Assembly (NCBI RefSeq): GCF_040371085.1
Contig: NZ_JAMBMT010000001.1
Location: 992,001-1,056,000, forward strand
DNA length: 64,000 bases
Direction: 5' to 3'
DNA from: Psychrobacter sp. AH5
Lineage (GTDB): Bacteria > Pseudomonadota > Gammaproteobacteria > Pseudomonadales > Moraxellaceae
Under the pieces are notes generated by a model. It worked only from the letters and a program-made list of their open reading frames with translations. It was not told where the DNA came from and made no database searches. The translations under genes and the position numbers were made by a program. This document shows positions 1 to 64,000 of this stretch, in pieces (within the stretch, counting starts at the first letter, position 1; every line of letters begins with the position of its first letter).

Positions 1-28
1 GTTAAGAAGTTGAGAAGTTAAGAAGTTA
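1..28. repeat. Short 8-bp direct repeats at the rsmE 3' end
   Basis: The first 28 bases are three and a half near-identical copies of GTTAAGAA (second copy GTTGAGAA). The last partial copy contains the rsmE stop codon. The array may extend beyond the window edge. No function is evident. Confidence 0.6.
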
Positions 29-913
29 GTATGCCGACAGTTGCGACAAAGCTTGTAGAGTAGCCAAAGCTATCACTGGCGCAGTCTCGGTACGCAATAC
101 TCGCTCTCCTATTTGCCAAGGCAAAAATCCTTGTCGCTCAGCTTGCTCGCATTCCTCTTTACTCAAGCCGCCCTCAGGGCCAATAAGCAGCTCAAGGTAG
201 GGCTCGTCTTTAGCCAGTACCGATTTGAGAGCAGTGGGCATTTTGGGTTGATCTTTTGCCGGTACACTCAATTGTAGACGCAAATCTGCTGAGCTATTGA
301 GTATCTGATAATAATGGTCATGGCTCAGTATAGAAACTATAGGGCTGACGACACTAGCTAAGGCATGGCTATTTGCGGTGTGGTCCTCTTTTATCGCATA
401 AGACTCTTGAGATAACCACTGATTAAGCGGCATAGGCGCTAAGATCAGCGGTGGCCGATTGAGTCCGCATTGCTCGCAAGCAGCAATCGCTATTTGTTGC
501 CAATGAGCGAGTTTCTTTTCTACTTGCGCCGGTTTTAGGTTGACCTCGCCGTGCTGACTGCTAAGCAGCTGAATTGCAGTCACGCCAAGCTCGGTTGATT
601 TTTGAATGGCATAGTCCATACGCTCGCCGCGGCTCACCACCAAGCCAATTTTAGTGCGAATTGGGGCAGTACGATTGTCATCATGATAAGAGAGTAGAGT
701 GGCGGTTGCTTGTTTTTTACGGATACTTTGTAGCTGAACTTGATACTCGCCGCCAAACCCGTCAAACAATATTCCTTTATCATTAATATTAGCTCGCAGC
801 ACTCGGCACCAATGATGGGTGATAGCTTCGGTCAACTCCACACTATCGCCAAGCGCTCGCGTGCTAAGCTGTGGATATTCGTCAGTATTGGTGGCATAAA
901 AAAAACGTCGCAC
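26..913 (-). CDS. rsmE: 16S rRNA (uracil-1498-N3)-methyltransferase RsmE
   Basis: RsmE methylates N3 of U1498 in 16S rRNA on the assembled 30S subunit, using S-adenosylmethionine. The C-terminal half shows the SPOUT (trefoil-knot) signature of the family: LLIGPEGGLSKEE followed by GERVLRTETAPVIALATLQ, which forms the SAM pocket. The N-terminal part (RRFFYATN...HHWCRVLRA) fits the PUA-like RNA-binding domain. I placed the start at a GTG so that the protein opens VRRFFYA, as in the family. The open frame continues 22 codons upstream to 979, but that stretch looks non-coding. At about 295 residues it is longer than the E. coli protein (243), because of insertions in the middle. Confidence 0.88.
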   Translation of the reverse strand: MRRFFYATNTDEYPQLSTRALGDSVELTEAITHHWCRVLRANINDKGILFDGFGGEYQVQLQSIRKKQATATLLSYHDDNRTAPIRTKIGLVVSRGERMDYAIQKSTELGVTAIQLLSSQHGEVNLKPAQVEKKLAHWQQIAIAACEQCGLNRPPLILAPMPLNQWLSQESYAIKEDHTANSHALASVVSPIVSILSHDHYYQILNSSADLRLQLSVPAKDQPKMPTALKSVLAKDEPYLELLIGPEGGLSKEECEQAERQGFLPWQIGERVLRTETAPVIALATLQALSQLSAY

Positions 914-977
914 GTTAGCTATTTCCCGTCGTTGGTCAAAATGTTTATGGTAATGTGTTTTATAGTATAAAAAAGCC

Positions 978-1008
978 AAAAAAAACTGGCACTCCTAAGA
1001 GCACCAGT
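978..1008 (-). terminator. Rho-independent terminator of ahcY-metF
   Basis: Ten-base-pair stem (arms 985-994 and 999-1008, two G-U wobbles, TTAG loop on the minus strand) followed by eight T residues. It lies about 60 bases after the metF stop and before rsmE, so it should end the ahcY-metF transcript. Confidence 0.85.
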
Positions 1009-1069
1009 CGATTATACTTTTTTAACCCAATATAGCAATCAACAGACTACTAAGTATAAAAAGAAGGTT

Positions 1070-1975
1070 TTATACTACTAAAGTCTCAGAGCTCAAAGTT
1101 TGAACAGCTGTTTGAGCAGCCAAAGTTTCAGAAACTAGGCCTAAAGCTTCAACCAATCGCTTGTTTGGCTCAACCTTGTTCATGCTATAAAAATGCATAG
1201 CAGGCACGCCCTCAGCAATCAAACGCTCACAAAGACGATAAACGACCTCAAAACCAAACTCACGAATGGCTTTGCGATCATCACCAAAGTCCGCTAACTG
1301 CCTACGCACATAGCGCGGAATATCAGCACCGCAGCTATCGGCGAAACGCACAAGATTACTTGAGTTAGTAATCGGCATAATGCCAGCTACCAAAGGCTTT
1401 TCAGCAGTATCGATACCGCGCAGCTCAAGAGCATCACGCAGGTACAGATAACTATCGGCGTTATAAAAGAATTGAGTAATCGCTGAATTAGCACCCGCTT
1501 TATATTTATTGACTAAGTTATCAATGTCAAATAAAAAGCTCTTAGCTTGTGGGTGCATCTCAGGATAAGCGGCAACTTCGATATGGAAATGATCACCTGA
1601 ATACTCACGGATAAATTTGACTAAATCCAAGGCAAACGGTAGCTCGCCCATACCTACCTGACCTGAGGGTAAGTCGCCACGTAGCGCTACTAAACGATCG
1701 ATACCCAAGCCTTTATACAGATCAAGTAGCTCAGCAATCTCAGCTTTATCGTCACCGATGCAGGAGATATGCGGAGCCACTGGCGTATCGCTGCGCTCAA
1801 GTAACGCCTGAACGATATTTAAAGTACGATCACGAGTCGAGCCGCCAGCGCCATAAGTCACTGAAAAATAAGTCGGAGATAACTTATTAAGCTCATCAAA
1901 AGTAGCGATTAGCTTCTCATGTCCTTGCTCAGTTTTGGCAGGGAAAAACTCAAAGGAGAAAGCAGGCTTACTCAT
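1070..1975 (-). CDS. metF: 5,10-methylenetetrahydrofolate reductase MetF
   Basis: Reduces 5,10-methylene-THF to 5-methyl-THF with an FAD cofactor and NADH, supplying the methyl group for methionine synthesis. The protein opens with the family signature SFEFFPAKTEQG and keeps the TYGAGGSTRDRT loop, HISCIGDDKAEI, LRGDLPSG and a central AITQFFYNADSY flavin-site segment. The length (301 residues) matches bacterial MetF (about 296). The ATG at 1975 is preferred over an in-frame GTG six bases upstream because GAGGA lies eight bases before it. The ahcY stop is only 17 bases upstream, so the two genes are almost certainly co-transcribed and share the riboswitch at 3459-3556. Confidence 0.95.
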   Translation of the reverse strand: MSKPAFSFEFFPAKTEQGHEKLIATFDELNKLSPTYFSVTYGAGGSTRDRTLNIVQALLERSDTPVAPHISCIGDDKAEIAELLDLYKGLGIDRLVALRGDLPSGQVGMGELPFALDLVKFIREYSGDHFHIEVAAYPEMHPQAKSFLFDIDNLVNKYKAGANSAITQFFYNADSYLYLRDALELRGIDTAEKPLVAGIMPITNSSNLVRFADSCGADIPRYVRRQLADFGDDRKAIREFGFEVVYRLCERLIAEGVPAMHFYSMNKVEPNKRLVEALGLVSETLAAQTAVQTLSSETLVV

Positions 1976-1992
1976 AATCACATTCCTCAGGT

Positions 1993-3420
1993 TTAATATT
2001 TATATTCTTCAGGTTTGAATGGACCCTCAACAGGTACCCCTAAATACTCAGCTTGCTTGTCCGTCAGCTTCGTCAGAGTACCATTAAAGCCCGCTACCAT
2101 GGCCGCGGCAACTTCTTCATCAAGCTTTTTGGGCAGCACTCTGACATACAAGTTATCAAAACGCTCATCGACCGGCAGATCTGCGAACTTCTCTTCAAAG
2201 AGATACATCTGCGCCAGTACTTGGTTGGCAAATGAGCCGTCCATCACGCGTGAAGGGTGACCGGTAGCATTACCTAAGTTGACCAAACGACCCTCAGCAA
2301 GCAAAATCAGATAATCGTTTTCATCATCAGAGCGGAAGATTTGGTGGACTTGTGGCTTGACTTCACTCCAGCGCCAGTTGTCACGCATAAACTGCGTATC
2401 AATCTCAGTATCAAAGTGACCAATATTACAAACTACCGCGCCAGGTTTGAGCGCTGCTAACATGTGCTTATCACAAACATGATAGTTACCCGTGGTGGTG
2501 ACGATCATGTCAGTATCTTCTAGCAGGCGAGTGTTGATGCTATCGCTGCCGCCGGTGTTGTCGCCGTTAATGTATGGTGATAATACTTCATAACCGTCCA
2601 TACAAGCCTGCATGGCACAGATAGGATCAATCTCAGAGATACGTACAATCATGCCTTCTTGACGAAGGCTTTGCGCTGAACCTTTACCAACATCACCATA
2701 ACCGATTACTAGCGCGCGGCGACCGGCGAGGAACATATCAGTACCGCGTTTGATAGCGTCGTTTAGGCTATGACGGCACCCGTATTTGTTATCATTCTTT
2801 GACTTAGTAACCGCGTCATTGACGTTGATAGCTGGTACTTTTAGCTCTCCTTGCTTTAGCATATCGATCAGACGATGTACGCCAGTGGTAGTTTCTTCAG
2901 AGATACCATGAATGATGTCCAGCATTTGCGGATAGTCATTATGAATAAGCGCGGTCAAGTCGCCGCCGTCGTCTAGGATTAAGTTGGCATCCCAAAGCTG
3001 GCCTGACTCTTCGCCATTGACATGGATTTGCTGACGTAGGCACCATTCGTACTCTTCTTCAGTCTCGCCTTTCCAAGCAAATACCGGAATACCAGCAGCA
3101 GCAATAGCAGCGGCAGCATGATCTTGGGTTGAGAAGATGTTACAAGAGGTCCAGCGCACTTCAGCACCAAGCGCTATCAAAGTCTCAATAAGCACCGCAG
3201 TTTGAATAGTCATGTGGATACAGCCGACGATTTTAGCGCCTTTGAGTGGCTGATCGGCCTCATAGCGACGACGCAAACCCATTAGGGCTGGCATTTCAGC
3301 TTCGGCAAGAGTGATTTCGCGGCGACCGTAGTCTGCAAGACTAATGTCAGCGACTTTATAATCAGTAAAAGTGGGATCGAGGGTGTGGACAGATGGGATG
3401 TTAGACACTGCGTCCATCAT
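1993..3420 (-). CDS. ahcY: Adenosylhomocysteinase (S-adenosylhomocysteine hydrolase)
   Basis: Reversibly hydrolyses S-adenosylhomocysteine to adenosine and homocysteine with tightly bound NAD, relieving product inhibition of methyltransferases. Visible motifs: [30 protein letters not shown], the NAD-binding loop [24 protein letters not shown] and the C-terminal PFKPEEYKY, typical of the family. The length of 475 residues is normal. Two ATGs stand in tandem (3420 and 3417) three and six bases after AGGAG; the second may be the one used. An SAH riboswitch lies in the leader, so its own substrate should raise expression. metF follows in the same transcript. Confidence 0.96.
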
Positions 3421-3458
3421 ATGCTCCTATTGTTAACAGATTTATGATAAAAATAAAA

Positions 3459-3556
3459 CGCAGGTGCCGTTGTTCATGCTTTTGATAAAAAGCTACCGAG
3501 CCTAACATAACTGATTATTGTTAATAATAAATTATGGTGCAACACCTCTCGGAGGT
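3459..3556 (-). promoter_or_regulatory. S-adenosylhomocysteine (SAH) riboswitch, ahcY-metF leader
   Basis: Reading the minus strand, the leader contains CCUCCGAGAGGUGUUGCACC, then after an AU-rich spacer UUAGGCUCGG, then further on ACGGCACCUGCG. This is the order of conserved blocks in the SAH riboswitch: P1 5' strand with CCGAG, the GCGCUGC-type segment, AGGCUCGG closing P1, and a 3' ACGGCGCU-type pseudoknot strand. P1 pairs 3548-3552 with 3496-3500. The pseudoknot pairs AGGUG (3543-3547) with CACCU (3462-3466); as I remember the family consensus, these are AGCGC and GCGCU, so both strands changed together. The element lies about 40 bases before ahcY. In known members SAH binding turns the gene on. 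Confidence 0.88.
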
Positions 3557-3632
3557 CGTTATTGTAATATATGCGCTGCAGATTGTCACCTTTTGGCTGT
3601 TATTATAATGATAAATAGCTATTTTCTAATAT

Positions 3633-3658
3633 AAAAAAGGCCATCAAATGATAGCCTT
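3633..3658 (-). terminator. Rho-independent terminator of the TonB-dependent receptor gene
   Basis: On the minus strand AAGGCTATCA-TT-TGATGGCCTT forms a ten-pair stem followed by six T residues, about 40 bases after the receptor stop codon. It separates that gene from the ahcY leader. Confidence 0.8.
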
Positions 3659-3698
3659 AATTATTGATAACGTAAGTTTTAATTGGAGCTAGACAAGC

Positions 3699-5624
3699 TT
3701 ATTTCCAGTTATAAGTTAGCGAGGTAAAGAAGTTGATGCCATCTTGGTTATAGCGAGTACCAAAGCTCTCATTAGTCGTGTAGTCTTGATTGGTTAAGTT
3801 CTCAATACGGCTATTGACTGTCAGATTAGGGTTTAGATAATAATTGCCACTTATACTAAATAACGTGTAATCGTCCATAAAGGTATCATTGCTGACAGAG
3901 GTATAGATCTTGCCGACATACTCTGCTTCTAGTCGAATATCATAGTCTAAATCTTGATAACCAATGTATGCGAGTGCGGTATTTTCAGGACGATAAACTA
4001 ATTGCTTGCCTTTGTTATCACCTGAGCGCTCTTCTGCATCAGTATAAGTATAGTGACCACCGAACAATACGTTATTTAGTTGCCAATCTGACGTTAAGCT
4101 ATAGCCTGATAATTTTGCTTCACTTATATTTACTGCTTTAAATTTGTTGGTAGCAGGATCAAAAGCATTATTAATAAGACCATCGACATCACTTCTAAAC
4201 CCTGTAAGACGCGTGGTTTGTATAGCGGTATTAGACTCTATAAATGCTTCTAAATTATCACTTTTTTCGACGTCTAAGTTTTCGTTAGGTACATAAAAAG
4301 AGCTTTCTACATACAAATCATTCAATGAGGGCGCTCTATAGCCAGTAGCAAAGCTGGTACCTACACGCAAGCTTGGCAGTATTCTGAAACCATAACCAAT
4401 ACTATAAGTGGTTTCATTGTCAAACTGAGAGTTATCATCGTAGCGGATATTAGCTTGAAAGTCATGAACGTCTTTATTAACTTGATACCCTAAAAAACCA
4501 CTTTTGATAGTGCGATCATTGATCTTATAACTGTCCGTACCATTTGCTGGTGTATTATCATCAATGTCAATCTTCTGCTTTAGCCATTCTGTACCAGCTT
4601 GTAATTGACCGACAGGCAGCTGATAGATACTTAATAGATTGGCTTGTCTTTGTTCAGTTTCAAACGCATCACCAACATTATTATCAAGCTTATCTAAGCT
4701 ACTACCGACAGATAAGCGCAGGGTCAAATCGTTTTTATCGTATTCTGAAAAGATAGATACTGCGCCATTTTCTTGATCAATCTCTGCATCTGCTACATTG
4801 GTAAAGTTATCAAACTCAGTTTTTGATTTGGCATACAGTCCAGTTGCGCCAATACGAACATTATTTGTCACAGGCATACTAGCATTTAAAGAAAAGTTAT
4901 TACTTTCAAAACCATCATCATCTCTATTAGCACCAGTGGCATTTTCAATAGCACTAATGCCTTTAGTTTGATTACGGCTAGCAGACAAGCTAAGACTTGC
5001 ACCTTGCTCATTAGCAAATTGCGCCGCTGCACCGTATAGATAATGATCGTTAGAACCAACACCAGCAGTGACTGAATAGCTCGTCTGATTCGTATTTGAG
5101 CCTTTAGTAAAAATCTGAATAACACCGCCCATGGCATCTGCGCCATAGATACTAGAACCTGAAGCACCATATAATATTTCAATACGTTCAATTTGCTCAG
5201 CAGGTAGTAGCGCTAGAGTAGGTTGACCTGTCGACATAGAGCCGTAGCGTATGCCATCGATTAATACGAGCACTCTCTTACTATCATAACCGCGAACATA
5301 AAAGTTACTACTTTGACCCAAATCGCCATCTTGCTTGATATTAAACCCAGGTTGACGCTTTAAGACTTCTATTACACTTTGTCCTTGATAGCGCTTTAAT
5401 TCTTCCCTATCGACAACGCGAGTTTGGGCAATAGTATTGCTAATCTTAGTTGGCGTACGCGTAGCCGTTACCACAATTTCATCAAGCTGAGTTTGCGGTA
5501 GAGTATTCTCATTAGTTAAGGTTTGCTCAGTAGTCGCAGCAGTTGCATTTATGGCACATAGGCCAAGCGTACTCAAGATACATAGTCGTAGGTAGGTGGT
5601 CGAAGAGGGAGCCGAAAAGAGCAT
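3699..5624 (-). CDS. TonB-dependent outer-membrane receptor, BtuB-like
   Basis: Outer-membrane 22-strand barrel with an N-terminal plug that imports a scarce nutrient using the TonB-ExbB-ExbD system. From the chosen ATG a signal peptide ends near INATAATTE. The TonB-box-like DEIVVTATRTPTK follows, then a plug with VLVLIDGIRYGS and GASGSSIYGADAMGGVIQI. The barrel ends in aromatic TSLTYNWK. Plug sequence and length (641 residues) are closest to the cobalamin receptor BtuB, but no B12 riboswitch is visible upstream, so the substrate is uncertain. The open frame extends 26 codons upstream to 5702; that part is phenylalanine- and tyrosine-rich and unlikely to be translated. Its position next to the methyl-cycle genes would suit B12 uptake (inference). 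Confidence 0.85.
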   Translation of the reverse strand: MLFSAPSSTTYLRLCILSTLGLCAINATAATTEQTLTNENTLPQTQLDEIVVTATRTPTKISNTIAQTRVVDREELKRYQGQSVIEVLKRQPGFNIKQDGDLGQSSNFYVRGYDSKRVLVLIDGIRYGSMSTGQPTLALLPAEQIERIEILYGASGSSIYGADAMGGVIQIFTKGSNTNQTSYSVTAGVGSNDHYLYGAAAQFANEQGASLSLSASRNQTKGISAIENATGANRDDDGFESNNFSLNASMPVTNNVRIGATGLYAKSKTEFDNFTNVADAEIDQENGAVSIFSEYDKNDLTLRLSVGSSLDKLDNNVGDAFETEQRQANLLSIYQLPVGQLQAGTEWLKQKIDIDDNTPANGTDSYKINDRTIKSGFLGYQVNKDVHDFQANIRYDDNSQFDNETTYSIGYGFRILPSLRVGTSFATGYRAPSLNDLYVESSFYVPNENLDVEKSDNLEAFIESNTAIQTTRLTGFRSDVDGLINNAFDPATNKFKAVNISEAKLSGYSLTSDWQLNNVLFGGHYTYTDAEERSGDNKGKQLVYRPENTALAYIGYQDLDYDIRLEAEYVGKIYTSVSNDTFMDDYTLFSISGNYYLNPNLTVNSRIENLTNQDYTTNESFGTRYNQDGINFFTSLTYNWK

Positions 5625-6112
5625 AGTGTGTTCCAGTGTTATAAAACCAAAAAAAGGATAGAAACAAAAAGAAGAATACGTAAAATAAAAGCGACTAATC
5701 ATAAAATAAGGGATAAAAGTAGCCTCAAGATTTATAAGAGATTAATATTTTATCGTAACTATAGAAGTGTATATTTATAGGGCGCTTATTATTGCTGAAT
5801 TATAACGCTTTGCAAGCGCTTTTAAGCTAATGATTATTCATCGTAAGCTGAGCGTTCCTCAGCCTAGCTTAGTGTTTGTACTGCTGTCATTAACCTTAAT
5901 AAATTTTCAAAAAACTTTGGAGCGATAATAAGATGAAATTTTACTCTTAAATTTTAGTAGCAATTTATTATCAATACAGAGATGCTGATTGCTAGGCTAA
6001 GCAGTCAGTTATAAAAAGCAGGCAAACACTATTAATATAGAGATAAATAGTTGTTATCATACCGTCAGTTTGTGTTTTACTAAATGCAGCTTAATCTTCA
6101 ACTATTTAAATT
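5625..6112. other. 488-bp AT-rich intergenic region between divergent genes
   Basis: Separates the receptor gene (minus) from the MscS gene (plus), so it should hold both promoters. A TATAAT occurs on the minus strand near 5802-5807, next to a small CGCTT/AAGCG hairpin, but no good -35 pairs with it. I see no open reading frame, no cobalamin riboswitch and no convincing Fur box; AATGATTATTCAT at about 5830 is only a weak partial match. Confidence 0.5.
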
Positions 6113-8146
6113 ATGAGGCCTGTTTTGTCAATTGAGCGTCACCTAGAGTCAAGTACCGTATCAGCGTCATCGGCTAAGCTGTCTACTATCGTTACGTTTT
6201 TATTAGCGGTTTTGACAGTGCTATTATTTTCAGCGCCAGTCCTAGCGGCCGATGCAAGCGTGCTTGGGGTAGGAGGAAGCGAAAATACTGAAGAGGCGCG
6301 GTCGCCAATTCCAGATTCTTTTGGCCGCGATACGCCAAGACAAACGGTACAAGGCTTTTTGAGTGCTCTGGGAGAAAACGATTATCTACTAGCTAGTAAT
6401 TATCTGAACTTATCTAAATCAGACAATCCCACGCCTATTGTGCGTCAGTTCAAGCAAGCATTGGATGCTGGTGGCCGTTTTCAGCCTGACTTACAAATCA
6501 ATAATACCCCAGAGGGTAATTTGGCCGATCAGCTACCTCCCAATCAAGAAAAAGTCGGTAGTATCAATATTAACGATAAAAACGTCTCGCTAATATTAGA
6601 GCGCGTAGTCGCTGATAATGGTAAGCAGTATTGGCAATTCTCGAGCAGCACGCTAAGCCTAGTCCCAGATGTCATTGAGAATACTGAGCCGACATTGATA
6701 TCGCGCTATACGATGGAGAGTTTGGAGGACGAAAAGTTTTTTGGCTATCAGTTGGCTGACTTGGTGGCTGCTATTATGTTAGCGGTTGGCAGCTTTGTGC
6801 TCACTTATGTCGCTGTATGGTTGTGGTATCATTTTTTGCGCGTGGTTTACCCCCGAGTGCGCGGCGAGCCGTTACCGCTACCTGACAAAATCATTTTGCC
6901 ATTATCAGTGGTCATCATGGCGCTGATACTCTCTGAGGTCATGGTTTATGCTGGCGTGTCAGTGACTCTACGCGAGCCTATCAATCGCTTTACTGAGATT
7001 GCCTCATGGCTGGCTATTACTTGGTTGTTGCTGCGCATTGTCGATGTGCTATTCACCCGCGCGGTCAATCTAAGCTACAAAAAGAACTACATTGAGCGCG
7101 TGTCTATCTTAGGTCTTATGCGCAAAGTCACTAAGGCTCTATTATTGATATTTGCCGTCATCGTTATCTTCGGTAATTTAGGTTTTGACTTAACTACTGG
7201 TATTGCTGCGCTTGGGGTGGGTGGTTTAGCTTTAGCGCTTGGTGCGCAAAAAACTATCGAAAACTTAGTAGGTAGTGTGGTGGTAGTAGCAGACTCGCCG
7301 GTTAGAATAGGTGATTATTGTAAGTTTGGCACCTATGAAGGCACGGTTATCGATATCGGCATTCGCTCCTCACGAGTGCGTACTTTGAACCGTACTGTGG
7401 TGACCGTGCCCAATGGCGACTTCTCATCAATGCAAATTGAGAACTTTACTTCGCGCGATATGTTTCACTTTTTGCATAATCTGTATATTAAGCGCAGTGC
7501 TGATATTAATGTCATCTTTGCGATGGTCAATGACTTAGACACCTTACTAAAAGAGCATGAGCTGACTAATAAAGAGTGGAATCAGGCGAATATCTTAGAG
7601 CTGCGTCAAGACTGCTACGTCATCCAGCTGAGAGCTTATGTCAACTCTTTTGATGTGATAGAGTTTTATGATAAGCAAAATACACTGCTGGTAGATATAT
7701 TAACCAAGGTCAAAGACTATGACGTTGAGCATGCGCTACCAACGCAGCAATTGATCGTCAATAAAGGACAGCTTGAGGCTCAGTCAGAAACCAATACGCC
7801 AAAGACTGATCCTGCTAAAGAGACTGATTCTACGGCAGCTACCACAGCTTTTGAGCCTAATGGCAATGCTGATAACGATACTGATGTCGATACTAATATC
7901 GCGATTAACAATAATACCGATATTGGCAGCGGTGTTAACAGCAATTCTACTGTTGAGACAAAATCTACTGAGAAGCAAAATAATAGACTCAGTGATAATA
8001 AAGCGACTAAAGCCAAAAATGATAAGGTCATTAATCCTAATAGATCTAAACAAATCACAGCTCTTCGATTAGCTAAGCGCAAGTTTAAGCATAGTAAAAA
8101 GAGCTTTAATCTGTCGATATGGAATCAGCCATGGAATAAACCTTAG
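6113..8146 (+). CDS. MscS-family mechanosensitive ion channel with periplasmic domain
   Basis: Inner-membrane channel of the small-conductance mechanosensitive family, expected to open under hypo-osmotic stress. A signal-anchor or signal peptide covers about residues 22-46 (ending VLAADA). A periplasmic domain (about 70-190, DTPRQTVQGFLSALGENDY) follows, then several membrane helices (about 210-350). The MscS pore helix and beta domain are at about 352-445 (GIAALGVGGLALALGAQKT, then VVVADSPVRIGDYCKFG and VTVPNGDFSS). The last about 120 residues are hydrophilic, rich in Asp, Asn, Thr and Lys, and probably disordered in the cytoplasm. At 677 residues it belongs with the larger MscS-like proteins. 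The gene stands alone and converges on the alkA-like gene with a 30-base gap. Confidence 0.9.
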   Translation: MRPVLSIERHLESSTVSASSAKLSTIVTFLLAVLTVLLFSAPVLAADASVLGVGGSENTEEARSPIPDSFGRDTPRQTVQGFLSALGENDYLLASNYLNLSKSDNPTPIVRQFKQALDAGGRFQPDLQINNTPEGNLADQLPPNQEKVGSININDKNVSLILERVVADNGKQYWQFSSSTLSLVPDVIENTEPTLISRYTMESLEDEKFFGYQLADLVAAIMLAVGSFVLTYVAVWLWYHFLRVVYPRVRGEPLPLPDKIILPLSVVIMALILSEVMVYAGVSVTLREPINRFTEIASWLAITWLLLRIVDVLFTRAVNLSYKKNYIERVSILGLMRKVTKALLLIFAVIVIFGNLGFDLTTGIAALGVGGLALALGAQKTIENLVGSVVVVADSPVRIGDYCKFGTYEGTVIDIGIRSSRVRTLNRTVVTVPNGDFSSMQIENFTSRDMFHFLHNLYIKRSADINVIFAMVNDLDTLLKEHELTNKEWNQANILELRQDCYVIQLRAYVNSFDVIEFYDKQNTLLVDILTKVKDYDVEHALPTQQLIVNKGQLEAQSETNTPKTDPAKETDSTAATTAFEPNGNADNDTDVDTNIAINNNTDIGSGVNSNSTVETKSTEKQNNRLSDNKATKAKNDKVINPNRSKQITALRLAKRKFKHSKKSFNLSIWNQPWNKP

Positions 8147-8176
8147 TAAAGTAATCTATTAAGAGTGTATATTTTA

Positions 8177-8809
8177 TCAGACAGGTATAGCTTGTTTTTG
8201 GCGTAGCCAGCCGTAGTGTGCCCATAATAATAAACTAGCAGCACTACGATAAGGCGCCCAAGGCTGCGTAGCTAATTGTAGCTGTTTTGGGGTAGGGCGT
8301 TCAGTTAGCGCCAATAATTGCATAGCGGCTACTCGAATGGCTAAATCATCAACGGCAAGTACATCGGCACGACCTAAAGAGAACAGCAAGTACATCTCAG
8401 CGGTCCAGCGGCCTATGCCAGTAACTGCCGTCAAAGTGGCGATGACCTCGCTATCACGCATGGTCTTTAGAGTAGCGTAGTCAATATCATGGGCAGCTAA
8501 AGAGCGAATATAGCGTATTTTTTGTCTGGAGAGTCCGTGTGATTTTAAGCACTCATCATCGGCCTCACTAATCGCTGACGGGGATATCAGATTGGCATCA
8601 CTGAGCTTTTGCCAAATGCTGCTGGCTGCCGCGACAGATAACTGCTGACCAATGATCGCCCGCATGAGTTGCTGAAATCCGCCTTTATTACGCCGTAAAT
8701 CTGGTACGCCAACTTGCTTGTAGATTAGCGCAAACTTAGGCTCTATTGTTATTAGGGCTTGAATATGAGTGTTTAGCTCGGCTTTATTTTGGATAGTTTT
8801 TATACTCAT
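8177..8809 (-). CDS. DNA-3-methyladenine glycosylase II, AlkA-like (HhH-GPD)
   Basis: Base-excision repair glycosylase that removes alkylated purines. The helix-hairpin-helix with its Gly/Pro-Asp loop is visible: LTAVTGIGRWTAEMYLLFSL followed by GRADVLAVDDLAIRVA, where the second Asp of VDD is the expected catalytic residue. RAIIGQQLSVAAASSIWQKL is typical of the N-terminal helical part of the short AlkA/MAG1 group. At 210 residues it lacks the extra N-terminal domain of E. coli AlkA (282). AGAGAAG precedes the ATG at good spacing. An intrinsic terminator separates it from the upstream Smr gene, so it probably has its own promoter. Confidence 0.9.
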   Translation of the reverse strand: MSIKTIQNKAELNTHIQALITIEPKFALIYKQVGVPDLRRNKGGFQQLMRAIIGQQLSVAAASSIWQKLSDANLISPSAISEADDECLKSHGLSRQKIRYIRSLAAHDIDYATLKTMRDSEVIATLTAVTGIGRWTAEMYLLFSLGRADVLAVDDLAIRVAAMQLLALTERPTPKQLQLATQPWAPYRSAASLLLWAHYGWLRQKQAIPV

Positions 8810-8828
8810 AGACTTCTCTTTTAATCAT

Positions 8829-8855
8829 AAAAAAGGACCGCGCTATGCAGTCCTT
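8829..8855 (-). terminator. Rho-independent terminator after the Smr-domain gene
   Basis: On the minus strand AAGGACTGC-ATAGC-GCGGTCCTT makes a nine-pair stem followed by six T residues, 20 bases beyond the Smr stop codon and 20 bases before the alkA-like start. Confidence 0.88.
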
Positions 8856-8874
8856 TCTTTCAAAATCTTATCCG

Positions 8875-9606
8875 TTACTCAGCATCAGCTTTAGGCTTTT
8901 TGAGCAGTACCAATACCGCGCCGTTGCCGCCATCTTTTGGCGGTGCTGAGCAGAATGCTAGTACTTCTGGCAGCTGACGTAACCAACCATTGACGCAAGT
9001 TTTTAAGATCGCCTCGCTTCCTTTACCATGGACGATTTTTACTACTGTTTCGTTATTTCTTTTCGCTTGCACTAGTAATTGTGTCATAGCAGTGCGCGCC
9101 TCCTCAATAGTACAGCCGTGGATATCGACCGCATCATACCAGCGCAGCTTACCTTGCTTTAATTGAGAAAAGACCTTGTTTTGTAGGGTAGGCTGCTTAT
9201 AAGACAAGATAGCTTCGCTCGCTACAGGATTTAGTAGCGCCTGCATGTCAGAGAGACCAGTGCTTAGATCACCATCTTCATTGCCTTGAGCGGCGGCGCG
9301 TTTGGATAAAGTGGTGGCGTCAGGTTTAGCCGCTTTATTGGCCTTTACTGGCGAGCGCACATTTTTGTCTTCTAGCTGCTCGACCCCATGCATCGCTTGC
9401 ATAAACAGCACTTTGTCATCATCGACGTGTTCGCTACCGAGCTGCTTGACGGTTTTTTTGACTTGTTTTTGGGTGGGTAGCGAGACCGGCTCAGTAGGCT
9501 TTTGATTTTCGCCCTTTGGGCTATTGGTATCACGGCCTTTGCTAAGTTGGCCTTTTAGCTCTTTGAGCTGATCTTGCATTTCTTTAGAGAATAGAGAGTT
9601 TGCCAT
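8875..9606 (-). CDS. Smr/MutS2-type domain protein (putative nuclease or RNA-binding)
   Basis: The C-terminal about 90 residues form an Smr domain: VDIHGCTIEEARTAMTQLL carries the LDxHG-like signature, and KIVHGKGSEAILK carries the HGxG motif. Smr domains nick DNA or bind and cleave RNA; stand-alone versions such as E. coli SmrA have nuclease activity, while this copy's target is unknown. The first about 150 residues are charged and low in complexity (Lys, Gln, Asp), probably a flexible linker. The ATG lacks an obvious Shine-Dalgarno sequence. It lies 89 bases after trpC on the same strand, so read-through from the trp genes is possible. Confidence 0.85.
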   Translation of the reverse strand: MANSLFSKEMQDQLKELKGQLSKGRDTNSPKGENQKPTEPVSLPTQKQVKKTVKQLGSEHVDDDKVLFMQAMHGVEQLEDKNVRSPVKANKAAKPDATTLSKRAAAQGNEDGDLSTGLSDMQALLNPVASEAILSYKQPTLQNKVFSQLKQGKLRWYDAVDIHGCTIEEARTAMTQLLVQAKRNNETVVKIVHGKGSEAILKTCVNGWLRQLPEVLAFCSAPPKDGGNGAVLVLLKKPKADAE

Positions 9607-9695
9607 AAGAATTTACGTATTATTAATGAATGATGAAGTAAAAGTTGTATTGATTGACTAGCGCTTTTTATCGGTTATAGGAAGAGGATTATACT

Positions 9696-10565
9696 CTACC
9701 TTTGTGTGGCCACGTCTGCAAGTAAGGATTGTAACGCTTGGCCTGGATGATCGGTTTTCATAAATTGCTCACCGATTAAGAAATGATGGATATCGTTATC
9801 TAACATCAGCTTGATATCGGCAGCGCTATGAATACCGCTCTCAGTTACAATAATAGGCTCTAAGTCTAAATCCTCAGCCAAAGCTGCAAGCAAGCGATCT
9901 TTTAAGGTTAAGGTATTTTGTAAATCGACCTCAAAAGTGTTGAGATCACGGTTATTGATGCCGTAGATATTGTGCTCGGAGCGCGGCAGTTGCAAAGCAC
10001 GCTCAAGCTCCTCGCTGGTATGCACCTCAATCAGCACATCCATGCCCAGCTCAATACTCAAAGCATGTAACGCTTTGGCTTGGCTGTCATCAAGACAAGC
10101 CATAATCAATAAAATACAATCGGCACCCAGCAAATAAGACTGATAAATCTGATAGCTATCAATCATAAAATCTTTACGTAATACTGGCAAGCTTGCAGCA
10201 TTATAGGCCTGTAATAAATACTTATCATCGCCTTTGAAGTACTCTTTATCAGTCAATACTGAGAGACAAGTAGCCCCTGCTTGCTGATATTGCTGTGCAA
10301 ATAAATCAGGCGAGAAGTTATGATTGATCACGCCTTTAGAGGGCGAGGCTTTTTTGATCTCAGCGATGATACCAATGTCAGCTGCACGTAGCGCCGCAGC
10401 AAAACCGCGACGGGGGCTTTTGTCTGCTAAAACTTTTGCTTGTAGACTCTCTAAAGAAAGCTGTTTTTTTGCCGCGGCTACTTCTTGATGTTTAGTAGCG
10501 ACAATGCGCTTTAGCACGGATGGGATTTCGGTATTTGCTTGAGTTGCTGTTGAATGAGAGGTCAT
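9696..10565 (-). CDS. trpC: Indole-3-glycerol phosphate synthase TrpC
   Basis: Converts carboxyphenylaminodeoxyribulose phosphate to indole-3-glycerol phosphate in tryptophan synthesis. The TIM-barrel signatures are present: IIAEIKKASPSKGVI with the catalytic Lys, LSVLTDKEYFKG, LRKDFMIDSYQIYQS, YGINNRDLNTFEVDL and VTESGIHS. It is a monofunctional enzyme, not fused to PRAI as in E. coli. I chose the ATG at 10565; the frame runs four codons upstream to a TTG. The gene follows trpD after 46 bases in the order trpG-trpD-trpC usual for Pseudomonas and Acinetobacter relatives, with trpE, trpF and trpBA elsewhere. Confidence 0.95.
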   Translation of the reverse strand: MTSHSTATQANTEIPSVLKRIVATKHQEVAAAKKQLSLESLQAKVLADKSPRRGFAAALRAADIGIIAEIKKASPSKGVINHNFSPDLFAQQYQQAGATCLSVLTDKEYFKGDDKYLLQAYNAASLPVLRKDFMIDSYQIYQSYLLGADCILLIMACLDDSQAKALHALSIELGMDVLIEVHTSEELERALQLPRSEHNIYGINNRDLNTFEVDLQNTLTLKDRLLAALAEDLDLEPIIVTESGIHSAADIKLMLDNDIHHFLIGEQFMKTDHPGQALQSLLADVATQR

Positions 10566-10611
10566 AATTTTATCCAAAAAGAGAGGCTTTATAAGTCATG
10601 CTTTATAATGT

Positions 10612-11739
10612 TTAAGCTTTTGCGGCGAGCTGCTGCGTATAAGCCGCTAGCGATTCAAGCTTTAATAGAGCGCTACCATTTTGAATGACCTTTTGCGCTC
10701 GGCTAACACCATTGGGATAGTTGCTAGCAAGTCCTGCGGTATAAATCGCCGCGCCTGCATTGAGCGCGATCATATCACGAGCTTTGAGCACCGAGCGATC
10801 ATAAGTATCCTCCCCTGAGAGGGCTGCACGTATCAGCTCCAAGCTTTGTTCAGGAGAGTCGACATCAAGGCCAATTAGCGTTTGCGATTCAACCCCGGCA
10901 TCCTCTGGCATCATATCAAAGACCGTTATCTCGCCATCTTTTAATTCAGCAACCGTGGTAGAGGTGGCAAGGCTAATCTCATCTAAGCCGTCTTTGGCAC
11001 CGACGACCATCACGTGCTCGGCGCCCAAATTTTTCATCACTTTAGCGATAGGCTCACAAAGCTGCGCGGTAAACACCCCAATCACTAAATTGGGCACGCC
11101 AGCAGGGTTGGTTAATGGACCTAAGATATTGAAGATCGTCCGCGCTTTGAGGTCGCGGCGGATAGGGTTAGCGTAGCGCATAGCGCTGTGATGATTGGGC
11201 GCAAACAAGAAGCCGATCCCTTCATTCTCAATGCATTCGCGCGTTTGTTCAGGGGTTAACGCTAAGCTAATACCTGCCTGCTCCAATAAGTCTGAGCTAC
11301 CAGACTTAGTCGAGACGCCGCGGTTGCCATGTTTAGCCACTTGCGCGCCTGCCGCTGCTGCTACTAAGGCTGACGCCGTTGAGACGTTAAATAAATTAGC
11401 GCCATCACCGCCAGTACCGACGATGTCGACCAGATAATCGCACCCTTTAGGCTCGATATTTGCCGCTAAATTGCGCATCGCACTCGCGGAGGCAGTAATC
11501 TCATCGATAGATTCGCCTTTCATGCGTAGCCCGGTCAAAATAGCGCCCATCATCGCATCACTGCATCTACCTTGCATAATGATTAGCATCACCTCGTGCA
11601 TCTCATCAAAGGTTAGATCAATATGCTGAAAGATGCGCTCCAAAGCTGAGGTGAGCAGCTTGTGTACTTGCTCATCGCTCAGCTGAGCGATATGCTCTGG
11701 GGTACTTTTTATATTCTCTGTAATTTGCGTAGCGCTCAT
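10612..11739 (-). CDS. trpD: Anthranilate phosphoribosyltransferase TrpD
   Basis: Transfers phosphoribosyl from PRPP to anthranilate, the second step of tryptophan synthesis. The glycine-rich PRPP loop VGTGGDGANLFNVST, the following VAKHGNRGVSTKSGSSDLL and the EGIGFLFAPNHHSAM segment are all present. It is a stand-alone enzyme of 375 residues, slightly longer than usual because of about 25 extra residues at the N terminus. The trpG stop lies 46 bases upstream and trpC 46 bases downstream, supporting one transcript. Confidence 0.96.
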   Translation of the reverse strand: MSATQITENIKSTPEHIAQLSDEQVHKLLTSALERIFQHIDLTFDEMHEVMLIIMQGRCSDAMMGAILTGLRMKGESIDEITASASAMRNLAANIEPKGCDYLVDIVGTGGDGANLFNVSTASALVAAAAGAQVAKHGNRGVSTKSGSSDLLEQAGISLALTPEQTRECIENEGIGFLFAPNHHSAMRYANPIRRDLKARTIFNILGPLTNPAGVPNLVIGVFTAQLCEPIAKVMKNLGAEHVMVVGAKDGLDEISLATSTTVAELKDGEITVFDMMPEDAGVESQTLIGLDVDSPEQSLELIRAALSGEDTYDRSVLKARDMIALNAGAAIYTAGLASNYPNGVSRAQKVIQNGSALLKLESLAAYTQQLAAKA

Positions 11740-11785
11740 ACTGTCTCACTTATCATTTATTATTATGTTTTATACTTTTAAGGTC

Positions 11786-12409
11786 TTATCCTACTTGCGG
11801 CAATTCATCGACCGCCAAAACTGCTAACTGATGGCTTTGCAAAAAGTTATTTAACAGCTGATAACCGGCGGCGCTTAAGATAGACTCTGGATGGAACTGT
11901 ACGCCTTCGATAGCAAACTGCTTATGACGCACGCCCATAATCTCCTCAATGCTGCCATCCTCATTTTGAGTCCAAGCCGTCATCTCTAAGCACTCAGGCA
12001 AACTCGCTTTGTCGATCACCAAAGAGTGGTAACGAGTGAACTGTGAGGGATTGGCTAAACCGCTAAACACGCCTTGATCATTATGATGCACCGCCGATAA
12101 ACGGCCGTGCATTACTGCTCCGGCTTTGACCACTTGTCCGCCAAAAGCTTGACCAATGGCTTGATGTCCTAAGCAGATACCGAGTATGGGAATCACGCCC
12201 TTAAAGGTGTCAATCACCTCAAGCGAGATACCAGCACGATCCGGATCGCAAGGCCCTGGGCCAATAACGATGATATCGGGAGCTAAGGTTTTGATCTGCT
12301 CAATAGTGGCCTGATCGTTACGCCAGACGGTGATGTCCTGCTGTAGCTCACCGAAGTACTGTACGATGTTGTACGTAAAGCTGTCGTAATTATCGATCAT
12401 TAAAATCAT
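11786..12409 (-). CDS. trpG: Anthranilate synthase component II, glutamine amidotransferase
   Basis: Class I glutamine amidotransferase that supplies ammonia to anthranilate synthase (TrpE); in many bacteria the same subunit also serves PabB. Visible: the opening [31 protein letters not shown], the catalytic Cys in [15 protein letters not shown], and the His-Glu pair in [10 protein letters not shown]. The length (207 residues) is normal for the small subunit. It heads trpGDC and is divergent from glnA across a 660-bp region. I found no Trp-rich leader peptide upstream. Confidence 0.93.
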
Positions 12410-12594
12410 CAGGGTTTACTCGTCTAAAAGGTGACTGTTTTTGCTAAGCTTGGCTAGATTTGCCTTTATTGAAGCTTTGCTATCTTACCATTATTTAACA
12501 CGCTATCAAGCTTCTAGCGTTGATAAGCAGCTACTAGCTTAAGATTTTATCAAGAATAGACCATTATTGATAAAGGTTTTGGCTAGCAAACTAA

Positions 12595-12609
12595 GCACCG
12601 TTTTGTTGC
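12595..12609 (+). promoter_or_regulatory. NtrC-like binding site, imperfect copy
   Basis: GCAC-N7-TTGC, one mismatch from the NtrC core dyad GCAC-N7-GTGC. It lies 28 bases upstream of a perfect copy, centre to centre, and about 200 bases before the predicted sigma-54 start site of glnA. Paired NtrC sites about three helical turns apart are the usual enhancer form. Confidence 0.5.
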
Positions 12610-12622
12610 AAAAATAAAAACA

Positions 12623-12637
12623 GCACTGTTATAGTGC
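12623..12637 (+). promoter_or_regulatory. NtrC-like enhancer site upstream of glnA
   Basis: GCACTGTTATAGTGC has exactly the GCAC-N7-GTGC spacing of NtrC operators. It is centred about 175 bases before the predicted sigma-54 start, a normal enhancer distance. The same dyad, flanked by A and T runs, could also fold as a weak bidirectional terminator in the long trpG leader; the two readings are not exclusive. Confidence 0.65.
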
Positions 12638-12777
12638 GTTTTTTTGCTTCTTTAAGAGGCGCTACTGAGAATAATAGAAGTTTATTTGACTAGAGTAATT
12701 AAAGCATAAAAAATAATAGCGGTTTATCTGCTAGAGTTTGAGCCAAAAAAGCCGTCTTTTATAAATAATATAATAGC

Positions 12778-12794
12778 TTGGCATAGCTGTTGCA
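12778..12794 (+). promoter_or_regulatory. Sigma-54 (RpoN) promoter of glnA
   Basis: TTGGCATAGCTGTTGCA matches the -24/-12 consensus TTGGCACG-N4-TTGCA at all but two positions, with exactly ten bases between the invariant GG (12780-12781) and GC (12792-12793). Transcription would start near 12805, giving a 5' leader of about 265 bases before glnA. Together with the NtrC-like dyads upstream this predicts nitrogen-controlled glnA expression. Confidence 0.72.
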
Positions 12795-13071
12795 TCTTTA
12801 TCAATAGAGAGTTTGATGATATAAGGCGGCGCATGATAAAGCTTGAAGTAATTTGTCAAAGCACAATTTTGATAACAGTTAAGCATCATCGCCTATATGT
12901 TGTTAAAATAGCGACAGCAATAGCTAGGATAAGCTAACTGATAGCCTGTAACTATTAGCTTATGCTAAAGCTATAATCACTTTTAGAGCGTAACGATATA
13001 AGTAAATCACTGATTATTTGCTATTTAATAAGCCTTTAATAACCTGTTAACCACCACCACGGAGACTATTC

Positions 13072-14481
13072 ATGTCGAATAAACTACTAGATCTTATCGA
13101 ATCCTCAAATGCCAAATGGGTCGACTTTCGCTTTACCGATACGCGTGGTAAAGAGCATCATATGAGCTTTCCGGCGCATAGCGTTGATGAGGAAGTGATG
13201 GAAGATGGCAAGATGTTTGATGGCTCCTCTATCGCTGGCTGGAAAGGTATTGAAGCTTCTGACATGATCCTGCGCCCAGATCCTGAGACTGCCTTTATCG
13301 ATCCGTTCTTTGATGCGGTCACTGTCGTAGTGACTTGCGACATCATTGAGCCTTCTACATTACAAGGCTATGATCGGGATCCGCGTTCTATCGCTCGCCG
13401 TGCTGAGGAGTATCTAAAGTCAACGGGTATCGGTGATACTGCTTATTTTGGTCCTGAGCCTGAGTTTTTTATCTTTGATGAGGTAAAGTGGTCCGTTGAG
13501 ATGTCAGGGGTTAGCCACGAAATCATCGCAGAAGAGGCCGCTTGGTCTACTAATAAAAACTACGAATGGGGCAACATGGGCCATCGTCCGCGCGTCAAAG
13601 GCGGTTATGTTCCTGTACCTCCTATCGATAGCTCACACGATATGCGGGCCGTTATGTGCGAGCGTATTGAGGAGATCATCGGCGAGGGTAGTGTTGAGGT
13701 GCACCATCACGAAGTCGCGCCTTGTCAATCAGAGATTGGAGTCGCTTTTAATACTCTGGTCAAAAAAGCCGATGAAGTGCAGCAGCTAAAGTATGTCGTG
13801 CATAATGTCGCGCATCAGTTTGGCAAAACGGCTACCTTCATGCCAAAGCCTATAGTCGGTGATAACGGCTCAGGAATGCACGTGCACATGTCGATCTCCA
13901 AAGACGGTGTCAATACTTTCGCAGGCGATGAATATGCTGGTTTATCAGAGTCGGCGCTATATTTTATCGGCGGGGTTATCAAACATGCTCGCGCGTTAAA
14001 TGCCATTACCAATCCCTCAACGAATAGCTATAGACGCCTAGTTCCACATTATGAAGCGCCTATTAAGTTAGCTTATTCTGCCTCTAATCGCTCAGCTTCT
14101 ATTCGTATCCCGCACGTGAGTAGCCCAAAAGCGGTACGTGTCGAAGCGCGTTTCCCAGATCCTGCGGCCAATCCGTACTTGACCTTTGCCGCTTTATTAA
14201 TGGCAGGCCTTGATGGTATTCAAAATAAAATCCATCCGGGCGAGGCGGCGGATAAAAACCTATATGATTTGCCGCCAGAAGAAGAAGCGCAAATCCCAAC
14301 AGTCGCTGAAAACTTAGAAGTCGCACTACAAGCGCTACGCGATGATCATGAGTTTTTATTAAAAGGCGATGTTTTCACCAAAGAGATGATTGAAGCCTTT
14401 ATCGCGCTAAAACAAGAAGAAGTGCAGCGGGTCAACGTCACCGTGCATCCGGTGGAGTTTGACTTGTACTATAGCTGCTAA
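13072..14481 (+). CDS. glnA: Type I glutamine synthetase GlnA
   Basis: Makes glutamine from glutamate, ammonia and ATP; the dodecamer is the main ammonia-assimilating enzyme. Signatures: [39 protein letters not shown], the glutamate-flap loop [17 protein letters not shown] and a Tyr at about residue 398 in [10 protein letters not shown], the adenylylation site of the beta subtype. At 469 residues it matches enteric GlnA. GGAGA lies seven bases before the ATG. Expression is probably driven by the sigma-54/NtrC elements upstream, and a strong terminator lies 37 bases after the stop. Confidence 0.98.
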
Positions 14482-14518
14482 TAGCAACTTAAAAGCTCAA
14501 AGTATTATTGTGCCAAAC

Positions 14519-14550
14519 AACCAGCCGAGTTTATCTTGGCTGGTTTTTTT
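14519..14550 (+). terminator. Rho-independent terminator of glnA
   Basis: AACCAGCCGAG-TTTAT-CTTGGCTGGTT forms an eleven-pair stem (one G-U) followed by a run of seven T. It separates glnA from the DUF4124 gene. Confidence 0.92.
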
Positions 14551-14650
14551 GTGGTTAAAACTCTCTATTAAGGCTTGCAAAGCAATTACTGTATTACGCC
14601 TAAAAATCAAGCATAATAATCAAACTAACGATTATTTGGGTCAATGAACT

Positions 14651-15418
14651 ATGACTATATTACTAAAAAAAATGCCGCCAGCTAAAAAATTGACGCTAAG
14701 CCGACTGGCAGGTTTATTAATAACAGCAGCGATCTCTTGTACGCTAACCGCAAATGCCGCGCCTATCTATAAAGTCGTCGATGAGCGTACCGGACAAGTT
14801 ACCTTTACAGATAATCCGCAGTCTTATGAGCAGCAAGCGGGCAAGCAAATTAGTGAAACTGGTGTCAGTACCGGTAATAGTAGTAATACAAATAGTAGTG
14901 CAGATAGCAGTACGGTTAACTCTAATGGCGCTGAGCAAAATAACTCAGGCCTTGATGTAGACAATCAAACAGCGACAAATCAATCTTCAATCAAACCAAC
15001 CTTGCAAGCGGCGGTCAATTATCAACTAGCGATGTTAGAGCCAAGCGCTGAGCGCGCCTATCAGCGTCCCGGGCAGATCATCACAGTCAAGCTACAACTG
15101 AGCCCCGCATTGCAAGCAGGCGACAGTATCAGCATCTATATCGATGATAAGCTAATATCTCAGGGAATAACCGCCTCTATTGCCACCATCGATCTCAATC
15201 CGGGCGAGCATACCATTCAAGCAGTTATACAAAACAGAGCAGGGCAGGTGATCAATCGTATTACTCGCCGTGTTTATGTCATTCAAAACACCGCCATATT
15301 AAGAAAAAAACAACAGCTCGCTGAGCAAATGCTAGCTTATCAGCGTCTGCCTTGGCAACAAAAGCTGTTATTAAAACTGCGGCAAAAAGACAATATCAAT
15401 GATAATGCCAACAAGTAA
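14651..15418 (+). CDS. Exported DUF4124-domain protein
   Basis: Secreted or periplasmic protein. A signal peptide covers about residues 1-36 (basic start, LAGLLITAAISCTLTANA). The DUF4124 motif APIYKVVDERTGQVTFTDNP follows directly. A Ser/Asn/Thr linker spans about residues 70-115, and a C-terminal region of about 100 residues (PGQIITVKLQLSPALQAGDS) looks like a beta-sandwich. The function of DUF4124 is unknown. In Pseudomonas a DUF4124 gene lies near glnA and ntrBC, and here it directly follows glnA, but ntrBC is not present in the window. The first ATG (14651) has no clear ribosome site; an ATG at 14672 is an alternative. Confidence 0.8.
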   Translation: MTILLKKMPPAKKLTLSRLAGLLITAAISCTLTANAAPIYKVVDERTGQVTFTDNPQSYEQQAGKQISETGVSTGNSSNTNSSADSSTVNSNGAEQNNSGLDVDNQTATNQSSIKPTLQAAVNYQLAMLEPSAERAYQRPGQIITVKLQLSPALQAGDSISIYIDDKLISQGITASIATIDLNPGEHTIQAVIQNRAGQVINRITRRVYVIQNTAILRKKQQLAEQMLAYQRLPWQQKLLLKLRQKDNINDNANK

Positions 15419-15698
15419 GACAACTAAAACGCTAGCTGTAATTGAACTAGTAATTAAGATTATGCTATGATTATTAGAGCGTTATCGTGGGTTTAATGGA
15501 TTGGTAATTACTTTTATTTTAAAGCAAATAATACAGCCAACCTTGCAACTTCCAGCACGATATAAAACAACCCTGGTAAAGCGCATGAGCCTGTACTCCG
15601 ACACTCTCATTTGTGCCTAACTTATTTGTCACCCTATGCTGATTTAAGGCTACTTTGACAAATTCTATAACATATTATCGGAGTTACTGGAGTTTGCG

Positions 15699-16112
15699 AT
15701 GTCTACTACTTTTACCGCTATAGTTAGTCAAAACAGTCGTCCTCCCAAATATACCCGTCACTATCAGCCGCGTCATCCTTTGGCAAAGCGTATTATCGAG
15801 CAGATAGAGAGTCTTGAGATACGTCCGCAAACTATAGTTCAAACAATGGGTTATCTTCCTAAGCACACTATTCCGGCCTGTGATAGGTTACGTCATGTAC
15901 TTTCAAACCCATACTTAGGGCTTGATGGTAGCTATCAAGATGCGCGTTTTGGCGCTGAGAAATTCTTAGCTGAGCTGCTATCGATAGTTGATATAAAGTA
16001 TGAAACAGCTGCTGAGGACATTGCTCAGATTCAATATCGCTTAGCCAACCAATCTACTCATACGCTGTCAAAAAAACCGTCAATAGCGAAGATAGATTTT
16101 GACTATAGTTAA
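15699..16112 (+). CDS. Hypothetical protein, 137 residues
   Basis: I do not recognise this protein. It is soluble, with no signal peptide or membrane helix. It has a basic, Pro/Tyr-rich N terminus (PPKYTRHYQPRHPLAKRII) and a helical middle containing VQTMGYLPKHTIPACDRL and LGLDGSYQDARFGAEKFLAE. A GGAG seven bases before the ATG supports translation. The middle hints at a helix-turn-helix-like fold, but this is speculative. It is flanked by 280 bases of non-coding DNA upstream and converges on the exported-protein gene at 16125 with only 12 bases between stops. Confidence 0.7.
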   Translation: MSTTFTAIVSQNSRPPKYTRHYQPRHPLAKRIIEQIESLEIRPQTIVQTMGYLPKHTIPACDRLRHVLSNPYLGLDGSYQDARFGAEKFLAELLSIVDIKYETAAEDIAQIQYRLANQSTHTLSKKPSIAKIDFDYS

Positions 16113-16124
16113 GAGCTAAACGCT

Positions 16125-17036
16125 CTAATTTACTATTTGATAACTGACCATAGGCTTTGCACTTGGAATAGTCGCTGCTAATGCAGTGTTATCATCTACC
16201 GCGGCCTCCTTTATAGATAGCGCCATAGTTGGTGCTGTTGTTGACGCCGCCGACGACAAGAGTTGCCCGCGGCAGACATCATCACTTGGATCCAAAGACT
16301 GATATTGTTTGTAGTAGCTGACTGCTAACTGCTGCATAGCCACACTCGCGGCGTCATCGTTGGCATTGACAAAAGCTTCATGTGCTTGCTCAAGCCAGCG
16401 ATCCGCCATGCGAAAGTGAGGACTTGAGCTACGAAAGCCATGCTCGCAATGATCGGCCGCTGCCCAAACTAGGCTTACCTCACTAAAAGCAAGCTCGCGC
16501 GGGGCATTGGCTATAGCGCCACTATCTTTTAGTGCACTAATATTAGCCCATAGATCTGGACGCATCAATGCGGAGGTCTGAGGAATATCAGTAATTAGCG
16601 GTAAGTCGTCTTCGCTATTGCTCTTTAGGGCTTGGAAAATAGCCACAGCGTCATTAAAAGCATAATTACCAGCATCGATTGCGCTATTAATACTGTCTTC
16701 GTGATTGGCATAATTGAGCCAAGCTTGAGCTTTATAAGCAAAATACTGTTGACGCGCGCTCATGGTAGCAAGTTGATAAGGCTTTAGCTGCAGCTGCATA
16801 CAGGCTATTGCACGTTGGCGCGCGCTTTGAGACTTGCTGTAGCGAGATTTTATTTCAAAATAATTGTTGTCACTATCACAGTGATTGACTATGGCGTTAG
16901 GACTGACTATCGAGGTTTCACTGACCGAAATATCAGCTTGAGCCAATGACGGCATTACTAGAGCCAAGGTAAATAACAATGAAGAGGTAATAGTGGAGCA
17001 AGATAAAGCGATGGCGTTATTACGAATAGTAGTCAT
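16125..17036 (-). CDS. Hypothetical exported protein, 303 residues
   Basis: No family recognised. A classical signal peptide ends at about residue 34 (LALVMPSLAQA-D). The mature part is mainly helical (SARQRAIACMQLQLKPYQL, SARQQYFAYKAQAWLNYA) with four Cys that could form two disulfides. The pattern SARQ...A...A resembles TPR-like repeats. It is the last gene of the surface-protein block on the minus strand, 234 bases after the 1776-residue barrel protein, with a strong hairpin in the gap. Location and export suggest a periplasmic helper of that system (inference). Confidence 0.7.
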   Translation of the reverse strand: MTTIRNNAIALSCSTITSSLLFTLALVMPSLAQADISVSETSIVSPNAIVNHCDSDNNYFEIKSRYSKSQSARQRAIACMQLQLKPYQLATMSARQQYFAYKAQAWLNYANHEDSINSAIDAGNYAFNDAVAIFQALKSNSEDDLPLITDIPQTSALMRPDLWANISALKDSGAIANAPRELAFSEVSLVWAAADHCEHGFRSSSPHFRMADRWLEQAHEAFVNANDDAASVAMQQLAVSYYKQYQSLDPSDDVCRGQLLSSAASTTAPTMALSIKEAAVDDNTALAATIPSAKPMVSYQIVN

Positions 17037-17166
17037 AGAGCAGACCTTATACTTATAGTAAGGTAGAATTGGTTATAAATTAGATTAGGCTATCGAGTTA
17101 ACAAGATTATTGAAACTTAGTTCAAATAGTTTAATTAGGTTAAATAGATAGCCCGGCTCTATAAAT

Positions 17167-17199
17167 GACAGTATCGTAAGGTTGACTTAGGATACTGTC
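17167..17199 (-). repeat. Strong inverted repeat after the barrel-protein gene
   Basis: GACAGTATC and GATACTGTC form a perfect nine-pair stem. After a G-G mismatch, TAAG/CTTA extends it by four pairs around a GTTGA loop. No T-run follows on either strand, so it is not a classical intrinsic terminator. It may protect the upstream mRNA 3' end or attenuate expression of the 303-residue gene. Confidence 0.75.
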
Positions 17200-17270
17200 T
17201 CATTAAAAACAGCTGCTTTTATAGCATAGTCTATTAATTGATGACTAGGATAGCTAAGCTGGTAGCCGAA

Positions 17271-20200
17271 TTAAAAATTAGAGTTATCATTTAAACGTGG
17301 GTTCTTGCTCGCATCTTTAGCTTTAAATAAGTCTTCGTCAAACTTAAAGCGTAATCTAAAATACGCGCCTTGTTGGGTAGTATCTTCATAAGCGATATCA
17401 TCGTCTTCAAAGCCCATAAAGTTATAGCCAAGTGATAACCAAAGATTGGTCATTGGGCTATAGCCGACCTCAGCACCTAGCATATACGACATATCATCAG
17501 CTTGCTTATTCCAATAAGTACCAGCTTGTAATCCTACATCCCAGCGCTCACTGATATCATAAAGACCACGGCCATACAGCGCATGAGCAGTGTTATCGCT
17601 GCTGATATTATCGGCGTCAAACTGGGTATGTTTGCCAGCATAGCGACCTGATAAAGTTAAGGGGCGTGTGGGGTGATAGTTACCACTCAATGACCAGACA
17701 ACAGTATCTTTTTGATAAGCATCATCGCCAGTATTATTATCGTCTAGACGGTATTCAAGCTTAGCTAAAGCGTCTAGCTGATTACTATCATAGTCGCGGA
17801 AAGCTGCGCCTAATTGAAAGCGGTTAATAGTACGATCGCCATCCGTATAGTCAACACGCGAGTAGATGTCTTTGGCGAGTAAAGTCACCTCATCGGTGTA
17901 GCGATAAGCAATACCTGCGCTACCGAGCAAGGTATCGCTCGTTTCGCCCCAACGCTTCTCAAAACGTCCAGAAGCTTTATAGTCTTCTTTTGCTAAATAT
18001 TCAACACCAATGCCAGCGGCGGTCGCGGTGTTCTCGGTGTCGCCCTCTAAAGACTCTACGCGCTCAAATAAGGTGTTAATCGTTAGGCCTTGCTGTACAT
18101 ACCATTTGTTTTTTAGACCGATAGCGGCTTCTGCTTCACGTGCGCTAATAGCATCACGCATACGGTATTCGCTATAGACTTTGCCATCTTTCATGTAGTT
18201 GGCATCAAAACCAACGACAGTACGTTGACGCTCTTCGGTATCATCCAAGCCATAGCTGCCAGAGAGACTGTTAATTAAGTCATGGCGAGCATAAAGACGA
18301 CCTAGACCACCTAGCGGCGTCTCGCCACCGATAGAGGTGGCATTACGTTCACTGTTATCGATATCTTGCTCGTATTCTGCAAACACTAGCGAGTTATTAA
18401 GCTTTGGCAAACGCGCAGTAATACGGGCGCGAGCAGTGGTGCCTTCAATGTCTTTATCAGCATTATTGACGCCGCTAAGTGCCGATTGATTGATAATATC
18501 ATCATTAAAGATTGTATCATCAGTGACATCGACGACGTCTGTAGCCTCTTGAATACTGCGTGAGGCGGCTGTCGCATCTTGCTTATAATAACGTACCCCA
18601 ATCTCACCGACGATGTTAGTACTTAGACGCTGCTCGATACTAGCAAGTACCCCTTGTCGGCTGGCTTCGGTCGTTAAGTCCTTAGTGCGAACGCCTTCTA
18701 ATTTTAGCGCAGTCTTCTTATCATTGATTAAGTGCGCAACTTCAAACCCAGACTCTTGACGGCCAGCCGTTTGCGGAGAGGCGCCAGTGACAAAGCCCTC
18801 ATCAGTATCATTATAATAAGCTTTGGCACGGGTGTTTTTCTTATCATCATAATCAAGCTCTACGCGTAGCGCATCACCATCCGCGTCATTACCCTGTAAC
18901 TTAGTAGTATTGATCTGATTACTAGGCTCAAAGTTAGGATTCTCCGCTTTATTCATCGCGTACTCAGCGACTAGCTTTAGCTTGTCATTCATTTTAATGA
19001 CGGTATTGACACTAGCAAGCTGTTCTTTATTTAGTGGATCATCGCTATTGATGTAGCTACCGCCAACAGCTACTTTTTTGTTGAGTTGCTGCTTGAGCGC
19101 AACGCCGCCCACCCAGTATTTCTCGCCACCTTCATCGACTTCTACGGTGACGCGTAAGTAGATAGGATTGCCATTGATATCTTGGCTAGCGATAGGCGAC
19201 TTTAAAAATAAGCTGCGGCTAATAGGGTCAATTTCATAATCAGCAAAGCGGGTCAGTATCTCGCGGCTGATGATAAGTCCTGGATTATTGACATCACGAG
19301 TGATCACCTCGATCGTTTCAGAGTTCTCTAAAACCGCATCAAAATTCTCAGCTAATGGGTAAGGGCCTGAGATACCCAAACCGCGAGTCTCATTGACGCG
19401 CTGGCTAGTGCTAGTCTCAGCGGCAAAGGCGGTCACGCGCGTATCTTCATCTTCATACTGCGCTTTTACGCCAGTCAAAGTACGGTTATATTGGCCAAGC
19501 TTAATGCCTTCGTCATTATCTATTTGAGTCTTTAGATCGCCGTACATAGCAAATGAGCGACCTTTATCAACGCGTACATAGAGCTTGCTAGTCGACTGCG
19601 CATCAAAGCCCTTAGCTGAGCTATCACCATAGACCGGATAATACTCGCCAGGCTCTATATCACGAAACAGACGCTCGCCTTTTTTGTCACTATCATAAGA
19701 TAGCGTCAATAGATAATCACCGCGTACTTTGCCTTTTAGGAACATAGCGGCGCGGCCAGAGGCGGCGTAGTCATCGTTACCTGCGTACTCATGCAGCTCT
19801 TGCTCAAAGGCGCCTTGAGCGTCAGTGATCTGGCTACCATCAAAGTCTTTGAGTGAAATAGCGCCCTCAACGATACCAACCGCGATAAGCGGACGTAGAT
19901 TTGCGGTAAATTGCAGTGGAATGACTTGTTTGCTACTACCAGTGTCGATGATCAGCTCACCTTTGCCCGGTACACTTGGCGCTGTCACCGGAATGAGTAG
20001 TTCACCGCCAGAGACAGTAACCTGCGTGCCTACTTTATCTTTACTGCTATCTTTTAAATTGATCCGGCCAATGTTGGTATCGATAGTGATAGGAGTTGAG
20101 GCGATATAAGGACTACCGTCGCGATTCTTTAGGCTGATAACCACTTGATATTCGCTGACGCCATCGGCGGGAACGAGCTGATCTTGAGTACGGTAATCGA

Positions 20201-22601
20201 TAGCTTGCAAGCTATCCGGTGTCATCACTTTAATGGTTTGCTCAGAGATAACTTTACCATTGACGTCAGTGGCTACGCCGCGCAAAGTATTACTGCCGCG
20301 CTTTAGATCAACCGCGTAGTAATCAAAGGCGGTTACACTTTGTTTTTCTTGCTCAGCGGTTTTACCGATTTGCTGCTCTGATACCGCTTTGCCATTGGCA
20401 TACAGGGTGAAAGTAGAGCCTAGCGGCGCTTGCACTTGTACCATTTGTTTATAAGTACTAAGCTGCTGCCCTTCATTTAAGTTAATAAAGGCCACCTCAT
20501 TAGTAGCGACTTCTTTTAGGTACTCTTCTAATACTTTGGGCTGCGGCTGCGCAACTTTAGTCACTGCCATATCGACGCGATTGCTAGCAGAACTAACCAT
20601 ATTATTGACGATAGCCGAGTCACACTGGATACCTTGATCTAGCGCATCATTAGACTTACAGCCGCTAGCATCAACATTATCTTTATAATCGCGATTATAA
20701 ATAGGCTCTAAATCAAGCTCGCTTTTTATCGCTTGCTCAAGTGCATTATTTTTTGCACTTATTGACTTGCTACGGGCAATCAGCTCAGTATTTAGACGCT
20801 CCGTACTATCACCCATACCGCCGACGATACCGAAGTCAGCACGATGCAGCTCGCCGTATTTTAAGTCCACAAAACGGCTACCAGCGTCGCCTGTATTACG
20901 GTTACTTTGAATTACCAGCTCGGTGGCATTAGGAATGGTAGTGCGATCCACTTTGAGTACATGAGTCTTGGCGCTGATGCCATAAAAGTTATACTTACCT
21001 TCAGGATCGGTGACCACGAAGTTACCGTTTTCCATATAGATACGCACGCCAGCGACCCCAAGCTCGCCTTCTTCTTTTTGTTGGATGCCATCACGGTTGA
21101 TGTCGTGATAGACCTTGCCAACGATGATGCCATCGGTATTCATCACGCCGCGCTCGACATCGATCTGCCACTGCGCTTCTCTAGAGGTAAATAGTCTTTT
21201 ATTTTCATTACTACCTTGCGCTATAGCACGGTTAATACCATCGCCACCCAAGGCAGAGGCACCAATTAATACTCGATAAGTAATGTCTTTGCTTTCACCT
21301 ATATCTAAAGTACCTAAATTTAGAACTTGATACTTACCTTCAGTTTTGAATTCTGTAGTTTGTGCTTGAGCGATAGCTATATCACTACTATTTTGGTCTT
21401 TAATAATACGTACACTGTTTGAAACAATATCAAAACCACGTGGTAGCGCGTCTTTTAGTTGAACGTCATAAGCTATAGCTTTACCATCATTTTTTACATT
21501 GATGGTATAACTAACATAATCACCAAGTTCAGCGCTTTTAACTTCACTCTCTTTAATAACTTTTAATTTTGGCGTTTCATCAATAATGCTGATGGTATTA
21601 CTGATATCTTCATCAACGGGGGTAAGGTCAGTTGTCTTAGGCAATTCATCAGCGCTGAGACCTACCGAAGGTGCGATACAGGCTTCAAGTTTGGCAGTTA
21701 AAGTATCTCCATCTAGTGTCTGAATAATGTCATCAACTATAGCATTGGAGTTGACAGCAGTAGGCGCTTGCAGACGGTATTTACCAGTGTTGACACCAGT
21801 TTCAATGGCCTTTAGAGAATATGTGTCGCTTGTTTTTGGTGAAGAAATAGTGACCCAAACCTGATCTTTCTTATCATCTTGTAAATTACACGCTGCATAA
21901 CCTACTTGAACGAAGATGTCTTCTTCTACTTGAGTTTTAGTTTTAAATTCATTAAAAGTTTCATCCATAAAATCAATACGAGGCGCTACCACTATGACAC
22001 TATCGGTAGCTAAAGCAGCGCTAACAGAAGGATCTTCTATTATGGTAGCGCCAAGTTTGATATTAGCAGTGTCGCCATCTTGAGCTTCTTTACTGACTAG
22101 AGCTTGTACGATAAATTGAATACTTTCAGCTTGTTGAAGTTTTATCTGAGCACTAAGATTATTGAGAATAAGTTCTCGATCAGCTTCATCAATGATGCCA
22201 TTATTATTAAGATCTTGATAGATTCTTAGATTGGATAGCATTGCTTCAGGAGCCAAACGTAAGCTTACAGTTGCCTCATCCGTACTAGTGTTTTTTAGGA
22301 CATTTATCCAACTCGCTACTGTACCTGGCGCTACTGTCTTTGGCATGGCTTGCGATAAGCTAAGACCATAAATGATAGGTGTTGATGACACAAGTTGCAC
22401 AGTGTTTGAGCTAGCATTAATGACAATATCATCTTTATTATCGAGGCTGTAGCTCACTTGTGCGGTATTCTGGATATTATTCACAACAGGAGCTGCCAAC
22501 GCCATATTTGATTGCATAAGCAACATTGCAGCCGTCAGCGCTGAGATCTTCGCTGTACTATGCATGTTGTGTTTAGACGTATTGAGTACATGTGATGTCA
22601 T
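17271..22601 (-). CDS. Giant outer-membrane protein: DUF11, SdrD_B-like and beta-barrel parts
   Basis: Large surface protein of 1776 residues from the ATG at 22601; a TTG six codons upstream is less likely. Signal peptide to about residue 37 (SNMALAAP). Then a beta module, with a Ca-binding-like loop (DLNNNGIIDEAD) near residue 130. A DUF11 domain spans about 345-470 (SAELGDYVSYTINVKNDG, LKDALPRGFDIV) and an SdrD_B/Cna-B-like domain about 485-595 (VGKVYHDINRDGIQQKEEG). Further Ig-like modules run to about 900 (VPADGVSEYQVVISLKNRDG). The last about 860 residues alternate short amphipathic strands and turns, as in a large outer-membrane barrel, and the protein ends in Phe. Probably a barrel-anchored surface protein; its partner or substrate is unknown. 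The gene lies 170 bases downstream of the 708-residue gene, with two hairpins between. Confidence 0.82.
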   Translation of the reverse strand: MTSHVLNTSKHNMHSTAKISALTAAMLLMQSNMALAAPVVNNIQNTAQVSYSLDNKDDIVINASSNTVQLVSSTPIIYGLSLSQAMPKTVAPGTVASWINVLKNTSTDEATVSLRLAPEAMLSNLRIYQDLNNNGIIDEADRELILNNLSAQIKLQQAESIQFIVQALVSKEAQDGDTANIKLGATIIEDPSVSAALATDSVIVVAPRIDFMDETFNEFKTKTQVEEDIFVQVGYAACNLQDDKKDQVWVTISSPKTSDTYSLKAIETGVNTGKYRLQAPTAVNSNAIVDDIIQTLDGDTLTAKLEACIAPSVGLSADELPKTTDLTPVDEDISNTISIIDETPKLKVIKESEVKSAELGDYVSYTINVKNDGKAIAYDVQLKDALPRGFDIVSNSVRIIKDQNSSDIAIAQAQTTEFKTEGKYQVLNLGTLDIGESKDITYRVLIGASALGGDGINRAIAQGSNENKRLFTSREAQWQIDVERGVMNTDGIIVGKVYHDINRDGIQQKEEGELGVAGVRIYMENGNFVVTDPEGKYNFYGISAKTHVLKVDRTTIPNATELVIQSNRNTGDAGSRFVDLKYGELHRADFGIVGGMGDSTERLNTELIARSKSISAKNNALEQAIKSELDLEPIYNRDYKDNVDASGCKSNDALDQGIQCDSAIVNNMVSSASNRVDMAVTKVAQPQPKVLEEYLKEVATNEVAFINLNEGQQLSTYKQMVQVQAPLGSTFTLYANGKAVSEQQIGKTAEQEKQSVTAFDYYAVDLKRGSNTLRGVATDVNGKVISEQTIKVMTPDSLQAIDYRTQDQLVPADGVSEYQVVISLKNRDGSPYIASTPITIDTNIGRINLKDSSKDKVGTQVTVSGGELLIPVTAPSVPGKGELIIDTGSSKQVIPLQFTANLRPLIAVGIVEGAISLKDFDGSQITDAQGAFEQELHEYAGNDDYAASGRAAMFLKGKVRGDYLLTLSYDSDKKGERLFRDIEPGEYYPVYGDSSAKGFDAQSTSKLYVRVDKGRSFAMYGDLKTQIDNDEGIKLGQYNRTLTGVKAQYEDEDTRVTAFAAETSTSQRVNETRGLGISGPYPLAENFDAVLENSETIEVITRDVNNPGLIISREILTRFADYEIDPISRSLFLKSPIASQDINGNPIYLRVTVEVDEGGEKYWVGGVALKQQLNKKVAVGGSYINSDDPLNKEQLASVNTVIKMNDKLKLVAEYAMNKAENPNFEPSNQINTTKLQGNDADGDALRVELDYDDKKNTRAKAYYNDTDEGFVTGASPQTAGRQESGFEVAHLINDKKTALKLEGVRTKDLTTEASRQGVLASIEQRLSTNIVGEIGVRYYKQDATAASRSIQEATDVVDVTDDTIFNDDIINQSALSGVNNADKDIEGTTARARITARLPKLNNSLVFAEYEQDIDNSERNATSIGGETPLGGLGRLYARHDLINSLSGSYGLDDTEERQRTVVGFDANYMKDGKVYSEYRMRDAISAREAEAAIGLKNKWYVQQGLTINTLFERVESLEGDTENTATAAGIGVEYLAKEDYKASGRFEKRWGETSDTLLGSAGIAYRYTDEVTLLAKDIYSRVDYTDGDRTINRFQLGAAFRDYDSNQLDALAKLEYRLDDNNTGDDAYQKDTVVWSLSGNYHPTRPLTLSGRYAGKHTQFDADNISSDNTAHALYGRGLYDISERWDVGLQAGTYWNKQADDMSYMLGAEVGYSPMTNLWLSLGYNFMGFEDDDIAYEDTTQQGAYFRLRFKFDEDLFKAKDASKNPRLNDNSNF

Positions 22602-22646
22602 AATAAGTCGCTTATCCAATAAAACATAAAGGGGAGGGTGGTAATG

Positions 22647-22687
22647 CTCTAGCTTAGCTAATTAAATTCAATCAACTCAAGCTAGAG
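22647..22687 (-). repeat. Inverted repeat between two surface-protein genes
   Basis: CTCTAGCTT and AAGCTAGAG are perfect nine-base complements separated by 23 bases. Lies in the 170-base gap after the 708-residue gene. There is no U-tract, so an RNA stability or processing element is more likely than a terminator. Confidence 0.6.
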
Positions 22688-22695
22688 GGTTTATC

Positions 22696-22719
22696 TATAA
22701 GCGTCTATTGAAGCTTATA
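22696..22719 (-). repeat. Second inverted repeat in the same gap
   Basis: TATAAGC and GCTTATA pair perfectly over seven bases with a ten-base loop, immediately next to the inverted repeat at 22647-22687. No U-tract follows on either strand. Confidence 0.5.
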
Positions 22720-22771
22720 CTTATAGGTGCTATTTAAATTAAATATTACTGTTTACATTTCTAATTGATAT

Positions 22772-24898
22772 TTAGGGCGTAGGCGGTAATGGTAATCCTC
22801 CAGTTGGCGTTACCGCTCCTGTTTCAGAAATCTTAGTAGAAAAATAAACAGTGCCTGTTTCTGACGCTTTTAGAGCTGGAAAAGTAGCGACAAGTGTTGG
22901 CGATACATAACTTGAAGTAGCAAATGCTGAGCTATTAGAGGTAGTAGAAGTTAAATTACCGTTATATGTAACCTTATTAGTGTCAAATTTATCGGTTATA
23001 ATGACATTTTTCACAGCGTTAGCAGCTTCTTTGAAAGTGCTTTCAGCAGTGATCTTGTAGTAGATACAAGCACCAGGTTTTGCATTCTCATTGCTACCTA
23101 GAACTGTTTTAACATAGCTAAGTGAAGTTGCTGTTACTCCAGTACAAGCAGCAATTGCTTGCTCTTTAGCTAAAATAATGCCTTCCATAGTAGTTTTAGA
23201 CGTGGTTTCATTATTGCTTGTAAGCGTAGGTACAGCGGTTCCCTCAACTGCTGTTTGTGGCAATACCTTGATAGTCATAACTTCATAGGTGCCTATGTCG
23301 CCAGCTACACCATTGACAGAATTACCATTAGTGCTGACTTTTACAAAAATTCTGACGCCTTCATCAACGCTTAAACCATTCAGTGCAGCATCGGTATTTC
23401 CTACAGCGTTATATAAGTCATAAGTTCCAGTAGTACCAGTATTATCAAGCTTAGTGTCCTCTGCGTCAAAAGAACCATTGCCATTTGAGTCGAAATAAAC
23501 GTCTCCAATAGTAATTTTATTATTATCTGTTGTAGGTGAAATGGTGAAAAGGACGTCACCAGCTTTAGTGGCTTCTTTAATATCAGTACCTTTGTTAGTA
23601 ATAACGTAGCTATACACATTGTCATTACTAATTAATGGTACTTCTTTATTAGTGCCTTCGCTGATAGTAATGTTACGAGTTTGGTTGCGGGTAGTGACTG
23701 TTGCATCAGTGTTGTCATCTTTTCCGTCTTTATCTTCAGGTGCATTAGGATCTTCGTAGTTGTTTTCATTAGCTCCACCACCAGAGACCGTATCTGATCT
23801 ATCGATTAGATCAGGGTTGTTAGCGTTCGTATCGTTTAAAGTATCATCTTTGACAATAGCTACGTTAGTTAGCGAACTACCTGAGTCTATAGGAGTAGAA
23901 ATACTGGTATCTTTTTTCGCACGGAAAGTAATAGTAATTGTCTCGCCCTGCTTCAAATTTTGACCAGTGACATTAATTGTATCGTTATTAGTGCCAGAAA
24001 AAGTAGGAGTGACTGCAGTAGAGGCAGTACCAGAGGTAGAACCAGTAACGGTAGAAGTAGGGGTAGTAGTAGTAAGTGCAACCAAGCCTATAGGCAATGT
24101 ATCAATAACATTAAAAGCCTTGGCATCAGCATTACCTTCATTCTTAATAGTGATCGTATAATCGACATAAGCATTATTATTAGCAGTATCGAAAAAATTA
24201 TTATTAAGATTAGTATTAGCAGACTTGGTAATGGCGTAGATAGGCGTTTTAGTGATAGCATTATCTGTGTTAGATGCCTGATAACTAGCAGGAGTGCTAC
24301 CAGTCTTGTCTTTCAAATATTTACTAGAGGCGGTAACAGTAAGAGCAGCGTTTTGTCCGACATTACGTTTGATATTAGAGGTTGAGGTAATAGTGATGGT
24401 TGCCGTTTCTTCTGGCGCTAGTACGATACCGTCTGCAGCGACGTAATTTTTAACCGTTGCAGGATCTTTAGAAGTAGTATAGGTAATGACGTTACTACTA
24501 TAATTGAAGTTATCATTAGTCGCTTGAACAATATCGAGAGTATATTTATCAGTGACGTTACCTTTGTTTTGAAGAGTATGTTCGAACGATACTGACTGAC
24601 CAGCTTGCGGGTTGATTGTTAAGTCTTTGTTCAGATCATCAGTAAGATCATCATCTGCTGAGGTAGCTTCAAAGATAAATGAGCTGGTCTCAGATACAGT
24701 CACTGTGACTTTATTAGAAGTGGCGGTCTGTTCCGTTGTATCAGTACCAACTTTGTAAGTAGCACTAGCTGAGTTATCAATTGTTACTGTTTTGGCTGAT
24801 TTGCCAGAAGGCGCAGCGGCTATAGCGCTAGTAGATAAACCCATCACCGCGGCGACACCGACGGCAAGCAGGCTATAGTTAAAAGTATTTGATTTCAT
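22772..24898 (-). CDS. Secreted DUF11-type surface protein, 708 residues
   Basis: Exported protein with a clear signal peptide ([20 protein letters not shown], cleaved near residue 28). The mature chain is Thr/Asn/Ser/Asp-rich beta structure with almost no Cys. A DUF11 repeat lies at about 215-350 ([30 protein letters not shown]). A Ca-binding-like loop [12 protein letters not shown] is near residue 470. A C-terminal module at about 592-695 ([32 protein letters not shown]) also ends the 693-residue neighbour. The chain finishes in the Pro-rich [13 protein letters not shown] precedes the ATG. The gene lies 75 bases after the 154-residue gene, likely in one transcript. Its function is unknown; a polymeric surface or matrix role is an inference. 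Confidence 0.8.
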
Positions 24899-24973
24899 TT
24901 AGGACTCCAAGGGTGATTAGTAAAGCTCAGGTTAAAGGGTGTATTAAAGAAACTAACGGTAATAACAGCTTAA

Positions 24974-25438
24974 TTAATTTACAGTCGTATTCAGCGCCAC
25001 AGCGGCTGATTTTTGTGCCGGTAATAATCTGATATTCCAGCGTAGGCTACGGTATTCAGAGTAAGGAACTTTGACCATCTTGCCATTGACCTTACGCATT
25101 AGTGGTATATCAGCATAGTTCTTACCATCAGTGCTGGCTTGAGCACTATTGGGTATAGCTTCACCGGTGAAAGTCATGTTGGCAGGAATAGGAAGTACGA
25201 CTTCTAAATCCTTTATGTCTTGGTTGATAGTATTCGAGTAAGTGGCTTTGTACTGTACTACTGTGCCAGTGGGCGCAGTGTTGACTGGTATGTAAGAAAC
25301 CTTGCCTTCGCTATTGGTGACAACCTTATTAGCAGACAGTTGCATCTTTAATGCGTCATCAGCATGAGCAACACCCATTAAGCTAATAGAGGCTGCAGTT
25401 GCTATTAGCACCTTACGCAGTGTGATGATATATTTCAT
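24974..25438 (-). CDS. Small exported DUF11-like protein, 154 residues
   Basis: Signal peptide to about residue 26 (LMGVAHADDA). The rest is essentially one DUF11-like beta-sandwich: VVQYKATYSNTINQDIKDLE and VVLPIPANMTFTGEAI follow the pattern of a conserved-repeat domain (an interaction strand, then a 'potential/degenerate' strand with Pro). The conserved C-terminal tail is SLRWNIRLLPAQKS. AAGGATAACTTT precedes the ATG. It sits between the 693- and 708-residue secreted proteins and is probably a single-domain partner of the DUF11 proteins. No enzymatic motif is visible. Confidence 0.78.
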   Translation of the reverse strand: MKYIITLRKVLIATAASISLMGVAHADDALKMQLSANKVVTNSEGKVSYIPVNTAPTGTVVQYKATYSNTINQDIKDLEVVLPIPANMTFTGEAIPNSAQASTDGKNYADIPLMRKVNGKMVKVPYSEYRSLRWNIRLLPAQKSAAVALNTTVN

Positions 25439-25682
25439 AAAGTTATCCTTGCTTGGTCTATTTTTGATACTATCGTTATATTCTTTAAAACAAATATAAA
25501 TTTAGCCGTTGGTTATGCTTAAAATACCTTTCATTTACTGTTTTTTTTATAAGCAATATTTATGCCAACTTTTTATTAGATAATGATAATTTTGACGAAG
25601 GTAAGACATTTAATTACACAGTGTATTTTTACAGAGATAATACAAACAAGCACTATAAAAGCGATGGACGGTACTTAAAAAT

Positions 25683-25698
25683 AGCTGAACGGTCAGCT
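25683..25698 (-). repeat. Small perfect hairpin
   Basis: AGCTGA-ACGG-TCAGCT, a six-pair stem with a four-base loop and no T-run, about 110 bases after the 693-residue gene's stop. Confidence 0.5.
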
Positions 25699-25742
25699 GA
25701 TTAAACGCGTAAAGCTCCGTCTAATCAATAGCTTGTACTTAC

Positions 25743-25771
25743 TGCTAAGCATCACAAAGTGACGCTTAGCA
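25743..25771 (-). repeat. Strong hairpin downstream of the 693-residue gene
   Basis: TGCTAAGC and GCTTAGCA form a perfect eight-pair stem. Four further pairs (TCAC/GTGA) after one mismatch leave an AAA loop. It lies 37 bases after the stop codon. No U-tract follows, as in the other hairpins of this block. Confidence 0.72.
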
Positions 25772-25807
25772 AAGATAGGATTATGATATTTAGGTATAAT
25801 AGGCTGG

Positions 25808-27889
25808 CTAAGGGTTAGAGCTGTTAGTGATGCCATACTTGGTGTTGAAATACAACGTAGCTTTAGTCGCAGTTGTGCTAGTAGACTTATCTAAATTGAA
25901 CTTGTTAGAGATAATAGTTTCTGTTGGCAAGATGGTATTGTTACTGTAGACAGTGGTAGGTTTCCCTATAGGGAACGGTAGCGCAAAAGTAGACGTAACC
26001 GTTTTACTCTGTAATTTATCGGTAATTTCGATATCTTTTAGATTAACATGGCCTCGGTTATAAGCATCAATCTTATAAGCGATACATTTGCCAGGAGCTA
26101 TGTTTGTAATCGTATCCGTGCTAAAGACAACAGTTTGAGAAGAAGTGCCAGTAGTACCGTCATAGTTGTTATTAATATCACAATCATTAACGTATTGGGA
26201 TTTGATTAACACTAAAGAAGCATAATTTGCTTTTACCTCGCCAAAGTCTAGATTGCGTGAGCCATCAGACTCAGTTTTATAATTGAAGGTACCAGTAACT
26301 AATTCAATCTCACGAATATTGGGCGTGGTATCGATGCTATATTCCCAAAGATCAGGCTCTACTTGAACTAAGCAAATCTTCCTTTTACCATTTAAAGCAC
26401 TGACTGGTACAGTAAATCTATATTGACCTAAAGTAGCTGCTGCAGCTGATACGGCTTTAGCAGTAGTGCCAGTAATATTCGTGCCACCATCAGTAGAGCT
26501 GCAGTCGGTTAAGCGTATTTGTAGCTTACTGTCGGATATGCCTTTTTCACCATCATCAAAAATACCATTAAAATATTTTTGATTACCTGTAAAGGTACTT
26601 GAGATATCAGACTTAGTATTGGTATTTAGGTTACTACTGTTATTCTCAGCGATATTACCATTGTCATTGAAAACAAAACCTGTAAAGGTATAAGGCTTCA
26701 AGCTATTCGTGACTGTACAAGTCCAGCTATCACCATAGGTAAGCTTTAAGTTTTTAGGATCTAGTGGCGTGACTATAGAATTATCAGCTCTTCGACACAC
26801 GTAAGCATCACTATAATTAGCTAAGTTTGTATTTCCCGTGCCTAATTCAGTCAATGTATAAGTTTTGGTAGGATCGACCTTAAAGGTTCCAGTGGTACCT
26901 GTACCATTTGTAATCGTATTACCTGTACCTGTAGTTGTCGTAGTTGTAATGCTGTTAGTTACTACTGAATTATCCGCGTTATCTTTTATCTGCACAGTAA
27001 ATTGGTCAGTATTTGCTCCACGAGAACCTGAAAGCTCCTTTTTGTAAGTCAACCTTGGTTGTGGTTTATAGCAGTAACCATCAAATACAATATTTATAAG
27101 CTGATCACCGGGATTATTAGATTTTCTTTGCCAGTAATAATTTAAATCAGTTTTATTTCCATAAACGACATCTACCCTAGCTACTGGCTCATTAAAAGTT
27201 ACTGAAACTTTGCAATCATTACTCAGGCCACTACAATTAAAATCACCGTTAGTATTTTGTTGTCTATAAGGTGCGCTGTCAGTTATGGTACTACCTTTAG
27301 AGCTTAAAGTAGGGCTAACGGGTGTTCCTAAGCTAGTAAACCCTGTTATATTGACTTCATCGAAGAACTCAAAATAGCGTGGTCTAAATATGTTAGGCTC
27401 TAATGAAACATTAGAATCGATGTCGTATACCGACAAACTTACTTTGTTAAGTTCTTGAGCTTGTCCAGTAAATTCGTTTTTAAAGGTATAAGATACGGTT
27501 CGTGTCGTTTCAGGAGTGGCGAAATCCTGAAAAAACTCAAAATTTTGAATTCTATCCGTCACTGTTGATTTATAAGTATTTTTACCTCCCGAGTCTAATG
27601 ATCCACTTATGCTGAAACTATTAGCAGCAAGAACATAATTTTCGCTGATAATACCGTCTAAAAGTTTATCAGCTCCAGTGGTAGGAGGAGGAGAGTTAGA
27701 CGCTAACTTACCGTAATCTGCGTTAGAAAAATTATCCGATACAAATCCTGCATCGCAAGTCACTGCAGCGAAAACCGAGCTACTACCCAAAGAAAACAGT
27801 AAAATACTTAGTAGAGCTAATGTCTGTTGCCAACATCTACGATACGAATAAATATCAATAACTTTTGAAATTTTTTGAGATTGACGCAT
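25808..27889 (-). CDS. Secreted surface protein with Cna-B/SpaA-like modules, 693 residues
   Basis: Long N-terminal region with a signal peptide (LALLSILLFSLGSSSVFAAV, cleavage near residue 42). The mature protein has an N-terminal beta domain (to about 265). A prealbumin-like or SpaA-like module follows (PRLTYKKELSGSRGANTDQF, GTFKVDPTKTYTLTELGTG). Next is an SdrD_B-like region (TGFVFNDNGNIAENN, FDDGEKGISDSKLQIRL). The C-terminal DUF11-like module (APGKCIAYKIDAYNRG, LKDIEITDKLQ, ATLYFNTK) matches the end of the 708-residue neighbour. Several Cys are present, unlike the 708-residue protein. It is the first gene of the block, next to a 1.06-kb non-coding region that should hold the promoter. 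The function is unknown; adhesion or surface layer is an inference. Confidence 0.78.
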   Translation of the reverse strand: MRQSQKISKVIDIYSYRRCWQQTLALLSILLFSLGSSSVFAAVTCDAGFVSDNFSNADYGKLASNSPPPTTGADKLLDGIISENYVLAANSFSISGSLDSGGKNTYKSTVTDRIQNFEFFQDFATPETTRTVSYTFKNEFTGQAQELNKVSLSVYDIDSNVSLEPNIFRPRYFEFFDEVNITGFTSLGTPVSPTLSSKGSTITDSAPYRQQNTNGDFNCSGLSNDCKVSVTFNEPVARVDVVYGNKTDLNYYWQRKSNNPGDQLINIVFDGYCYKPQPRLTYKKELSGSRGANTDQFTVQIKDNADNSVVTNSITTTTTTGTGNTITNGTGTTGTFKVDPTKTYTLTELGTGNTNLANYSDAYVCRRADNSIVTPLDPKNLKLTYGDSWTCTVTNSLKPYTFTGFVFNDNGNIAENNSSNLNTNTKSDISSTFTGNQKYFNGIFDDGEKGISDSKLQIRLTDCSSTDGGTNITGTTAKAVSAAAATLGQYRFTVPVSALNGKRKICLVQVEPDLWEYSIDTTPNIREIELVTGTFNYKTESDGSRNLDFGEVKANYASLVLIKSQYVNDCDINNNYDGTTGTSSQTVVFSTDTITNIAPGKCIAYKIDAYNRGHVNLKDIEITDKLQSKTVTSTFALPFPIGKPTTVYSNNTILPTETIISNKFNLDKSTSTTATKATLYFNTKYGITNSSNP

Positions 27890-28949
27890 ATTGTCACCTT
27901 TAATATATTAATTTATTCAATGTTTTTTACGTAGGTGATACAAACATTTTCAATTGAATATCTGTATATTTAGAATGAGGTATAATTTAACTATTTACTG
28001 AATGAAACAATATTTATCCGACGAAAGGTATACTTTTTAGGATGGATTGCTTAATAAGTAATCAAATGTTTACTAAAAAAATTTATATTACTTTTCAAAA
28101 AAACAAAAAATCTATGAAAATCTGATAAACGGTTGAATAATCCGATAGAGCAATTATATAGCGATTATTTAATATAATAACTGCAATGTTCATGCCACTA
28201 TCAATAAGTAATAGTATAAAATCTTTAAAAAAACATCTTTGTCTTAATAACGGTAAGCGTTGCAGTAGTCTGAAAATTAAAAATACTGGGGTCCATACCT
28301 AATAATCGAGTAGCTAGGACAAAGCTAGGTAACTATATTAACAAACTGCTTTATTAAGCTGAGAATGACCAATATCGTCTGATATGTGAACAAATTTTGT
28401 CACTTCTCATTAATTTGAAATCATATTTTGTCAAAGAAAGTAGGTTAATATTTTTAATGTAAAAAAGCTATTGCAGAACTATGCTTTTTAGAATAGTTAT
28501 ATAAGTAAAGAAAGTAGATAGTGATAGCTTTACTGAGCTAATAAAGTAGCGATTATCAAATGGGCTATTTTGCTAATAAATGTATAACGTAGAGGTATTT
28601 ACTAATAGCCATAAACATTTGCCTCATAAGCGCCTATAATGGAGAACAGTGATTGTTTGTAAACTGATTTGATAAGTCAAAGGTCAGTATCAAAAAAAAT
28701 CTCACTCGTATGGTCAGTCTCTATTTAAAACCCTGTCAGTGGATGGCACATTTAAGCAGCACAAGGACGTTGCAAAATCGCCTGCCTTTTCATTATTCTA
28801 ATGAATAATAATCAATCAAATTTTATATAAGAGTTTCAATAATGGACTTCTATATAATTTTTTAGAGTAAATAAGCAATAATCTTGCTTTTTAAACTGGT
28901 AAATCACCCTGTAGCCCACAGGAAAAACTCATAAAAAGGAATAAGTAGA
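27890..28949. other. 1.06-kb AT-rich region without genes
   Basis: Lies between the surface-protein block (minus) and aceE (plus) and should hold both promoters. No frame longer than about 60 codons is open. Visible items: a TATAAT at about 28635-28640 that could be an aceE -10 with a long leader but lacks a good -35; a perfect ATTATTC-TAAT-GAATAAT inverted repeat near 28791-28808; and GCTAGG repeated 11 bases apart near 28313-28328. I cannot assign a non-coding RNA with confidence. Confidence 0.55.
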
Positions 28950-31769
28950 ATGAATTATTATAAGGATGCCGATAGCTTGGAAACCCAAGAGTGGTTAGAT
29001 GCTTTTGAATCGGTTATCAAACATGCCGATAAGGATCGTGCGCAGTTTTTGCTAAAAGCACTCTATAACATGTCGGTACAAGAAGGATTGCCTTTTAACC
29101 GTTTGGATACCGCTTATATTAATAGTATCGCGGTTGAAGACGAGCCAATGTATCCAGGAGATCTAGCTATTGAGCGCAAAATCCGGGCGCTCATTCGTTA
29201 TAATGCGCTAGCTATGGTGATGCGTGCTAACAAAAATGACGATGATTTAGGCGGTCACCTAGCCACTTTTGCTTCTAGTGCCACGCTTTATGAAACCGGT
29301 TTTAACCATTTCTTCCGAGCGGCAAGCGACCACTTCGGCGGCGATATGATCTACTATCAAGGTCACTCAGCGCCTGGTATCTACGCGCGCTCCTATCTTG
29401 AAGGCCGTTTGACGGAAGATCAGCTAGAGAACTTTCGCCGTGAAGTAGGCGGTAAAGGACTGTCAAGCTATCCGCATCCTTATTTGATGCCAGATTATTG
29501 GCAGTTCCCGACGGTATCGATGGGTTTAGGACCGATCATGTCTATTTATCATGCCCACGTGCATCGTTATATGGAAAACCGCGGCTTACTTGAGTCCGAG
29601 GGTCGCAAGATTTGGACTTTCCTAGGCGATGGTGAGACGGATGAGCCGGAGAGTTTAGGTGCTATTTCTCTTGCTGGTCGCGAGAAGTTAGATAATTTGA
29701 TATGGGTGGTTAACTGTAACCTGCAGCGTCTTGATGGGCCAGTGCGCGGTAATGGTAAGATTATCCAAGAGCTTGAGTCGGTATTTCGCGGCGCAGGCTG
29801 GCGCGTTATTAAAGTGATTTGGGGTGGTCAGTGGGATAATCTGCTTGATAAAGACGTGACTGGGGTGCTAAAGCATCGTATGGAAGAGGCGGTCGATGGC
29901 GAGTATCAGCTCTATGAGGCGCGTACTCCTGAATTTACGCGCGAGCATTTCTTTAATAAATATCCTGAGTTAAAAGAGATGGCTGATGAGCTATCAGATC
30001 ATGATATCTCGCGTCTAAATCGCGGTGGTCATGATCCGGTAAAAGTCTACGCCGCTTTTAGTGAAGCGATGAAAACCAAAGGTCAGCCGACGGTTGTGCT
30101 AGTCAAAACCGTCAAAGGTTATGGCTTATCTACGCAGGCGCAAGCGGTTAATAAATCGCATCAGATCAAAAAGCTGGATCATGAGTCGCTAGTCTATTTC
30201 CGTGATCGTTTTGATTTGCCGTTTACTGATGAGCAATTAGAGACCTTGCCGTTTTATCGTCCAGAAGAAGACTCTGCGGAGATGAAATATCTAAAAGGTC
30301 GCCGTGAAGCCTTAGGCGGTCATCTGCCAAATCGCCGTAGTGGTCATATTCCGCTTAATATTCCTGAGCTGTCTATTTTTGATCGAGTGCTACAAGGTAG
30401 TAAAGGTAAAGAGCAATCAACCACGATGGTGTTTGTGCGCCTGCTATCAGCCATGCTAAAGAATAAAGATATCCAAGATCGCGTTGTGCCTATTGTTCCG
30501 GATGAAGCGCGTACCTTTGGTTTAGAGGGTATGTTCCGTCAGCTCGGTATCTACTCGGCTTCTGGGCAAAAATATACGCCAGAGGATAGCGAAGCTTTGA
30601 TGGGTTATAAAGAAGCTATCGATGGTCATATGCTAGAAGAGGGTATCAATGAAGCGGGTGCTATGAGTACTTGGATTGCGCTTGCGACCAGTTATTCGGT
30701 CAATGCGCTACCGATGATTCCGCTGTATATTTATTACTCGATGTTTGGTTTCCAGCGCGTAGGTGATTTGGCTTGGGCAGCAGGCGATTGTCAAGCACAA
30801 GGCTTCTTATTAGGGGCAACAGCAGGCCGTACTACGCTAAACGGTGAGGGCTTGCAGCATCAAGATGGTCATTCGCAAATCCTCTTTGGAGTCGTGCCTA
30901 ACTGTGTCACTTATGATCCTTGCTTCGGTTATGAGCTTGCTGTTGTTATGCATGATGGCCTGCGCCGGATGTATGGCGAGGGCGAGCGCGTCTATTATTA
31001 CTTGACGCTGATGAATGAGAACTACGACCAGCCTGCTATGCCAGAAGGCTGCGAGGAAGGTATCAAGCGCGGTATGTATTTGTTAGAAGACAATGGCTCA
31101 AGCCAAGTACAGCTACTCGGTTCAGGGGTGATCTTACGCGAAGTACAAAAAGCGGCGAAAATCTTACAAGATGAATTCAATATCACCGCGAACGTCTGGA
31201 GCGTGACTAGCTTTAATGAGTTGACTCGTGACGGTATGGCTTGTGATGATTATAATCGCTTGCATCCTATGGACGAAGAGGTAGTGCCTTGGGTCACAGA
31301 GCAATTAGCGCCGCATGAAGGTATCGTCGTCGCGGCTACTGACTATATGCGTAACTATTCAGAGCAGATCCGTGCCTGGTTACCTGATAATCGTCCTTAT
31401 ACTACTTTGGGCACCGATGGTTATGGTCGCTCGGATACACGTGAGAATCTACGTAGCTTCTTCAACGTCGACGCCGCTCATATCGTAGTTGCCACGCTTA
31501 AGCGTTTGGCTGATGAAGGTGAGGTTGAGATGCGCTTGGTTAAAGATGCGATCTCAAGCTTTGGTATCGAAGTCGATCAGCCACCAGCTTGGCAGCAACA
31601 ACCCCATTATGACCATTTCCCAGATGCACCAGCTCCTGCACCTGATAACGTCAATCCGAATCCTGTTCCTGATTTTGTCGGTGAAGATGATGATGAGATC
31701 TCTAGTGAAGGCCGCGCCGAAGACCAAGCAGACGCCGCTTTGCTAAATGATGATGACATCCAAGAATAG
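28950..31769 (+). CDS. aceE: Pyruvate dehydrogenase E1 component AceE (homodimeric type)
   Basis: Thiamine-diphosphate enzyme that decarboxylates pyruvate and acetylates the lipoyl group of AceF. Typical segments: DGDMIYYQGHSAPGIYARS-type loop (seen as GGDMIYYQGHSAPGIYA), the ThDP motif beginning FLGDGETDEPESLGA and ending VVNCNLQRLDGPV, and LEEGINEAGAMSTWIA. The body aligns with E. coli AceE (887 residues). This protein has 939, with an extra acidic Pro/Asp/Glu tail of about 45 residues after the conserved end, probably disordered. AAGGAATAAG precedes the ATG. aceF follows after 39 bases; no lpd or pdhR gene is adjacent. Confidence 0.97.
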   Translation: MNYYKDADSLETQEWLDAFESVIKHADKDRAQFLLKALYNMSVQEGLPFNRLDTAYINSIAVEDEPMYPGDLAIERKIRALIRYNALAMVMRANKNDDDLGGHLATFASSATLYETGFNHFFRAASDHFGGDMIYYQGHSAPGIYARSYLEGRLTEDQLENFRREVGGKGLSSYPHPYLMPDYWQFPTVSMGLGPIMSIYHAHVHRYMENRGLLESEGRKIWTFLGDGETDEPESLGAISLAGREKLDNLIWVVNCNLQRLDGPVRGNGKIIQELESVFRGAGWRVIKVIWGGQWDNLLDKDVTGVLKHRMEEAVDGEYQLYEARTPEFTREHFFNKYPELKEMADELSDHDISRLNRGGHDPVKVYAAFSEAMKTKGQPTVVLVKTVKGYGLSTQAQAVNKSHQIKKLDHESLVYFRDRFDLPFTDEQLETLPFYRPEEDSAEMKYLKGRREALGGHLPNRRSGHIPLNIPELSIFDRVLQGSKGKEQSTTMVFVRLLSAMLKNKDIQDRVVPIVPDEARTFGLEGMFRQLGIYSASGQKYTPEDSEALMGYKEAIDGHMLEEGINEAGAMSTWIALATSYSVNALPMIPLYIYYSMFGFQRVGDLAWAAGDCQAQGFLLGATAGRTTLNGEGLQHQDGHSQILFGVVPNCVTYDPCFGYELAVVMHDGLRRMYGEGERVYYYLTLMNENYDQPAMPEGCEEGIKRGMYLLEDNGSSQVQLLGSGVILREVQKAAKILQDEFNITANVWSVTSFNELTRDGMACDDYNRLHPMDEEVVPWVTEQLAPHEGIVVAATDYMRNYSEQIRAWLPDNRPYTTLGTDGYGRSDTRENLRSFFNVDAAHIVVATLKRLADEGEVEMRLVKDAISSFGIEVDQPPAWQQQPHYDHFPDAPAPAPDNVNPNPVPDFVGEDDDEISSEGRAEDQADAALLNDDDIQE

Positions 31770-31808
31770 CCCATTGACAAAACCATTATAAAAGAAGGAG
31801 AGTTACGG

Positions 31809-33566
31809 ATGGATATTAAAGCCCCAGATTTAGGTGTGGATAGCGCTGAGGTCAGTGAGATCATGGTCGCTGTCGGTGATATTATCGCTAAAGATGATAA
31901 TATTGTTTTGTTAGAATCTGATAAAGCCTCGTTTGAAGTGCCAAGCTCTGGCGCTGGTAAAGTCACCAAAATCAGTGTCGAGGTTGGCGATCAAGTCAGC
32001 GAAGGCATGGTGCTAATCGAGATTGATAGCGAAGCGGCGGACGAATCATCCAGCGCTAATGACAAGGTCTCTAAAGAAGATAGTAGTGAGTTAAGTAAGC
32101 AAGAGTCAAAAGCTGCCGCTGATACTGCTCAATCAACAAACCAGCCTGCTAGTGAAGACAAAGCTAGCTCTGCTAATAACGAGAAAAAATCTGGCAGTGC
32201 TACTACTCATGCTTTGCCCGATTTGGGCGTTGATGAAGCACAGGTCGCTGAGATTATGATTAGCGTCGGTGATACGGTTGAGGCTAACGAGTCTATCTTA
32301 CTCATTGAGTCTGACAAAGCCTCGGTCGAAGTGCCAGCGCCTGAGTCTGGTAAAGTCGAGAAGATACTGGTGCAAGTTGGTGATATGGTTGCCAATGGCC
32401 AAGACTTCATCGTGATTATCGGTAGCGAGTCAGCTAATAGCGGCAAAGCTAATGACAATCAAGCGTCTAACGAGCAAAAAGCCGAGGTTTCCAAATCAAG
32501 TAGCTCAGCAGCTAAAGAGGACAAGCCGTCAAAACAGACGACTGGTGAGCCTAAACAAGCCGCTGCCCCGTCTACTGCTAATAAATCGACAGTGAATACG
32601 GCGAGCACTAAGCTGACCGAAGCACAAGTCAATGATAAGCTAACTGAGGTTTATGCAGGTCCTGCGGTACGTAAGTTGGCACGGCAGTTAGGAGTGGATA
32701 TTACCCAAGTCTCGGGTTCTGCTATCAATGATCGTATCGTAAAAGAAGATCTCTTTGCTCATGTAAAAAATAGCCTGAGTACTCAAAAAGCCGCGGCTAC
32801 TAGTGGTGCTGATACAGGGCGAGCTAGTTTACCTAGTTTGCCGGATATGAGTAATTTGGAGATTTGGGGCGAGACGGAAGTACAAGACTTAAGCCGTCTG
32901 CAAAAAGTCTCTATCCCGCAATTGAACTATAATACTTATCTGCCGCAAGTGACACAGTTTGATCTATCTGATATTACTGAGACTGAAAAACTACGCGGCG
33001 AGCTAAAAGGCGGTATGAAAGCAGAAGGTATCGGCTTTACTATTTTAGCTTTTATTGTCAAAGCTACCGCTTATGCATTGACGCAGCACCCACGTTTTAA
33101 CAGCCATTTGAGTGATGATAATACCCAAGTGATTCTACGTAAAACGGTCAATATGGGTATTGCCGTCGCGACTGATGATGGTCTTATCGTGCCAGTGATT
33201 AAGGATGTACAAAACAAGGGTCTTAAGCAAATCGCTATAGAGATTGGAGAGCTAGCTGCAAAAGCTCGTGATAAAAAGCTCGGTGCCAAAGACTTACAAG
33301 GCGCTAGCTTCACTATCTCAAGCCAAGGTAACTTGGGCGGTACAGCCTTTACGCCATTGGTGAATTGGCCACAAGTTGGGATATTAGGAGTGTCTGAGGC
33401 AAGCATGCAGCCGCGCTGGAATGAAAGCAAACAAACTTTTGAGCCACGTTTAATGCTGCCATTGTCATTATCTTATGATCACCGAGTCATTAACGGTGCT
33501 GATGCTGCGGTATTTACTCGTTACATCGCTACTTTGTTGGCTGATCCACGCCGTATTTTGCTATAA
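31809..33566 (+). CDS. aceF: Dihydrolipoyl acetyltransferase AceF (pyruvate dehydrogenase E2)
   Basis: Core of the pyruvate dehydrogenase complex. Two lipoyl domains are visible with lipoylation lysines in LLESDKASFEVP (about residue 39) and LLIESDKASVEVP (about 165), each followed by an Ala/Ser/Lys-rich linker. A peripheral-subunit binding domain follows (AGPAVRKLARQLGVDITQV, near 280-315). The C-terminal catalytic domain ends in LSLSYDHRVINGADAA. The usual HxxxDG reads HRVING here, as I recall for some other gammaproteobacterial E2p proteins, so it is probably not inactivating. AAGGAGAG lies before the ATG. A strong terminator follows 36 bases after the stop. Confidence 0.97.
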   Translation: MDIKAPDLGVDSAEVSEIMVAVGDIIAKDDNIVLLESDKASFEVPSSGAGKVTKISVEVGDQVSEGMVLIEIDSEAADESSSANDKVSKEDSSELSKQESKAAADTAQSTNQPASEDKASSANNEKKSGSATTHALPDLGVDEAQVAEIMISVGDTVEANESILLIESDKASVEVPAPESGKVEKILVQVGDMVANGQDFIVIIGSESANSGKANDNQASNEQKAEVSKSSSSAAKEDKPSKQTTGEPKQAAAPSTANKSTVNTASTKLTEAQVNDKLTEVYAGPAVRKLARQLGVDITQVSGSAINDRIVKEDLFAHVKNSLSTQKAAATSGADTGRASLPSLPDMSNLEIWGETEVQDLSRLQKVSIPQLNYNTYLPQVTQFDLSDITETEKLRGELKGGMKAEGIGFTILAFIVKATAYALTQHPRFNSHLSDDNTQVILRKTVNMGIAVATDDGLIVPVIKDVQNKGLKQIAIEIGELAAKARDKKLGAKDLQGASFTISSQGNLGGTAFTPLVNWPQVGILGVSEASMQPRWNESKQTFEPRLMLPLSLSYDHRVINGADAAVFTRYIATLLADPRRILL

Positions 33567-33602
33567 GTATCAACAAATAGTTATTCATAGTATCTTTAAA
33601 AG

Positions 33603-33624
33603 ATCGCCTGCGGGCGGTTTTTTT
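33603..33624 (+). terminator. Rho-independent terminator of aceEF
   Basis: ATCGCC-TGCG-GGCGGT forms a six-pair stem followed by seven or more T. A tandem 16-bp repeat begins at the very end of the T-run. Confidence 0.85.
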
Positions 33625-33736
33625 ATGCACTATTAATTTTATGCACTATTAATTTTATGCACTATTAATTTTATGCACTATTAATTTTATGCACTATTAA
33701 TTTTATGCACTATTAATTTTATGCACTATTAATTTT
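33625..33736. repeat. Seven exact tandem copies of a 16-bp unit
   Basis: The unit ATGCACTATTAATTTT occurs seven times head to tail without a single mismatch (112 bases), between the aceF terminator and the ompW terminator. There are no spacers, so it is not a CRISPR. Perfect identity suggests recent expansion by slippage, making it a likely variable-number locus. Confidence 0.97.
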
Positions 33737-33756
33737 ACGCTCTAATCAGCAGACAC

Positions 33757-33783
33757 AAAAAAGCCAGCAATATAGCTGGCTTC
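33757..33783 (-). terminator. Rho-independent terminator of ompW
   Basis: On the minus strand AAGCCAGC-TATATT-GCTGGCTT is an eight-pair stem followed by six T residues, 47 bases after the ompW stop. The plus strand has a weaker TTCTTT run, so it may act in both directions. Confidence 0.87.
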
Positions 33784-33829
33784 TTTATTTGCAATTCTAA
33801 GATTATAGCAACAGGCTATTTAATTTATC

Positions 33830-34459
33830 TTAGAACTGTTTAACAAATGCTACGCCATAAACCCAAGGACTGATGTCGATCTCGCCAATGTCAGCACCAT
33901 TCAAAGTAGCGTCAGTTTTGATGTCCATATAACGAGCATCAATACGGAAAGCTTCGGTTGGTGCAAAGGGAATATCAAGACCGATGTGACCGGCAACACC
34001 AACGCTATCATCAAGATCTAAATCAGCGCCACTGATATTAACTCTTTCTTTAAAGAAAGTAGTGTAGTTAACACCAACACCAATAAATGGTTTTAGATTC
34101 ATAGGCATATTATAGCCATCAAAGTGATACTGTACGGATAAAGTCGGTGGTAAATGCTGAGTTTTACCTTTAATTTCTACACCAGCAGCGTCAGTTAAGG
34201 TGAAGTCATGATGAAACGGAATAGCAGCTAGCAATTCGATACCAACGTTGTCCGCGATAAAATACTCACCACTGATAGTTGGACGAATATCGTCGTCAAC
34301 TTCTACAGATAAAGCACCATTTAATAACGATCCATTATCGCTTTTTGGGTCAACCATGTGAGTGCCAGCAGCAACAGACCAAGTACCTGCAGGAACTGCA
34401 AAGGCAGAAGTCATAGTAAGGGCAGTAGCAGTTGCTAAAACTAGGGATTGTAGTTTCAT
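33830..34459 (-). CDS. ompW: OmpW-family outer-membrane protein
   Basis: Small eight-stranded outer-membrane barrel of the OmpW family, thought to let small hydrophobic compounds cross the outer membrane. Signal peptide LVLATATALTMTSAFA is cleaved before VPAGTW. Family features include the opening GTWSVAAGTHMVDPKSDNG, SGEYFIADNVGIELLAAIPF, LPPTLSVQYHFD, PFIGVGVNYTTFF and a C-terminal Phe (GVAFVKQF). I chose the second of two tandem ATGs (34459), seven bases after GAGGA; the frame runs on to 34516. It is monocistronic, with its own terminator. Confidence 0.9.
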   Translation of the reverse strand: MKLQSLVLATATALTMTSAFAVPAGTWSVAAGTHMVDPKSDNGSLLNGALSVEVDDDIRPTISGEYFIADNVGIELLAAIPFHHDFTLTDAAGVEIKGKTQHLPPTLSVQYHFDGYNMPMNLKPFIGVGVNYTTFFKERVNISGADLDLDDSVGVAGHIGLDIPFAPTEAFRIDARYMDIKTDATLNGADIGEIDISPWVYGVAFVKQF

Positions 34460-34691
34460 CATTTGATCCTCAAGGTAATAAATTATTATCAGCTCATAAC
34501 TAATGAGGGATGACATTAGTGCTGATATCTTATGTTACAGTTATAAGATAAGTTATTTATCTTGTGTTCATTATAATACAATTACCTTACAAAAAGTAGT
34601 GGATTACTACTATTCTAGTAATATATTTCAAGTGACTTACAATGAACTCTCTTTGAGTAATTAGTGAGAATGATAAAGGGAGGAATAGATT

Positions 34692-34919
34692 ATGATAGGG
34701 TATTGTAGTAATTCACCACTGCGTTGTAGCAACGCTAAATATATGACTTTGCTAAATCGACTAGACAACAGCTGTCCGCAGTGCGGTTTATCATTAGTGG
34801 CAAACGATAGTACAGATAGTAGCTCGTATTTTGAACAAGACGTGTTACAACTTGGCTTGGTCGTCACGGTGCTCTTACTACTGGTATTAGTCTACCTTTA
34901 TTATGCAAACTTTGTATAA
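34692..34919 (+). CDS. Small membrane protein with CPxCG knuckle, 75 residues
   Basis: An excellent ribosome site (GGGAGGAA, six bases before the ATG) supports this short gene. The N-terminal half has four Cys (YCSNSPLRCSNAK and NSCPQCGLSL), which could bind one zinc. The C-terminal half is a single membrane helix (LGLVVTVLLLLVLVYLYY). I do not know the function. It precedes the potassium-channel gene by 145 bases on the same strand; that channel ends in a similar CPHCGESL. Confidence 0.75.
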   Translation: MIGYCSNSPLRCSNAKYMTLLNRLDNSCPQCGLSLVANDSTDSSSYFEQDVLQLGLVVTVLLLLVLVYLYYANFV

Positions 34920-35064
34920 TTAGAGCTATTTTCGTTCAATTGCTTAGCTTTTTTAGGCTTGATGACAATATCTAATCACAACAAATTATGAAAATTATTA
35001 ATGTAATTGTTTAACAATAATTAATAATATGGCTTGGACTAATCAATACTAGATAAGGATCAGC

Positions 35065-36048
35065 ATGGCCTTTCAACCCATACGGCACCTTCGTCATTTT
35101 GTTTATAACATCTTACAAAACGATGAACATGACACGCTATTTAGCCGTAGCGTTGATTACTTTTTGATATTTCTGATTTTGACTAATGTGGCCGCAGTCA
35201 TTGCAGAGTCTGTCGATCAGTGGTATTACCCTTATCAAAGTTATTTCACTTTATTTGAGAACTTCTCTATTGTTATATTTTCCGTAGAATATTTACTGCG
35301 CTTATGGAGTGTCGCTGAAGCAAAGCCGGATAATACCACTTGGCGACAACGCTGGGAGTGGCTAAAAAGCCCTTCTGCTATGATCGATCTGATCGCGATT
35401 GCTCCGGCATTTCTAAACTTCTTTGTCACTATCGATCTGCGTTTCTTGCGGATATTACGATTGTTTCGAATCCTCAAGCTTACCCGCTATTTTGCCTCCA
35501 TGCGTATTTTATTGGTGGTTATCACCAAAGAGAAGGGCTCGTTTCAAGCGGTTATTTTTATTTTAGTCATTATGATTGTGACAGCCTCAAGCGGTATTTA
35601 TTTGGTGGAGAACCACGCGCAGCCAGAGGAGTTTGAGTCGATACCTAAAGCCATGTGGTGGGCAGTGGTCACTTTGACGACCGTTGGTTATGGTGACGTG
35701 ACGCCCATTACTAACGCTGGTAAGATTTTAGGCGCAGTGATAACTATATTGGGCGTTGGTCTAGCGGCATTACCAGCGGGTATTTTGGCAACTGGCCTAG
35801 CTAATGAGCTTGCTCTACGCCGAGATGAGCTTGAGCAAGATTTTCGTGAGCAACTGATTAACGGCGATTTTGATTTGGTCCAAAACCAGACGATGATTGA
35901 TAAGATTCGTCGCGAGCTAGGACTCGATAGAGAGCAAGCCCAAGACATCGTGCTACAAGTGCTGCGCGAGCAGTCGCTTGAGCGCCGCGAAAAACAAGTG
36001 GCCGAGGCCAAAAATTTCTGTCCGCACTGCGGTGAGTCATTGCGCTAA
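35065..36048 (+). CDS. Voltage-gated potassium channel-type ion transporter
   Basis: Six-helix inner-membrane channel. S1 begins near residue 31 (YFLIFLILTNVAAVIAES). The S4 voltage sensor has regularly spaced arginines (DLRFLRILRLFRILKLTRYF, about 125-145). The pore contains the selectivity filter TVGYGDVTP (about 212) followed by S6. The C-terminal about 85 residues are cytoplasmic, charged and probably coiled (LALRRDELEQDFREQL), ending in a half zinc knuckle FCPHCGESLR. No RCK/TrkA domain is present. Overall it resembles KvAP-type prokaryotic channels. It ends 34 bases before the convergent TerD-like gene. Confidence 0.9.
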   Translation: MAFQPIRHLRHFVYNILQNDEHDTLFSRSVDYFLIFLILTNVAAVIAESVDQWYYPYQSYFTLFENFSIVIFSVEYLLRLWSVAEAKPDNTTWRQRWEWLKSPSAMIDLIAIAPAFLNFFVTIDLRFLRILRLFRILKLTRYFASMRILLVVITKEKGSFQAVIFILVIMIVTASSGIYLVENHAQPEEFESIPKAMWWAVVTLTTVGYGDVTPITNAGKILGAVITILGVGLAALPAGILATGLANELALRRDELEQDFREQLINGDFDLVQNQTMIDKIRRELGLDREQAQDIVLQVLREQSLERREKQVAEAKNFCPHCGESLR

Positions 36049-36082
36049 GATAATGACTACCTTTTATTGGAGCGATAAATAT

Positions 36083-36733
36083 TTAATTAGCAGCCGGTTG
36101 TTCTACAGGAAGCGCACGTGCTAGCTCATGCGCTACTTGCTGCGCAGCTTTTTCGATATCTTCCGCCATTAAAGGTAGGTTTTGTAGGGTTAAATACCAA
36201 TCATCGACCTCGCGGCGTAAACTTGCCGCCCACAGACAATGACAGTCTCGCGGTACTTGCTTTAGATTAATAGTAAAAGCGCGATTGTCCTCATCATCAT
36301 TCAAATGTACTTCCCCTATTTCAATCTTGGCCAGCGGCTGCTGGTTATAGGAGTGTACAATCATCGCCACATAACGTATCTCAGCTGGAATATGATCCAT
36401 ATATATGCGGATCTGTTCTTGATCTAGTGGCCCATCGTATAGCGCTTGCTCGCCGCGATCTTTACCATTTAAACTGTCGCCTTGATGGCGAACTGATTCA
36501 GCTTTATCACGCAGCTGTTTGAACCATACGATATCACTGATAACGCAATTATCGGTATATAACACGCAGGCGATATCAATATCGATGGCTTTATCATTTT
36601 GCTTTAACCGTTTTTTTAGGCCAGTAGGCTTTGGCGGCGTGAACTGATAATTCATCGCAAAAAACAATCTATCAGCGCTTAAGCCAAGAGCGCTTAAGCT
36701 TTCAGATTTTGGTAAGAATGGGGCAGTGGTCAT
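36083..36733 (-). CDS. TerD-family (tellurium/stress) domain protein
   Basis: The middle of the protein follows the TerD fold: IDIDIACVLYTDNCVISDIV, a short helix, RHQGDSLNGKD (the Ca-site-like 'GDn.tG' region), LDQEQIRIYMDHIPAEIRYV and AMIVHSYNQQPLAKIE. TerD proteins bind calcium and are linked to tellurite, phage and membrane stress. Here it is solitary, with none of terA-C/E-Z near, so tellurite resistance should not be assumed. AAGGAAAT precedes the ATG. The WYL regulator lies 88 bases upstream on the same strand and may control or accompany it. Confidence 0.75.
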   Translation of the reverse strand: MTTAPFLPKSESLSALGLSADRLFFAMNYQFTPPKPTGLKKRLKQNDKAIDIDIACVLYTDNCVISDIVWFKQLRDKAESVRHQGDSLNGKDRGEQALYDGPLDQEQIRIYMDHIPAEIRYVAMIVHSYNQQPLAKIEIGEVHLNDDEDNRAFTINLKQVPRDCHCLWAASLRREVDDWYLTLQNLPLMAEDIEKAAQQVAHELARALPVEQPAAN

Positions 36734-36821
36734 AAATTTCCTTAGATAGCGCGGCTATTTTTTATAGTATTTATTAGTATAATAATTTTAGAGAAATAGC
36801 GGTTAATACGTAATTTTTTAG

Positions 36822-37994
36822 TTAATAATGCGCATTGCCTGAAACCACTTGATAAAGCAGCTCAGGCTTGGCAGCAAGTAGCCCGTGGCCGAAACCGCGT
36901 AGCCACCAGACCAGTTGTGAGGTCATATTGACCGTGGCTTTGACGGTCAAAGTGTCATCATCATTGATAATGACGGTTTGATCTTCGCTCAACTGACTCT
37001 CCGTCAAGCTTTTACCAGCTTGCTTGGTAAAAGTCAGCTCGATAGCAGTGTTTTTACCGTGATCTGGCAAAGTATTGAGTAGCGGATGACTAAAACCCAT
37101 ACCGCCAGCATCTAGATAGCTATCTAACTCAAAGTCCTCAGGGGTTATCGCGCTACTCTCCAAGATCTCAACACTAGCAAAACGGTGCAGAGCAAAGGTG
37201 CGAATGATACGCTCAGCATCATCAATGCGTGTCGCTAATAGATAGATAATTACCCCACGCTGAATAATGGCGATAGGGTTTAAAGTATATTCGCTCGCCT
37301 CGGATTTATTACTACGAGTATAACAAGCCTTAATCTGCTGCTGATAAAACAGCGCATGATAGATGTTATCTTTACTTTCCAAATCGATAGGCGGCGCGAT
37401 GAGCGGCTGCGTCGCGGGCTCAATTCGTACCCGATCAAGCCAAGAGTGGGTAACTTTACTGTTTTTGAGTTGCCGGCGCGCTAAATCAAACCAAGGAAAT
37501 AGCTCATCTAAGATAGCAGGCGGTAGTAATTGAGTTAGATTGGCCTCAACCATATTAAAGGCGACGGCTTGCGATAGATTCATATGCGGCAGGCTTTGTA
37601 GTGGCGCATCTTCCTTCCAGCGCCACCCTTGCGGATTGGCGTTATTTTTTTCAATCGGGAAGCGTTTAGCCAAAGCATTTAGATCGCGCTGCACGGTACG
37701 CAAACTAATAGCAAAACCGGCTAGTTTAAGCTGCTCATAGATATGGCTTGTGCCAACCCAGCGATTGCGTTGTAGCTGCGACAATACTTGCCACTGCCGC
37801 GCGGTGGTGGCAGCGCCGTGGCGACTCGCTGCGGTATCGGCGGCTGAGTCTGTGGCTAGCTCTAACGACACCTCTTTTGCATCGAGCGCTAAGTCTTTAA
37901 TCGCCACGTCATCAATTGCTTGTGGGTTAGTCAAAGCTTGGTCTTCAGTCTGTCTCTTTTCATTAGCAGTCGCAGGAGTATTTTGCGCAGTCAT
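36822..37994 (-). CDS. WYL-domain transcriptional regulator
   Basis: DNA-binding regulator. Residues about 65-130 form a winged helix-turn-helix (WQVLSQLQRNRWVGTSHIYE, ISLRTVQRDLNALAKRFPIE). Residues about 205-300 form a WYL-type ligand domain (KACYTRSNKSEASEYTLNPI, VIIYLLATRIDDAERIIRTF). A C-terminal WCX-like part ends in VWWLRGFGHGLLAAKPELLY. The first about 60 residues are Ala/Asp-rich and low in complexity. WYL proteins sense nucleotides or small ligands and often guard defence or stress genes; here the neighbours are a TerD-like protein and a Lon-like protease. Confidence 0.87.
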   Translation of the reverse strand: MTAQNTPATANEKRQTEDQALTNPQAIDDVAIKDLALDAKEVSLELATDSAADTAASRHGAATTARQWQVLSQLQRNRWVGTSHIYEQLKLAGFAISLRTVQRDLNALAKRFPIEKNNANPQGWRWKEDAPLQSLPHMNLSQAVAFNMVEANLTQLLPPAILDELFPWFDLARRQLKNSKVTHSWLDRVRIEPATQPLIAPPIDLESKDNIYHALFYQQQIKACYTRSNKSEASEYTLNPIAIIQRGVIIYLLATRIDDAERIIRTFALHRFASVEILESSAITPEDFELDSYLDAGGMGFSHPLLNTLPDHGKNTAIELTFTKQAGKSLTESQLSEDQTVIINDDDTLTVKATVNMTSQLVWWLRGFGHGLLAAKPELLYQVVSGNAHY

Positions 37995-38134
37995 GGAGGG
38001 ATAGCCTATGTCGAGTCCGTTTTGCTAGTTTGTATCAAAGTATTTTATCATCGCAGAAAATAGCGCTAGCGTCTAGGCACTTATCGCTATGCTATGAGTC
38101 GATAGCCGAGCAAACGCTACCTTTTTGCTAAAGA

Positions 38135-40912
38135 TTATTGGTCAGCATCACTAAAGGAGTTGTCCTCGTTATATTCATCATTATCTAAGTATTCGTGATC
38201 TAGCTCATCGTCATCTAAGTCTTCATCGCTAGTATCGTGCTCGCGCTGTATACGCTGGTTATCACCGCGCTTTTGCTCTTTTTTTTGTCGCTTTGCGGCT
38301 CTCTTTTTTTTGGCTTTCTTCTTTACTTTTTTATCCTCAATCACTTCCTCGTCTTGTTGGTTTTCATCCCACAAAATTAGCTTACGTAAGATTTTGCCAA
38401 ACAAAGTGTCTTTGTGATAGCGACCTTTTTTATTCAAGGTATCGATAGGTAGGCCGGTCATCAAGCTCAAAGCTTCATTGATATGCCTGACGCCATAAAC
38501 GTAGAATTTGCCTTCATTAACCGCCTCAATAATGTCGTCGCGCAGCATCAGCTGATTGATATTAGCCATAGGGATAACGACACCTTGCTCTCCTGTAAGC
38601 TCTTGCTCACGGCAAGCATCAAAGAATCCGGCTATTTTGGCATTGATACCGCCGACCGCTTGCACCTCGCCCAATTGGTTCATAGAGCCGGTGATAGCCA
38701 AAGCTTGATTGATGGGCACGCCAGCTAAGGCGGAGAGTAGGGCACAAGCTTCGCTAACCGTCGCACTATCGCCATCGATATGAGCATAGCTTTGCTCAAA
38801 CGCTAACGAGGCGCTAAAGTTTAGCGCATGATGCTGACTAAACAGCGCGCGTAGATAGCTTGTCATAATGAGCATACCTTTGGCATGCAGACTGCCGCCC
38901 AAATCGACATCGCGCTCGATATCTAAGATGTCACCGCTACCGATATTAGGCTGAATAACCGCTGTCAAACGTGCTGGCATACCAAACTCACTATCGGCAT
39001 AGCTGACCACTGTTAGGGCGTTGACTTGTCCAACAGCTTGACCTTGGGTATTAATGAGCTGCTGACCGTTTTTGAGCTCATCCCAATATAAATCGCGCAG
39101 ATAACCTGAGCGCTCATCCATATCCGTAATAGCTTGGGTGACGTGCTTAGCTGTGACGATTTGTTGATCGCTAAGCCGAGCATGGCGATTGGACTCATGT
39201 AGCAGTTTGATTAATAAATCACTATGTAAACTTAACCGATCTTGATCTTCAGCTTGCAGGCTTAAATGCTCAAGCAGTGCCGCTTGCGCGCTACTATCAA
39301 AAGGGAGGAGATGAGCGTAATCGATGATATCGGCCATTTTAGCTACTAGCGCTAGCTCATGTTCTTGAGTACGCGGCACGTCATCGTGAAAGTCTGCGCG
39401 TACCTTAAACACCGCATCAAACTCTGGCTCTAACTCTAACAGCTCATAATATAAATCAGCCTCACCCAATAAAATAACTTTGACATCCAAATCAATAGCC
39501 GCTGGCGCTAACGATAAGCTACCGGTTAAAGTTAGCATTTGCTCAAGGCTTGAGAGTTTGATTTTGCGAGATTGCAAAGAGCGTTTAAGACCTTGCCAAG
39601 CATAAGGATGCTCAAGTAAGTGACTGGCCTCTAATAATAAATAACCGCCATTAGCCCGATGCAGCGCGCCGGCGCGGATCATACTGACATCAGTGGTGAC
39701 TGTGCCCAATTGGGTGATTTGCTCGACATGACCAAGTAGGTTGAGATGAGTTGGCAAATCCTCAAAGATTACCGGCGCGCCGCTACCAGGCTGATGACTG
39801 ATCATGACATTGACCGCGTAACGACTAGGCGTAGTCGCTAGCAAAGCACTGATAAATTCCTCGTCATCACCATTGACGATAGGAGCGGCGTGAGTGACCA
39901 TATCATCAAATAAGCTTTGCAGATAATCAAGCACCCCTTGATGGTTAGCAAATTGCTCACGCACCTTTGTAAATAAAGGCTGCAAAGTACGCTGCGCCAT
40001 ATCGCGATGCAGTTTCTCAATCGTGTCATTGGCCTCATCTTCTAACTGCTCAAGCGCAATCGTTAGCTGATTGAAGCGTTTTTGCATATGGTTTTTATGA
40101 GTAAAATTACTAAAGTCTTTGGTAGGTTGGTGGCGTTTATCTTGCAGACTAGCCTTATCAGCTTCTAAGCTGGAGTCGCTACTAGCTGTATCAGCAGGCT
40201 GCTCATGATATTCCTCGTCAGCGCTTTGTGTTGGCAACTGGCTTGGATGCACAAATACCGCTTTATTATCCGAGGCGCGAAAGCTCAAAGCTAAGTCATA
40301 TTGCTTACCCTCAGCATTTAAAGCCTCGTAAGCATGACTCTCTTTTTCGTGCGCGGCATTTTTTATCGCCTCAATTTGGCTTTGATAATAATCGCTACGA
40401 AAGCGTTGACTCAAGCGTTTTTTGACCTGTAGCCATAACTCATTGACCTGCTGCTTAAGCTGCTGGGCTTGACCGGCTGGCAGACGCAGAGAGAGCGGCG
40501 TACGCGGATCGGAGAAATTATGCACATAAACCCAATCATCAGGCGTTGGCTCCTTGGCGGCGATCTGTTGTAGCAAGCGGCTGATAACCGTACGTTTCCC
40601 GAGGCCATTTTCGCCGGCGGCAAACACATGATAGCCACTAGCATCGATATCAAGCGCGGTTTGTAAAGCTTTGAGCGCACGCTGCTGACCAAAGCCAATA
40701 TTTAGCTGGGGCGCCGTGCGAGTATCGCTAGGTAACAAGCTTGCATCGGTATAACGCTTTAACTGCTTGGTACTAATAAGGCAGCGCTGCTTTACCTCAA
40801 TAAATACCGGATGAGGAGCGAAAGCGTCCTTAGTGTCTTTTGAGTTATTTAAGGAGCTGTTTGAGAGGTTATCTGATAGCTCAGAAGTAGAGACAGTAGG
40901 CTGTTTGATCAT
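38135..40912 (-). CDS. Lon-like ATP-dependent protease (YcbZ/LonB type)
   Basis: AAA+ protease related to E. coli YcbZ/LonB rather than classical Lon. A Walker A loop is near residue 95 (AAGENGLGKRTVISRLL). A long inserted helical segment with acidic patches follows. ATPase parts include HRANGGYLLLEASHLLEHPY and DVKVILLGEADLYYELL. The C-terminal Lon protease domain carries the catalytic Ser in DGDSATVSEACALLSALAG and the catalytic Lys in GGINAKIAGFFDACRE. The last about 95 residues are unusual: a strongly basic stretch (KKVKKKAKKKRAAKRQKKEQ) then a strongly acidic one. It probably degrades damaged or DNA-bound proteins. Confidence 0.92.
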   Translation of the reverse strand: MIKQPTVSTSELSDNLSNSSLNNSKDTKDAFAPHPVFIEVKQRCLISTKQLKRYTDASLLPSDTRTAPQLNIGFGQQRALKALQTALDIDASGYHVFAAGENGLGKRTVISRLLQQIAAKEPTPDDWVYVHNFSDPRTPLSLRLPAGQAQQLKQQVNELWLQVKKRLSQRFRSDYYQSQIEAIKNAAHEKESHAYEALNAEGKQYDLALSFRASDNKAVFVHPSQLPTQSADEEYHEQPADTASSDSSLEADKASLQDKRHQPTKDFSNFTHKNHMQKRFNQLTIALEQLEDEANDTIEKLHRDMAQRTLQPLFTKVREQFANHQGVLDYLQSLFDDMVTHAAPIVNGDDEEFISALLATTPSRYAVNVMISHQPGSGAPVIFEDLPTHLNLLGHVEQITQLGTVTTDVSMIRAGALHRANGGYLLLEASHLLEHPYAWQGLKRSLQSRKIKLSSLEQMLTLTGSLSLAPAAIDLDVKVILLGEADLYYELLELEPEFDAVFKVRADFHDDVPRTQEHELALVAKMADIIDYAHLLPFDSSAQAALLEHLSLQAEDQDRLSLHSDLLIKLLHESNRHARLSDQQIVTAKHVTQAITDMDERSGYLRDLYWDELKNGQQLINTQGQAVGQVNALTVVSYADSEFGMPARLTAVIQPNIGSGDILDIERDVDLGGSLHAKGMLIMTSYLRALFSQHHALNFSASLAFEQSYAHIDGDSATVSEACALLSALAGVPINQALAITGSMNQLGEVQAVGGINAKIAGFFDACREQELTGEQGVVIPMANINQLMLRDDIIEAVNEGKFYVYGVRHINEALSLMTGLPIDTLNKKGRYHKDTLFGKILRKLILWDENQQDEEVIEDKKVKKKAKKKRAAKRQKKEQKRGDNQRIQREHDTSDEDLDDDELDHEYLDNDEYNEDNSFSDADQ

Positions 40913-41117
40913 AAAGTTATGGTAGTCATCTAAAGAGTAAAGGATAAGTAAAAAAGCGTTTTATAAGGTAGAGATAATAGGAGCTGGCAAGCGGCGGATT
41001 ATCAAAGATAACGGTAGATAGTATAAGATGACAAAGATTGAGGCAATCTATAACTATTCAAGTCTATAGCTGCGTGATAAAATCATCGCTTCAAATGAAT
41101 AAGGGATAACGTGCTAT

Positions 41118-41831
41118 ATGTCAGCTTCTGCCAACTCATCTAATGGTTTTTTAGCCACTCACGCTAGTATTGACCCGACAGGTTTTGCAAAGCTTGGCGC
41201 GCAGTTGCCGCAGTTAGCGGATATTTTGGCACAGGCCACTGAGCACTTATCTTTATCACTAACCGCTACGCAGCAGCGCCAGTTATTATTGTATTTAGAC
41301 CAGCTATTGTTATGGAATAAAGCGTATAATCTGACCGCTATTACCGACCCTACCGAAGCGCTAGTCAAGCACGTCATCGATTGCTTGGCTATTATAGCGC
41401 ATTTGCCAGCTGGCAATTTGTTAGATATTGGTACCGGTGCTGGTCTGCCAGCCGTGATTATTGCTATTTGTCAGCCTGAGCGCCACTGCACCGCGCTTGA
41501 TAGTAATCAAAAAAAGATTCGCTTTATCAAACAGATCAGTAGCGAGCTTGGCCTAACTAACATACAGCCTATAGCGGCTCGCATTGAAGCGCATGAGGCT
41601 CAATATGAGGTTGTTACCTCGCGAGCTTTTGCTAGCTTAATTGACTTTGTTACTGTGGCGCAGCCGCGTCTAGCGGATAATGGCTATTTGTGTGCGATGA
41701 AAGGTAAAGCGCCAACCGCTGAAGAATTATCCTCATTAGCGAGCACATGGCAGATAAAAACCATCAAATTAACGGTACCTCGTTTAGCCGAGAGTAGACA
41801 TTTAATTGAATTATCTAATAAAAGTGTCTAA
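41118..41831 (+). CDS. rsmG: 16S rRNA (guanine-527-N7)-methyltransferase RsmG
   Basis: SAM-dependent methylation of G527 of 16S rRNA. The glycine-rich SAM loop LLDIGTGAGLPAVIIAI is clear, together with LLLWNKAYNLTAITDPTEAL and VVTSRAFASLIDFVTVAQP. At 237 residues it is a little longer than E. coli RsmG (207), because of an N-terminal extension. It precedes parA-parB on the same strand, the common rsmG-parAB arrangement, but mnmG is not upstream. Confidence 0.95.
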   Translation: MSASANSSNGFLATHASIDPTGFAKLGAQLPQLADILAQATEHLSLSLTATQQRQLLLYLDQLLLWNKAYNLTAITDPTEALVKHVIDCLAIIAHLPAGNLLDIGTGAGLPAVIIAICQPERHCTALDSNQKKIRFIKQISSELGLTNIQPIAARIEAHEAQYEVVTSRAFASLIDFVTVAQPRLADNGYLCAMKGKAPTAEELSSLASTWQIKTIKLTVPRLAESRHLIELSNKSV

Positions 41832-41866
41832 GCTATCGCCATTTTGTGTATTATGAGACCGTAGCT

Positions 41867-41878
41867 GTTGTGAAACAG
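41867..41878. promoter_or_regulatory. parS-like element in the rsmG-parA gap (tentative)
   Basis: TGTTGTGAAACA equals the parS consensus TGTTTCACGTGAAACA with the central TCAC missing, leaving one intact GTGAAACA half. A second GGTGAAACC lies 14 bases further on. This may be a decayed parS or a parAB autoregulatory site. Confidence 0.3.
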
Positions 41879-41988
41879 CCCGGCGTTTTGGTGAAACCTA
41901 TTTGAGATATTCTTTAGATTAAAGAATGACTAGTTTTTTTAAGCGAGAAAACGCTCTACTAATAGACTTTAATAAATTGAGTAAAAGT

Positions 41989-42774
41989 ATGGAAATCATA
42001 GCTATTGCGAATCAAAAAGGCGGCGTAGGTAAAACCACGACGGCGGTAAATTTGACCGCAAGCTTAGCCGATAAGCGTAAGCGTGTTCTACTGATTGACT
42101 TAGATCCACAAGGTAATGCCACTACCGGCACTGGCCTGAGTAAAAATAATCTTGAGCTGACCATAGCCGATGTATTGCTTGATGGCGTATCGCTGCAAGA
42201 GGCTATTATAAAGAGTCCGGCAGGGTTTGATGTGATTGCTGCTAACCGTGAGCTGGCAGGTATGGACATCACTTTGATGGGTGAGACCAATAGCCATGAG
42301 CTGTTAAAGTCAGCTGTGAGCGAGCTTATCGCTGAGCAGGGCGATAAACAAAGCCCGCCTTATGACTATATTATTATGGACTGCGCGCCAAGCCTGAATC
42401 TTTTGACTATTAATGCTTTGGTCGCCACCGATAGCGTTATTATTCCGATGCAGTGCGAGTATTATGCGCTAGAGGGCTTAGCCGATTTGTCACAGACCAT
42501 TGAGCGCTTGACTGAGCTGAACCCTAAGCTGCATATACGCGGCGTCGTCAGAACCTTGTTTGACACGCGTAATACTTTAGCCAAAGATGTCTCAAAGGAG
42601 CTTGAGGCGCATTTTGGCGATATTATGTACAAAACGCATATCCCCAGAAACATTCGTTTGGCAGAAGCGCCTGCTCATGGCTTACCAGTGCTCGCTTATG
42701 AGCGCTGGTCAAAAGGAGCTAGAGCCTATCAGAAGCTTGCGGCTGAGGTGATCAAACAAAGTAGCTCAAGTTAG
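41989..42774 (+). CDS. parA: Chromosome-partitioning ATPase ParA/Soj
   Basis: Deviant Walker-type ATPase that binds DNA non-specifically and moves ParB-parS complexes during chromosome segregation. The protein opens with the family signature MEIIAIANQKGGVGKTTTAV (the Walker A carries both lysines) and continues with LLIDLDPQGNATTGTGL and YIIMDCAPSLNLLTINAL. The frame is open 21 codons upstream to 41926, but the family start fits the ATG at 41989, with a weak TTGAG before it. Length 261 residues. parB follows after 141 bases. Confidence 0.96.
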   Translation: MEIIAIANQKGGVGKTTTAVNLTASLADKRKRVLLIDLDPQGNATTGTGLSKNNLELTIADVLLDGVSLQEAIIKSPAGFDVIAANRELAGMDITLMGETNSHELLKSAVSELIAEQGDKQSPPYDYIIMDCAPSLNLLTINALVATDSVIIPMQCEYYALEGLADLSQTIERLTELNPKLHIRGVVRTLFDTRNTLAKDVSKELEAHFGDIMYKTHIPRNIRLAEAPAHGLPVLAYERWSKGARAYQKLAAEVIKQSSSS

Positions 42775-42915
42775 AGTCTTTGATTAAAAACTTCAGTTGC
42801 AGCAGTATTTTTATTAATGAAGGTAACAACAACGAGGATTAGTCAGTACTTTGATTAATCACGACCTTTATCATTATCATTTGGTTTTTATTGTAGCGTT
42901 AGAGGATCAGAAATC

Positions 42916-44073
42916 ATGGCGAAAAAACGAGGATTGGCTGCCAATCGAGGTTTAGATGCCCTATTAGGATCAATCAAAAAAGAGAAGCAAATCACGGCCT
43001 CAGCACTACAGGACGATACAGCGCTGCGCGTTGCAAATAGTGATGACTTTGCAACACACACCGCAAGCGAAGCAGAAAATAAAAAGGTCAGCAAACAAGT
43101 TATAGAAAATGACACTGTCAATAACGATAAAGAGCAAAAGAGTGCCACTCTAAGTACTAGCGAAAAAGCAAAACGCGCGCCGCGTGCCGCGCGTCATACT
43201 GCTAAAACTCGGCACCATCAAAAGACTCGTAGCAGCGAGCAAGATAATATCGCCCCAGAAGATCAAATCAGTTTGGTACAAATAGCTGTCAATCGCTTGC
43301 AAGCAGGCAAGTACCAGCCGCGCCGCGATATGAGTGAAACCGCGCTAGCAGAACTAGCTTCTTCTATTGAGCAGCATGGGGTTATGCAGCCTATTGTCAT
43401 CAGACCTTTGCTCGCTAGCGAAGATAAGAGTAATGACGAGGTGACTCATGAGATCATCGCCGGTGAGCGCCGTTGGCGTGCAGCAAAAATGGCAGGCAAA
43501 GCGGTTATTCCAGCCATAGAGCGTGCCTTATCAGACGAGCTGGCTATAGCACTGGCGCTGATCGAAAATATTCAGCGTGAAGATTTATCGGTAATAGAAC
43601 AAGCAGCGGCCCTGCAGCGCTTCCATACCGAGTTTGGCATGAGTCACGCGATGATTGCTGAGGTGGTCGGCAAAGCAAGAACCACCGTTTCAAATCTATT
43701 AAGGCTCAATCAGCTGCATGATACCGTCAAGGATCATCTCTCAAATGGGGCTTTGGATATGGGACATGCGCGTACGCTTTTGGCCTTGTCCTCCAAGCAG
43801 CAGCCTATTATCGCCCAAAAAATAATTGACGCTAATATGACCGTGCGCGAAGCAGAAAAGCTAGTGAAGTCCATCTTGCATCCTGTTATAAAGAGCCGCG
43901 TTGAGGCTTCGCAGTCGCATGATATTGAACGCTTAACGCAGCGTTTGACCGATGCACTAGGAGCACAGGTCAAGCTTAAGCACAAAAAAGACGGTCAAGG
44001 TAGTGTGGAGATTTTCTTTCATAATCAAGATGAGCTTGCCGCGCTAATCAAGCAGTTAGATATTCAAAGCTAA
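42916..44073 (+). CDS. parB: Chromosome-partitioning protein ParB/Spo0J
   Basis: Binds parS, slides and spreads along DNA as a CTP-dependent clamp, and loads SMC. The N terminus MAKKRGLAANRGLDALLGSI is the ParA-interacting type. A Lys/Ala-rich linker covers about 25-110. The CTP-binding ParB domain is at about 115-215 (GKYQPRRDMSE, IIAGERRWRAAKMAGK, LIENIQREDLSVIEQA). A helix-turn-helix (SHAMIAEVVGKARTTVSNLL) and a C-terminal dimer domain follow. At 385 residues it is longer than the usual about 290, because of the linker. AGAGGATC precedes the ATG. Confidence 0.96.
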   Translation: MAKKRGLAANRGLDALLGSIKKEKQITASALQDDTALRVANSDDFATHTASEAENKKVSKQVIENDTVNNDKEQKSATLSTSEKAKRAPRAARHTAKTRHHQKTRSSEQDNIAPEDQISLVQIAVNRLQAGKYQPRRDMSETALAELASSIEQHGVMQPIVIRPLLASEDKSNDEVTHEIIAGERRWRAAKMAGKAVIPAIERALSDELAIALALIENIQREDLSVIEQAAALQRFHTEFGMSHAMIAEVVGKARTTVSNLLRLNQLHDTVKDHLSNGALDMGHARTLLALSSKQQPIIAQKIIDANMTVREAEKLVKSILHPVIKSRVEASQSHDIERLTQRLTDALGAQVKLKHKKDGQGSVEIFFHNQDELAALIKQLDIQS

Positions 44074-44149
44074 TTATATCTCTGGTCGCAACTACTCTTC
44101 AAGCGAGTTAAAGTAGCCTAGACAAGCTCAATAACAAAAGAGAACTATC

Positions 44150-44902
44150 ATGTGGGAGTTGGTAAAAGCGGGCGGTTGGCTGATGATGCCGATTGTTATT
44201 TGCTCGGTAGTGGCGCTCATCATTATTATAGAGCGCAGCAGCACTTTGCAGTTCGATAAAATTATACCAATAAGACTGCGTGAACAGCTGATTAATCGCT
44301 TACGTGAAAACGGCACTATAGGCCACACGCAGCTACTTAATGTCAAACAAAAAACTCCCCTAGGAGATATTTTGGCGACCGGTTTGCTTTATAGACAGTA
44401 CGGCCTTGACTCTATGACCATGCATATGCAGAACCGCGCCAGCGTACAAATTCATCAATTAGAAAAAAACATCAATATGCTAGGAACTATAGGCGCTATA
44501 GCTCCGCTCTTAGGCTTATTGGGGACAGTATTAGGTATTATCTCCTCATTCTTAGCTATCACTGATGGCGCTATGCAGGACCCAACCTTACTAGCCGCTG
44601 GCGTGTCTCAAGCGCTGATTACTACCGCAGCTGGCATGATCGTGGCAATACCAGCGCTGGTCGCTTATCGCTATTTTCAGCGCCGTATCGTCGATATCAA
44701 TGCTCAGTTTGAGACTGAGGCGGGGCTTTTGATTCAAGAGCTTTATGACTATAAGCTACTTGATTTCACTCGTCATAATGGTGAGAGCGTGACAGGATTC
44801 TCAGAAAAAACAGCTAGTCATGATAGCTCAACTCGCGCTTATGAGCCTGATTTAGCGGTGCATAAACCTATCAATCTAGATAATGCAGCGCTGACAAAAT
44901 AA
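44150..44902 (+). CDS. exbB: MotA/TolQ/ExbB proton-channel protein (ExbB)
   Basis: Inner-membrane proton-channel subunit that, with ExbD, energises TonB for outer-membrane receptors such as the BtuB-like one in this window. Three membrane segments are visible: near residue 12 (LMMPIVICSVVALIIIIE), about 115-140 (GTIGAIAPLLGLLGTVLGII) and about 160-180 (QALITTAAGMIVAIPALVAY). A long cytoplasmic loop separates the first two. An exbD gene follows. Because no tonB or tol genes are adjacent, a role with another TonB-like partner is possible. Confidence 0.9.
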   Translation: MWELVKAGGWLMMPIVICSVVALIIIIERSSTLQFDKIIPIRLREQLINRLRENGTIGHTQLLNVKQKTPLGDILATGLLYRQYGLDSMTMHMQNRASVQIHQLEKNINMLGTIGAIAPLLGLLGTVLGIISSFLAITDGAMQDPTLLAAGVSQALITTAAGMIVAIPALVAYRYFQRRIVDINAQFETEAGLLIQELYDYKLLDFTRHNGESVTGFSEKTASHDSSTRAYEPDLAVHKPINLDNAALTK

Positions 44903-44939
44903 TTAAGCAATAGCTCGAAGCTATCATGTGGTCATGACC

Positions 44940-45003
44940 TTGGCTCTATTAAAGCTTGGCTCTATTAAAGCTTGGTCCTATCAAAGCTTAGCCCTATCAA
45001 AGA
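44940..45003. repeat. Four imperfect 16-bp tandem copies before exbD
   Basis: Units of TTGGCTCTATTAAAGC: two exact copies, then TTGGTCCTATCAAAGC and TTAGCCCTATCAAAGA. The array runs up to the exbD ribosome site, and the last unit supplies part of it (AAAGAGAG). The unit length is the same as in the array at 33625 and it shares GCnCTATTAA. Confidence 0.85.
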
Positions 45004-45010
45004 GAGTGTT

Positions 45011-45442
45011 ATGCGTTTTAGAAAACCTACTGTCGAGCCGCTTGAGATTAATTTGACGCCGATGATCGATTGCTTATTGTTTTTGATCATATTCTTATTA
45101 TTAGCGACTTCATTCAATCACTTTAGCCGCCTTAATATTATCTTGCCAGAAGCGGAAGGGGTAGAGCTGACCGAGCCACAAGATAGTATCGAGGTGGCGG
45201 TACAAGAAGATGGCAGTTACCTTGTCAACGGCATAGCGCTTGCAAGCAGCAGCGCCGCTGAATTGACCAGTTTGCTACAACAAGAAGCGGGTAGCAATCG
45301 CGAGCTACTGTTTGTGATTGCCGCTGATGCTAATGCGACTCATCAATCAGTGGTACGAGTGATGGATATCGCCGGTAAGCTGGGGTTTTTGAATATTAAT
45401 ATCAGCACGGTAGTACCTTTGGGTCAGCCCCTTCCAGAGTAA
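45011..45442 (+). CDS. exbD: Biopolymer transport protein ExbD
   Basis: Periplasmic-facing partner of ExbB. One N-terminal membrane helix carries the essential Asp: LEINLTPMIDCLLFLIIFLL (Asp at about residue 18 from this start). A periplasmic domain follows, ending VMDIAGKLGFLNINISTVVP. I chose the ATG at 45011, preceded by AAGAGAG; the frame extends upstream into the tandem repeat, where a TTG at 44972 is an unlikely start. Length 144 residues, normal for ExbD. Confidence 0.92.
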   Translation: MRFRKPTVEPLEINLTPMIDCLLFLIIFLLLATSFNHFSRLNIILPEAEGVELTEPQDSIEVAVQEDGSYLVNGIALASSSAAELTSLLQQEAGSNRELLFVIAADANATHQSVVRVMDIAGKLGFLNINISTVVPLGQPLPE

Positions 45443-45654
45443 ATAGCTGTTGGATGATAAATAAAAATAAAGCCATAAAGCACTAGTTTAGCTCTTTAGA
45501 CTCACATTTTCTATTAGTTATCCTCTATATTCTATAGTCTTAGCAGACATGGCTATCTTTTACAGCATGATGTTATACTCTCTCGCAGTTTGTGCTGGCT
45601 TGATACTAGCAAAGCTAATTCTTTTTCTTCTTTTGTATTTGATCCGAGGCTTCT

Positions 45655-47439
45655 ATGAGCCAATCTTGGCCCTCTAATAGTGATAACCGTACGGCTAAAA
45701 CTAAGCTTGAACCAGTCGCGCCGCCTAAGCATAAAACCCTATTGCGTCTTCTTCGTTATCTAAAACCTTATTGGTGGGCGATATTACTTACCATAGTTGG
45801 TTTTGCCATTAACGCGGCTACTGAGATTTGGATTGCTAAATTATTGCAATATATCACTGACGCTATCAATAATAATGATCAAGGCAAACAAAACTTATTC
45901 CCAGCTTTAATAATAGGTTTGTTCTTTGTGCGCGGGGTAGGTAGTTTTTTAGGGAACTATTATTCTGCTCTGGTTTCAAGAAATCTAGTTTATGAGCTAC
46001 GAGTACAGGTGTTTAGCAAGTTGCTGCGTCTGCCAAGCTCATTTTATTTAGCCAATCCATCAGGCACGATATCCTCTAAACTGATTTTCGATGTCGAGCA
46101 AGTCACTGCTGCTAGTACTGACTCAATGAAGACTTTGTTGCGTGATGGCTTAACAGTGATCGCTTTACTTGGCTTTTTGTTATATACCAACTGGCGTTTG
46201 ACGCTGATTTTGTTTTTGGTTTTACCACCTATATTATTGCTAATTCGTATAGCTTCTAGGCGTTACCTTAAGTTGTCAAAAGGCATTCAAAAAACAATGG
46301 GCGATGTCAGTCATATTACTAATGAGGTCATTGGCGGTTATCAAGTAGTCAAAAACTATGGCGGACAGGCCTATGAAGCCAAGCGCTTTGATAAGACTTC
46401 GCTTGAGAACTTACGCCAAGGGATGAAAGTTGTAGTGACTAACAGCATCAACACGCCAGCGGTACAGCTATTGATGGCAGTAGCGATGTCTGTGGTGGTT
46501 TGGCTAGCGCTGCGTCCTCAGGTTATCAGTGACTTCTCAGCAGGGGAGTTTATCTCCTACATTGCAGCAGCAGGACTGCTTAGTAAGCCAGTACGCTCTT
46601 TGACTGATGTCAATCAAAAGCTACAAAGAGGGATTGCGGCTGGCGAGTCTATATTTGCCTTGATTGATGAGACAGAAGAGCAGGATACTGGCACGCTAAA
46701 TCCAACGCTGTCAGGGGAGCTTAAATTAGATAAGGTCAGCTTGATTTATCCTGATTCAACCGTTGCCTTACAAGACTTTAGCTTGGAGGTAAAAGCAGGC
46801 GAGACTGTCGCTTTAGTAGGGCGTAGCGGCGCGGGTAAGTCGTCGCTAGTGAATTTGTTGACACGCACGTTATCGACCAGCTCAGGCCAGATTACTATGG
46901 ATAATATACCTATTGAGGATATTACTTTAGAGAGTCTGCGCGAGCAGATTGCGATGGTCAATCAGCAAGTGGTGCTATTTAATACTAGTGTTTTTGAAAA
47001 TATCGCCTATGGTAGCTTGGCTACTAAGAGCCAAGCTGAGGTTGAGCGTGCGGCAAGAGATGCTTTTGCCCATGACTTCATTATGAAAATGCCGCAAGGT
47101 TATCAAAGTCAAATAGGCGCTGAGGGTTTGCAGCTCTCTGGTGGTCAACGTCAGCGCTTATCTATTGCTAGAGCGCTACTAAAAGATGCGCCTATTTTGA
47201 TCTTAGATGAGGCCACAAGCGCGCTTGACAATGAGTCAGAATACTATATCCAACAAGCGCTAGATAATGTCATGAAAGATCGGACTACCTTAGTTATCGC
47301 TCACCGTTTGACGACTATTGAGTCGGCAGATCGTATCGCGGTGATGGATAGCGGGCGTATTGTGGAGATTGGCACACACGAAGACTTGCTCCAAAAGCAA
47401 GGGCATTACGCGCAAATGTATGAGCGTGATTTTGAATAA
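45655..47439 (+). CDS. msbA: Lipid A export ATP-binding/permease MsbA
   Basis: Homodimeric ABC exporter that flips lipid A-core across the inner membrane. Six membrane helices lie in residues about 35-310. The nucleotide-binding domain shows Walker A (LVGRSGAGKSSLVNLL, about 395), Q-loop (AMVNQQVVLFN), signature LQLSGGQRQRLSIARALL, Walker B (ILILDEATSALD) and the H-loop (VIAHRLTTIE). Length 594 residues, close to E. coli MsbA (582). lpxK follows after 23 bases and kdsB lies downstream, the usual lipid A/KDO grouping, which supports MsbA over other ABC exporters. Confidence 0.96.
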   Translation: MSQSWPSNSDNRTAKTKLEPVAPPKHKTLLRLLRYLKPYWWAILLTIVGFAINAATEIWIAKLLQYITDAINNNDQGKQNLFPALIIGLFFVRGVGSFLGNYYSALVSRNLVYELRVQVFSKLLRLPSSFYLANPSGTISSKLIFDVEQVTAASTDSMKTLLRDGLTVIALLGFLLYTNWRLTLILFLVLPPILLLIRIASRRYLKLSKGIQKTMGDVSHITNEVIGGYQVVKNYGGQAYEAKRFDKTSLENLRQGMKVVVTNSINTPAVQLLMAVAMSVVVWLALRPQVISDFSAGEFISYIAAAGLLSKPVRSLTDVNQKLQRGIAAGESIFALIDETEEQDTGTLNPTLSGELKLDKVSLIYPDSTVALQDFSLEVKAGETVALVGRSGAGKSSLVNLLTRTLSTSSGQITMDNIPIEDITLESLREQIAMVNQQVVLFNTSVFENIAYGSLATKSQAEVERAARDAFAHDFIMKMPQGYQSQIGAEGLQLSGGQRQRLSIARALLKDAPILILDEATSALDNESEYYIQQALDNVMKDRTTLVIAHRLTTIESADRIAVMDSGRIVEIGTHEDLLQKQGHYAQMYERDFE

Positions 47440-47462
47440 CTTATTATAACCTAAGCTTCGTT

Positions 47463-48641
47463 ATGACATTGGAAACCCTAGTAACTAAAGCGTGGCAGCG
47501 CAAAGCCGCTTGGCTATGGCTATTACTGCCCTTTAGTGCATTGTATGGCCTGATAATTTTTTTACGCCGAAAAGCTTATCAATTAGGTCTGCTTGCCAGT
47601 TATCGCGCGCCCGCTACGGTCATGGTAATCGGTAATATCAGTGTGGGCGGTAGTGGTAAAACGCCGCTAATTATCAGCTTAGTTAAATATTTGCAGCAGC
47701 GCGGCATCAAGGTAGGGGTCATTAGTCGGGGCTATGGCGGTGAGACATCGCAAATGCCAGCGTTAGTCACTAAAGATAGCGCACCGAATATAGTGGGTGA
47801 TGAGCCGTGTTTGATCGTCAATATGACGGGCGTGGCTATGGCGGTTTGTCCAAACCGTGAGCAAGCTATTACCACTTTACTAGCCGCTCATGATGATATT
47901 CAATTGATTATCGCGGATGATGGTCTGCAGCATTATGCTATGCAGCGAGATATTGAATGGATAGTAGTGGATGCAGAGCGCGGCTTTGGTAATGCTCAGC
48001 TATTGCCGACAGGGTTTTTGCGAGAGCCTTTATCTCGCCTCGAAAACAGCACCGTTATTTACCACAAAAAGCTGGATAATTTAAAGTTAACTAAAGGTGA
48101 GTTAAGCAAAGGCGCGCAGGTCAACGATAGTGCTTTGACTATGCAGCTGCTACCGGATCCATTACAGCTACTTATTATAGATGAGGAAGTAGATAAAAGT
48201 GGACATAGAGCTACGCCGCACACTAATTTAGCCTTACCTAAAGTTGGCAGCATAGTACACGGTGTCAGTGGGATCGGCTATCCGCAGCGCTTTTTTGACA
48301 CCCTAAGCACCCTTGGCTTTGAGGTTATTGAGCACCCTTACCCTGATCATTATGATTTTAGTTTGGCTGAATTATTACAATATACTAAGCATCCTATTAT
48401 AGTCACTAGTAAAGATGCGGTAAAAATAAAAGCGCTGTGGCGGCAACAAAACTTATTAGACAAATCAGCAAGTGGTAGTGAGTTGACATCTAATCCCGAC
48501 TGGGATGAATTAGCTGCTAGGCTTTGGGTATTACCGGTGAGCGCTGAGCTATCTGCTGCTTGTTACCAAAGACTAGAGCAGCAACTAAAAAACCTAGGTA
48601 TTGTTAGTAGTCTAAATAATGATATTAGTCCCTCAACTTAA
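47463..48641 (+). CDS. lpxK: Tetraacyldisaccharide 4'-kinase LpxK
   Basis: Phosphorylates the 4' position of the lipid A disaccharide. An N-terminal membrane-association segment (WLWLLLPFSALYGLIIFLRR) is followed by the Walker A loop GNISVGGSGKTPLIISLVKY (about residue 55-75), VISRGYGG, VGDEPCLIV and IADDGLQHYAMQRDIEWIVV, all typical of LpxK. At 392 residues it is somewhat longer than E. coli LpxK (328), due to insertions in the C-terminal half. It is cotranscribed with msbA. Confidence 0.96.
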   Translation: MTLETLVTKAWQRKAAWLWLLLPFSALYGLIIFLRRKAYQLGLLASYRAPATVMVIGNISVGGSGKTPLIISLVKYLQQRGIKVGVISRGYGGETSQMPALVTKDSAPNIVGDEPCLIVNMTGVAMAVCPNREQAITTLLAAHDDIQLIIADDGLQHYAMQRDIEWIVVDAERGFGNAQLLPTGFLREPLSRLENSTVIYHKKLDNLKLTKGELSKGAQVNDSALTMQLLPDPLQLLIIDEEVDKSGHRATPHTNLALPKVGSIVHGVSGIGYPQRFFDTLSTLGFEVIEHPYPDHYDFSLAELLQYTKHPIIVTSKDAVKIKALWRQQNLLDKSASGSELTSNPDWDELAARLWVLPVSAELSAACYQRLEQQLKNLGIVSSLNNDISPST

Positions 48642-48726
48642 GATACGCTTATGTCAAGATACTAACCTTTCACCCTACCATCATTAGCTGATATTATTAA
48701 TTTTAACCTTGTTAGAGAAGCTAGCT

Positions 48727-49587
48727 ATGGCAAATAACTTATCCGATAACGCTTCAAGTACTCCTTTATCTATCTCTACAGCTGCCAAAACTCACATTGT
48801 CATTCCGGCTCGTTTTAGCAGTACGCGTTTGCCGGGTAAACCGCTATTACTGATCCATGGTAAGCCGATGATTCTTTGGGTCGCTGAAAAAGCACAAGCG
48901 GCGCATTTTGCGGATGATATGTGCATAGCGACTGATGATGAAGCTATAGCTAGGGTCTGTACTGAGGCGGGTTTTGAGGTAGTAATGACGCGTTCTGATC
49001 ATGTCTCAGGAACCGATCGTTTGGCAGAGGTCGCCGCTATTAAAGGTTGGCCTGAACAAGACATCGTCGTCAATATGCAAGGCGATGAGCCATTAGTGCC
49101 GCCGTTATTATTAGAGCAAGTCAAAACTTTATTGGTTAAGGATAGTGCTAGCGTAATGGCAACGTTATATGAGCCGATTGGGGATTGTGCTAGTTTTATG
49201 CGTTCCTCAGTCGTCAAAGTAGTTAGCACTAGCGCTCATAGTGATAATCTACAGCGTGCGCTCTATTTTAGCCGGGCGCCTATCCCGCATGACCGTGACT
49301 TAGCATTGGCTATGGACAAGCCACCGGCAGCCATAGCTCCAAAAAACGCTTATCGGCATCTGGGCTTATATGCTTACCGTGTCCGTTTATTGCAGCAGTT
49401 TGTGCAATGGCCACAGTCGCCGCTTGAGCTCCTTGAGAGCCTAGAGCAGCTACGTATTTTGGAAAACGGTGGACAGATAGCCATCGCAGCAGCTGAGCTG
49501 CAATTGCCAGCCGGGGTTGATACACAAGAGGATTTGGATCGTCTAAACGCGATGAGCTTAGCTGACTTTCAACGTGGTCATGGTTAA
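48727..49587 (+). CDS. kdsB: 3-deoxy-manno-octulosonate cytidylyltransferase KdsB
   Basis: Activates KDO as CMP-KDO for lipopolysaccharide inner core. Motifs: [76 protein letters not shown] and [11 protein letters not shown]. The ATG at 48727 is preferred; a TTG frame start six codons earlier has no support, while AGAGAAG precedes the ATG. The N-terminal about 20 residues are an extra Ser/Thr-rich leader. Length 286 residues (E. coli 248). It lies downstream of msbA-lpxK. Confidence 0.96.
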
Positions 49588-49636
49588 CGAGCTAGTGGCG
49601 ATGATAAGATGGCAAATATAAGTTAGCAAAGATAGG

Positions 49637-50773
49637 ATGGCAAAGCACATGACACAGAGTATTTATTTTGCGCCTTTGCTACCTTGGCAGCAGACATTAT
49701 GGACACAGCTGACCGATCGCGTGTTGACACCGCCGCATCATTTGCCGCATGCGCTATTAGCTGCCGGTATGGCAGGTATGGGTAAACGCGCATTCGTTTG
49801 GCGTTTTGTGGCTTGGTTATTATGCCAAAGACGAGGTAGTCATCCGCTAGGGGCTTGCGGCGACTGTGAGAGTTGTCAGTGGCTAAAATCAGGCACCCAT
49901 CCTAGCTTGCAAGTACTGCCACTGACCAGTATGCCGCTAGAGGCTGAGCCTGAAAATCAGCAAGAGCCGTCTCACTCTAATAGCAGCGCTAAGTCCAAAA
50001 AGCAAAGCTTAGCCAACAAGTCTGCTAAGTCGGTCAGTAACGCTTTAGTCACCATCAAGGTCGATGATATTCGCGCGCTCCAGCCTTTTATTTATCAAGG
50101 CGGGCAGGGCATGCGTATTTGTGTACTGGACTACGCTGAACAGATGACTATTGCCGCTGCTAATGCGCTACTTAAAACTTTAGAAGAACCACAAGCGCAA
50201 GTGCATCTGTTTTTGCTTAGTGATACGCCCGCCAAACTACTACCTACTATCAAAAGCCGCGTGCAACAATTACCTTTGCAACATATTGAGAGCTCTATTG
50301 CTATTGATTATGTGCAACAAGCGCTTGGTAGTACTATTAATCGTCAAGCAGTCAGCCCTGAGCAGATCCGGCAGCTACTGCAACTGGCTAATGGCGCGCC
50401 GCTTGCTGCAATAGATTTAGCGCAGGCTAGTTGGTACGCTAAGCGCGCGTTGTGGCTAACGACGTGGCAGGCCTTACGCAGCGGCAAACGCAGTAGCTTA
50501 GCGGCCAGTGACTATTGGCAACAGCAGCTACCATTGACTGATTTTATCAAGTTGACGGAGCTTATGCTGCTTGATATTCGCCGTATAGCTATGGGGTTAG
50601 CGAGTAATCAAGTAGACATTGAGCTCTCGCAAGCTTTAGCGCAGTATCAGCCTACAGATACGGGGCTACAAAAGCTTAGCGATAGCTTGCAACAAATCAA
50701 AGTCTCGCTACAACAAAATGTTCAAGAAAAATTCGCTTATGATAAGCTGATGCAACAATTAGCTTATTTATAA
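49637..50773 (+). CDS. holB: DNA polymerase III delta' subunit HolB
   Basis: Clamp-loader subunit of DNA polymerase III. Visible: HALLAAGMAGMGKRAFVWRF (a degenerate P-loop, about residue 38-57), the zinc module ACGDCESCQWLKSGTHPSL and the AAA+ region with ADNALLKTLEEP-type sequence, here AAANALLKTLEEPQAQVHLF, followed by LPTIKSRVQQL (sensor 1). A Ser/Lys-rich insertion lies at about 100-135. The first ATG was taken; one four codons later is possible. pilZ follows after 56 bases, the same pairing as in Pseudomonas and Acinetobacter. Confidence 0.93.
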   Translation: MAKHMTQSIYFAPLLPWQQTLWTQLTDRVLTPPHHLPHALLAAGMAGMGKRAFVWRFVAWLLCQRRGSHPLGACGDCESCQWLKSGTHPSLQVLPLTSMPLEAEPENQQEPSHSNSSAKSKKQSLANKSAKSVSNALVTIKVDDIRALQPFIYQGGQGMRICVLDYAEQMTIAAANALLKTLEEPQAQVHLFLLSDTPAKLLPTIKSRVQQLPLQHIESSIAIDYVQQALGSTINRQAVSPEQIRQLLQLANGAPLAAIDLAQASWYAKRALWLTTWQALRSGKRSSLAASDYWQQQLPLTDFIKLTELMLLDIRRIAMGLASNQVDIELSQALAQYQPTDTGLQKLSDSLQQIKVSLQQNVQEKFAYDKLMQQLAYL

Positions 50774-50829
50774 TGGCTGACTATTTACTCTAATTGCTAT
50801 TTCATAAACTATCTTTTAAGGAGCGGACT

Positions 50830-51177
50830 ATGGCCATGCCAGGACGTGGTGGAATTCTTACTTGTCATATTGAGGATGTAGCAACGCTATATGCTAGCTA
50901 TTTATCTTTTGTAGAAAACGGTGCATTATTTGTCCCAAGCAGCCTTGAGCAGCAGTTAGGTGACGAGGTTTTTGTAGCATTTACTCTGCCAAACTCCAGC
51001 GAGCGTTTGCCGATGAGTGGTAAAGTAGTTTGGCTCAATCATAAAGCCAATGCCCATCGTCCAGCAGGGTTTGCAGTACAGATAGGCAAAGATGTCACCG
51101 GCCAAAGAATTAAGAATGAAGTAGAGCGCTTGCTTGCCGGCAAGATTGACAGTCAACAAAACACATATACTATGTAG
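50830..51177 (+). CDS. pilZ: PilZ-domain protein (type IV pilus biogenesis)
   Basis: Single PilZ domain of the type founded by Pseudomonas PilZ, needed for type IV pilus assembly. Family features: PGRGGILTCHIEDVATLYAS, ENGALFVPSS, LGDEVFVAFTLP, SGKVVWLNHKA and PAGFAVQIGKD. The canonical c-di-GMP-binding RxxxR motif is absent, as in Pseudomonas PilZ, which does not bind c-di-GMP well. AAGGAG lies six bases before the ATG at 50830, so the upstream 12-codon extension of the frame is rejected. Length 116 residues. Confidence 0.92.
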   Translation: MAMPGRGGILTCHIEDVATLYASYLSFVENGALFVPSSLEQQLGDEVFVAFTLPNSSERLPMSGKVVWLNHKANAHRPAGFAVQIGKDVTGQRIKNEVERLLAGKIDSQQNTYTM

Positions 51178-51201
51178 GCTAATAGCTGTTTATAAAACAC
51201 C

Positions 51202-52215
51202 TTAATAGCGCGACGGTACATACATATCATCAGGAATAGGCTCGCGATAATACTCATCATCGCGCTTACGCTCAGGCAGATCGACCTCATCACGAGGCAC
51301 TTCTTTATAAGGGATTTGTTCTAATAGATGAGCGATACAATTAAGCCGAGCGCGTTTTTTATTATTGCCTTCCACGACCCACCACGGCGCTTCTGGTATA
51401 TGAGTACGCTCAAACATCGTCTCCTTAGCCTTCGTATAATCCTCCCAGCGTCGTCTCGACTCTAAATCCATAGGGGAGAGCTTCCACTGTTTTAACGGAT
51501 CGTGAATACGGCTCATAAAACGCGAGTGCTGCTCGTCATCGGTGATAGAAAACCAGTACTTTACTAGCCTAATACCGGAGCGTACCAGCATGCGCTCAAA
51601 CTCAGGTACCGATTGAAAAAACTCTTCGTACTGCGCATCGGTACAAAATCCCATTACCCGCTCCACGCCCACACGGTTGTACCAGCTGCGATCGAATAAT
51701 ACAATCTCGCCAGCCGCGGGCAGATGGGCAACATAGCGCTGAAAGTACCACTGCGATTGCTCACGCTCAGTAGGTGCAGGCAGCGCCGCCACTCGGCAAA
51801 CCCTTGGGTTGAGGCGCTGAGTGATACGCTTGATCGCGCCGCCTTTGCCCGCAGAATCCCGTCCCTCAAACACCACCACGATACGCTCACCGCGATCGAC
51901 TACCCAGTCTTGTAGTTTAATTAGCTCGCGCTGCAAACGTACCAATTCTTGAAAATAAGTACGACGATCTAAGCGCTCTTGTTCGCTCATCTGCCGCCCA
52001 TCAAAACGAAAGTCACGCACATAGTCGTCTATTTCGTTCTCAAGCTCCTCATCATAACTATCAATTAGATCTTGATGCATTTTGCGCCGAAGCTCATCGT
52101 TGAACACCTCCTTATCCATACGACCAATAAAATTATCACGCTCCGCCGCGCTCATCTCGCTATGCTCTTGTCGGCTTAAGGACTTAGGATCTATGGTTGA
52201 GGGTATGCTTGCCAT
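51202..52215 (-). CDS. ppk2: Polyphosphate kinase 2 (PPK2 family)
   Basis: Transfers phosphate between polyphosphate and nucleotides. Class I PPK2 enzymes mostly make NTP from NDP using polyphosphate. Walker A RIVVVFEGRDSAGKGGAIKR, the lid segment RVAALPAPTEREQSQWYFQR, Walker B IVLFDRSWYNRVGVERVMG and the DPLKQWKLSPMDLESRRRWE segment are all present. At 337 residues it is a one-domain enzyme with a longer charged N terminus. It stands alone, converging on pilZ with 24 bases between the stops. Confidence 0.94.
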   Translation of the reverse strand: MASIPSTIDPKSLSRQEHSEMSAAERDNFIGRMDKEVFNDELRRKMHQDLIDSYDEELENEIDDYVRDFRFDGRQMSEQERLDRRTYFQELVRLQRELIKLQDWVVDRGERIVVVFEGRDSAGKGGAIKRITQRLNPRVCRVAALPAPTEREQSQWYFQRYVAHLPAAGEIVLFDRSWYNRVGVERVMGFCTDAQYEEFFQSVPEFERMLVRSGIRLVKYWFSITDDEQHSRFMSRIHDPLKQWKLSPMDLESRRRWEDYTKAKETMFERTHIPEAPWWVVEGNNKKRARLNCIAHLLEQIPYKEVPRDEVDLPERKRDDEYYREPIPDDMYVPSRY

Positions 52216-52338
52216 ATTGTACTCGCTGATAGGGATAGATTTTATTATAGTTGCTAATACTCTATCACAGCTTTGCTATAAGCTAGAGACAGACTACGCT
52301 TTGTCAATAAAAAAACTCAAAACAATAAAATAAAAGTC

Positions 52339-52376
52339 AAAAAAATGCTCCCTAATTAATCATTAGAGAGCATTTT
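52339..52376 (-). terminator. Rho-independent terminator of the thiolase gene
   Basis: On the minus strand AAAATGCTCTCTAAT-GATTA-ATTAGGGAGCATTTT forms a fifteen-pair stem (one wobble) followed by T residues, about 30 bases after the thiolase stop codon. Confidence 0.9.
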
Positions 52377-52404
52377 AGTGTAGCTAGTAGGTTTGTAGCG
52401 TTTC

Positions 52405-54237
52405 TTATTTCTCTAAAATACAAGTGACTCCTTGACCACCAGCGGCGCAGATAGAGATAAGCGCGCGGCCTGAGCCTTTTTGATCAAGTAATTTAGCAGC
52501 CGTTGCTAAGATACGGCCGCCGGTAGCAGCGAAAGGATGCCCCGCGGCTAGTGATGAGCCATTGACGTTTAGCTTACTACGATCGATTGAGCCTAATGGT
52601 GCATCAAGACCTAGACGCTCTTGGCAGAAAGTCTCATCTTCCCATGCTGCAAGCGTGGATAGTACTTGTGAGGCAAAAGCTTCATGTATCTCATAAAAGT
52701 CAAAATCTTGCAAAGTCAAACCTGCGCGCTCAAGCATACGCGGTACGGCATAAGCGGGAGCCATAAGCAGGCCTTCTTTATCACCTGATTTACCGATGAA
52801 ATCGACCGCTGCTGTTTCTTGATGGACGATATAAGCCAAAGGCTTAAGGCCATGCTCTTTTGCCCATTCATCGTTAGCCAATAGCACACAAGAAGCGCCA
52901 TCGGTTAGCGGCGTAGAGTTGGCGGCTGTCATAGTAGGATTGGCGTTTTTCTTACCAAAGACGGGCTTGAGCTTTGCAAGCTTCTCTAAAGTGGTGTCCG
53001 GGCGTAAGTTATTGTCGCGAGTCAAACCCTTATAAGGAGTGATCAAATCGTCAAAGAAACCTTCGTCATAAGCACGCGCCAAGTTTTGATGGCTATTAAA
53101 CGCTAGCTGGTCTTGATCTTCACGGCTGATGTTCCACTCAAGAGCAGTAATCGCTTGATGATCGCCCATCGATAGCCCTGTACGCGGCTCACCGTTTTGT
53201 GGCGAGTCAATAAGATCCTTTGGATTGATGCTCATTAGTGCCTTTAGGCGCTGCTTGTTATCTTTGGCTGCGCCTAATTTAATCATCGCTTTACGTAGGC
53301 CGTCCCCAATGGCGATAGGGGCATCTGAGGTAGTATCAACACCGCCAGTAATAGCAGAATCGATAAGACCTAGCGCGATTTTATTAGCGGACGCAAAAGT
53401 CGCTTGCAGGCCCGTACCACAAGCTTGGGCTATATCATAAGTGGGCGTATGCGGATTCAGCGCGGTATTCAAAGCGGCTTCGCGAGTTAAGTTTAAGTCG
53501 CGGCTTAGCTTAAGAACAGCGCCAGCGACTACTTCGCCGATAAGCTCGCCTTGTAAGTCATAGCGCTCAACTAGTCCGTTTAGCGCGGCGGTTAACATAT
53601 CGATATTGCTAGCATCAGCATAAGCACCATTTGAGCGTGCAAAAGGAATACGGTTGCCGCCTAAGATAGCTACGCGCTGTAAGCCTGAGCTGTTGCTGCT
53701 AGTCGCACTTTTTTTACTAGCCGCTGTCGTCGCTTTTTTAGCGGCTGCTTTTGGTGCCTCTTTTTGTTCAGTTTTTTGCTCAGTCATAGCTTTTTTCTCA
53801 TTAGTGTTTTTGGTGGTAGCGGTTCTACTAGAGCTGGCTGGTTTTTTTTCATCTGCCGGTTTTTCAGAGGCTTTTTTATCAGCGTTATCTGCTTTAGCTT
53901 TATCAGCGTCAGCTTCTTTGCTAGCTTCTGGCTCTACTGATTTTGATTGAGTAGTAGCTTCAAGCTCTTCTTGTTTAGCCGCTTCAGCTTCATTTGCCAT
54001 GTCTTGTTTTATTTTGGCTTTTTTATCTGCTTGCTCATTAGTCGAGGATTTAGTGACTGGTTGGCCATCAGCATCTACTATTTCAGTATGCTGCTTTAGA
54101 TCGGCGATTGACTCATAGTTTGCAGTATGGTCTTTATCGCTAGTTTGAGATGCTGCTGCTTGAGTGTCAGTAGTCGTGCTATCATTGCCTTTAACGACTG
54201 TGGTTCCAACAATAGGGCTGTCTTTTTTATTACTCAT
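52405..54237 (-). CDS. Acetyl-CoA acyltransferase (thiolase) with long N-terminal extension
   Basis: Thiolase of the FadI/FadA2 type, acting in the last step of beta-oxidation or in condensing acyl-CoA. Catalytic residues: Cys at about 273 in AQACGTGLQATFASANK, His in YEIHEAFASQVLS, and the C-terminal Cys in SICAAGGQGVTCILEK. The conserved body begins only near residue 186 (RVAILGGNRIPFARSNGAY). The first about 185 residues are low in complexity, rich in Lys, Ala, Glu, Thr and Ser, without Cys or Trp, which is unusual for a thiolase. AAGGAT precedes the ATG at 54237, so the extension is probably translated. It is divergent from the fabG-maoC pair. Confidence 0.92.
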   Translation of the reverse strand: MSNKKDSPIVGTTVVKGNDSTTTDTQAAASQTSDKDHTANYESIADLKQHTEIVDADGQPVTKSSTNEQADKKAKIKQDMANEAEAAKQEELEATTQSKSVEPEASKEADADKAKADNADKKASEKPADEKKPASSSRTATTKNTNEKKAMTEQKTEQKEAPKAAAKKATTAASKKSATSSNSSGLQRVAILGGNRIPFARSNGAYADASNIDMLTAALNGLVERYDLQGELIGEVVAGAVLKLSRDLNLTREAALNTALNPHTPTYDIAQACGTGLQATFASANKIALGLIDSAITGGVDTTSDAPIAIGDGLRKAMIKLGAAKDNKQRLKALMSINPKDLIDSPQNGEPRTGLSMGDHQAITALEWNISREDQDQLAFNSHQNLARAYDEGFFDDLITPYKGLTRDNNLRPDTTLEKLAKLKPVFGKKNANPTMTAANSTPLTDGASCVLLANDEWAKEHGLKPLAYIVHQETAAVDFIGKSGDKEGLLMAPAYAVPRMLERAGLTLQDFDFYEIHEAFASQVLSTLAAWEDETFCQERLGLDAPLGSIDRSKLNVNGSSLAAGHPFAATGGRILATAAKLLDQKGSGRALISICAAGGQGVTCILEK

Positions 54238-54697
54238 AATAAAGGTATCCTTAAAATAGTGGTGAAAGAAAATAAAGTAAAAGTTAAGTGATAAATAAAA
54301 AGTTATAAACAAAGAAAGTAAGATAGTTAGTCAATATATAGGATAATAGTAGGTTATCATAATAATTTTCATGGCCTTCTTGTAGTGCTTTAGCAAATCT
54401 TTACTACTCTAAGAGCCGATATTAGGTAACAAGATATAATGGTAGACTCAGCAGTAGTGATAAGAGATATTACTTACTAGCTCATTTAATAATATATTGT
54501 TATCATTGATGCTCAAAGACATAACTTATAGTAAAAATATTTTAACATAGGCCAAAGGTTTTTAAATCATTATAGAGTAACTGTGCTGTCTACGTTTGTT
54601 GTCTATCTAAGCCCTTGACTTTTTGTTAACTTTGCAAAGGTTGTGATTGAATCTATTTAACTTAGCTTTTCATTATTTATAAATACAGGAGTATTTT
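54238..54697. other. 460-bp region between divergent thiolase and FabG genes
   Basis: Non-coding and AT-rich. It should contain promoters for both directions. A perfect ten-base palindrome CTTTGCAAAG lies near 54633-54642, and a TTGACT -35-like hexamer just before it lacks a clear -10. No further structure seen. Confidence 0.5.
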
Positions 54698-56098
54698 ATG
54701 TCAGATCGTTATGGTGATTTTGTACAATCTTCAATTGGTAAAAAAGTAGCAAAGAATTTAGGTTTGCCGCAGCCTGTGAGTTTGGATCGCTTTGAGGCCG
54801 GTCAGCGTTTGGTACGTGGCAGCGTGTTAGTAGGCCGCGCAAATGGTGATGATATGAGCGTTAGTCACTCGGTGGCGCGCATTTTATCTAAATTGCATGC
54901 TGAGGTTTTTGTTAATAGCCGTGATGATGCCAAAGACGCCCTAGCCGAAGCGGGTATCGAAGCAAAAGCCAATACCGGCAGTAAAGACAAATTTAAAGTA
55001 TTATTATTTGACGCCAGTAATATCAGTAATGCCAGTGAGCTCAAACAACTCTATGACTTTTTTCATCAAGTCGCTCGCAGCGTTGAGAAATCAGGCCGCG
55101 TGGTCATTATCGGTCGCCCGCCTGAAGCCATTGACGATGTACAAAAAGCGCTGGCTCAGCGCGCGCTAGAAGGTTTTGTGAAGTCAGTAGGCAAAGAGTT
55201 CAAACGTGGTATCACCGCTCAGCTGATTTATGTGACTGAAGGGTCTGAGGAAAACCTAGATTCCTCACTGCGCTTTTTTACCTCTGCGCGCTCCGCTTAT
55301 GTCTCAGGACAAGTGATCCGTGTTGGTAAGGGTCATACTATCGATATCGATTGGTCACAGCCGCTAGCGGGTAAAACTATGCTAGTTACTGGAGCTAGCC
55401 GCGGTATCGGTGAAGCTATTGCACGAGTATTGGCACGCGAAGGCGCTCATGTTATGTGCCTTGATGTGCCGCAGCAACAAGCTGACTTACAGAAAGTTGC
55501 AAGCGAAATCAGTGGCTCAACCTTGACAGTAGATATCACTAGTGACGATGCTGGCGAGCAAATCGCTGAGGCGGCGCAAAAGCGTGGCGGGCTTGACGCC
55601 ATTATCCATAATGCTGGGGTGACGCGTGATAAGACGCTAGCGAATATGGATGAGCAAAAGTGGGATATGGTCATCGACATTAACCTAAATAGTGTCGCTG
55701 AGCTTAATAAATACTTGCTTGAGAAAAACGTATTAAAAGACGATGCTCGTATTGTCTGCGTCTCTTCAATCTCAGGTATCGCTGGTAACTTGGGCCAGAC
55801 TAACTATGCTACTTCCAAAGCTGGCGTTATCGGCTTAGTCGATGCTACTGCTAAGCAGTTAGCGACTGAGGGTAAAGGCATGACTATCAATGCGGTGGCA
55901 CCAGGCTTTATCGAAACGCAAATGACCGAGGCTATTCCTTTTGCTATTCGTGAAGCGGGTCGCCGTATGAACTCTATGAGCCAAGGCGGTCTACCTGTCG
56001 ATGTCGCTGAAACTATCGCTTGGTTGGCCTCTCCTGCATCCGGCGGCTTAAACGGCAACACCGTACGGGTTTGTGGTCAAAGCTTACTGGGCGCATAA
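54698..56098 (+). CDS. 3-oxoacyl-(ACP/CoA) reductase, high-molecular-weight FabG (FabG4-like)
   Basis: NAD(H)-type short-chain dehydrogenase with an extra N-terminal domain. Residues 1-about 220 form a flavodoxin-like domain without a nucleotide motif, as in HMwFabG. Residues about 225-466 are a normal SDR: TGASRGIGEA at 231, HNAGVTRDKTLANMD, the catalytic Ser in VCVSSISGIAGNLGQTNYA and the YATSKAG Tyr-Lys pair, then NAVAPGFIETQMTEAIP. Length 466 residues matches FabG4 of mycobacteria (about 450). AGGAGT precedes the ATG. A MaoC-type dehydratase follows on the same strand, after a terminator-like hairpin. Confidence 0.93.
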   Translation: MSDRYGDFVQSSIGKKVAKNLGLPQPVSLDRFEAGQRLVRGSVLVGRANGDDMSVSHSVARILSKLHAEVFVNSRDDAKDALAEAGIEAKANTGSKDKFKVLLFDASNISNASELKQLYDFFHQVARSVEKSGRVVIIGRPPEAIDDVQKALAQRALEGFVKSVGKEFKRGITAQLIYVTEGSEENLDSSLRFFTSARSAYVSGQVIRVGKGHTIDIDWSQPLAGKTMLVTGASRGIGEAIARVLAREGAHVMCLDVPQQQADLQKVASEISGSTLTVDITSDDAGEQIAEAAQKRGGLDAIIHNAGVTRDKTLANMDEQKWDMVIDINLNSVAELNKYLLEKNVLKDDARIVCVSSISGIAGNLGQTNYATSKAGVIGLVDATAKQLATEGKGMTINAVAPGFIETQMTEAIPFAIREAGRRMNSMSQGGLPVDVAETIAWLASPASGGLNGNTVRVCGQSLLGA

Positions 56099-56248
56099 AG
56101 CGTTAATCCTGTGCTGGGATAAAAATTACCAGCTAATTTTCGCTTAGCTAGTGACACTGATTTATAATAATATAAGTATTTGATTTTATTATAAATTTTT
56201 ATAAAAATTCACATATGCTTACGAAAAAATGGTCAATAAATGTTAAGA

Positions 56249-56272
56249 AAGCTGCCCGAGGGTGGCTTTTTT
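56249..56272 (+). terminator. Rho-independent terminator between the fabG and maoC-type genes
   Basis: AAGCTGCC-CGAG-GGTGGCTT, eight pairs with two G-U wobbles, followed by six T. It lies 150 bases after the fabG stop and 73 bases before the dehydratase start, so that gene may have its own promoter or be expressed by read-through. Confidence 0.75.
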
Positions 56273-56344
56273 ATGATAAAAACACAGCAATAAAAGCTAT
56301 TTACCCCATAGTTAAGTTTGTTAAGCCCTATCTAGGATTGATTT

Positions 56345-57262
56345 ATGTCAGATACTCGTTATGATGCGTTGCCTAAGGCGCATACCACTTATGCCAATAT
56401 TATCAAGAGCTTGTTGCCCATTGGCGATCATTCTAAAGTCAGTAAAGACGCGCTGCCATCAGCGACTTATTCTGTAGATGACTTACATATTGATCAAAGC
56501 AATTTGAATGATTATCGTAAGATTTGCGGTTTTGCCGATAATGGTAAAGTGCCTATTACTTACTTTGCGGTATTGTCGCAAACCTTGCAGATGAATATGA
56601 TGGTCAAGGAGCCGTTCCCGTTTCCGATGTTGGGTCTAGTGCACATTGACAATTTAGTCATTCAGCATCGACCTATTGGTGAGCGCGAGACGGTCACTAT
56701 GTCAGTTACTTTTGCCAATCTGCGCGATCATGCGCAAGGTCAGCAATTTGACTTTGTCACTACGGTTAAATCACAAGACGATATCATTTGGGAAGGCACT
56801 TCTACTTATTTGGCTCGCGGTAAAAAGCCTAAGACTAGTGGCATCAAAAAAAGTGCGCCGCGTCCAGTAACGATCAAGCCTATGGTTGATGAGGCAGGCA
56901 CGCATAAAGTGTTTGAGGTGCCAGAGGATATCGGCCGCCGTTATGCTTTTATCTCAGGCGACTTTAACTTAATCCATCTACATCCTTTATCGGCAAAAGC
57001 CTTTGGTTTCCCAAAAGCTATCGCACATGGTATGTGGTCAAAAGCTAAGTGCTTAGCGATGATGAATGATTTGCCAGACGCTTTTAGTGCTGAGGTTGCT
57101 TTTAAATTACCTATCTTTTTGCCATCAGAGGTTGAGCTAATCGCTGAGCCAGTAGCTAAGCTTGAAAGTAGCGACGATCATTGCAACTTTGGCTTATATA
57201 GTGCCAAAAATGACAAGCCGCATTTAGCAGGCGTCGTCAAACTTTTAAAAGAAGCTAACTAA
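56345..57262 (+). CDS. MaoC-type (R)-hydroxyacyl dehydratase
   Basis: Hot-dog-fold hydratase/dehydratase. The hydratase-2 motif is in the C-terminal half: FISGDFNLIHLHPLSAKAFG and FPKAIAHGMWSKAKCLAMM, with the catalytic Asp and His. The N-terminal half (VPITYFAVLSQTLQMNMMV, EPFPFPMLGLVHIDN) is a second, inactive hot-dog, giving the double-hot-dog length of about 305 residues seen in HtdX-like enzymes. Together with the FabG4-like reductase and the divergent thiolase it could run an (R)-specific acyl-chain cycle. TAGGATTG precedes the ATG. Confidence 0.88.
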   Translation: MSDTRYDALPKAHTTYANIIKSLLPIGDHSKVSKDALPSATYSVDDLHIDQSNLNDYRKICGFADNGKVPITYFAVLSQTLQMNMMVKEPFPFPMLGLVHIDNLVIQHRPIGERETVTMSVTFANLRDHAQGQQFDFVTTVKSQDDIIWEGTSTYLARGKKPKTSGIKKSAPRPVTIKPMVDEAGTHKVFEVPEDIGRRYAFISGDFNLIHLHPLSAKAFGFPKAIAHGMWSKAKCLAMMNDLPDAFSAEVAFKLPIFLPSEVELIAEPVAKLESSDDHCNFGLYSAKNDKPHLAGVVKLLKEAN

Positions 57263-57460
57263 GCAAATCCGGGCGTGTTGAACGTCAAGGCGCTCTAGTA
57301 TTTATACTTTATAAACAGGCTAATAATCTAAGTTTTGTCTGTTTGTTTATCAATAAAGTCATGCTTTAAGACGGCAGTCATCATTTTTGTTAAGATAAAA
57401 CTAATGGCTGTCCTTATTGCATTTATCCACAAACCGCTATTATCCATTCAATTTACGACT

Positions 57461-57994
57461 ATGACTGAAAATAACCAAACCTTGCCACCTGCCGCAGCAG
57501 CGCCAACTGATAGCAACGTAGCCGATCAAAACAGCAAGCTCGATCACGACGTTAATCTGGCGGATGCACTCAATCCTTACTTTCGCCCTGATGAGCAAAC
57601 CATCGTTTGCGGAGCGCTTGATAGCGAAAAAGTAGCGGCTCTAGCAAAAGCTGGGGTCGAGCTAGTTATCAATTTGCAGACCGATGAGGAGCTTGAATTT
57701 GATGAAGCGGCCGCGGTCAAGCAAGCAGGCATGGCTTATGAGCATCTGCCTATTAATGGTGCTGCCGATTTAAAGCAGCTGAATATCTTGGAGTTTGATA
57801 AGATATTACGCCAACATCACGGCAAAAAAATGGCTATGCACTGCGGCTCAGGTAATAGAGCAGGCGCGGCAATGGCACTGCGAGCAGGCTGGCTACGAGG
57901 ACGCAAAATGGATACCGCTATGCAAAGTGGCCGTAGCCATGGCATGACCAAGCTTGAAGAAGAGGTACATAATCGGCTCTTAGTGCCGCGTTAA
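57461..57994 (+). CDS. DUF442/DSP-PTPase-type phosphatase (beta-lactamase hydrolase-like)
   Basis: Small cysteine phosphatase-like protein. NPYFRPDEQTIVCGALDSEK opens the domain, AGVELVINLQTDEELEFDEA follows, and MHCGSGNRAGAAMALRAGWL holds the catalytic Cys and Arg with the CX4R spacing of the DUF442 family rather than the usual CX5R. An N-terminal about 30 residues are Ala/Asn/Asp-rich. The start is uncertain: the frame is open to 57335, but the upstream part looks non-coding; I chose the ATG giving MTENNQT (178 residues). The physiological substrate is unknown. Confidence 0.8.
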   Translation: MTENNQTLPPAAAAPTDSNVADQNSKLDHDVNLADALNPYFRPDEQTIVCGALDSEKVAALAKAGVELVINLQTDEELEFDEAAAVKQAGMAYEHLPINGAADLKQLNILEFDKILRQHHGKKMAMHCGSGNRAGAAMALRAGWLRGRKMDTAMQSGRSHGMTKLEEEVHNRLLVPR

Positions 57995-58016
57995 TTACAA
58001 ACATATTTTACAGCAG

Positions 58017-58042
58017 CAGGCGACCCATAGGTGGCCTGTTTT
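58017..58042 (+). terminator. Likely terminator of the phosphatase gene
   Basis: CAGGC and GCCTG pair, and after a G-G mismatch ACC/GGT continue around a CATA loop, followed by TTTT. It lies 22 bases after the stop codon. Confidence 0.55.
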
Positions 58043-58115
58043 GCTATCAAAGCTCATCACTTACCAATACTCTTTAGTTTTAAAACCGACCATCCGTCAG
58101 CCAGCAGGAATAGCG

Positions 58116-59468
58116 ATGATAGACAATAATAATATTAATAATGAGCTTGAGCAGCAGTTGCAGCAGCTATTGACTAGATTGCAATTAGATGACGCGCCCG
58201 CAGGAGGCTCAGTAGTCGTTTATCAGTCTGGCAAATGTATCGCGCAAGCTAATGTTGGAATGGCGCAGCTAAACTCACCCTGGCAGCCCGATACCTTGGC
58301 GCTTAATTTCTCTACTGGTAAAGGCGTGCTGGCAACCCTAGTGCATGTGCTTGTCTCAAAGCAGCTATTAGCTTACGACACGCCTATAGCTCATTATTGG
58401 CCTAAGTTTGCGGCTAATAATAAGAGTGCGATTACCCTGCGGCAGGTTATGTCACACCAAGCAAGCTTATTTGCTATTAGCAGTATTGATGCCGATAGTG
58501 AGACTTTACTCAATTGGCCTGAGATGTTAGTCAAAGTCGCCGCCATGGCTGTTACTAAACCTGATGATAATGAGCGCTATGACAGCGCTTATAGTGCGTT
58601 AGTTTATGGTTGGATATTGGGCGGTTTGGTTGAGGGGGTGACGCAGATGTCACTGGCTGAGGCGCTGCGATTTTACTTAACTGAGCCTTTGGGTATTAGT
58701 GATAGTTGCTATTTTGGCGTGCCAGCGGATAAAGTGGGGCAAGTCGCAAAACTAGCCAAAGACTTTGAGCCCATGGCCCAAGATGATTCGCCTTTACGTC
58801 ACAAACGTCATAAACCAGTGTTAAGAGCTGAGTCAAAACAGACGCTAGCGGTTTACGAGCAGCTACCTAGCTATAAGTGTTGGCAGCGCTTAGCTATCAC
58901 TAATCAGCAAGTCTCAGCTGAGGCTAGTCTGACCGCTACCCAAATCAATCGCTTGTATTTTAACCATAGTGCTATCCATGCTAGCAACTACCGAGCGGCA
59001 TTAGTGCCCGCTAATAAACAGCCTATTGATTATTATAATGAACAAACACTCCAAGCGATAATTCCAGCTGCTAATGGTGTAGCGTCAGCAAAAGCACTAG
59101 CGACCATTTATACCATGCTGGCAAGTGGCGGAGTCTGGCAAGGTCAAACGCTGATTGATAAAGCAACTTTTGCACAGTTATCTGCGGTGCAAGCTGATGG
59201 TGATGACGCGGTTATGCCAGCAAAGATGCAATGGCGTTTGGGTTATCATAGATTATTTAGCGTCTGTCAGCATGATGATAACGCCGCTAATCATAGCGTC
59301 CAGCAGGGGTTTGGTCACATGGGTTATAACGGCTCAGTCGCTTGGTGTGACCCTACTCGTAAGCTCTCTTTTGCCTTTATTCATAACTTTGATATAACCA
59401 TGCTCAATGATATTCGCCAGTTTGCTCTAAGTGAGGCAGTACTAGATCTTATTAAAGCTCAAAGCTAA
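58116..59468 (+). CDS. Serine beta-lactamase-like hydrolase/esterase
   Basis: Class C beta-lactamase fold, most like family VIII esterases and EstB. The nucleophile motif SxxK is in NFSTGKGVLATLVHVLVSKQ (about residue 67). The Tyr motif is likely in ERYDSAYSALVYGWILGGLV. The third motif is represented by FGHMGYNGSVAWCDPTRKLS. There is no signal peptide from this start, so it is probably cytoplasmic and an esterase rather than an antibiotic-resistance enzyme. AGGAATAGCG precedes the ATG at 58116; the 25-codon upstream extension is rejected. It converges on the antiporter gene with 12 bases between. Confidence 0.88.
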   Translation: MIDNNNINNELEQQLQQLLTRLQLDDAPAGGSVVVYQSGKCIAQANVGMAQLNSPWQPDTLALNFSTGKGVLATLVHVLVSKQLLAYDTPIAHYWPKFAANNKSAITLRQVMSHQASLFAISSIDADSETLLNWPEMLVKVAAMAVTKPDDNERYDSAYSALVYGWILGGLVEGVTQMSLAEALRFYLTEPLGISDSCYFGVPADKVGQVAKLAKDFEPMAQDDSPLRHKRHKPVLRAESKQTLAVYEQLPSYKCWQRLAITNQQVSAEASLTATQINRLYFNHSAIHASNYRAALVPANKQPIDYYNEQTLQAIIPAANGVASAKALATIYTMLASGGVWQGQTLIDKATFAQLSAVQADGDDAVMPAKMQWRLGYHRLFSVCQHDDNAANHSVQQGFGHMGYNGSVAWCDPTRKLSFAFIHNFDITMLNDIRQFALSEAVLDLIKAQS

Positions 59469-59480
59469 GTTTGAGAAAAA

Positions 59481-60731
59481 TCAGTTGTATGGTTTGTTAG
59501 GTGTCATTTTTAATAAAGAGGGCGCGCTCAAGCCATGGATAAAGATGGAGGTCAAAATCACTATCGAACAAACAACCCATAGTTTAGTAGCATCAGCTTC
59601 GCTAAATAAGTCTTTATTGAGCGCATAGGATAAATAATATAAAGTACCAATACCGCGAATACCCAAGGCGGAGATGGCATATTTTTCAGTATGATGCATA
59701 TTTAGGCCAGTAAGTGCTATCACTCCGCCAATGGGGCGTATCAAAAATAAAAATACGAAGCTGACGATATAGACCGGCCAAGTCAGCTCAATGCCAGATT
59801 GTAGCCCTTGACCGATGAGCATGCCAAAAGCAACCAAGACTACTGACATCAATAAACCTTCAGACTGCTCAGCAAAATCGTGTAGTTTTTGGTGGTAAGA
59901 GTGCTTATGCTCTGAGCGCCGAAAAGCAAAAGCGGCGACAAATACGGCGATAAAACCATAGCTATGTACGTATTCAGCCAGTCCGTAAGCGAGCAAAGTC
60001 AAGGCAATGACTACGTAGCCTTGTGACATGCTGGTCTCGTTAGATTTCTTTGAAAAAACTACTTTAGCTAACACTTTACCCACTACGATACCAACTGCTA
60101 CGCCTGCTAGTATTTTCCACAATACCTCATACGTGAACCACGACCATAGCATCTCTGCGCTAAAGCGCTGACCGTCGTTGTAAGCCTCAGCGATGTTGAT
60201 AGCCAGATAAACAAACGGAAAAGCTAGACCATCATTAAGGCCAGCCTCTGAGGTTAAGGTAAAGCGCGGAGTATCCTCACCGCCAGTATTAGGCGGGCCT
60301 ACTTGAATGCTAGCAGCTAGCACCGGATCGGTTGGCGCTAATACTGCTCCTAACAATACAGCCGCGCCTAAAGTGAGGCCAAAGGTGTAGTAGCCTAATA
60401 CTGCCATAGCGAAGATACAGATAGGCATAGTAATCAATAGCAAGCGCACAGTAGGACGCCATAAATGCCAAGCCAGCTCAGTATCTATCTTGATGCCAGC
60501 GCCTACCAAAGATACTAATACCACAATCTCCGTCACTTTTTCAATGACGATACTATTCTCAAGTGGATTTAAGAACGACAAAGTTAGCCAAAAATAACCC
60601 ACTATCATACCGAAGCTTACTTGCAGCATAGGCAAAGAGATAGGCAAGCGTTTGGAGATAATAGGGAACAGTGCGCCTAACAAGAACGCCACACCGCCTA
60701 TTAATAATACAAAGTTATAGTTCTCGATCAT
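59481..60731 (-). CDS. Na+/H+ antiporter, CPA1/NhaP type
   Basis: Inner-membrane cation/proton antiporter with about 12 helices. Key features: ALFPIISKRLPISLPMLQVS, GAVLAPTDPVLAASIQVGP with the TDP motif, and TSEAGLNDGLAFPFVYLAIN with the ND pair that binds the ion in CPA1 proteins. KYAISALGIRGIGTLYYLSY is a later conserved helix. I chose the ATG at 60731; a TTG 18 codons upstream would add one more hydrophobic segment and cannot be excluded. It has no large cytoplasmic tail. Probably controls pH and sodium. Confidence 0.88.
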   Translation of the reverse strand: MIENYNFVLLIGGVAFLLGALFPIISKRLPISLPMLQVSFGMIVGYFWLTLSFLNPLENSIVIEKVTEIVVLVSLVGAGIKIDTELAWHLWRPTVRLLLITMPICIFAMAVLGYYTFGLTLGAAVLLGAVLAPTDPVLAASIQVGPPNTGGEDTPRFTLTSEAGLNDGLAFPFVYLAINIAEAYNDGQRFSAEMLWSWFTYEVLWKILAGVAVGIVVGKVLAKVVFSKKSNETSMSQGYVVIALTLLAYGLAEYVHSYGFIAVFVAAFAFRRSEHKHSYHQKLHDFAEQSEGLLMSVVLVAFGMLIGQGLQSGIELTWPVYIVSFVFLFLIRPIGGVIALTGLNMHHTEKYAISALGIRGIGTLYYLSYALNKDLFSEADATKLWVVCSIVILTSIFIHGLSAPSLLKMTPNKPYN

Positions 60732-60972
60732 AAGGTCTGCATGCGCCAATAAGATAACGTTAATAAGAAATATCGTTAATAACAAGCTTATCTTTATCTA
60801 GATAAGTAAGCTAAATCGCTACTTATAATGACAGGAAAAAACAAATTTTTCCGCAAAAAAACGTTATCACTTTAAATAATACGTTGGTTTTTGGTACTGG
60901 CTAATAATTGCTTACAGCTAGGATTGAGAATTTGATTGAGAGTTTTTAAAGATAAAATATAAACTCTATCTT

Positions 60973-61007
60973 CAAACAAAAAAGCCAGCGCTAGGCTGAC
61001 TTGTTTG
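60973..61007 (-). terminator. Rho-independent terminator of ilvD
   Basis: On the minus strand AAGTCAGC-CTAGC-GCTGGCTT (eight pairs, one wobble) is followed by six T. An outer CAAACAA/TTGTTTG pair encloses it. It lies about 35 bases after the ilvD stop. Confidence 0.85.
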
Positions 61008-61037
61008 AAAAAATAAAATATTTTTATTTAATGACTC

Positions 61038-62924
61038 TTAACGCTCGACTTGGCTGACGTCACGTACCGCGCCAGTATCAGCGCTCGTAGTCATTGCAGC
61101 ATAAGCGCGCAGAGCAGGCGAGACATGACGCTCACGGTTGACTGGCTTCCACGCATTACTACCGCGACTCTCCATCTCTTCGCGGCGAGCGGCTAGATCG
61201 GCATCGCTCACTTGCACATTGATAGTACGATTAGGGATATCAATATGGATAGTATCGCCCTCGACCACTAAACCAATAGCGCCGCCTTCAGCTGCCTCTG
61301 GGCTTGCATGACCGATTGATAACCCTGAAGTACCGCCAGAGAAGCGGCCATCGGTGAGTAGTGCACACTCTTTACCTAAGCCTTTGGACTTCAAATAAGT
61401 CGTTGGATAGAGCATCTCTTGCATACCAGGGCCCCCTTTAGGGCCTTCGTAGCGGATAATGACGACATCACCGGCGACTATTTGGTCATCAAGTACCGCA
61501 GTGACGGCATCGTCTTGCGACTCAAAGATACGCGCGCGACCGGTGAATACTAGAATGCTCTCATCAACACCAGCGGTCTTGACCACACAGCCACGCTCGG
61601 CGATATTACCGTACAGTACAGCAAGGCCACCATCTTCTGAATAAGCGTGCTGGGTACTACGAATACAGCCTGACTCGCGGTTGACATCAAGGTTTGACCA
61701 CTCTTGAGACTGTGAAAAAGCTTGAGTAGTACGTACACCGCCAGGAGCCGCGATATAGCGTGCGCGCGCCTCAAGATTGTTAGGATTCATGATATCCCAT
61801 TTATCAATCGCTTCTTTCATCGTCGCGCTGTGGATGGTTGGGATATCAGTATTTAATAATCCGGCGCGATCAAGCTCGGCTAATAAGGCAAAGACCCCGC
61901 CGGCACGATGCACATCTTCCATATGGTATTTTTGTGAGGCGGGAGCGACTTTAGCTAGACAAGGCACACCGCGGCTTAAACGGTCAATATCATGCATTTT
62001 AAAATCAACTTCTGCTTCATTGGCCGCCGCTAACAGATGCAAAATAGTATTGGTCGAGCCGCCCATAGCGATATCTAAGGTCATCGCGTTCTCAAAGGCA
62101 GCTTTGGTTGCAATAGAGCGCGGTAGTACTGAATCATCGTCTTGCTCATAACGACGCTTGGCCAAGTCGACAATAGTACGACCGGCTTCTAAAAATAACT
62201 CGCGGCGTAAAGAGTGCGTCGCAAGAAGTGAGCCATTACCCGGTAATGCTAAGCCTAAAGCTTCGGTCAAGCAGTTCATCGAGTTGGCGGTGAACATACC
62301 AGAGCATGACCCACAAGTCGGACAAGCGGATGATTCAATAGCCAATACATCTTCATCACTGATATTATCATCAGCGGCGTCCATCATCGCATCGACAAGG
62401 TCAAGCTTACGAATCGCGCTACTGTCATCACCATCGGTATTGTGGCTTTTTCCCACTGTGCTGGCAAGAATCTTACCCGCTTCCATTGGGCCACCGGAGA
62501 TAAACACCACTGGTATATTCAGGCGCATGGCCGCCATTAGCATCCCCGGAGTGATTTTATCACAGTTAGAGATACAGACTAAGGCGTCGGCGCAGTGCGC
62601 ATTAACCATATATTCTACCGAGTCAGCGATTAAGTCGCGGCTAGGCAAGGAGTAAAGCATACCGCTATGGCCCATGGCAATACCGTCATCGACCGCGATA
62701 GTATTGAACTCTTTAGCGACGCCGCCAGCGCTTTCGATCTCGCGCGCTACCATCTGACCTAAGTCTTTAAGATGGACGTGACCGGGCACAAACTGAGTAA
62801 ACGAGTTGGCTATAGCGATGATAGGCTTACCAAAATCGCCATCAGTCATGCCCGTTGCGCGCCATAACGCTCGCGCGCCTGCCATATTACGACCACCGGT
62901 AGAGGTTTTTGAGCGATAATCCAT
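61038..62924 (-). CDS. ilvD: Dihydroxy-acid dehydratase IlvD
   Basis: Iron-sulfur dehydratase of valine, isoleucine and pantothenate synthesis. Cluster ligands are in [20 protein letters not shown] and [37 protein letters not shown] and [20 protein letters not shown] are further signatures. Length 628 residues is normal for the long form (E. coli 616). AAGGAATATCAC precedes the ATG. I see no branched-chain leader peptide in the 122 bases upstream. Confidence 0.97.
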
Positions 62925-63046
62925 GTGATATTCCTTACAAATAGGTGTGATACATTAGGTGATACATTGTGTGACAAATTGAATGATTATAAATTTACGC
63001 CAATAAAGTTCAATAAAATATAGTGCTCATCCTTCTAAAAAGACGG

Positions 63047-63814
63047 CTACTCAACCCGCTCTAAAATAGCGGCCTCAAACCAAGGCAACTCTGCTTTATT
63101 GGCTTCAAGCTTGGTCATAACCGTTAACGCATGAGTGGCTGGCAAATATTGATAATCGCTGCTAGCGGCAAAGCTGATAAAGGGATTGTCATCGACATTT
63201 TCTTCATCGATACTGATTAGCGTCTGCTTATCATTCTTGTACAGCACATCAACCCGGCCAAAAAAATGCCAATCCTTAAAAGCAGCCACTAGCGCATCGG
63301 CTTGGTTTTGAGTATATATTTGCTGAGTGGCTTTGCCGGTATTACTCCAATGCAAGCGTACTGCCAATTGCAGCGCCTCGCTAAAGACCACCAGCGAGCC
63401 TGTTACCTTGACATGCCACGGCTGTGCTATTAGTGCTGCATCTATACCTATCAGCTTGGCCGCTTCACTTGCCGTCATCATAGTATCAAATTGGCTGAGC
63501 AATTTGGTAGTCAAAGGATTCGCCTGCTTAATAACGTCCTCTAAACTATCATAATGATATAAAAATGGCAGCGGCAGATCTTGAGTGATGGTTTTTTCAT
63601 TGACTTTACAGTTATGAATACGCCAGCCAATAGCTTTATCTATCAAAGCTTCTGCTAGGATAATAGCGTTTGGATCAATGCTTTTTTTTATCTCAGTGAG
63701 GCTAGCAATATCTTCATAGACCGTTTCGGCTGATAATGGCGTCGCTATAGAGTCGTTAGTATGCTCGACATTAGAGTCGATATCACTAGCTAATTGAGTA
63801 GGCAAAAGTGTCAA
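63047..63814 (-). CDS. Hypothetical protein, about 255 residues, non-ATG start
   Basis: I do not recognise this protein. It is acidic and soluble, with no signal peptide or membrane helix. Notable segments: IDKAIGWRIHNCKVNEKTIT, FDTMMTASEAAKLIGIDAAL, a beta-rich LVVFSEALQLAVRLHWSNTG, and FGRVDVLYKNDKQTLISIDE. The first in-frame start is a TTG at 63814 (MTLLPTQ if used) without a good ribosome site, and the first ATG is far inside the protein, so the true start is uncertain. It lies 122 bases before ilvD on the same strand. Confidence 0.6.
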   Translation of the reverse strand: MTLLPTQLASDIDSNVEHTNDSIATPLSAETVYEDIASLTEIKKSIDPNAIILAEALIDKAIGWRIHNCKVNEKTITQDLPLPFLYHYDSLEDVIKQANPLTTKLLSQFDTMMTASEAAKLIGIDAALIAQPWHVKVTGSLVVFSEALQLAVRLHWSNTGKATQQIYTQNQADALVAAFKDWHFFGRVDVLYKNDKQTLISIDEENVDDNPFISFAASSDYQYLPATHALTVMTKLEANKAELPWFEAAILERVE

Positions 63815-64000
63815 ATGAATAAACCTAATAGCAGTAGAGTAGAGGGCTAATATAACATTATGAGCCGTAACTCGCCAATAAATTCGCGGGCTTAGTTACT
63901 TATGCTAGCTATCAATAAAGCCTAGTTTGGAGTATTGAGAGCTTGTGCTAAAGCCCTATTTCGTCCACTATAATAATGATATCTTTGCTGTCGCTAAATC
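63815..64000. other. Window end, no gene identified
   Basis: These 186 bases precede the 255-residue gene (minus strand) and perhaps a plus-strand gene beyond the edge. A TATAAT occurs on the plus strand at about 63970-63975. No open frame can be supported. Confidence 0.4.

Follow-up and report, generated by a model that had tools for sequence, protein, structure and literature searches.

The window analysed here is a stretch of 64,000 nucleotides from Psychrobacter sp. AH5. Five genes, which we call A to E, lie on its minus strand in the 5' to 3' order A, B, C, D, E (Table 1), separated by 369 (A-B), 75 (B-C), 170 (C-D) and 234 bases (D-E). Given the 369 bases between A and B, gene A may form a transcription unit of its own. 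All five products begin, as judged by eye, with a signal-peptide-like N-terminus. An earlier note on this DNA had described five co-directional genes for exported proteins; the genes are real and of the sizes claimed, except that D has 1776 or 1782 residues depending on whether it starts at ATG or at an alternative TTG at 22619. Residue numbers of D follow the 1782-residue form.

Table 1. Genes of the cluster and features recognised in their products (window coordinates)
Feature	Position	Strand	Size or basis
Gene A	27889-25808	-	693 aa
A variable head, with SpaA_3 (residues 45-400)			
A SdrD_B-like module (residues about 400-550)			by eye from conserved block
A candidate acceptor domain (551-693)	25811..26239	-	Lys563, Asp624 kept in 46/46
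Gene B	25438-24974	-	154 aa
Gene C	24898-22772	-	708 aa
C candidate donor strands (residues 39-69), Asn42	24692..24784	-	pattern and tail models
C candidate acceptor domain (570-695), Lys578 and Asp636	22814..23191	-	ends before Asn-bearing strand
Gene D	22601-17271	-	1776 aa from ATG
D candidate donor strands (residues 48-77), Asn51	22389..22478	-	pattern and tail models
D complete DUF11 domain	21144..21587	-	Pfam, alignment
D SdrD_B module	20820..21119	-	Pfam, conservation
D putative outer-membrane barrel (905-1782, about 870 residues)	17274..19907	-	hydrophobic alternation
Gene E	17036-16125	-	303 aa

Profile searches confirm the two domains previously proposed for the giant protein D, DUF11 (PF01345; residues 352-469, 38.1 bits against a cut-off of 24.6) and SdrD_B (PF17210; residues 502-562, 30.4 bits against 29.7). 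Lys356, Asp390 and Asn463 of the DUF11 domain are kept in 123, 128 and 123 of 130 aligned D proteins, a redundant set in which several genomes are present twice. The SdrD_B module belongs to the most conserved stretches of D, with mean pairwise identities of 0.94 and 0.87 in two 50-residue bins. We infer a putative outer-membrane barrel in the C-terminal region from hydrophobic alternation, which over residues 905-1782 is 7.1 standard deviations above shuffled sequences; residues 700-905, taken as Ig-like, also reach 3.7, and barrel-type Pfam matches fall below cut-off in D and in one relative (L109). That D ends in Phe, as had been claimed, is true of the allele in the window and of a minority of others: among 15 C-termini (the window and 14 further loci), five end in Phe, nine in Leu and one in Asn.

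The topology of D can be approached through two Pfam-scanned relatives from other lineages (L109 and L148, not the D of the window), in which the SdrD_B-type module and the barrel region are separated by an OmpA domain. Known proteins have their OmpA domains in the periplasm, so that the N-terminal portion of D, with DUF11 and SdrD_B, probably lies on the periplasmic side. The earlier suggestion of a Gram-negative surface system of adhesin type is supported by the present analysis, but that of a barrel anchor displaying DUF11 on itself has become less likely.

Among the other four proteins, A matches SpaA_3 (residues 280-396, 65 bits against a cut-off of 24). In C, a DUF11 domain at residues 238-361 scored 23.8 bits in the Pfam scan of proteins, just below the cut-off of 24.6, and 29.1 bits, above it, in the genome search; further Ig-like domains can be recognised by eye. 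Neither B nor E matches a Pfam family above cut-off. B consists of a signal peptide and a single DUF11-like domain (hhalign probability of 97.5% to the DUF11 of D) which stops before the last strands and by eye lacks the Lys and, in most cases, the Asp; it may act as a cap, a chaperone or an adaptor. E is a conserved exported protein whose relatives in several other genera carry an extra C-terminal OmpA domain. Sequence searches of the PDB gave no match for D, for A or for a profile of A; for a relative of C, all matches had E values of 0.056 or worse. No sortase-type LPXTG motif was seen by eye at the C-termini of A, B and C of the window and of the relatives inspected.

The five genes are conserved as a unit, and the lack of such conservation that the earlier note had named as a refutation is not observed. 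Genes were called from open reading frames with loose profile thresholds. From 60 Psychrobacter loci we dropped three with a broken D (L080, L084, L091), and six more had less than 6 kb of upstream sequence; in the 51 with an intact D and sufficient flank, the order A-B-C-D-E is kept in 45. C is missing in four of these 51, three of which read B-D-E and one D-E. The comparison set of other loci was picked by hand among D matches (20 + 20 + 12 regions, with L176 lacking a D match and L112 grouped here although it belongs to the genus of the window). Its 51 D loci contain B in 34 cases, C/A-like genes in 40 and a separate E in 21; in many of them B and C accompany D together. A D-type protein occurs in 117 of 249 Moraxellaceae genomes (E<=1e-10) and in 40 of 274 genomes of the class (E<=1e-8), and a profile of the second half of D has matches in 43 of 299 genomes of the phylum (E<=1e-10), the genome of the window being included each time.

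At the C-terminus of both A and C stands a DUF11-like domain which breaks off ahead of the last strands yet keeps the isopeptide Lys and Asp. The Lys is present in 52/52 C, 46/46 A and 56/59 other C/A-like proteins and the Asp in 52/52, 46/46 and 59/59 (L113, which duplicates L092, contributes two of the 59). Aligned as profiles with the 137-position model of D's DUF11, the C-terminal ends of C and B break off at position 100-102; A aligns with this model over a short part only. Asn682 of A, invariant in 46/46, was considered as the bond acceptor of A's C-terminal domain and seems less likely, as by eye it lies one strand before the usual Asn strand. Complete single-chain versions exist among the relatives of D: there an acceptor-like domain is followed directly by 'I.N.A..Y...SN.V', so that Lys, Asp and Asn stand together (six cases in five D proteins, by eye).

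Where, then, are the missing strands? The N-termini of C and D are the candidates. Totals for Psychrobacter are 47 A, 55 B, 53 C, 59 D and 58 E proteins, which include those of the window, count L113 and L092 (the same locus) twice and contain a partial C in L089. A tail model built from D's own DUF11 found none of the 53 C and 59 D N-termini at 5 bits or more, and joined ends scored against D's DUF11 model were not above controls (676/2312 windows and 142/560 shuffles as high). A second model was made from the tails of the six complete domains, picked after part of the single-chain cases had been viewed. At 4 bits or more it recovers the N-termini of 52/53 C, 47/59 D, 28/45 other D and 35/57 other C/A-like proteins, compared with 1/47 A, 0/55 B, 2/36 other B and 0/58 E. 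It reached 4 bits in 1 of 815 background N-termini and in 45 of 1358 internal windows of A, C and D, and 8 bits in none of either. The donor pattern, too, is found in 0/47 A.

A model of 11 tails, made with no motif selection (its filter dropped the L144 tail, and it retains some ordinary DUF11 tails), gave 42/53 C, 44/59 D, 16/41 other D and 24/57 other C/A-like proteins at 4 bits or more, and 0/47 A, 0/55 B, 1/58 E and 0/815 background N-termini; 50 of 1358 internal windows reached 4 bits and 13 reached 8. Outside Psychrobacter this model is weaker. When the end of C is joined to its own start, the mean complete-domain score rises from 4.0 to 15.3 in 33 non-redundant C proteins, the joined end being the best of all windows in 29/33 (45/1277 windows and 23/660 shuffles are as high), a result that partly restates the tail test, as the complete-domain model contains those tails.

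A donor of at least 4 bits is absent from 1/53 Psychrobacter C, 12/59 Psychrobacter D, 17/50 other D and 22/57 other C/A-like proteins. Some of these 22 are presumably tips. Among 12 other loci, seven (L096, L100, L101, L106, L108, L179 and L184) have one C/A-like protein with a donor at this threshold and one without. In L146 two such proteins carry it and one does not, and the C/A-like donors of L181 score 5.3 and 3.9 bits. No C/A-like donor of at least 4 bits occurs in L149 or L178, and L161 has no C/A-like call. At the level of sequence, complementary halves with complementary residues are present in A and C on one side and C and D on the other.

What might such halves be for? We suggest, with a probability of about one half, that the products of the cluster form a surface fibre by strand donation and provide its anchor. 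All five would cross the inner membrane by export. The C-terminal domains of A and C, Ig-like and of CLIPPER/DUF11 type, would be without their last two strands, which the N-termini of C and D would supply: in each joint, free strands from the start of one protein would complete the domain at the end of the next. The fibre would then run from A (the tip, acceptor only) through repeated copies of C (the shaft, donor and acceptor) to the base D (donor only), whose C-terminal barrel would hold it in the outer membrane. Outside Psychrobacter, an OmpA domain in D or E would in several lineages link the base to peptidoglycan as well. With Lys and catalytic Asp retained in the acceptor and Asn supplied by the donor, the joints probably close spontaneously through intermolecular Lys-Asn isopeptide bonds. 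For A and C, the cluster would encode no candidate exit other than the barrel of D.

An alternative is that A to D owe their DUF11-type domains to common descent alone, as loose secreted adhesins beside a separate outer-membrane adhesin or porin D, their shared ends having no joining role. DUF11 domains occur widely in the stalks of adhesins according to the parts of PMC12617251 consulted, the first complementarity tests were negative, and part of the relatives has no detectable donor. Against this, the gene order is kept, Lys and Asp are near-invariant in a domain that ends before the Asn strand, and Asn-bearing strands start exactly two partners and are specific relative to background; we regard the explanation as unlikely. 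Another is that the N-terminal strands of C complete its own C-terminal domain, giving a covalently closed monomer for display or for building a layer, with no head-to-tail fibre. Both halves do occur in one chain, and their profile scores indicate a fit. A, however, is an acceptor without a donor and D a donor without such a C-terminus, and these open ends call for partners in other chains; we regard a self-closing C as about equally unlikely. That C is a surface-layer protein and D its anchor is very improbable: C is multi-domain, exported and adjacent to a putative outer-membrane protein, with which a layer would be compatible, but the Pfam matches of the five proteins include no S-layer domain, and the titles and opening lines of abstracts among the matches listed for Acinetobacter/DUF11 and Psychrobacter S-layer literature mention no such system.

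A and C are allelic cassettes exchanged between strains. Where two loci have D proteins of 90% identity or more, identity is below 50% for C in 44/67 pairs and for A in 45/57, compared with 0/68 for B and 0/68 for E; the pairs are non-independent, about one third coming from seven near-identical loci. For example, L075 and L079 share D at 99.3% and B and E at 100%, but A at 71% and C at 24%, and in L060 and L073 A is 24% and C 98% identical. Replaced segments have sharp borders. In L052 and L085 only the N-terminal part of A is replaced, the last 0.9 kb or so being 98-100% identical. Co-variation of the N-terminal region of D with C alleles is not supported in general, rank correlations with C identity being 0.30 for D 45-345, 0.20 for D 346-620 and 0.26 for the barrel part; between the window and L055, 100-residue bins of D are 49-66% identical over residues 1-500 and 91-100% from 501 onward. 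If A and C are exposed in the fibre, their swapping is probably driven by phages, by grazers or by surfaces that change. Allele exchange, the proposed split-domain logic and the place of B in the DUF11 fold family are all additions to the earlier note.

If the fibre hypothesis is correct, Psychrobacter and many other Pseudomonadota possess an unrecognised fibre assembly system and a natural covalent protein ligation pair, and the retention of catalytic residues in DUF11 domains that end early is explained. With A and C changing independently and the other genes constant, the cluster would also offer a typing marker and a likely target of phages or grazers. A bolder version can be offered only tentatively, with the odds somewhat against it: a widespread, covalent head-to-tail Gram-negative fibre that assembles itself by natural split-CLIPPER ligation, without sortase or chaperone-usher, growing from the barrel protein D, which would itself provide the first joint, and with A and C alleles swapped freely.

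We know of related principles in other systems. In chaperone-usher pili, an incomplete Ig-like domain is completed by the N-terminal extension of the next subunit, and an outer-membrane channel takes part (from the portion of PMC9715654 consulted). The ends of C and A and the starts of C and D would be a sequence analogue, the first version of that test having been negative. In contrast to these pili, the missing part comprises two strands with the isopeptide residue set, the base protein would itself be a donor, and no usher or PapD-like chaperone family was found among the five proteins (Pfam, E<=1). Closer in some respects are the threads of the archaeon Sulfolobus acidocaldarius, whose Saci_0406 subunits are linked by donor strand complementation; in the same portion of that paper the subunit has no Pfam domain, and its authors propose additional covalent intermolecular isopeptide bonds of a non-canonical kind, from the N-terminal amino group of Asp24 to Asn57 two subunits away (PMC9715654). 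Donor strands and an isopeptide link, here proposed from sequence, would be common to both, but the threads as described there have a different bond, no outer membrane and no D-like base. B9T28_05395 of Acinetobacter silvestris is described in the consulted part of PMC12617251 as a fibrillar CLIPPER/DUF11 adhesin with a Lys-Asn bond, a nearby Asp and an OmpA-like anchoring domain. It likewise places CLIPPER domains in a Gram-negative surface protein, as one long chain with an intramolecular bond, whereas the cluster would have a split domain and a separate putative barrel anchor. Autocatalytic intermolecular isopeptide bonds are known from phage capsids and an alpha-helical hairpin (as cited in that part of PMC12617251). 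They form between chains without an enzyme, as proposed here, in other folds and other assemblies. In split Cna domains of the SpyTag/SpyCatcher type, the Lys and the catalytic residue reside on one part and the acceptor residue on the other, and the bond forms spontaneously. That pair was engineered from a single domain, whereas the split in A, C and D would be natural.

The five exported-protein genes that the earlier note had singled out as a surface system, here A to E (693, 154, 708, 1776 and 303 residues), lie in the ORF listing of the window where it had placed them, all on the minus strand. Their sizes agree as well, that of D being counted from its ATG. The cluster is flanked by a divergent aceE on one side and by a short plus-strand ORF near glnA on the other. 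Pfam bears out the DUF11 and SdrD_B domains reported in D and finds SpaA_3 in A, a borderline DUF11 in C and no family above cut-off in B, which by profile alignment is one DUF11-like domain.

The ends of these proteins suggest how they might be put together. In profile alignments with D's DUF11, the domain at the C-terminus of C, like that of B, reaches position 100-102 of 137, indicating that both end before the Asn-bearing strand (A aligns over positions 18-52 only). Lys and Asp are kept in this acceptor domain in all C (52/52) and A (46/46) proteins, and in C/A-like proteins of other loci (Lys 56/59, Asp 59/59). The crystallised CLIPPER domain contains a Lys-Asn bond with a nearby, presumably catalytic Asp (PMC12617251). 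The N-termini of C and D carry a two-strand donor motif with an Asn. A has an acceptor only, C an acceptor and a donor, and D a donor only. From this distribution we infer that A would be the tip, C the shaft and D the base; with Lys and Asp contributed by the acceptor and Asn by the donor, each joint would likely be covalent. B, with the acceptor fold present and its chemistry absent by eye, may be a cap or chaperone.

The last strand of A holds an invariant Asn (46/46) where C has mostly Ser, Ala, Lys or Arg, possibly an additional chemistry in the tip. Two loci have giant DUF11-repeat proteins after E, C-terminated by the same early-ending acceptor domain; these are possible alternative tips.

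Coordinates of individual features
Feature	Locus	Position	Size (aa)
D	window	17271-22619 (from the TTG start)	
A residue 682 (Asn)	window	25844-25846	
aceE	window	28950+	
Giant DUF11-repeat protein	L106	12839-18505	1888
Giant DUF11-repeat protein	L108	12223-18300	2025
Partial second D copy, upstream of cluster	L087	24-3905	

The two-part donor pattern is found in 50/53 C and 54/59 D proteins, in 29/51 D and 36/59 C/A-like proteins of other loci, and in 0/47 A, 7/55 B, 1/58 E and 1/36 other B proteins; controls gave 9/815 (background) and 16/1062 (internal windows). Certain D relatives (L143, L144, L173, L174, L175) have an acceptor-like domain followed by the donor motif in a single chain, twice in L173, and inspection by eye shows Lys, Asp and Asn in each case. 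A tail model from these chains picks out C and D N-termini almost exclusively; a second one, made with no selection by motif, gives the same picture in the genus and a weaker one beyond it. When the end and start of C are joined in a script, the mean score against the model of the whole domain is 15.3 bits, compared with 4.0 for the end by itself; 45/1277 control windows and 23/660 shuffles equal the joined score. Earlier complementarity tests with D's DUF11 as yardstick were negative, perhaps, as we interpret it after the fact, because that domain belongs to another branch of the fold.

OmpA domains are periplasmic peptidoglycan binders. Both D relatives searched with Pfam (L109, L148) contain one, after the SdrD_B-type module and ahead of the barrel region, which makes a periplasmic location probable for the N-terminal half of D. 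The domain also occurs in three of four E proteins searched from other genera (L096, L097 and L108; absent from L094) and, among 57 Psychrobacter E proteins including the window's, in L066 only. As to the giant barrel of the earlier note, hydrophobic alternation and profile matches below cut-off make the C-terminal part of D a putative barrel.

Are the five genes a unit? A genome collection scan, which reaches close relatives only, gave 60 related loci, all titled Psychrobacter, 57 with intact D. Among the 51 of these with at least 6 kb of upstream sequence, 45 have the order A-B-C-D-E; the others are B-D-E (3), B-C-D, B-C-D-E and D-E (1 each). C is missing but D and E are present in L061, L062, L090 and L093, the first also lacking A and B. 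L046, L069, L074 and L081 have additional C/A-like genes between A and B (the last with a second B-like gene there), suggesting that the cluster can hold several subunit genes; in L047 a second A-like gene is present. In 52 regions hand-picked from D matches in other genera, families and classes, D is present in 51; B lies upstream of it in 34, C/A-like genes are found in 40, and E is a gene of its own in 21. By differing thresholds and queries, D relatives occur in 117/249 Moraxellaceae genomes, 40/274 of the class and 43/299 of the phylum; the Moraxellaceae count includes 75/91 genomes of the window's genus, its own among them (counted from the listing; one is a fragment). Names among the matches listed (120 of 676; 120 of 239) include Psychrobacter, Sphingomonas, Sphingopyxis, Cereibacter and Desulfuromonadales. 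In one genome (G116), two matches to D are separated by about 11 kb.

Compared pair by pair within Psychrobacter, D proteins have a median identity of 77%, B proteins 68% and E proteins 48%; the medians of C and A are as low as 27% and 23%. In pairs whose D identity is 90% or more, which share members and are not independent, identity falls below 50% for C in 44/67 and for A in 45/57, and for B and E in 0/68 each. In three pairs, selected because they show the effect, identity at the DNA level drops at the borders of C or A, from about 95-100% to roughly 20-70%, and recovers at once. C and A alleles switch independently of each other: L054 and L079 are 25% identical in C and 96% in A, L060 and L073 98% and 24%. 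A, 532 to 1077 residues long, is modular, with a variable head and more conserved SdrD_B-like and C-terminal parts behind it. Between the window and L055, D is 91-100% identical over residues 501-1782 and 49-66% over residues 1-500, pointing to a recombination border near the DUF11/SdrD_B junction.

Among the literature matches listed, judged by title or abstract start, we found no paper describing this cluster. By the features tested, it is neither a chaperone-usher nor a sortase system. DUF11 domains are also found in a spore-fibre anchor (PMC11952670). Of the matches listed, the nearest known systems are the archaeal threads (PMC9715654) and the CLIPPER adhesins (PMC12617251).
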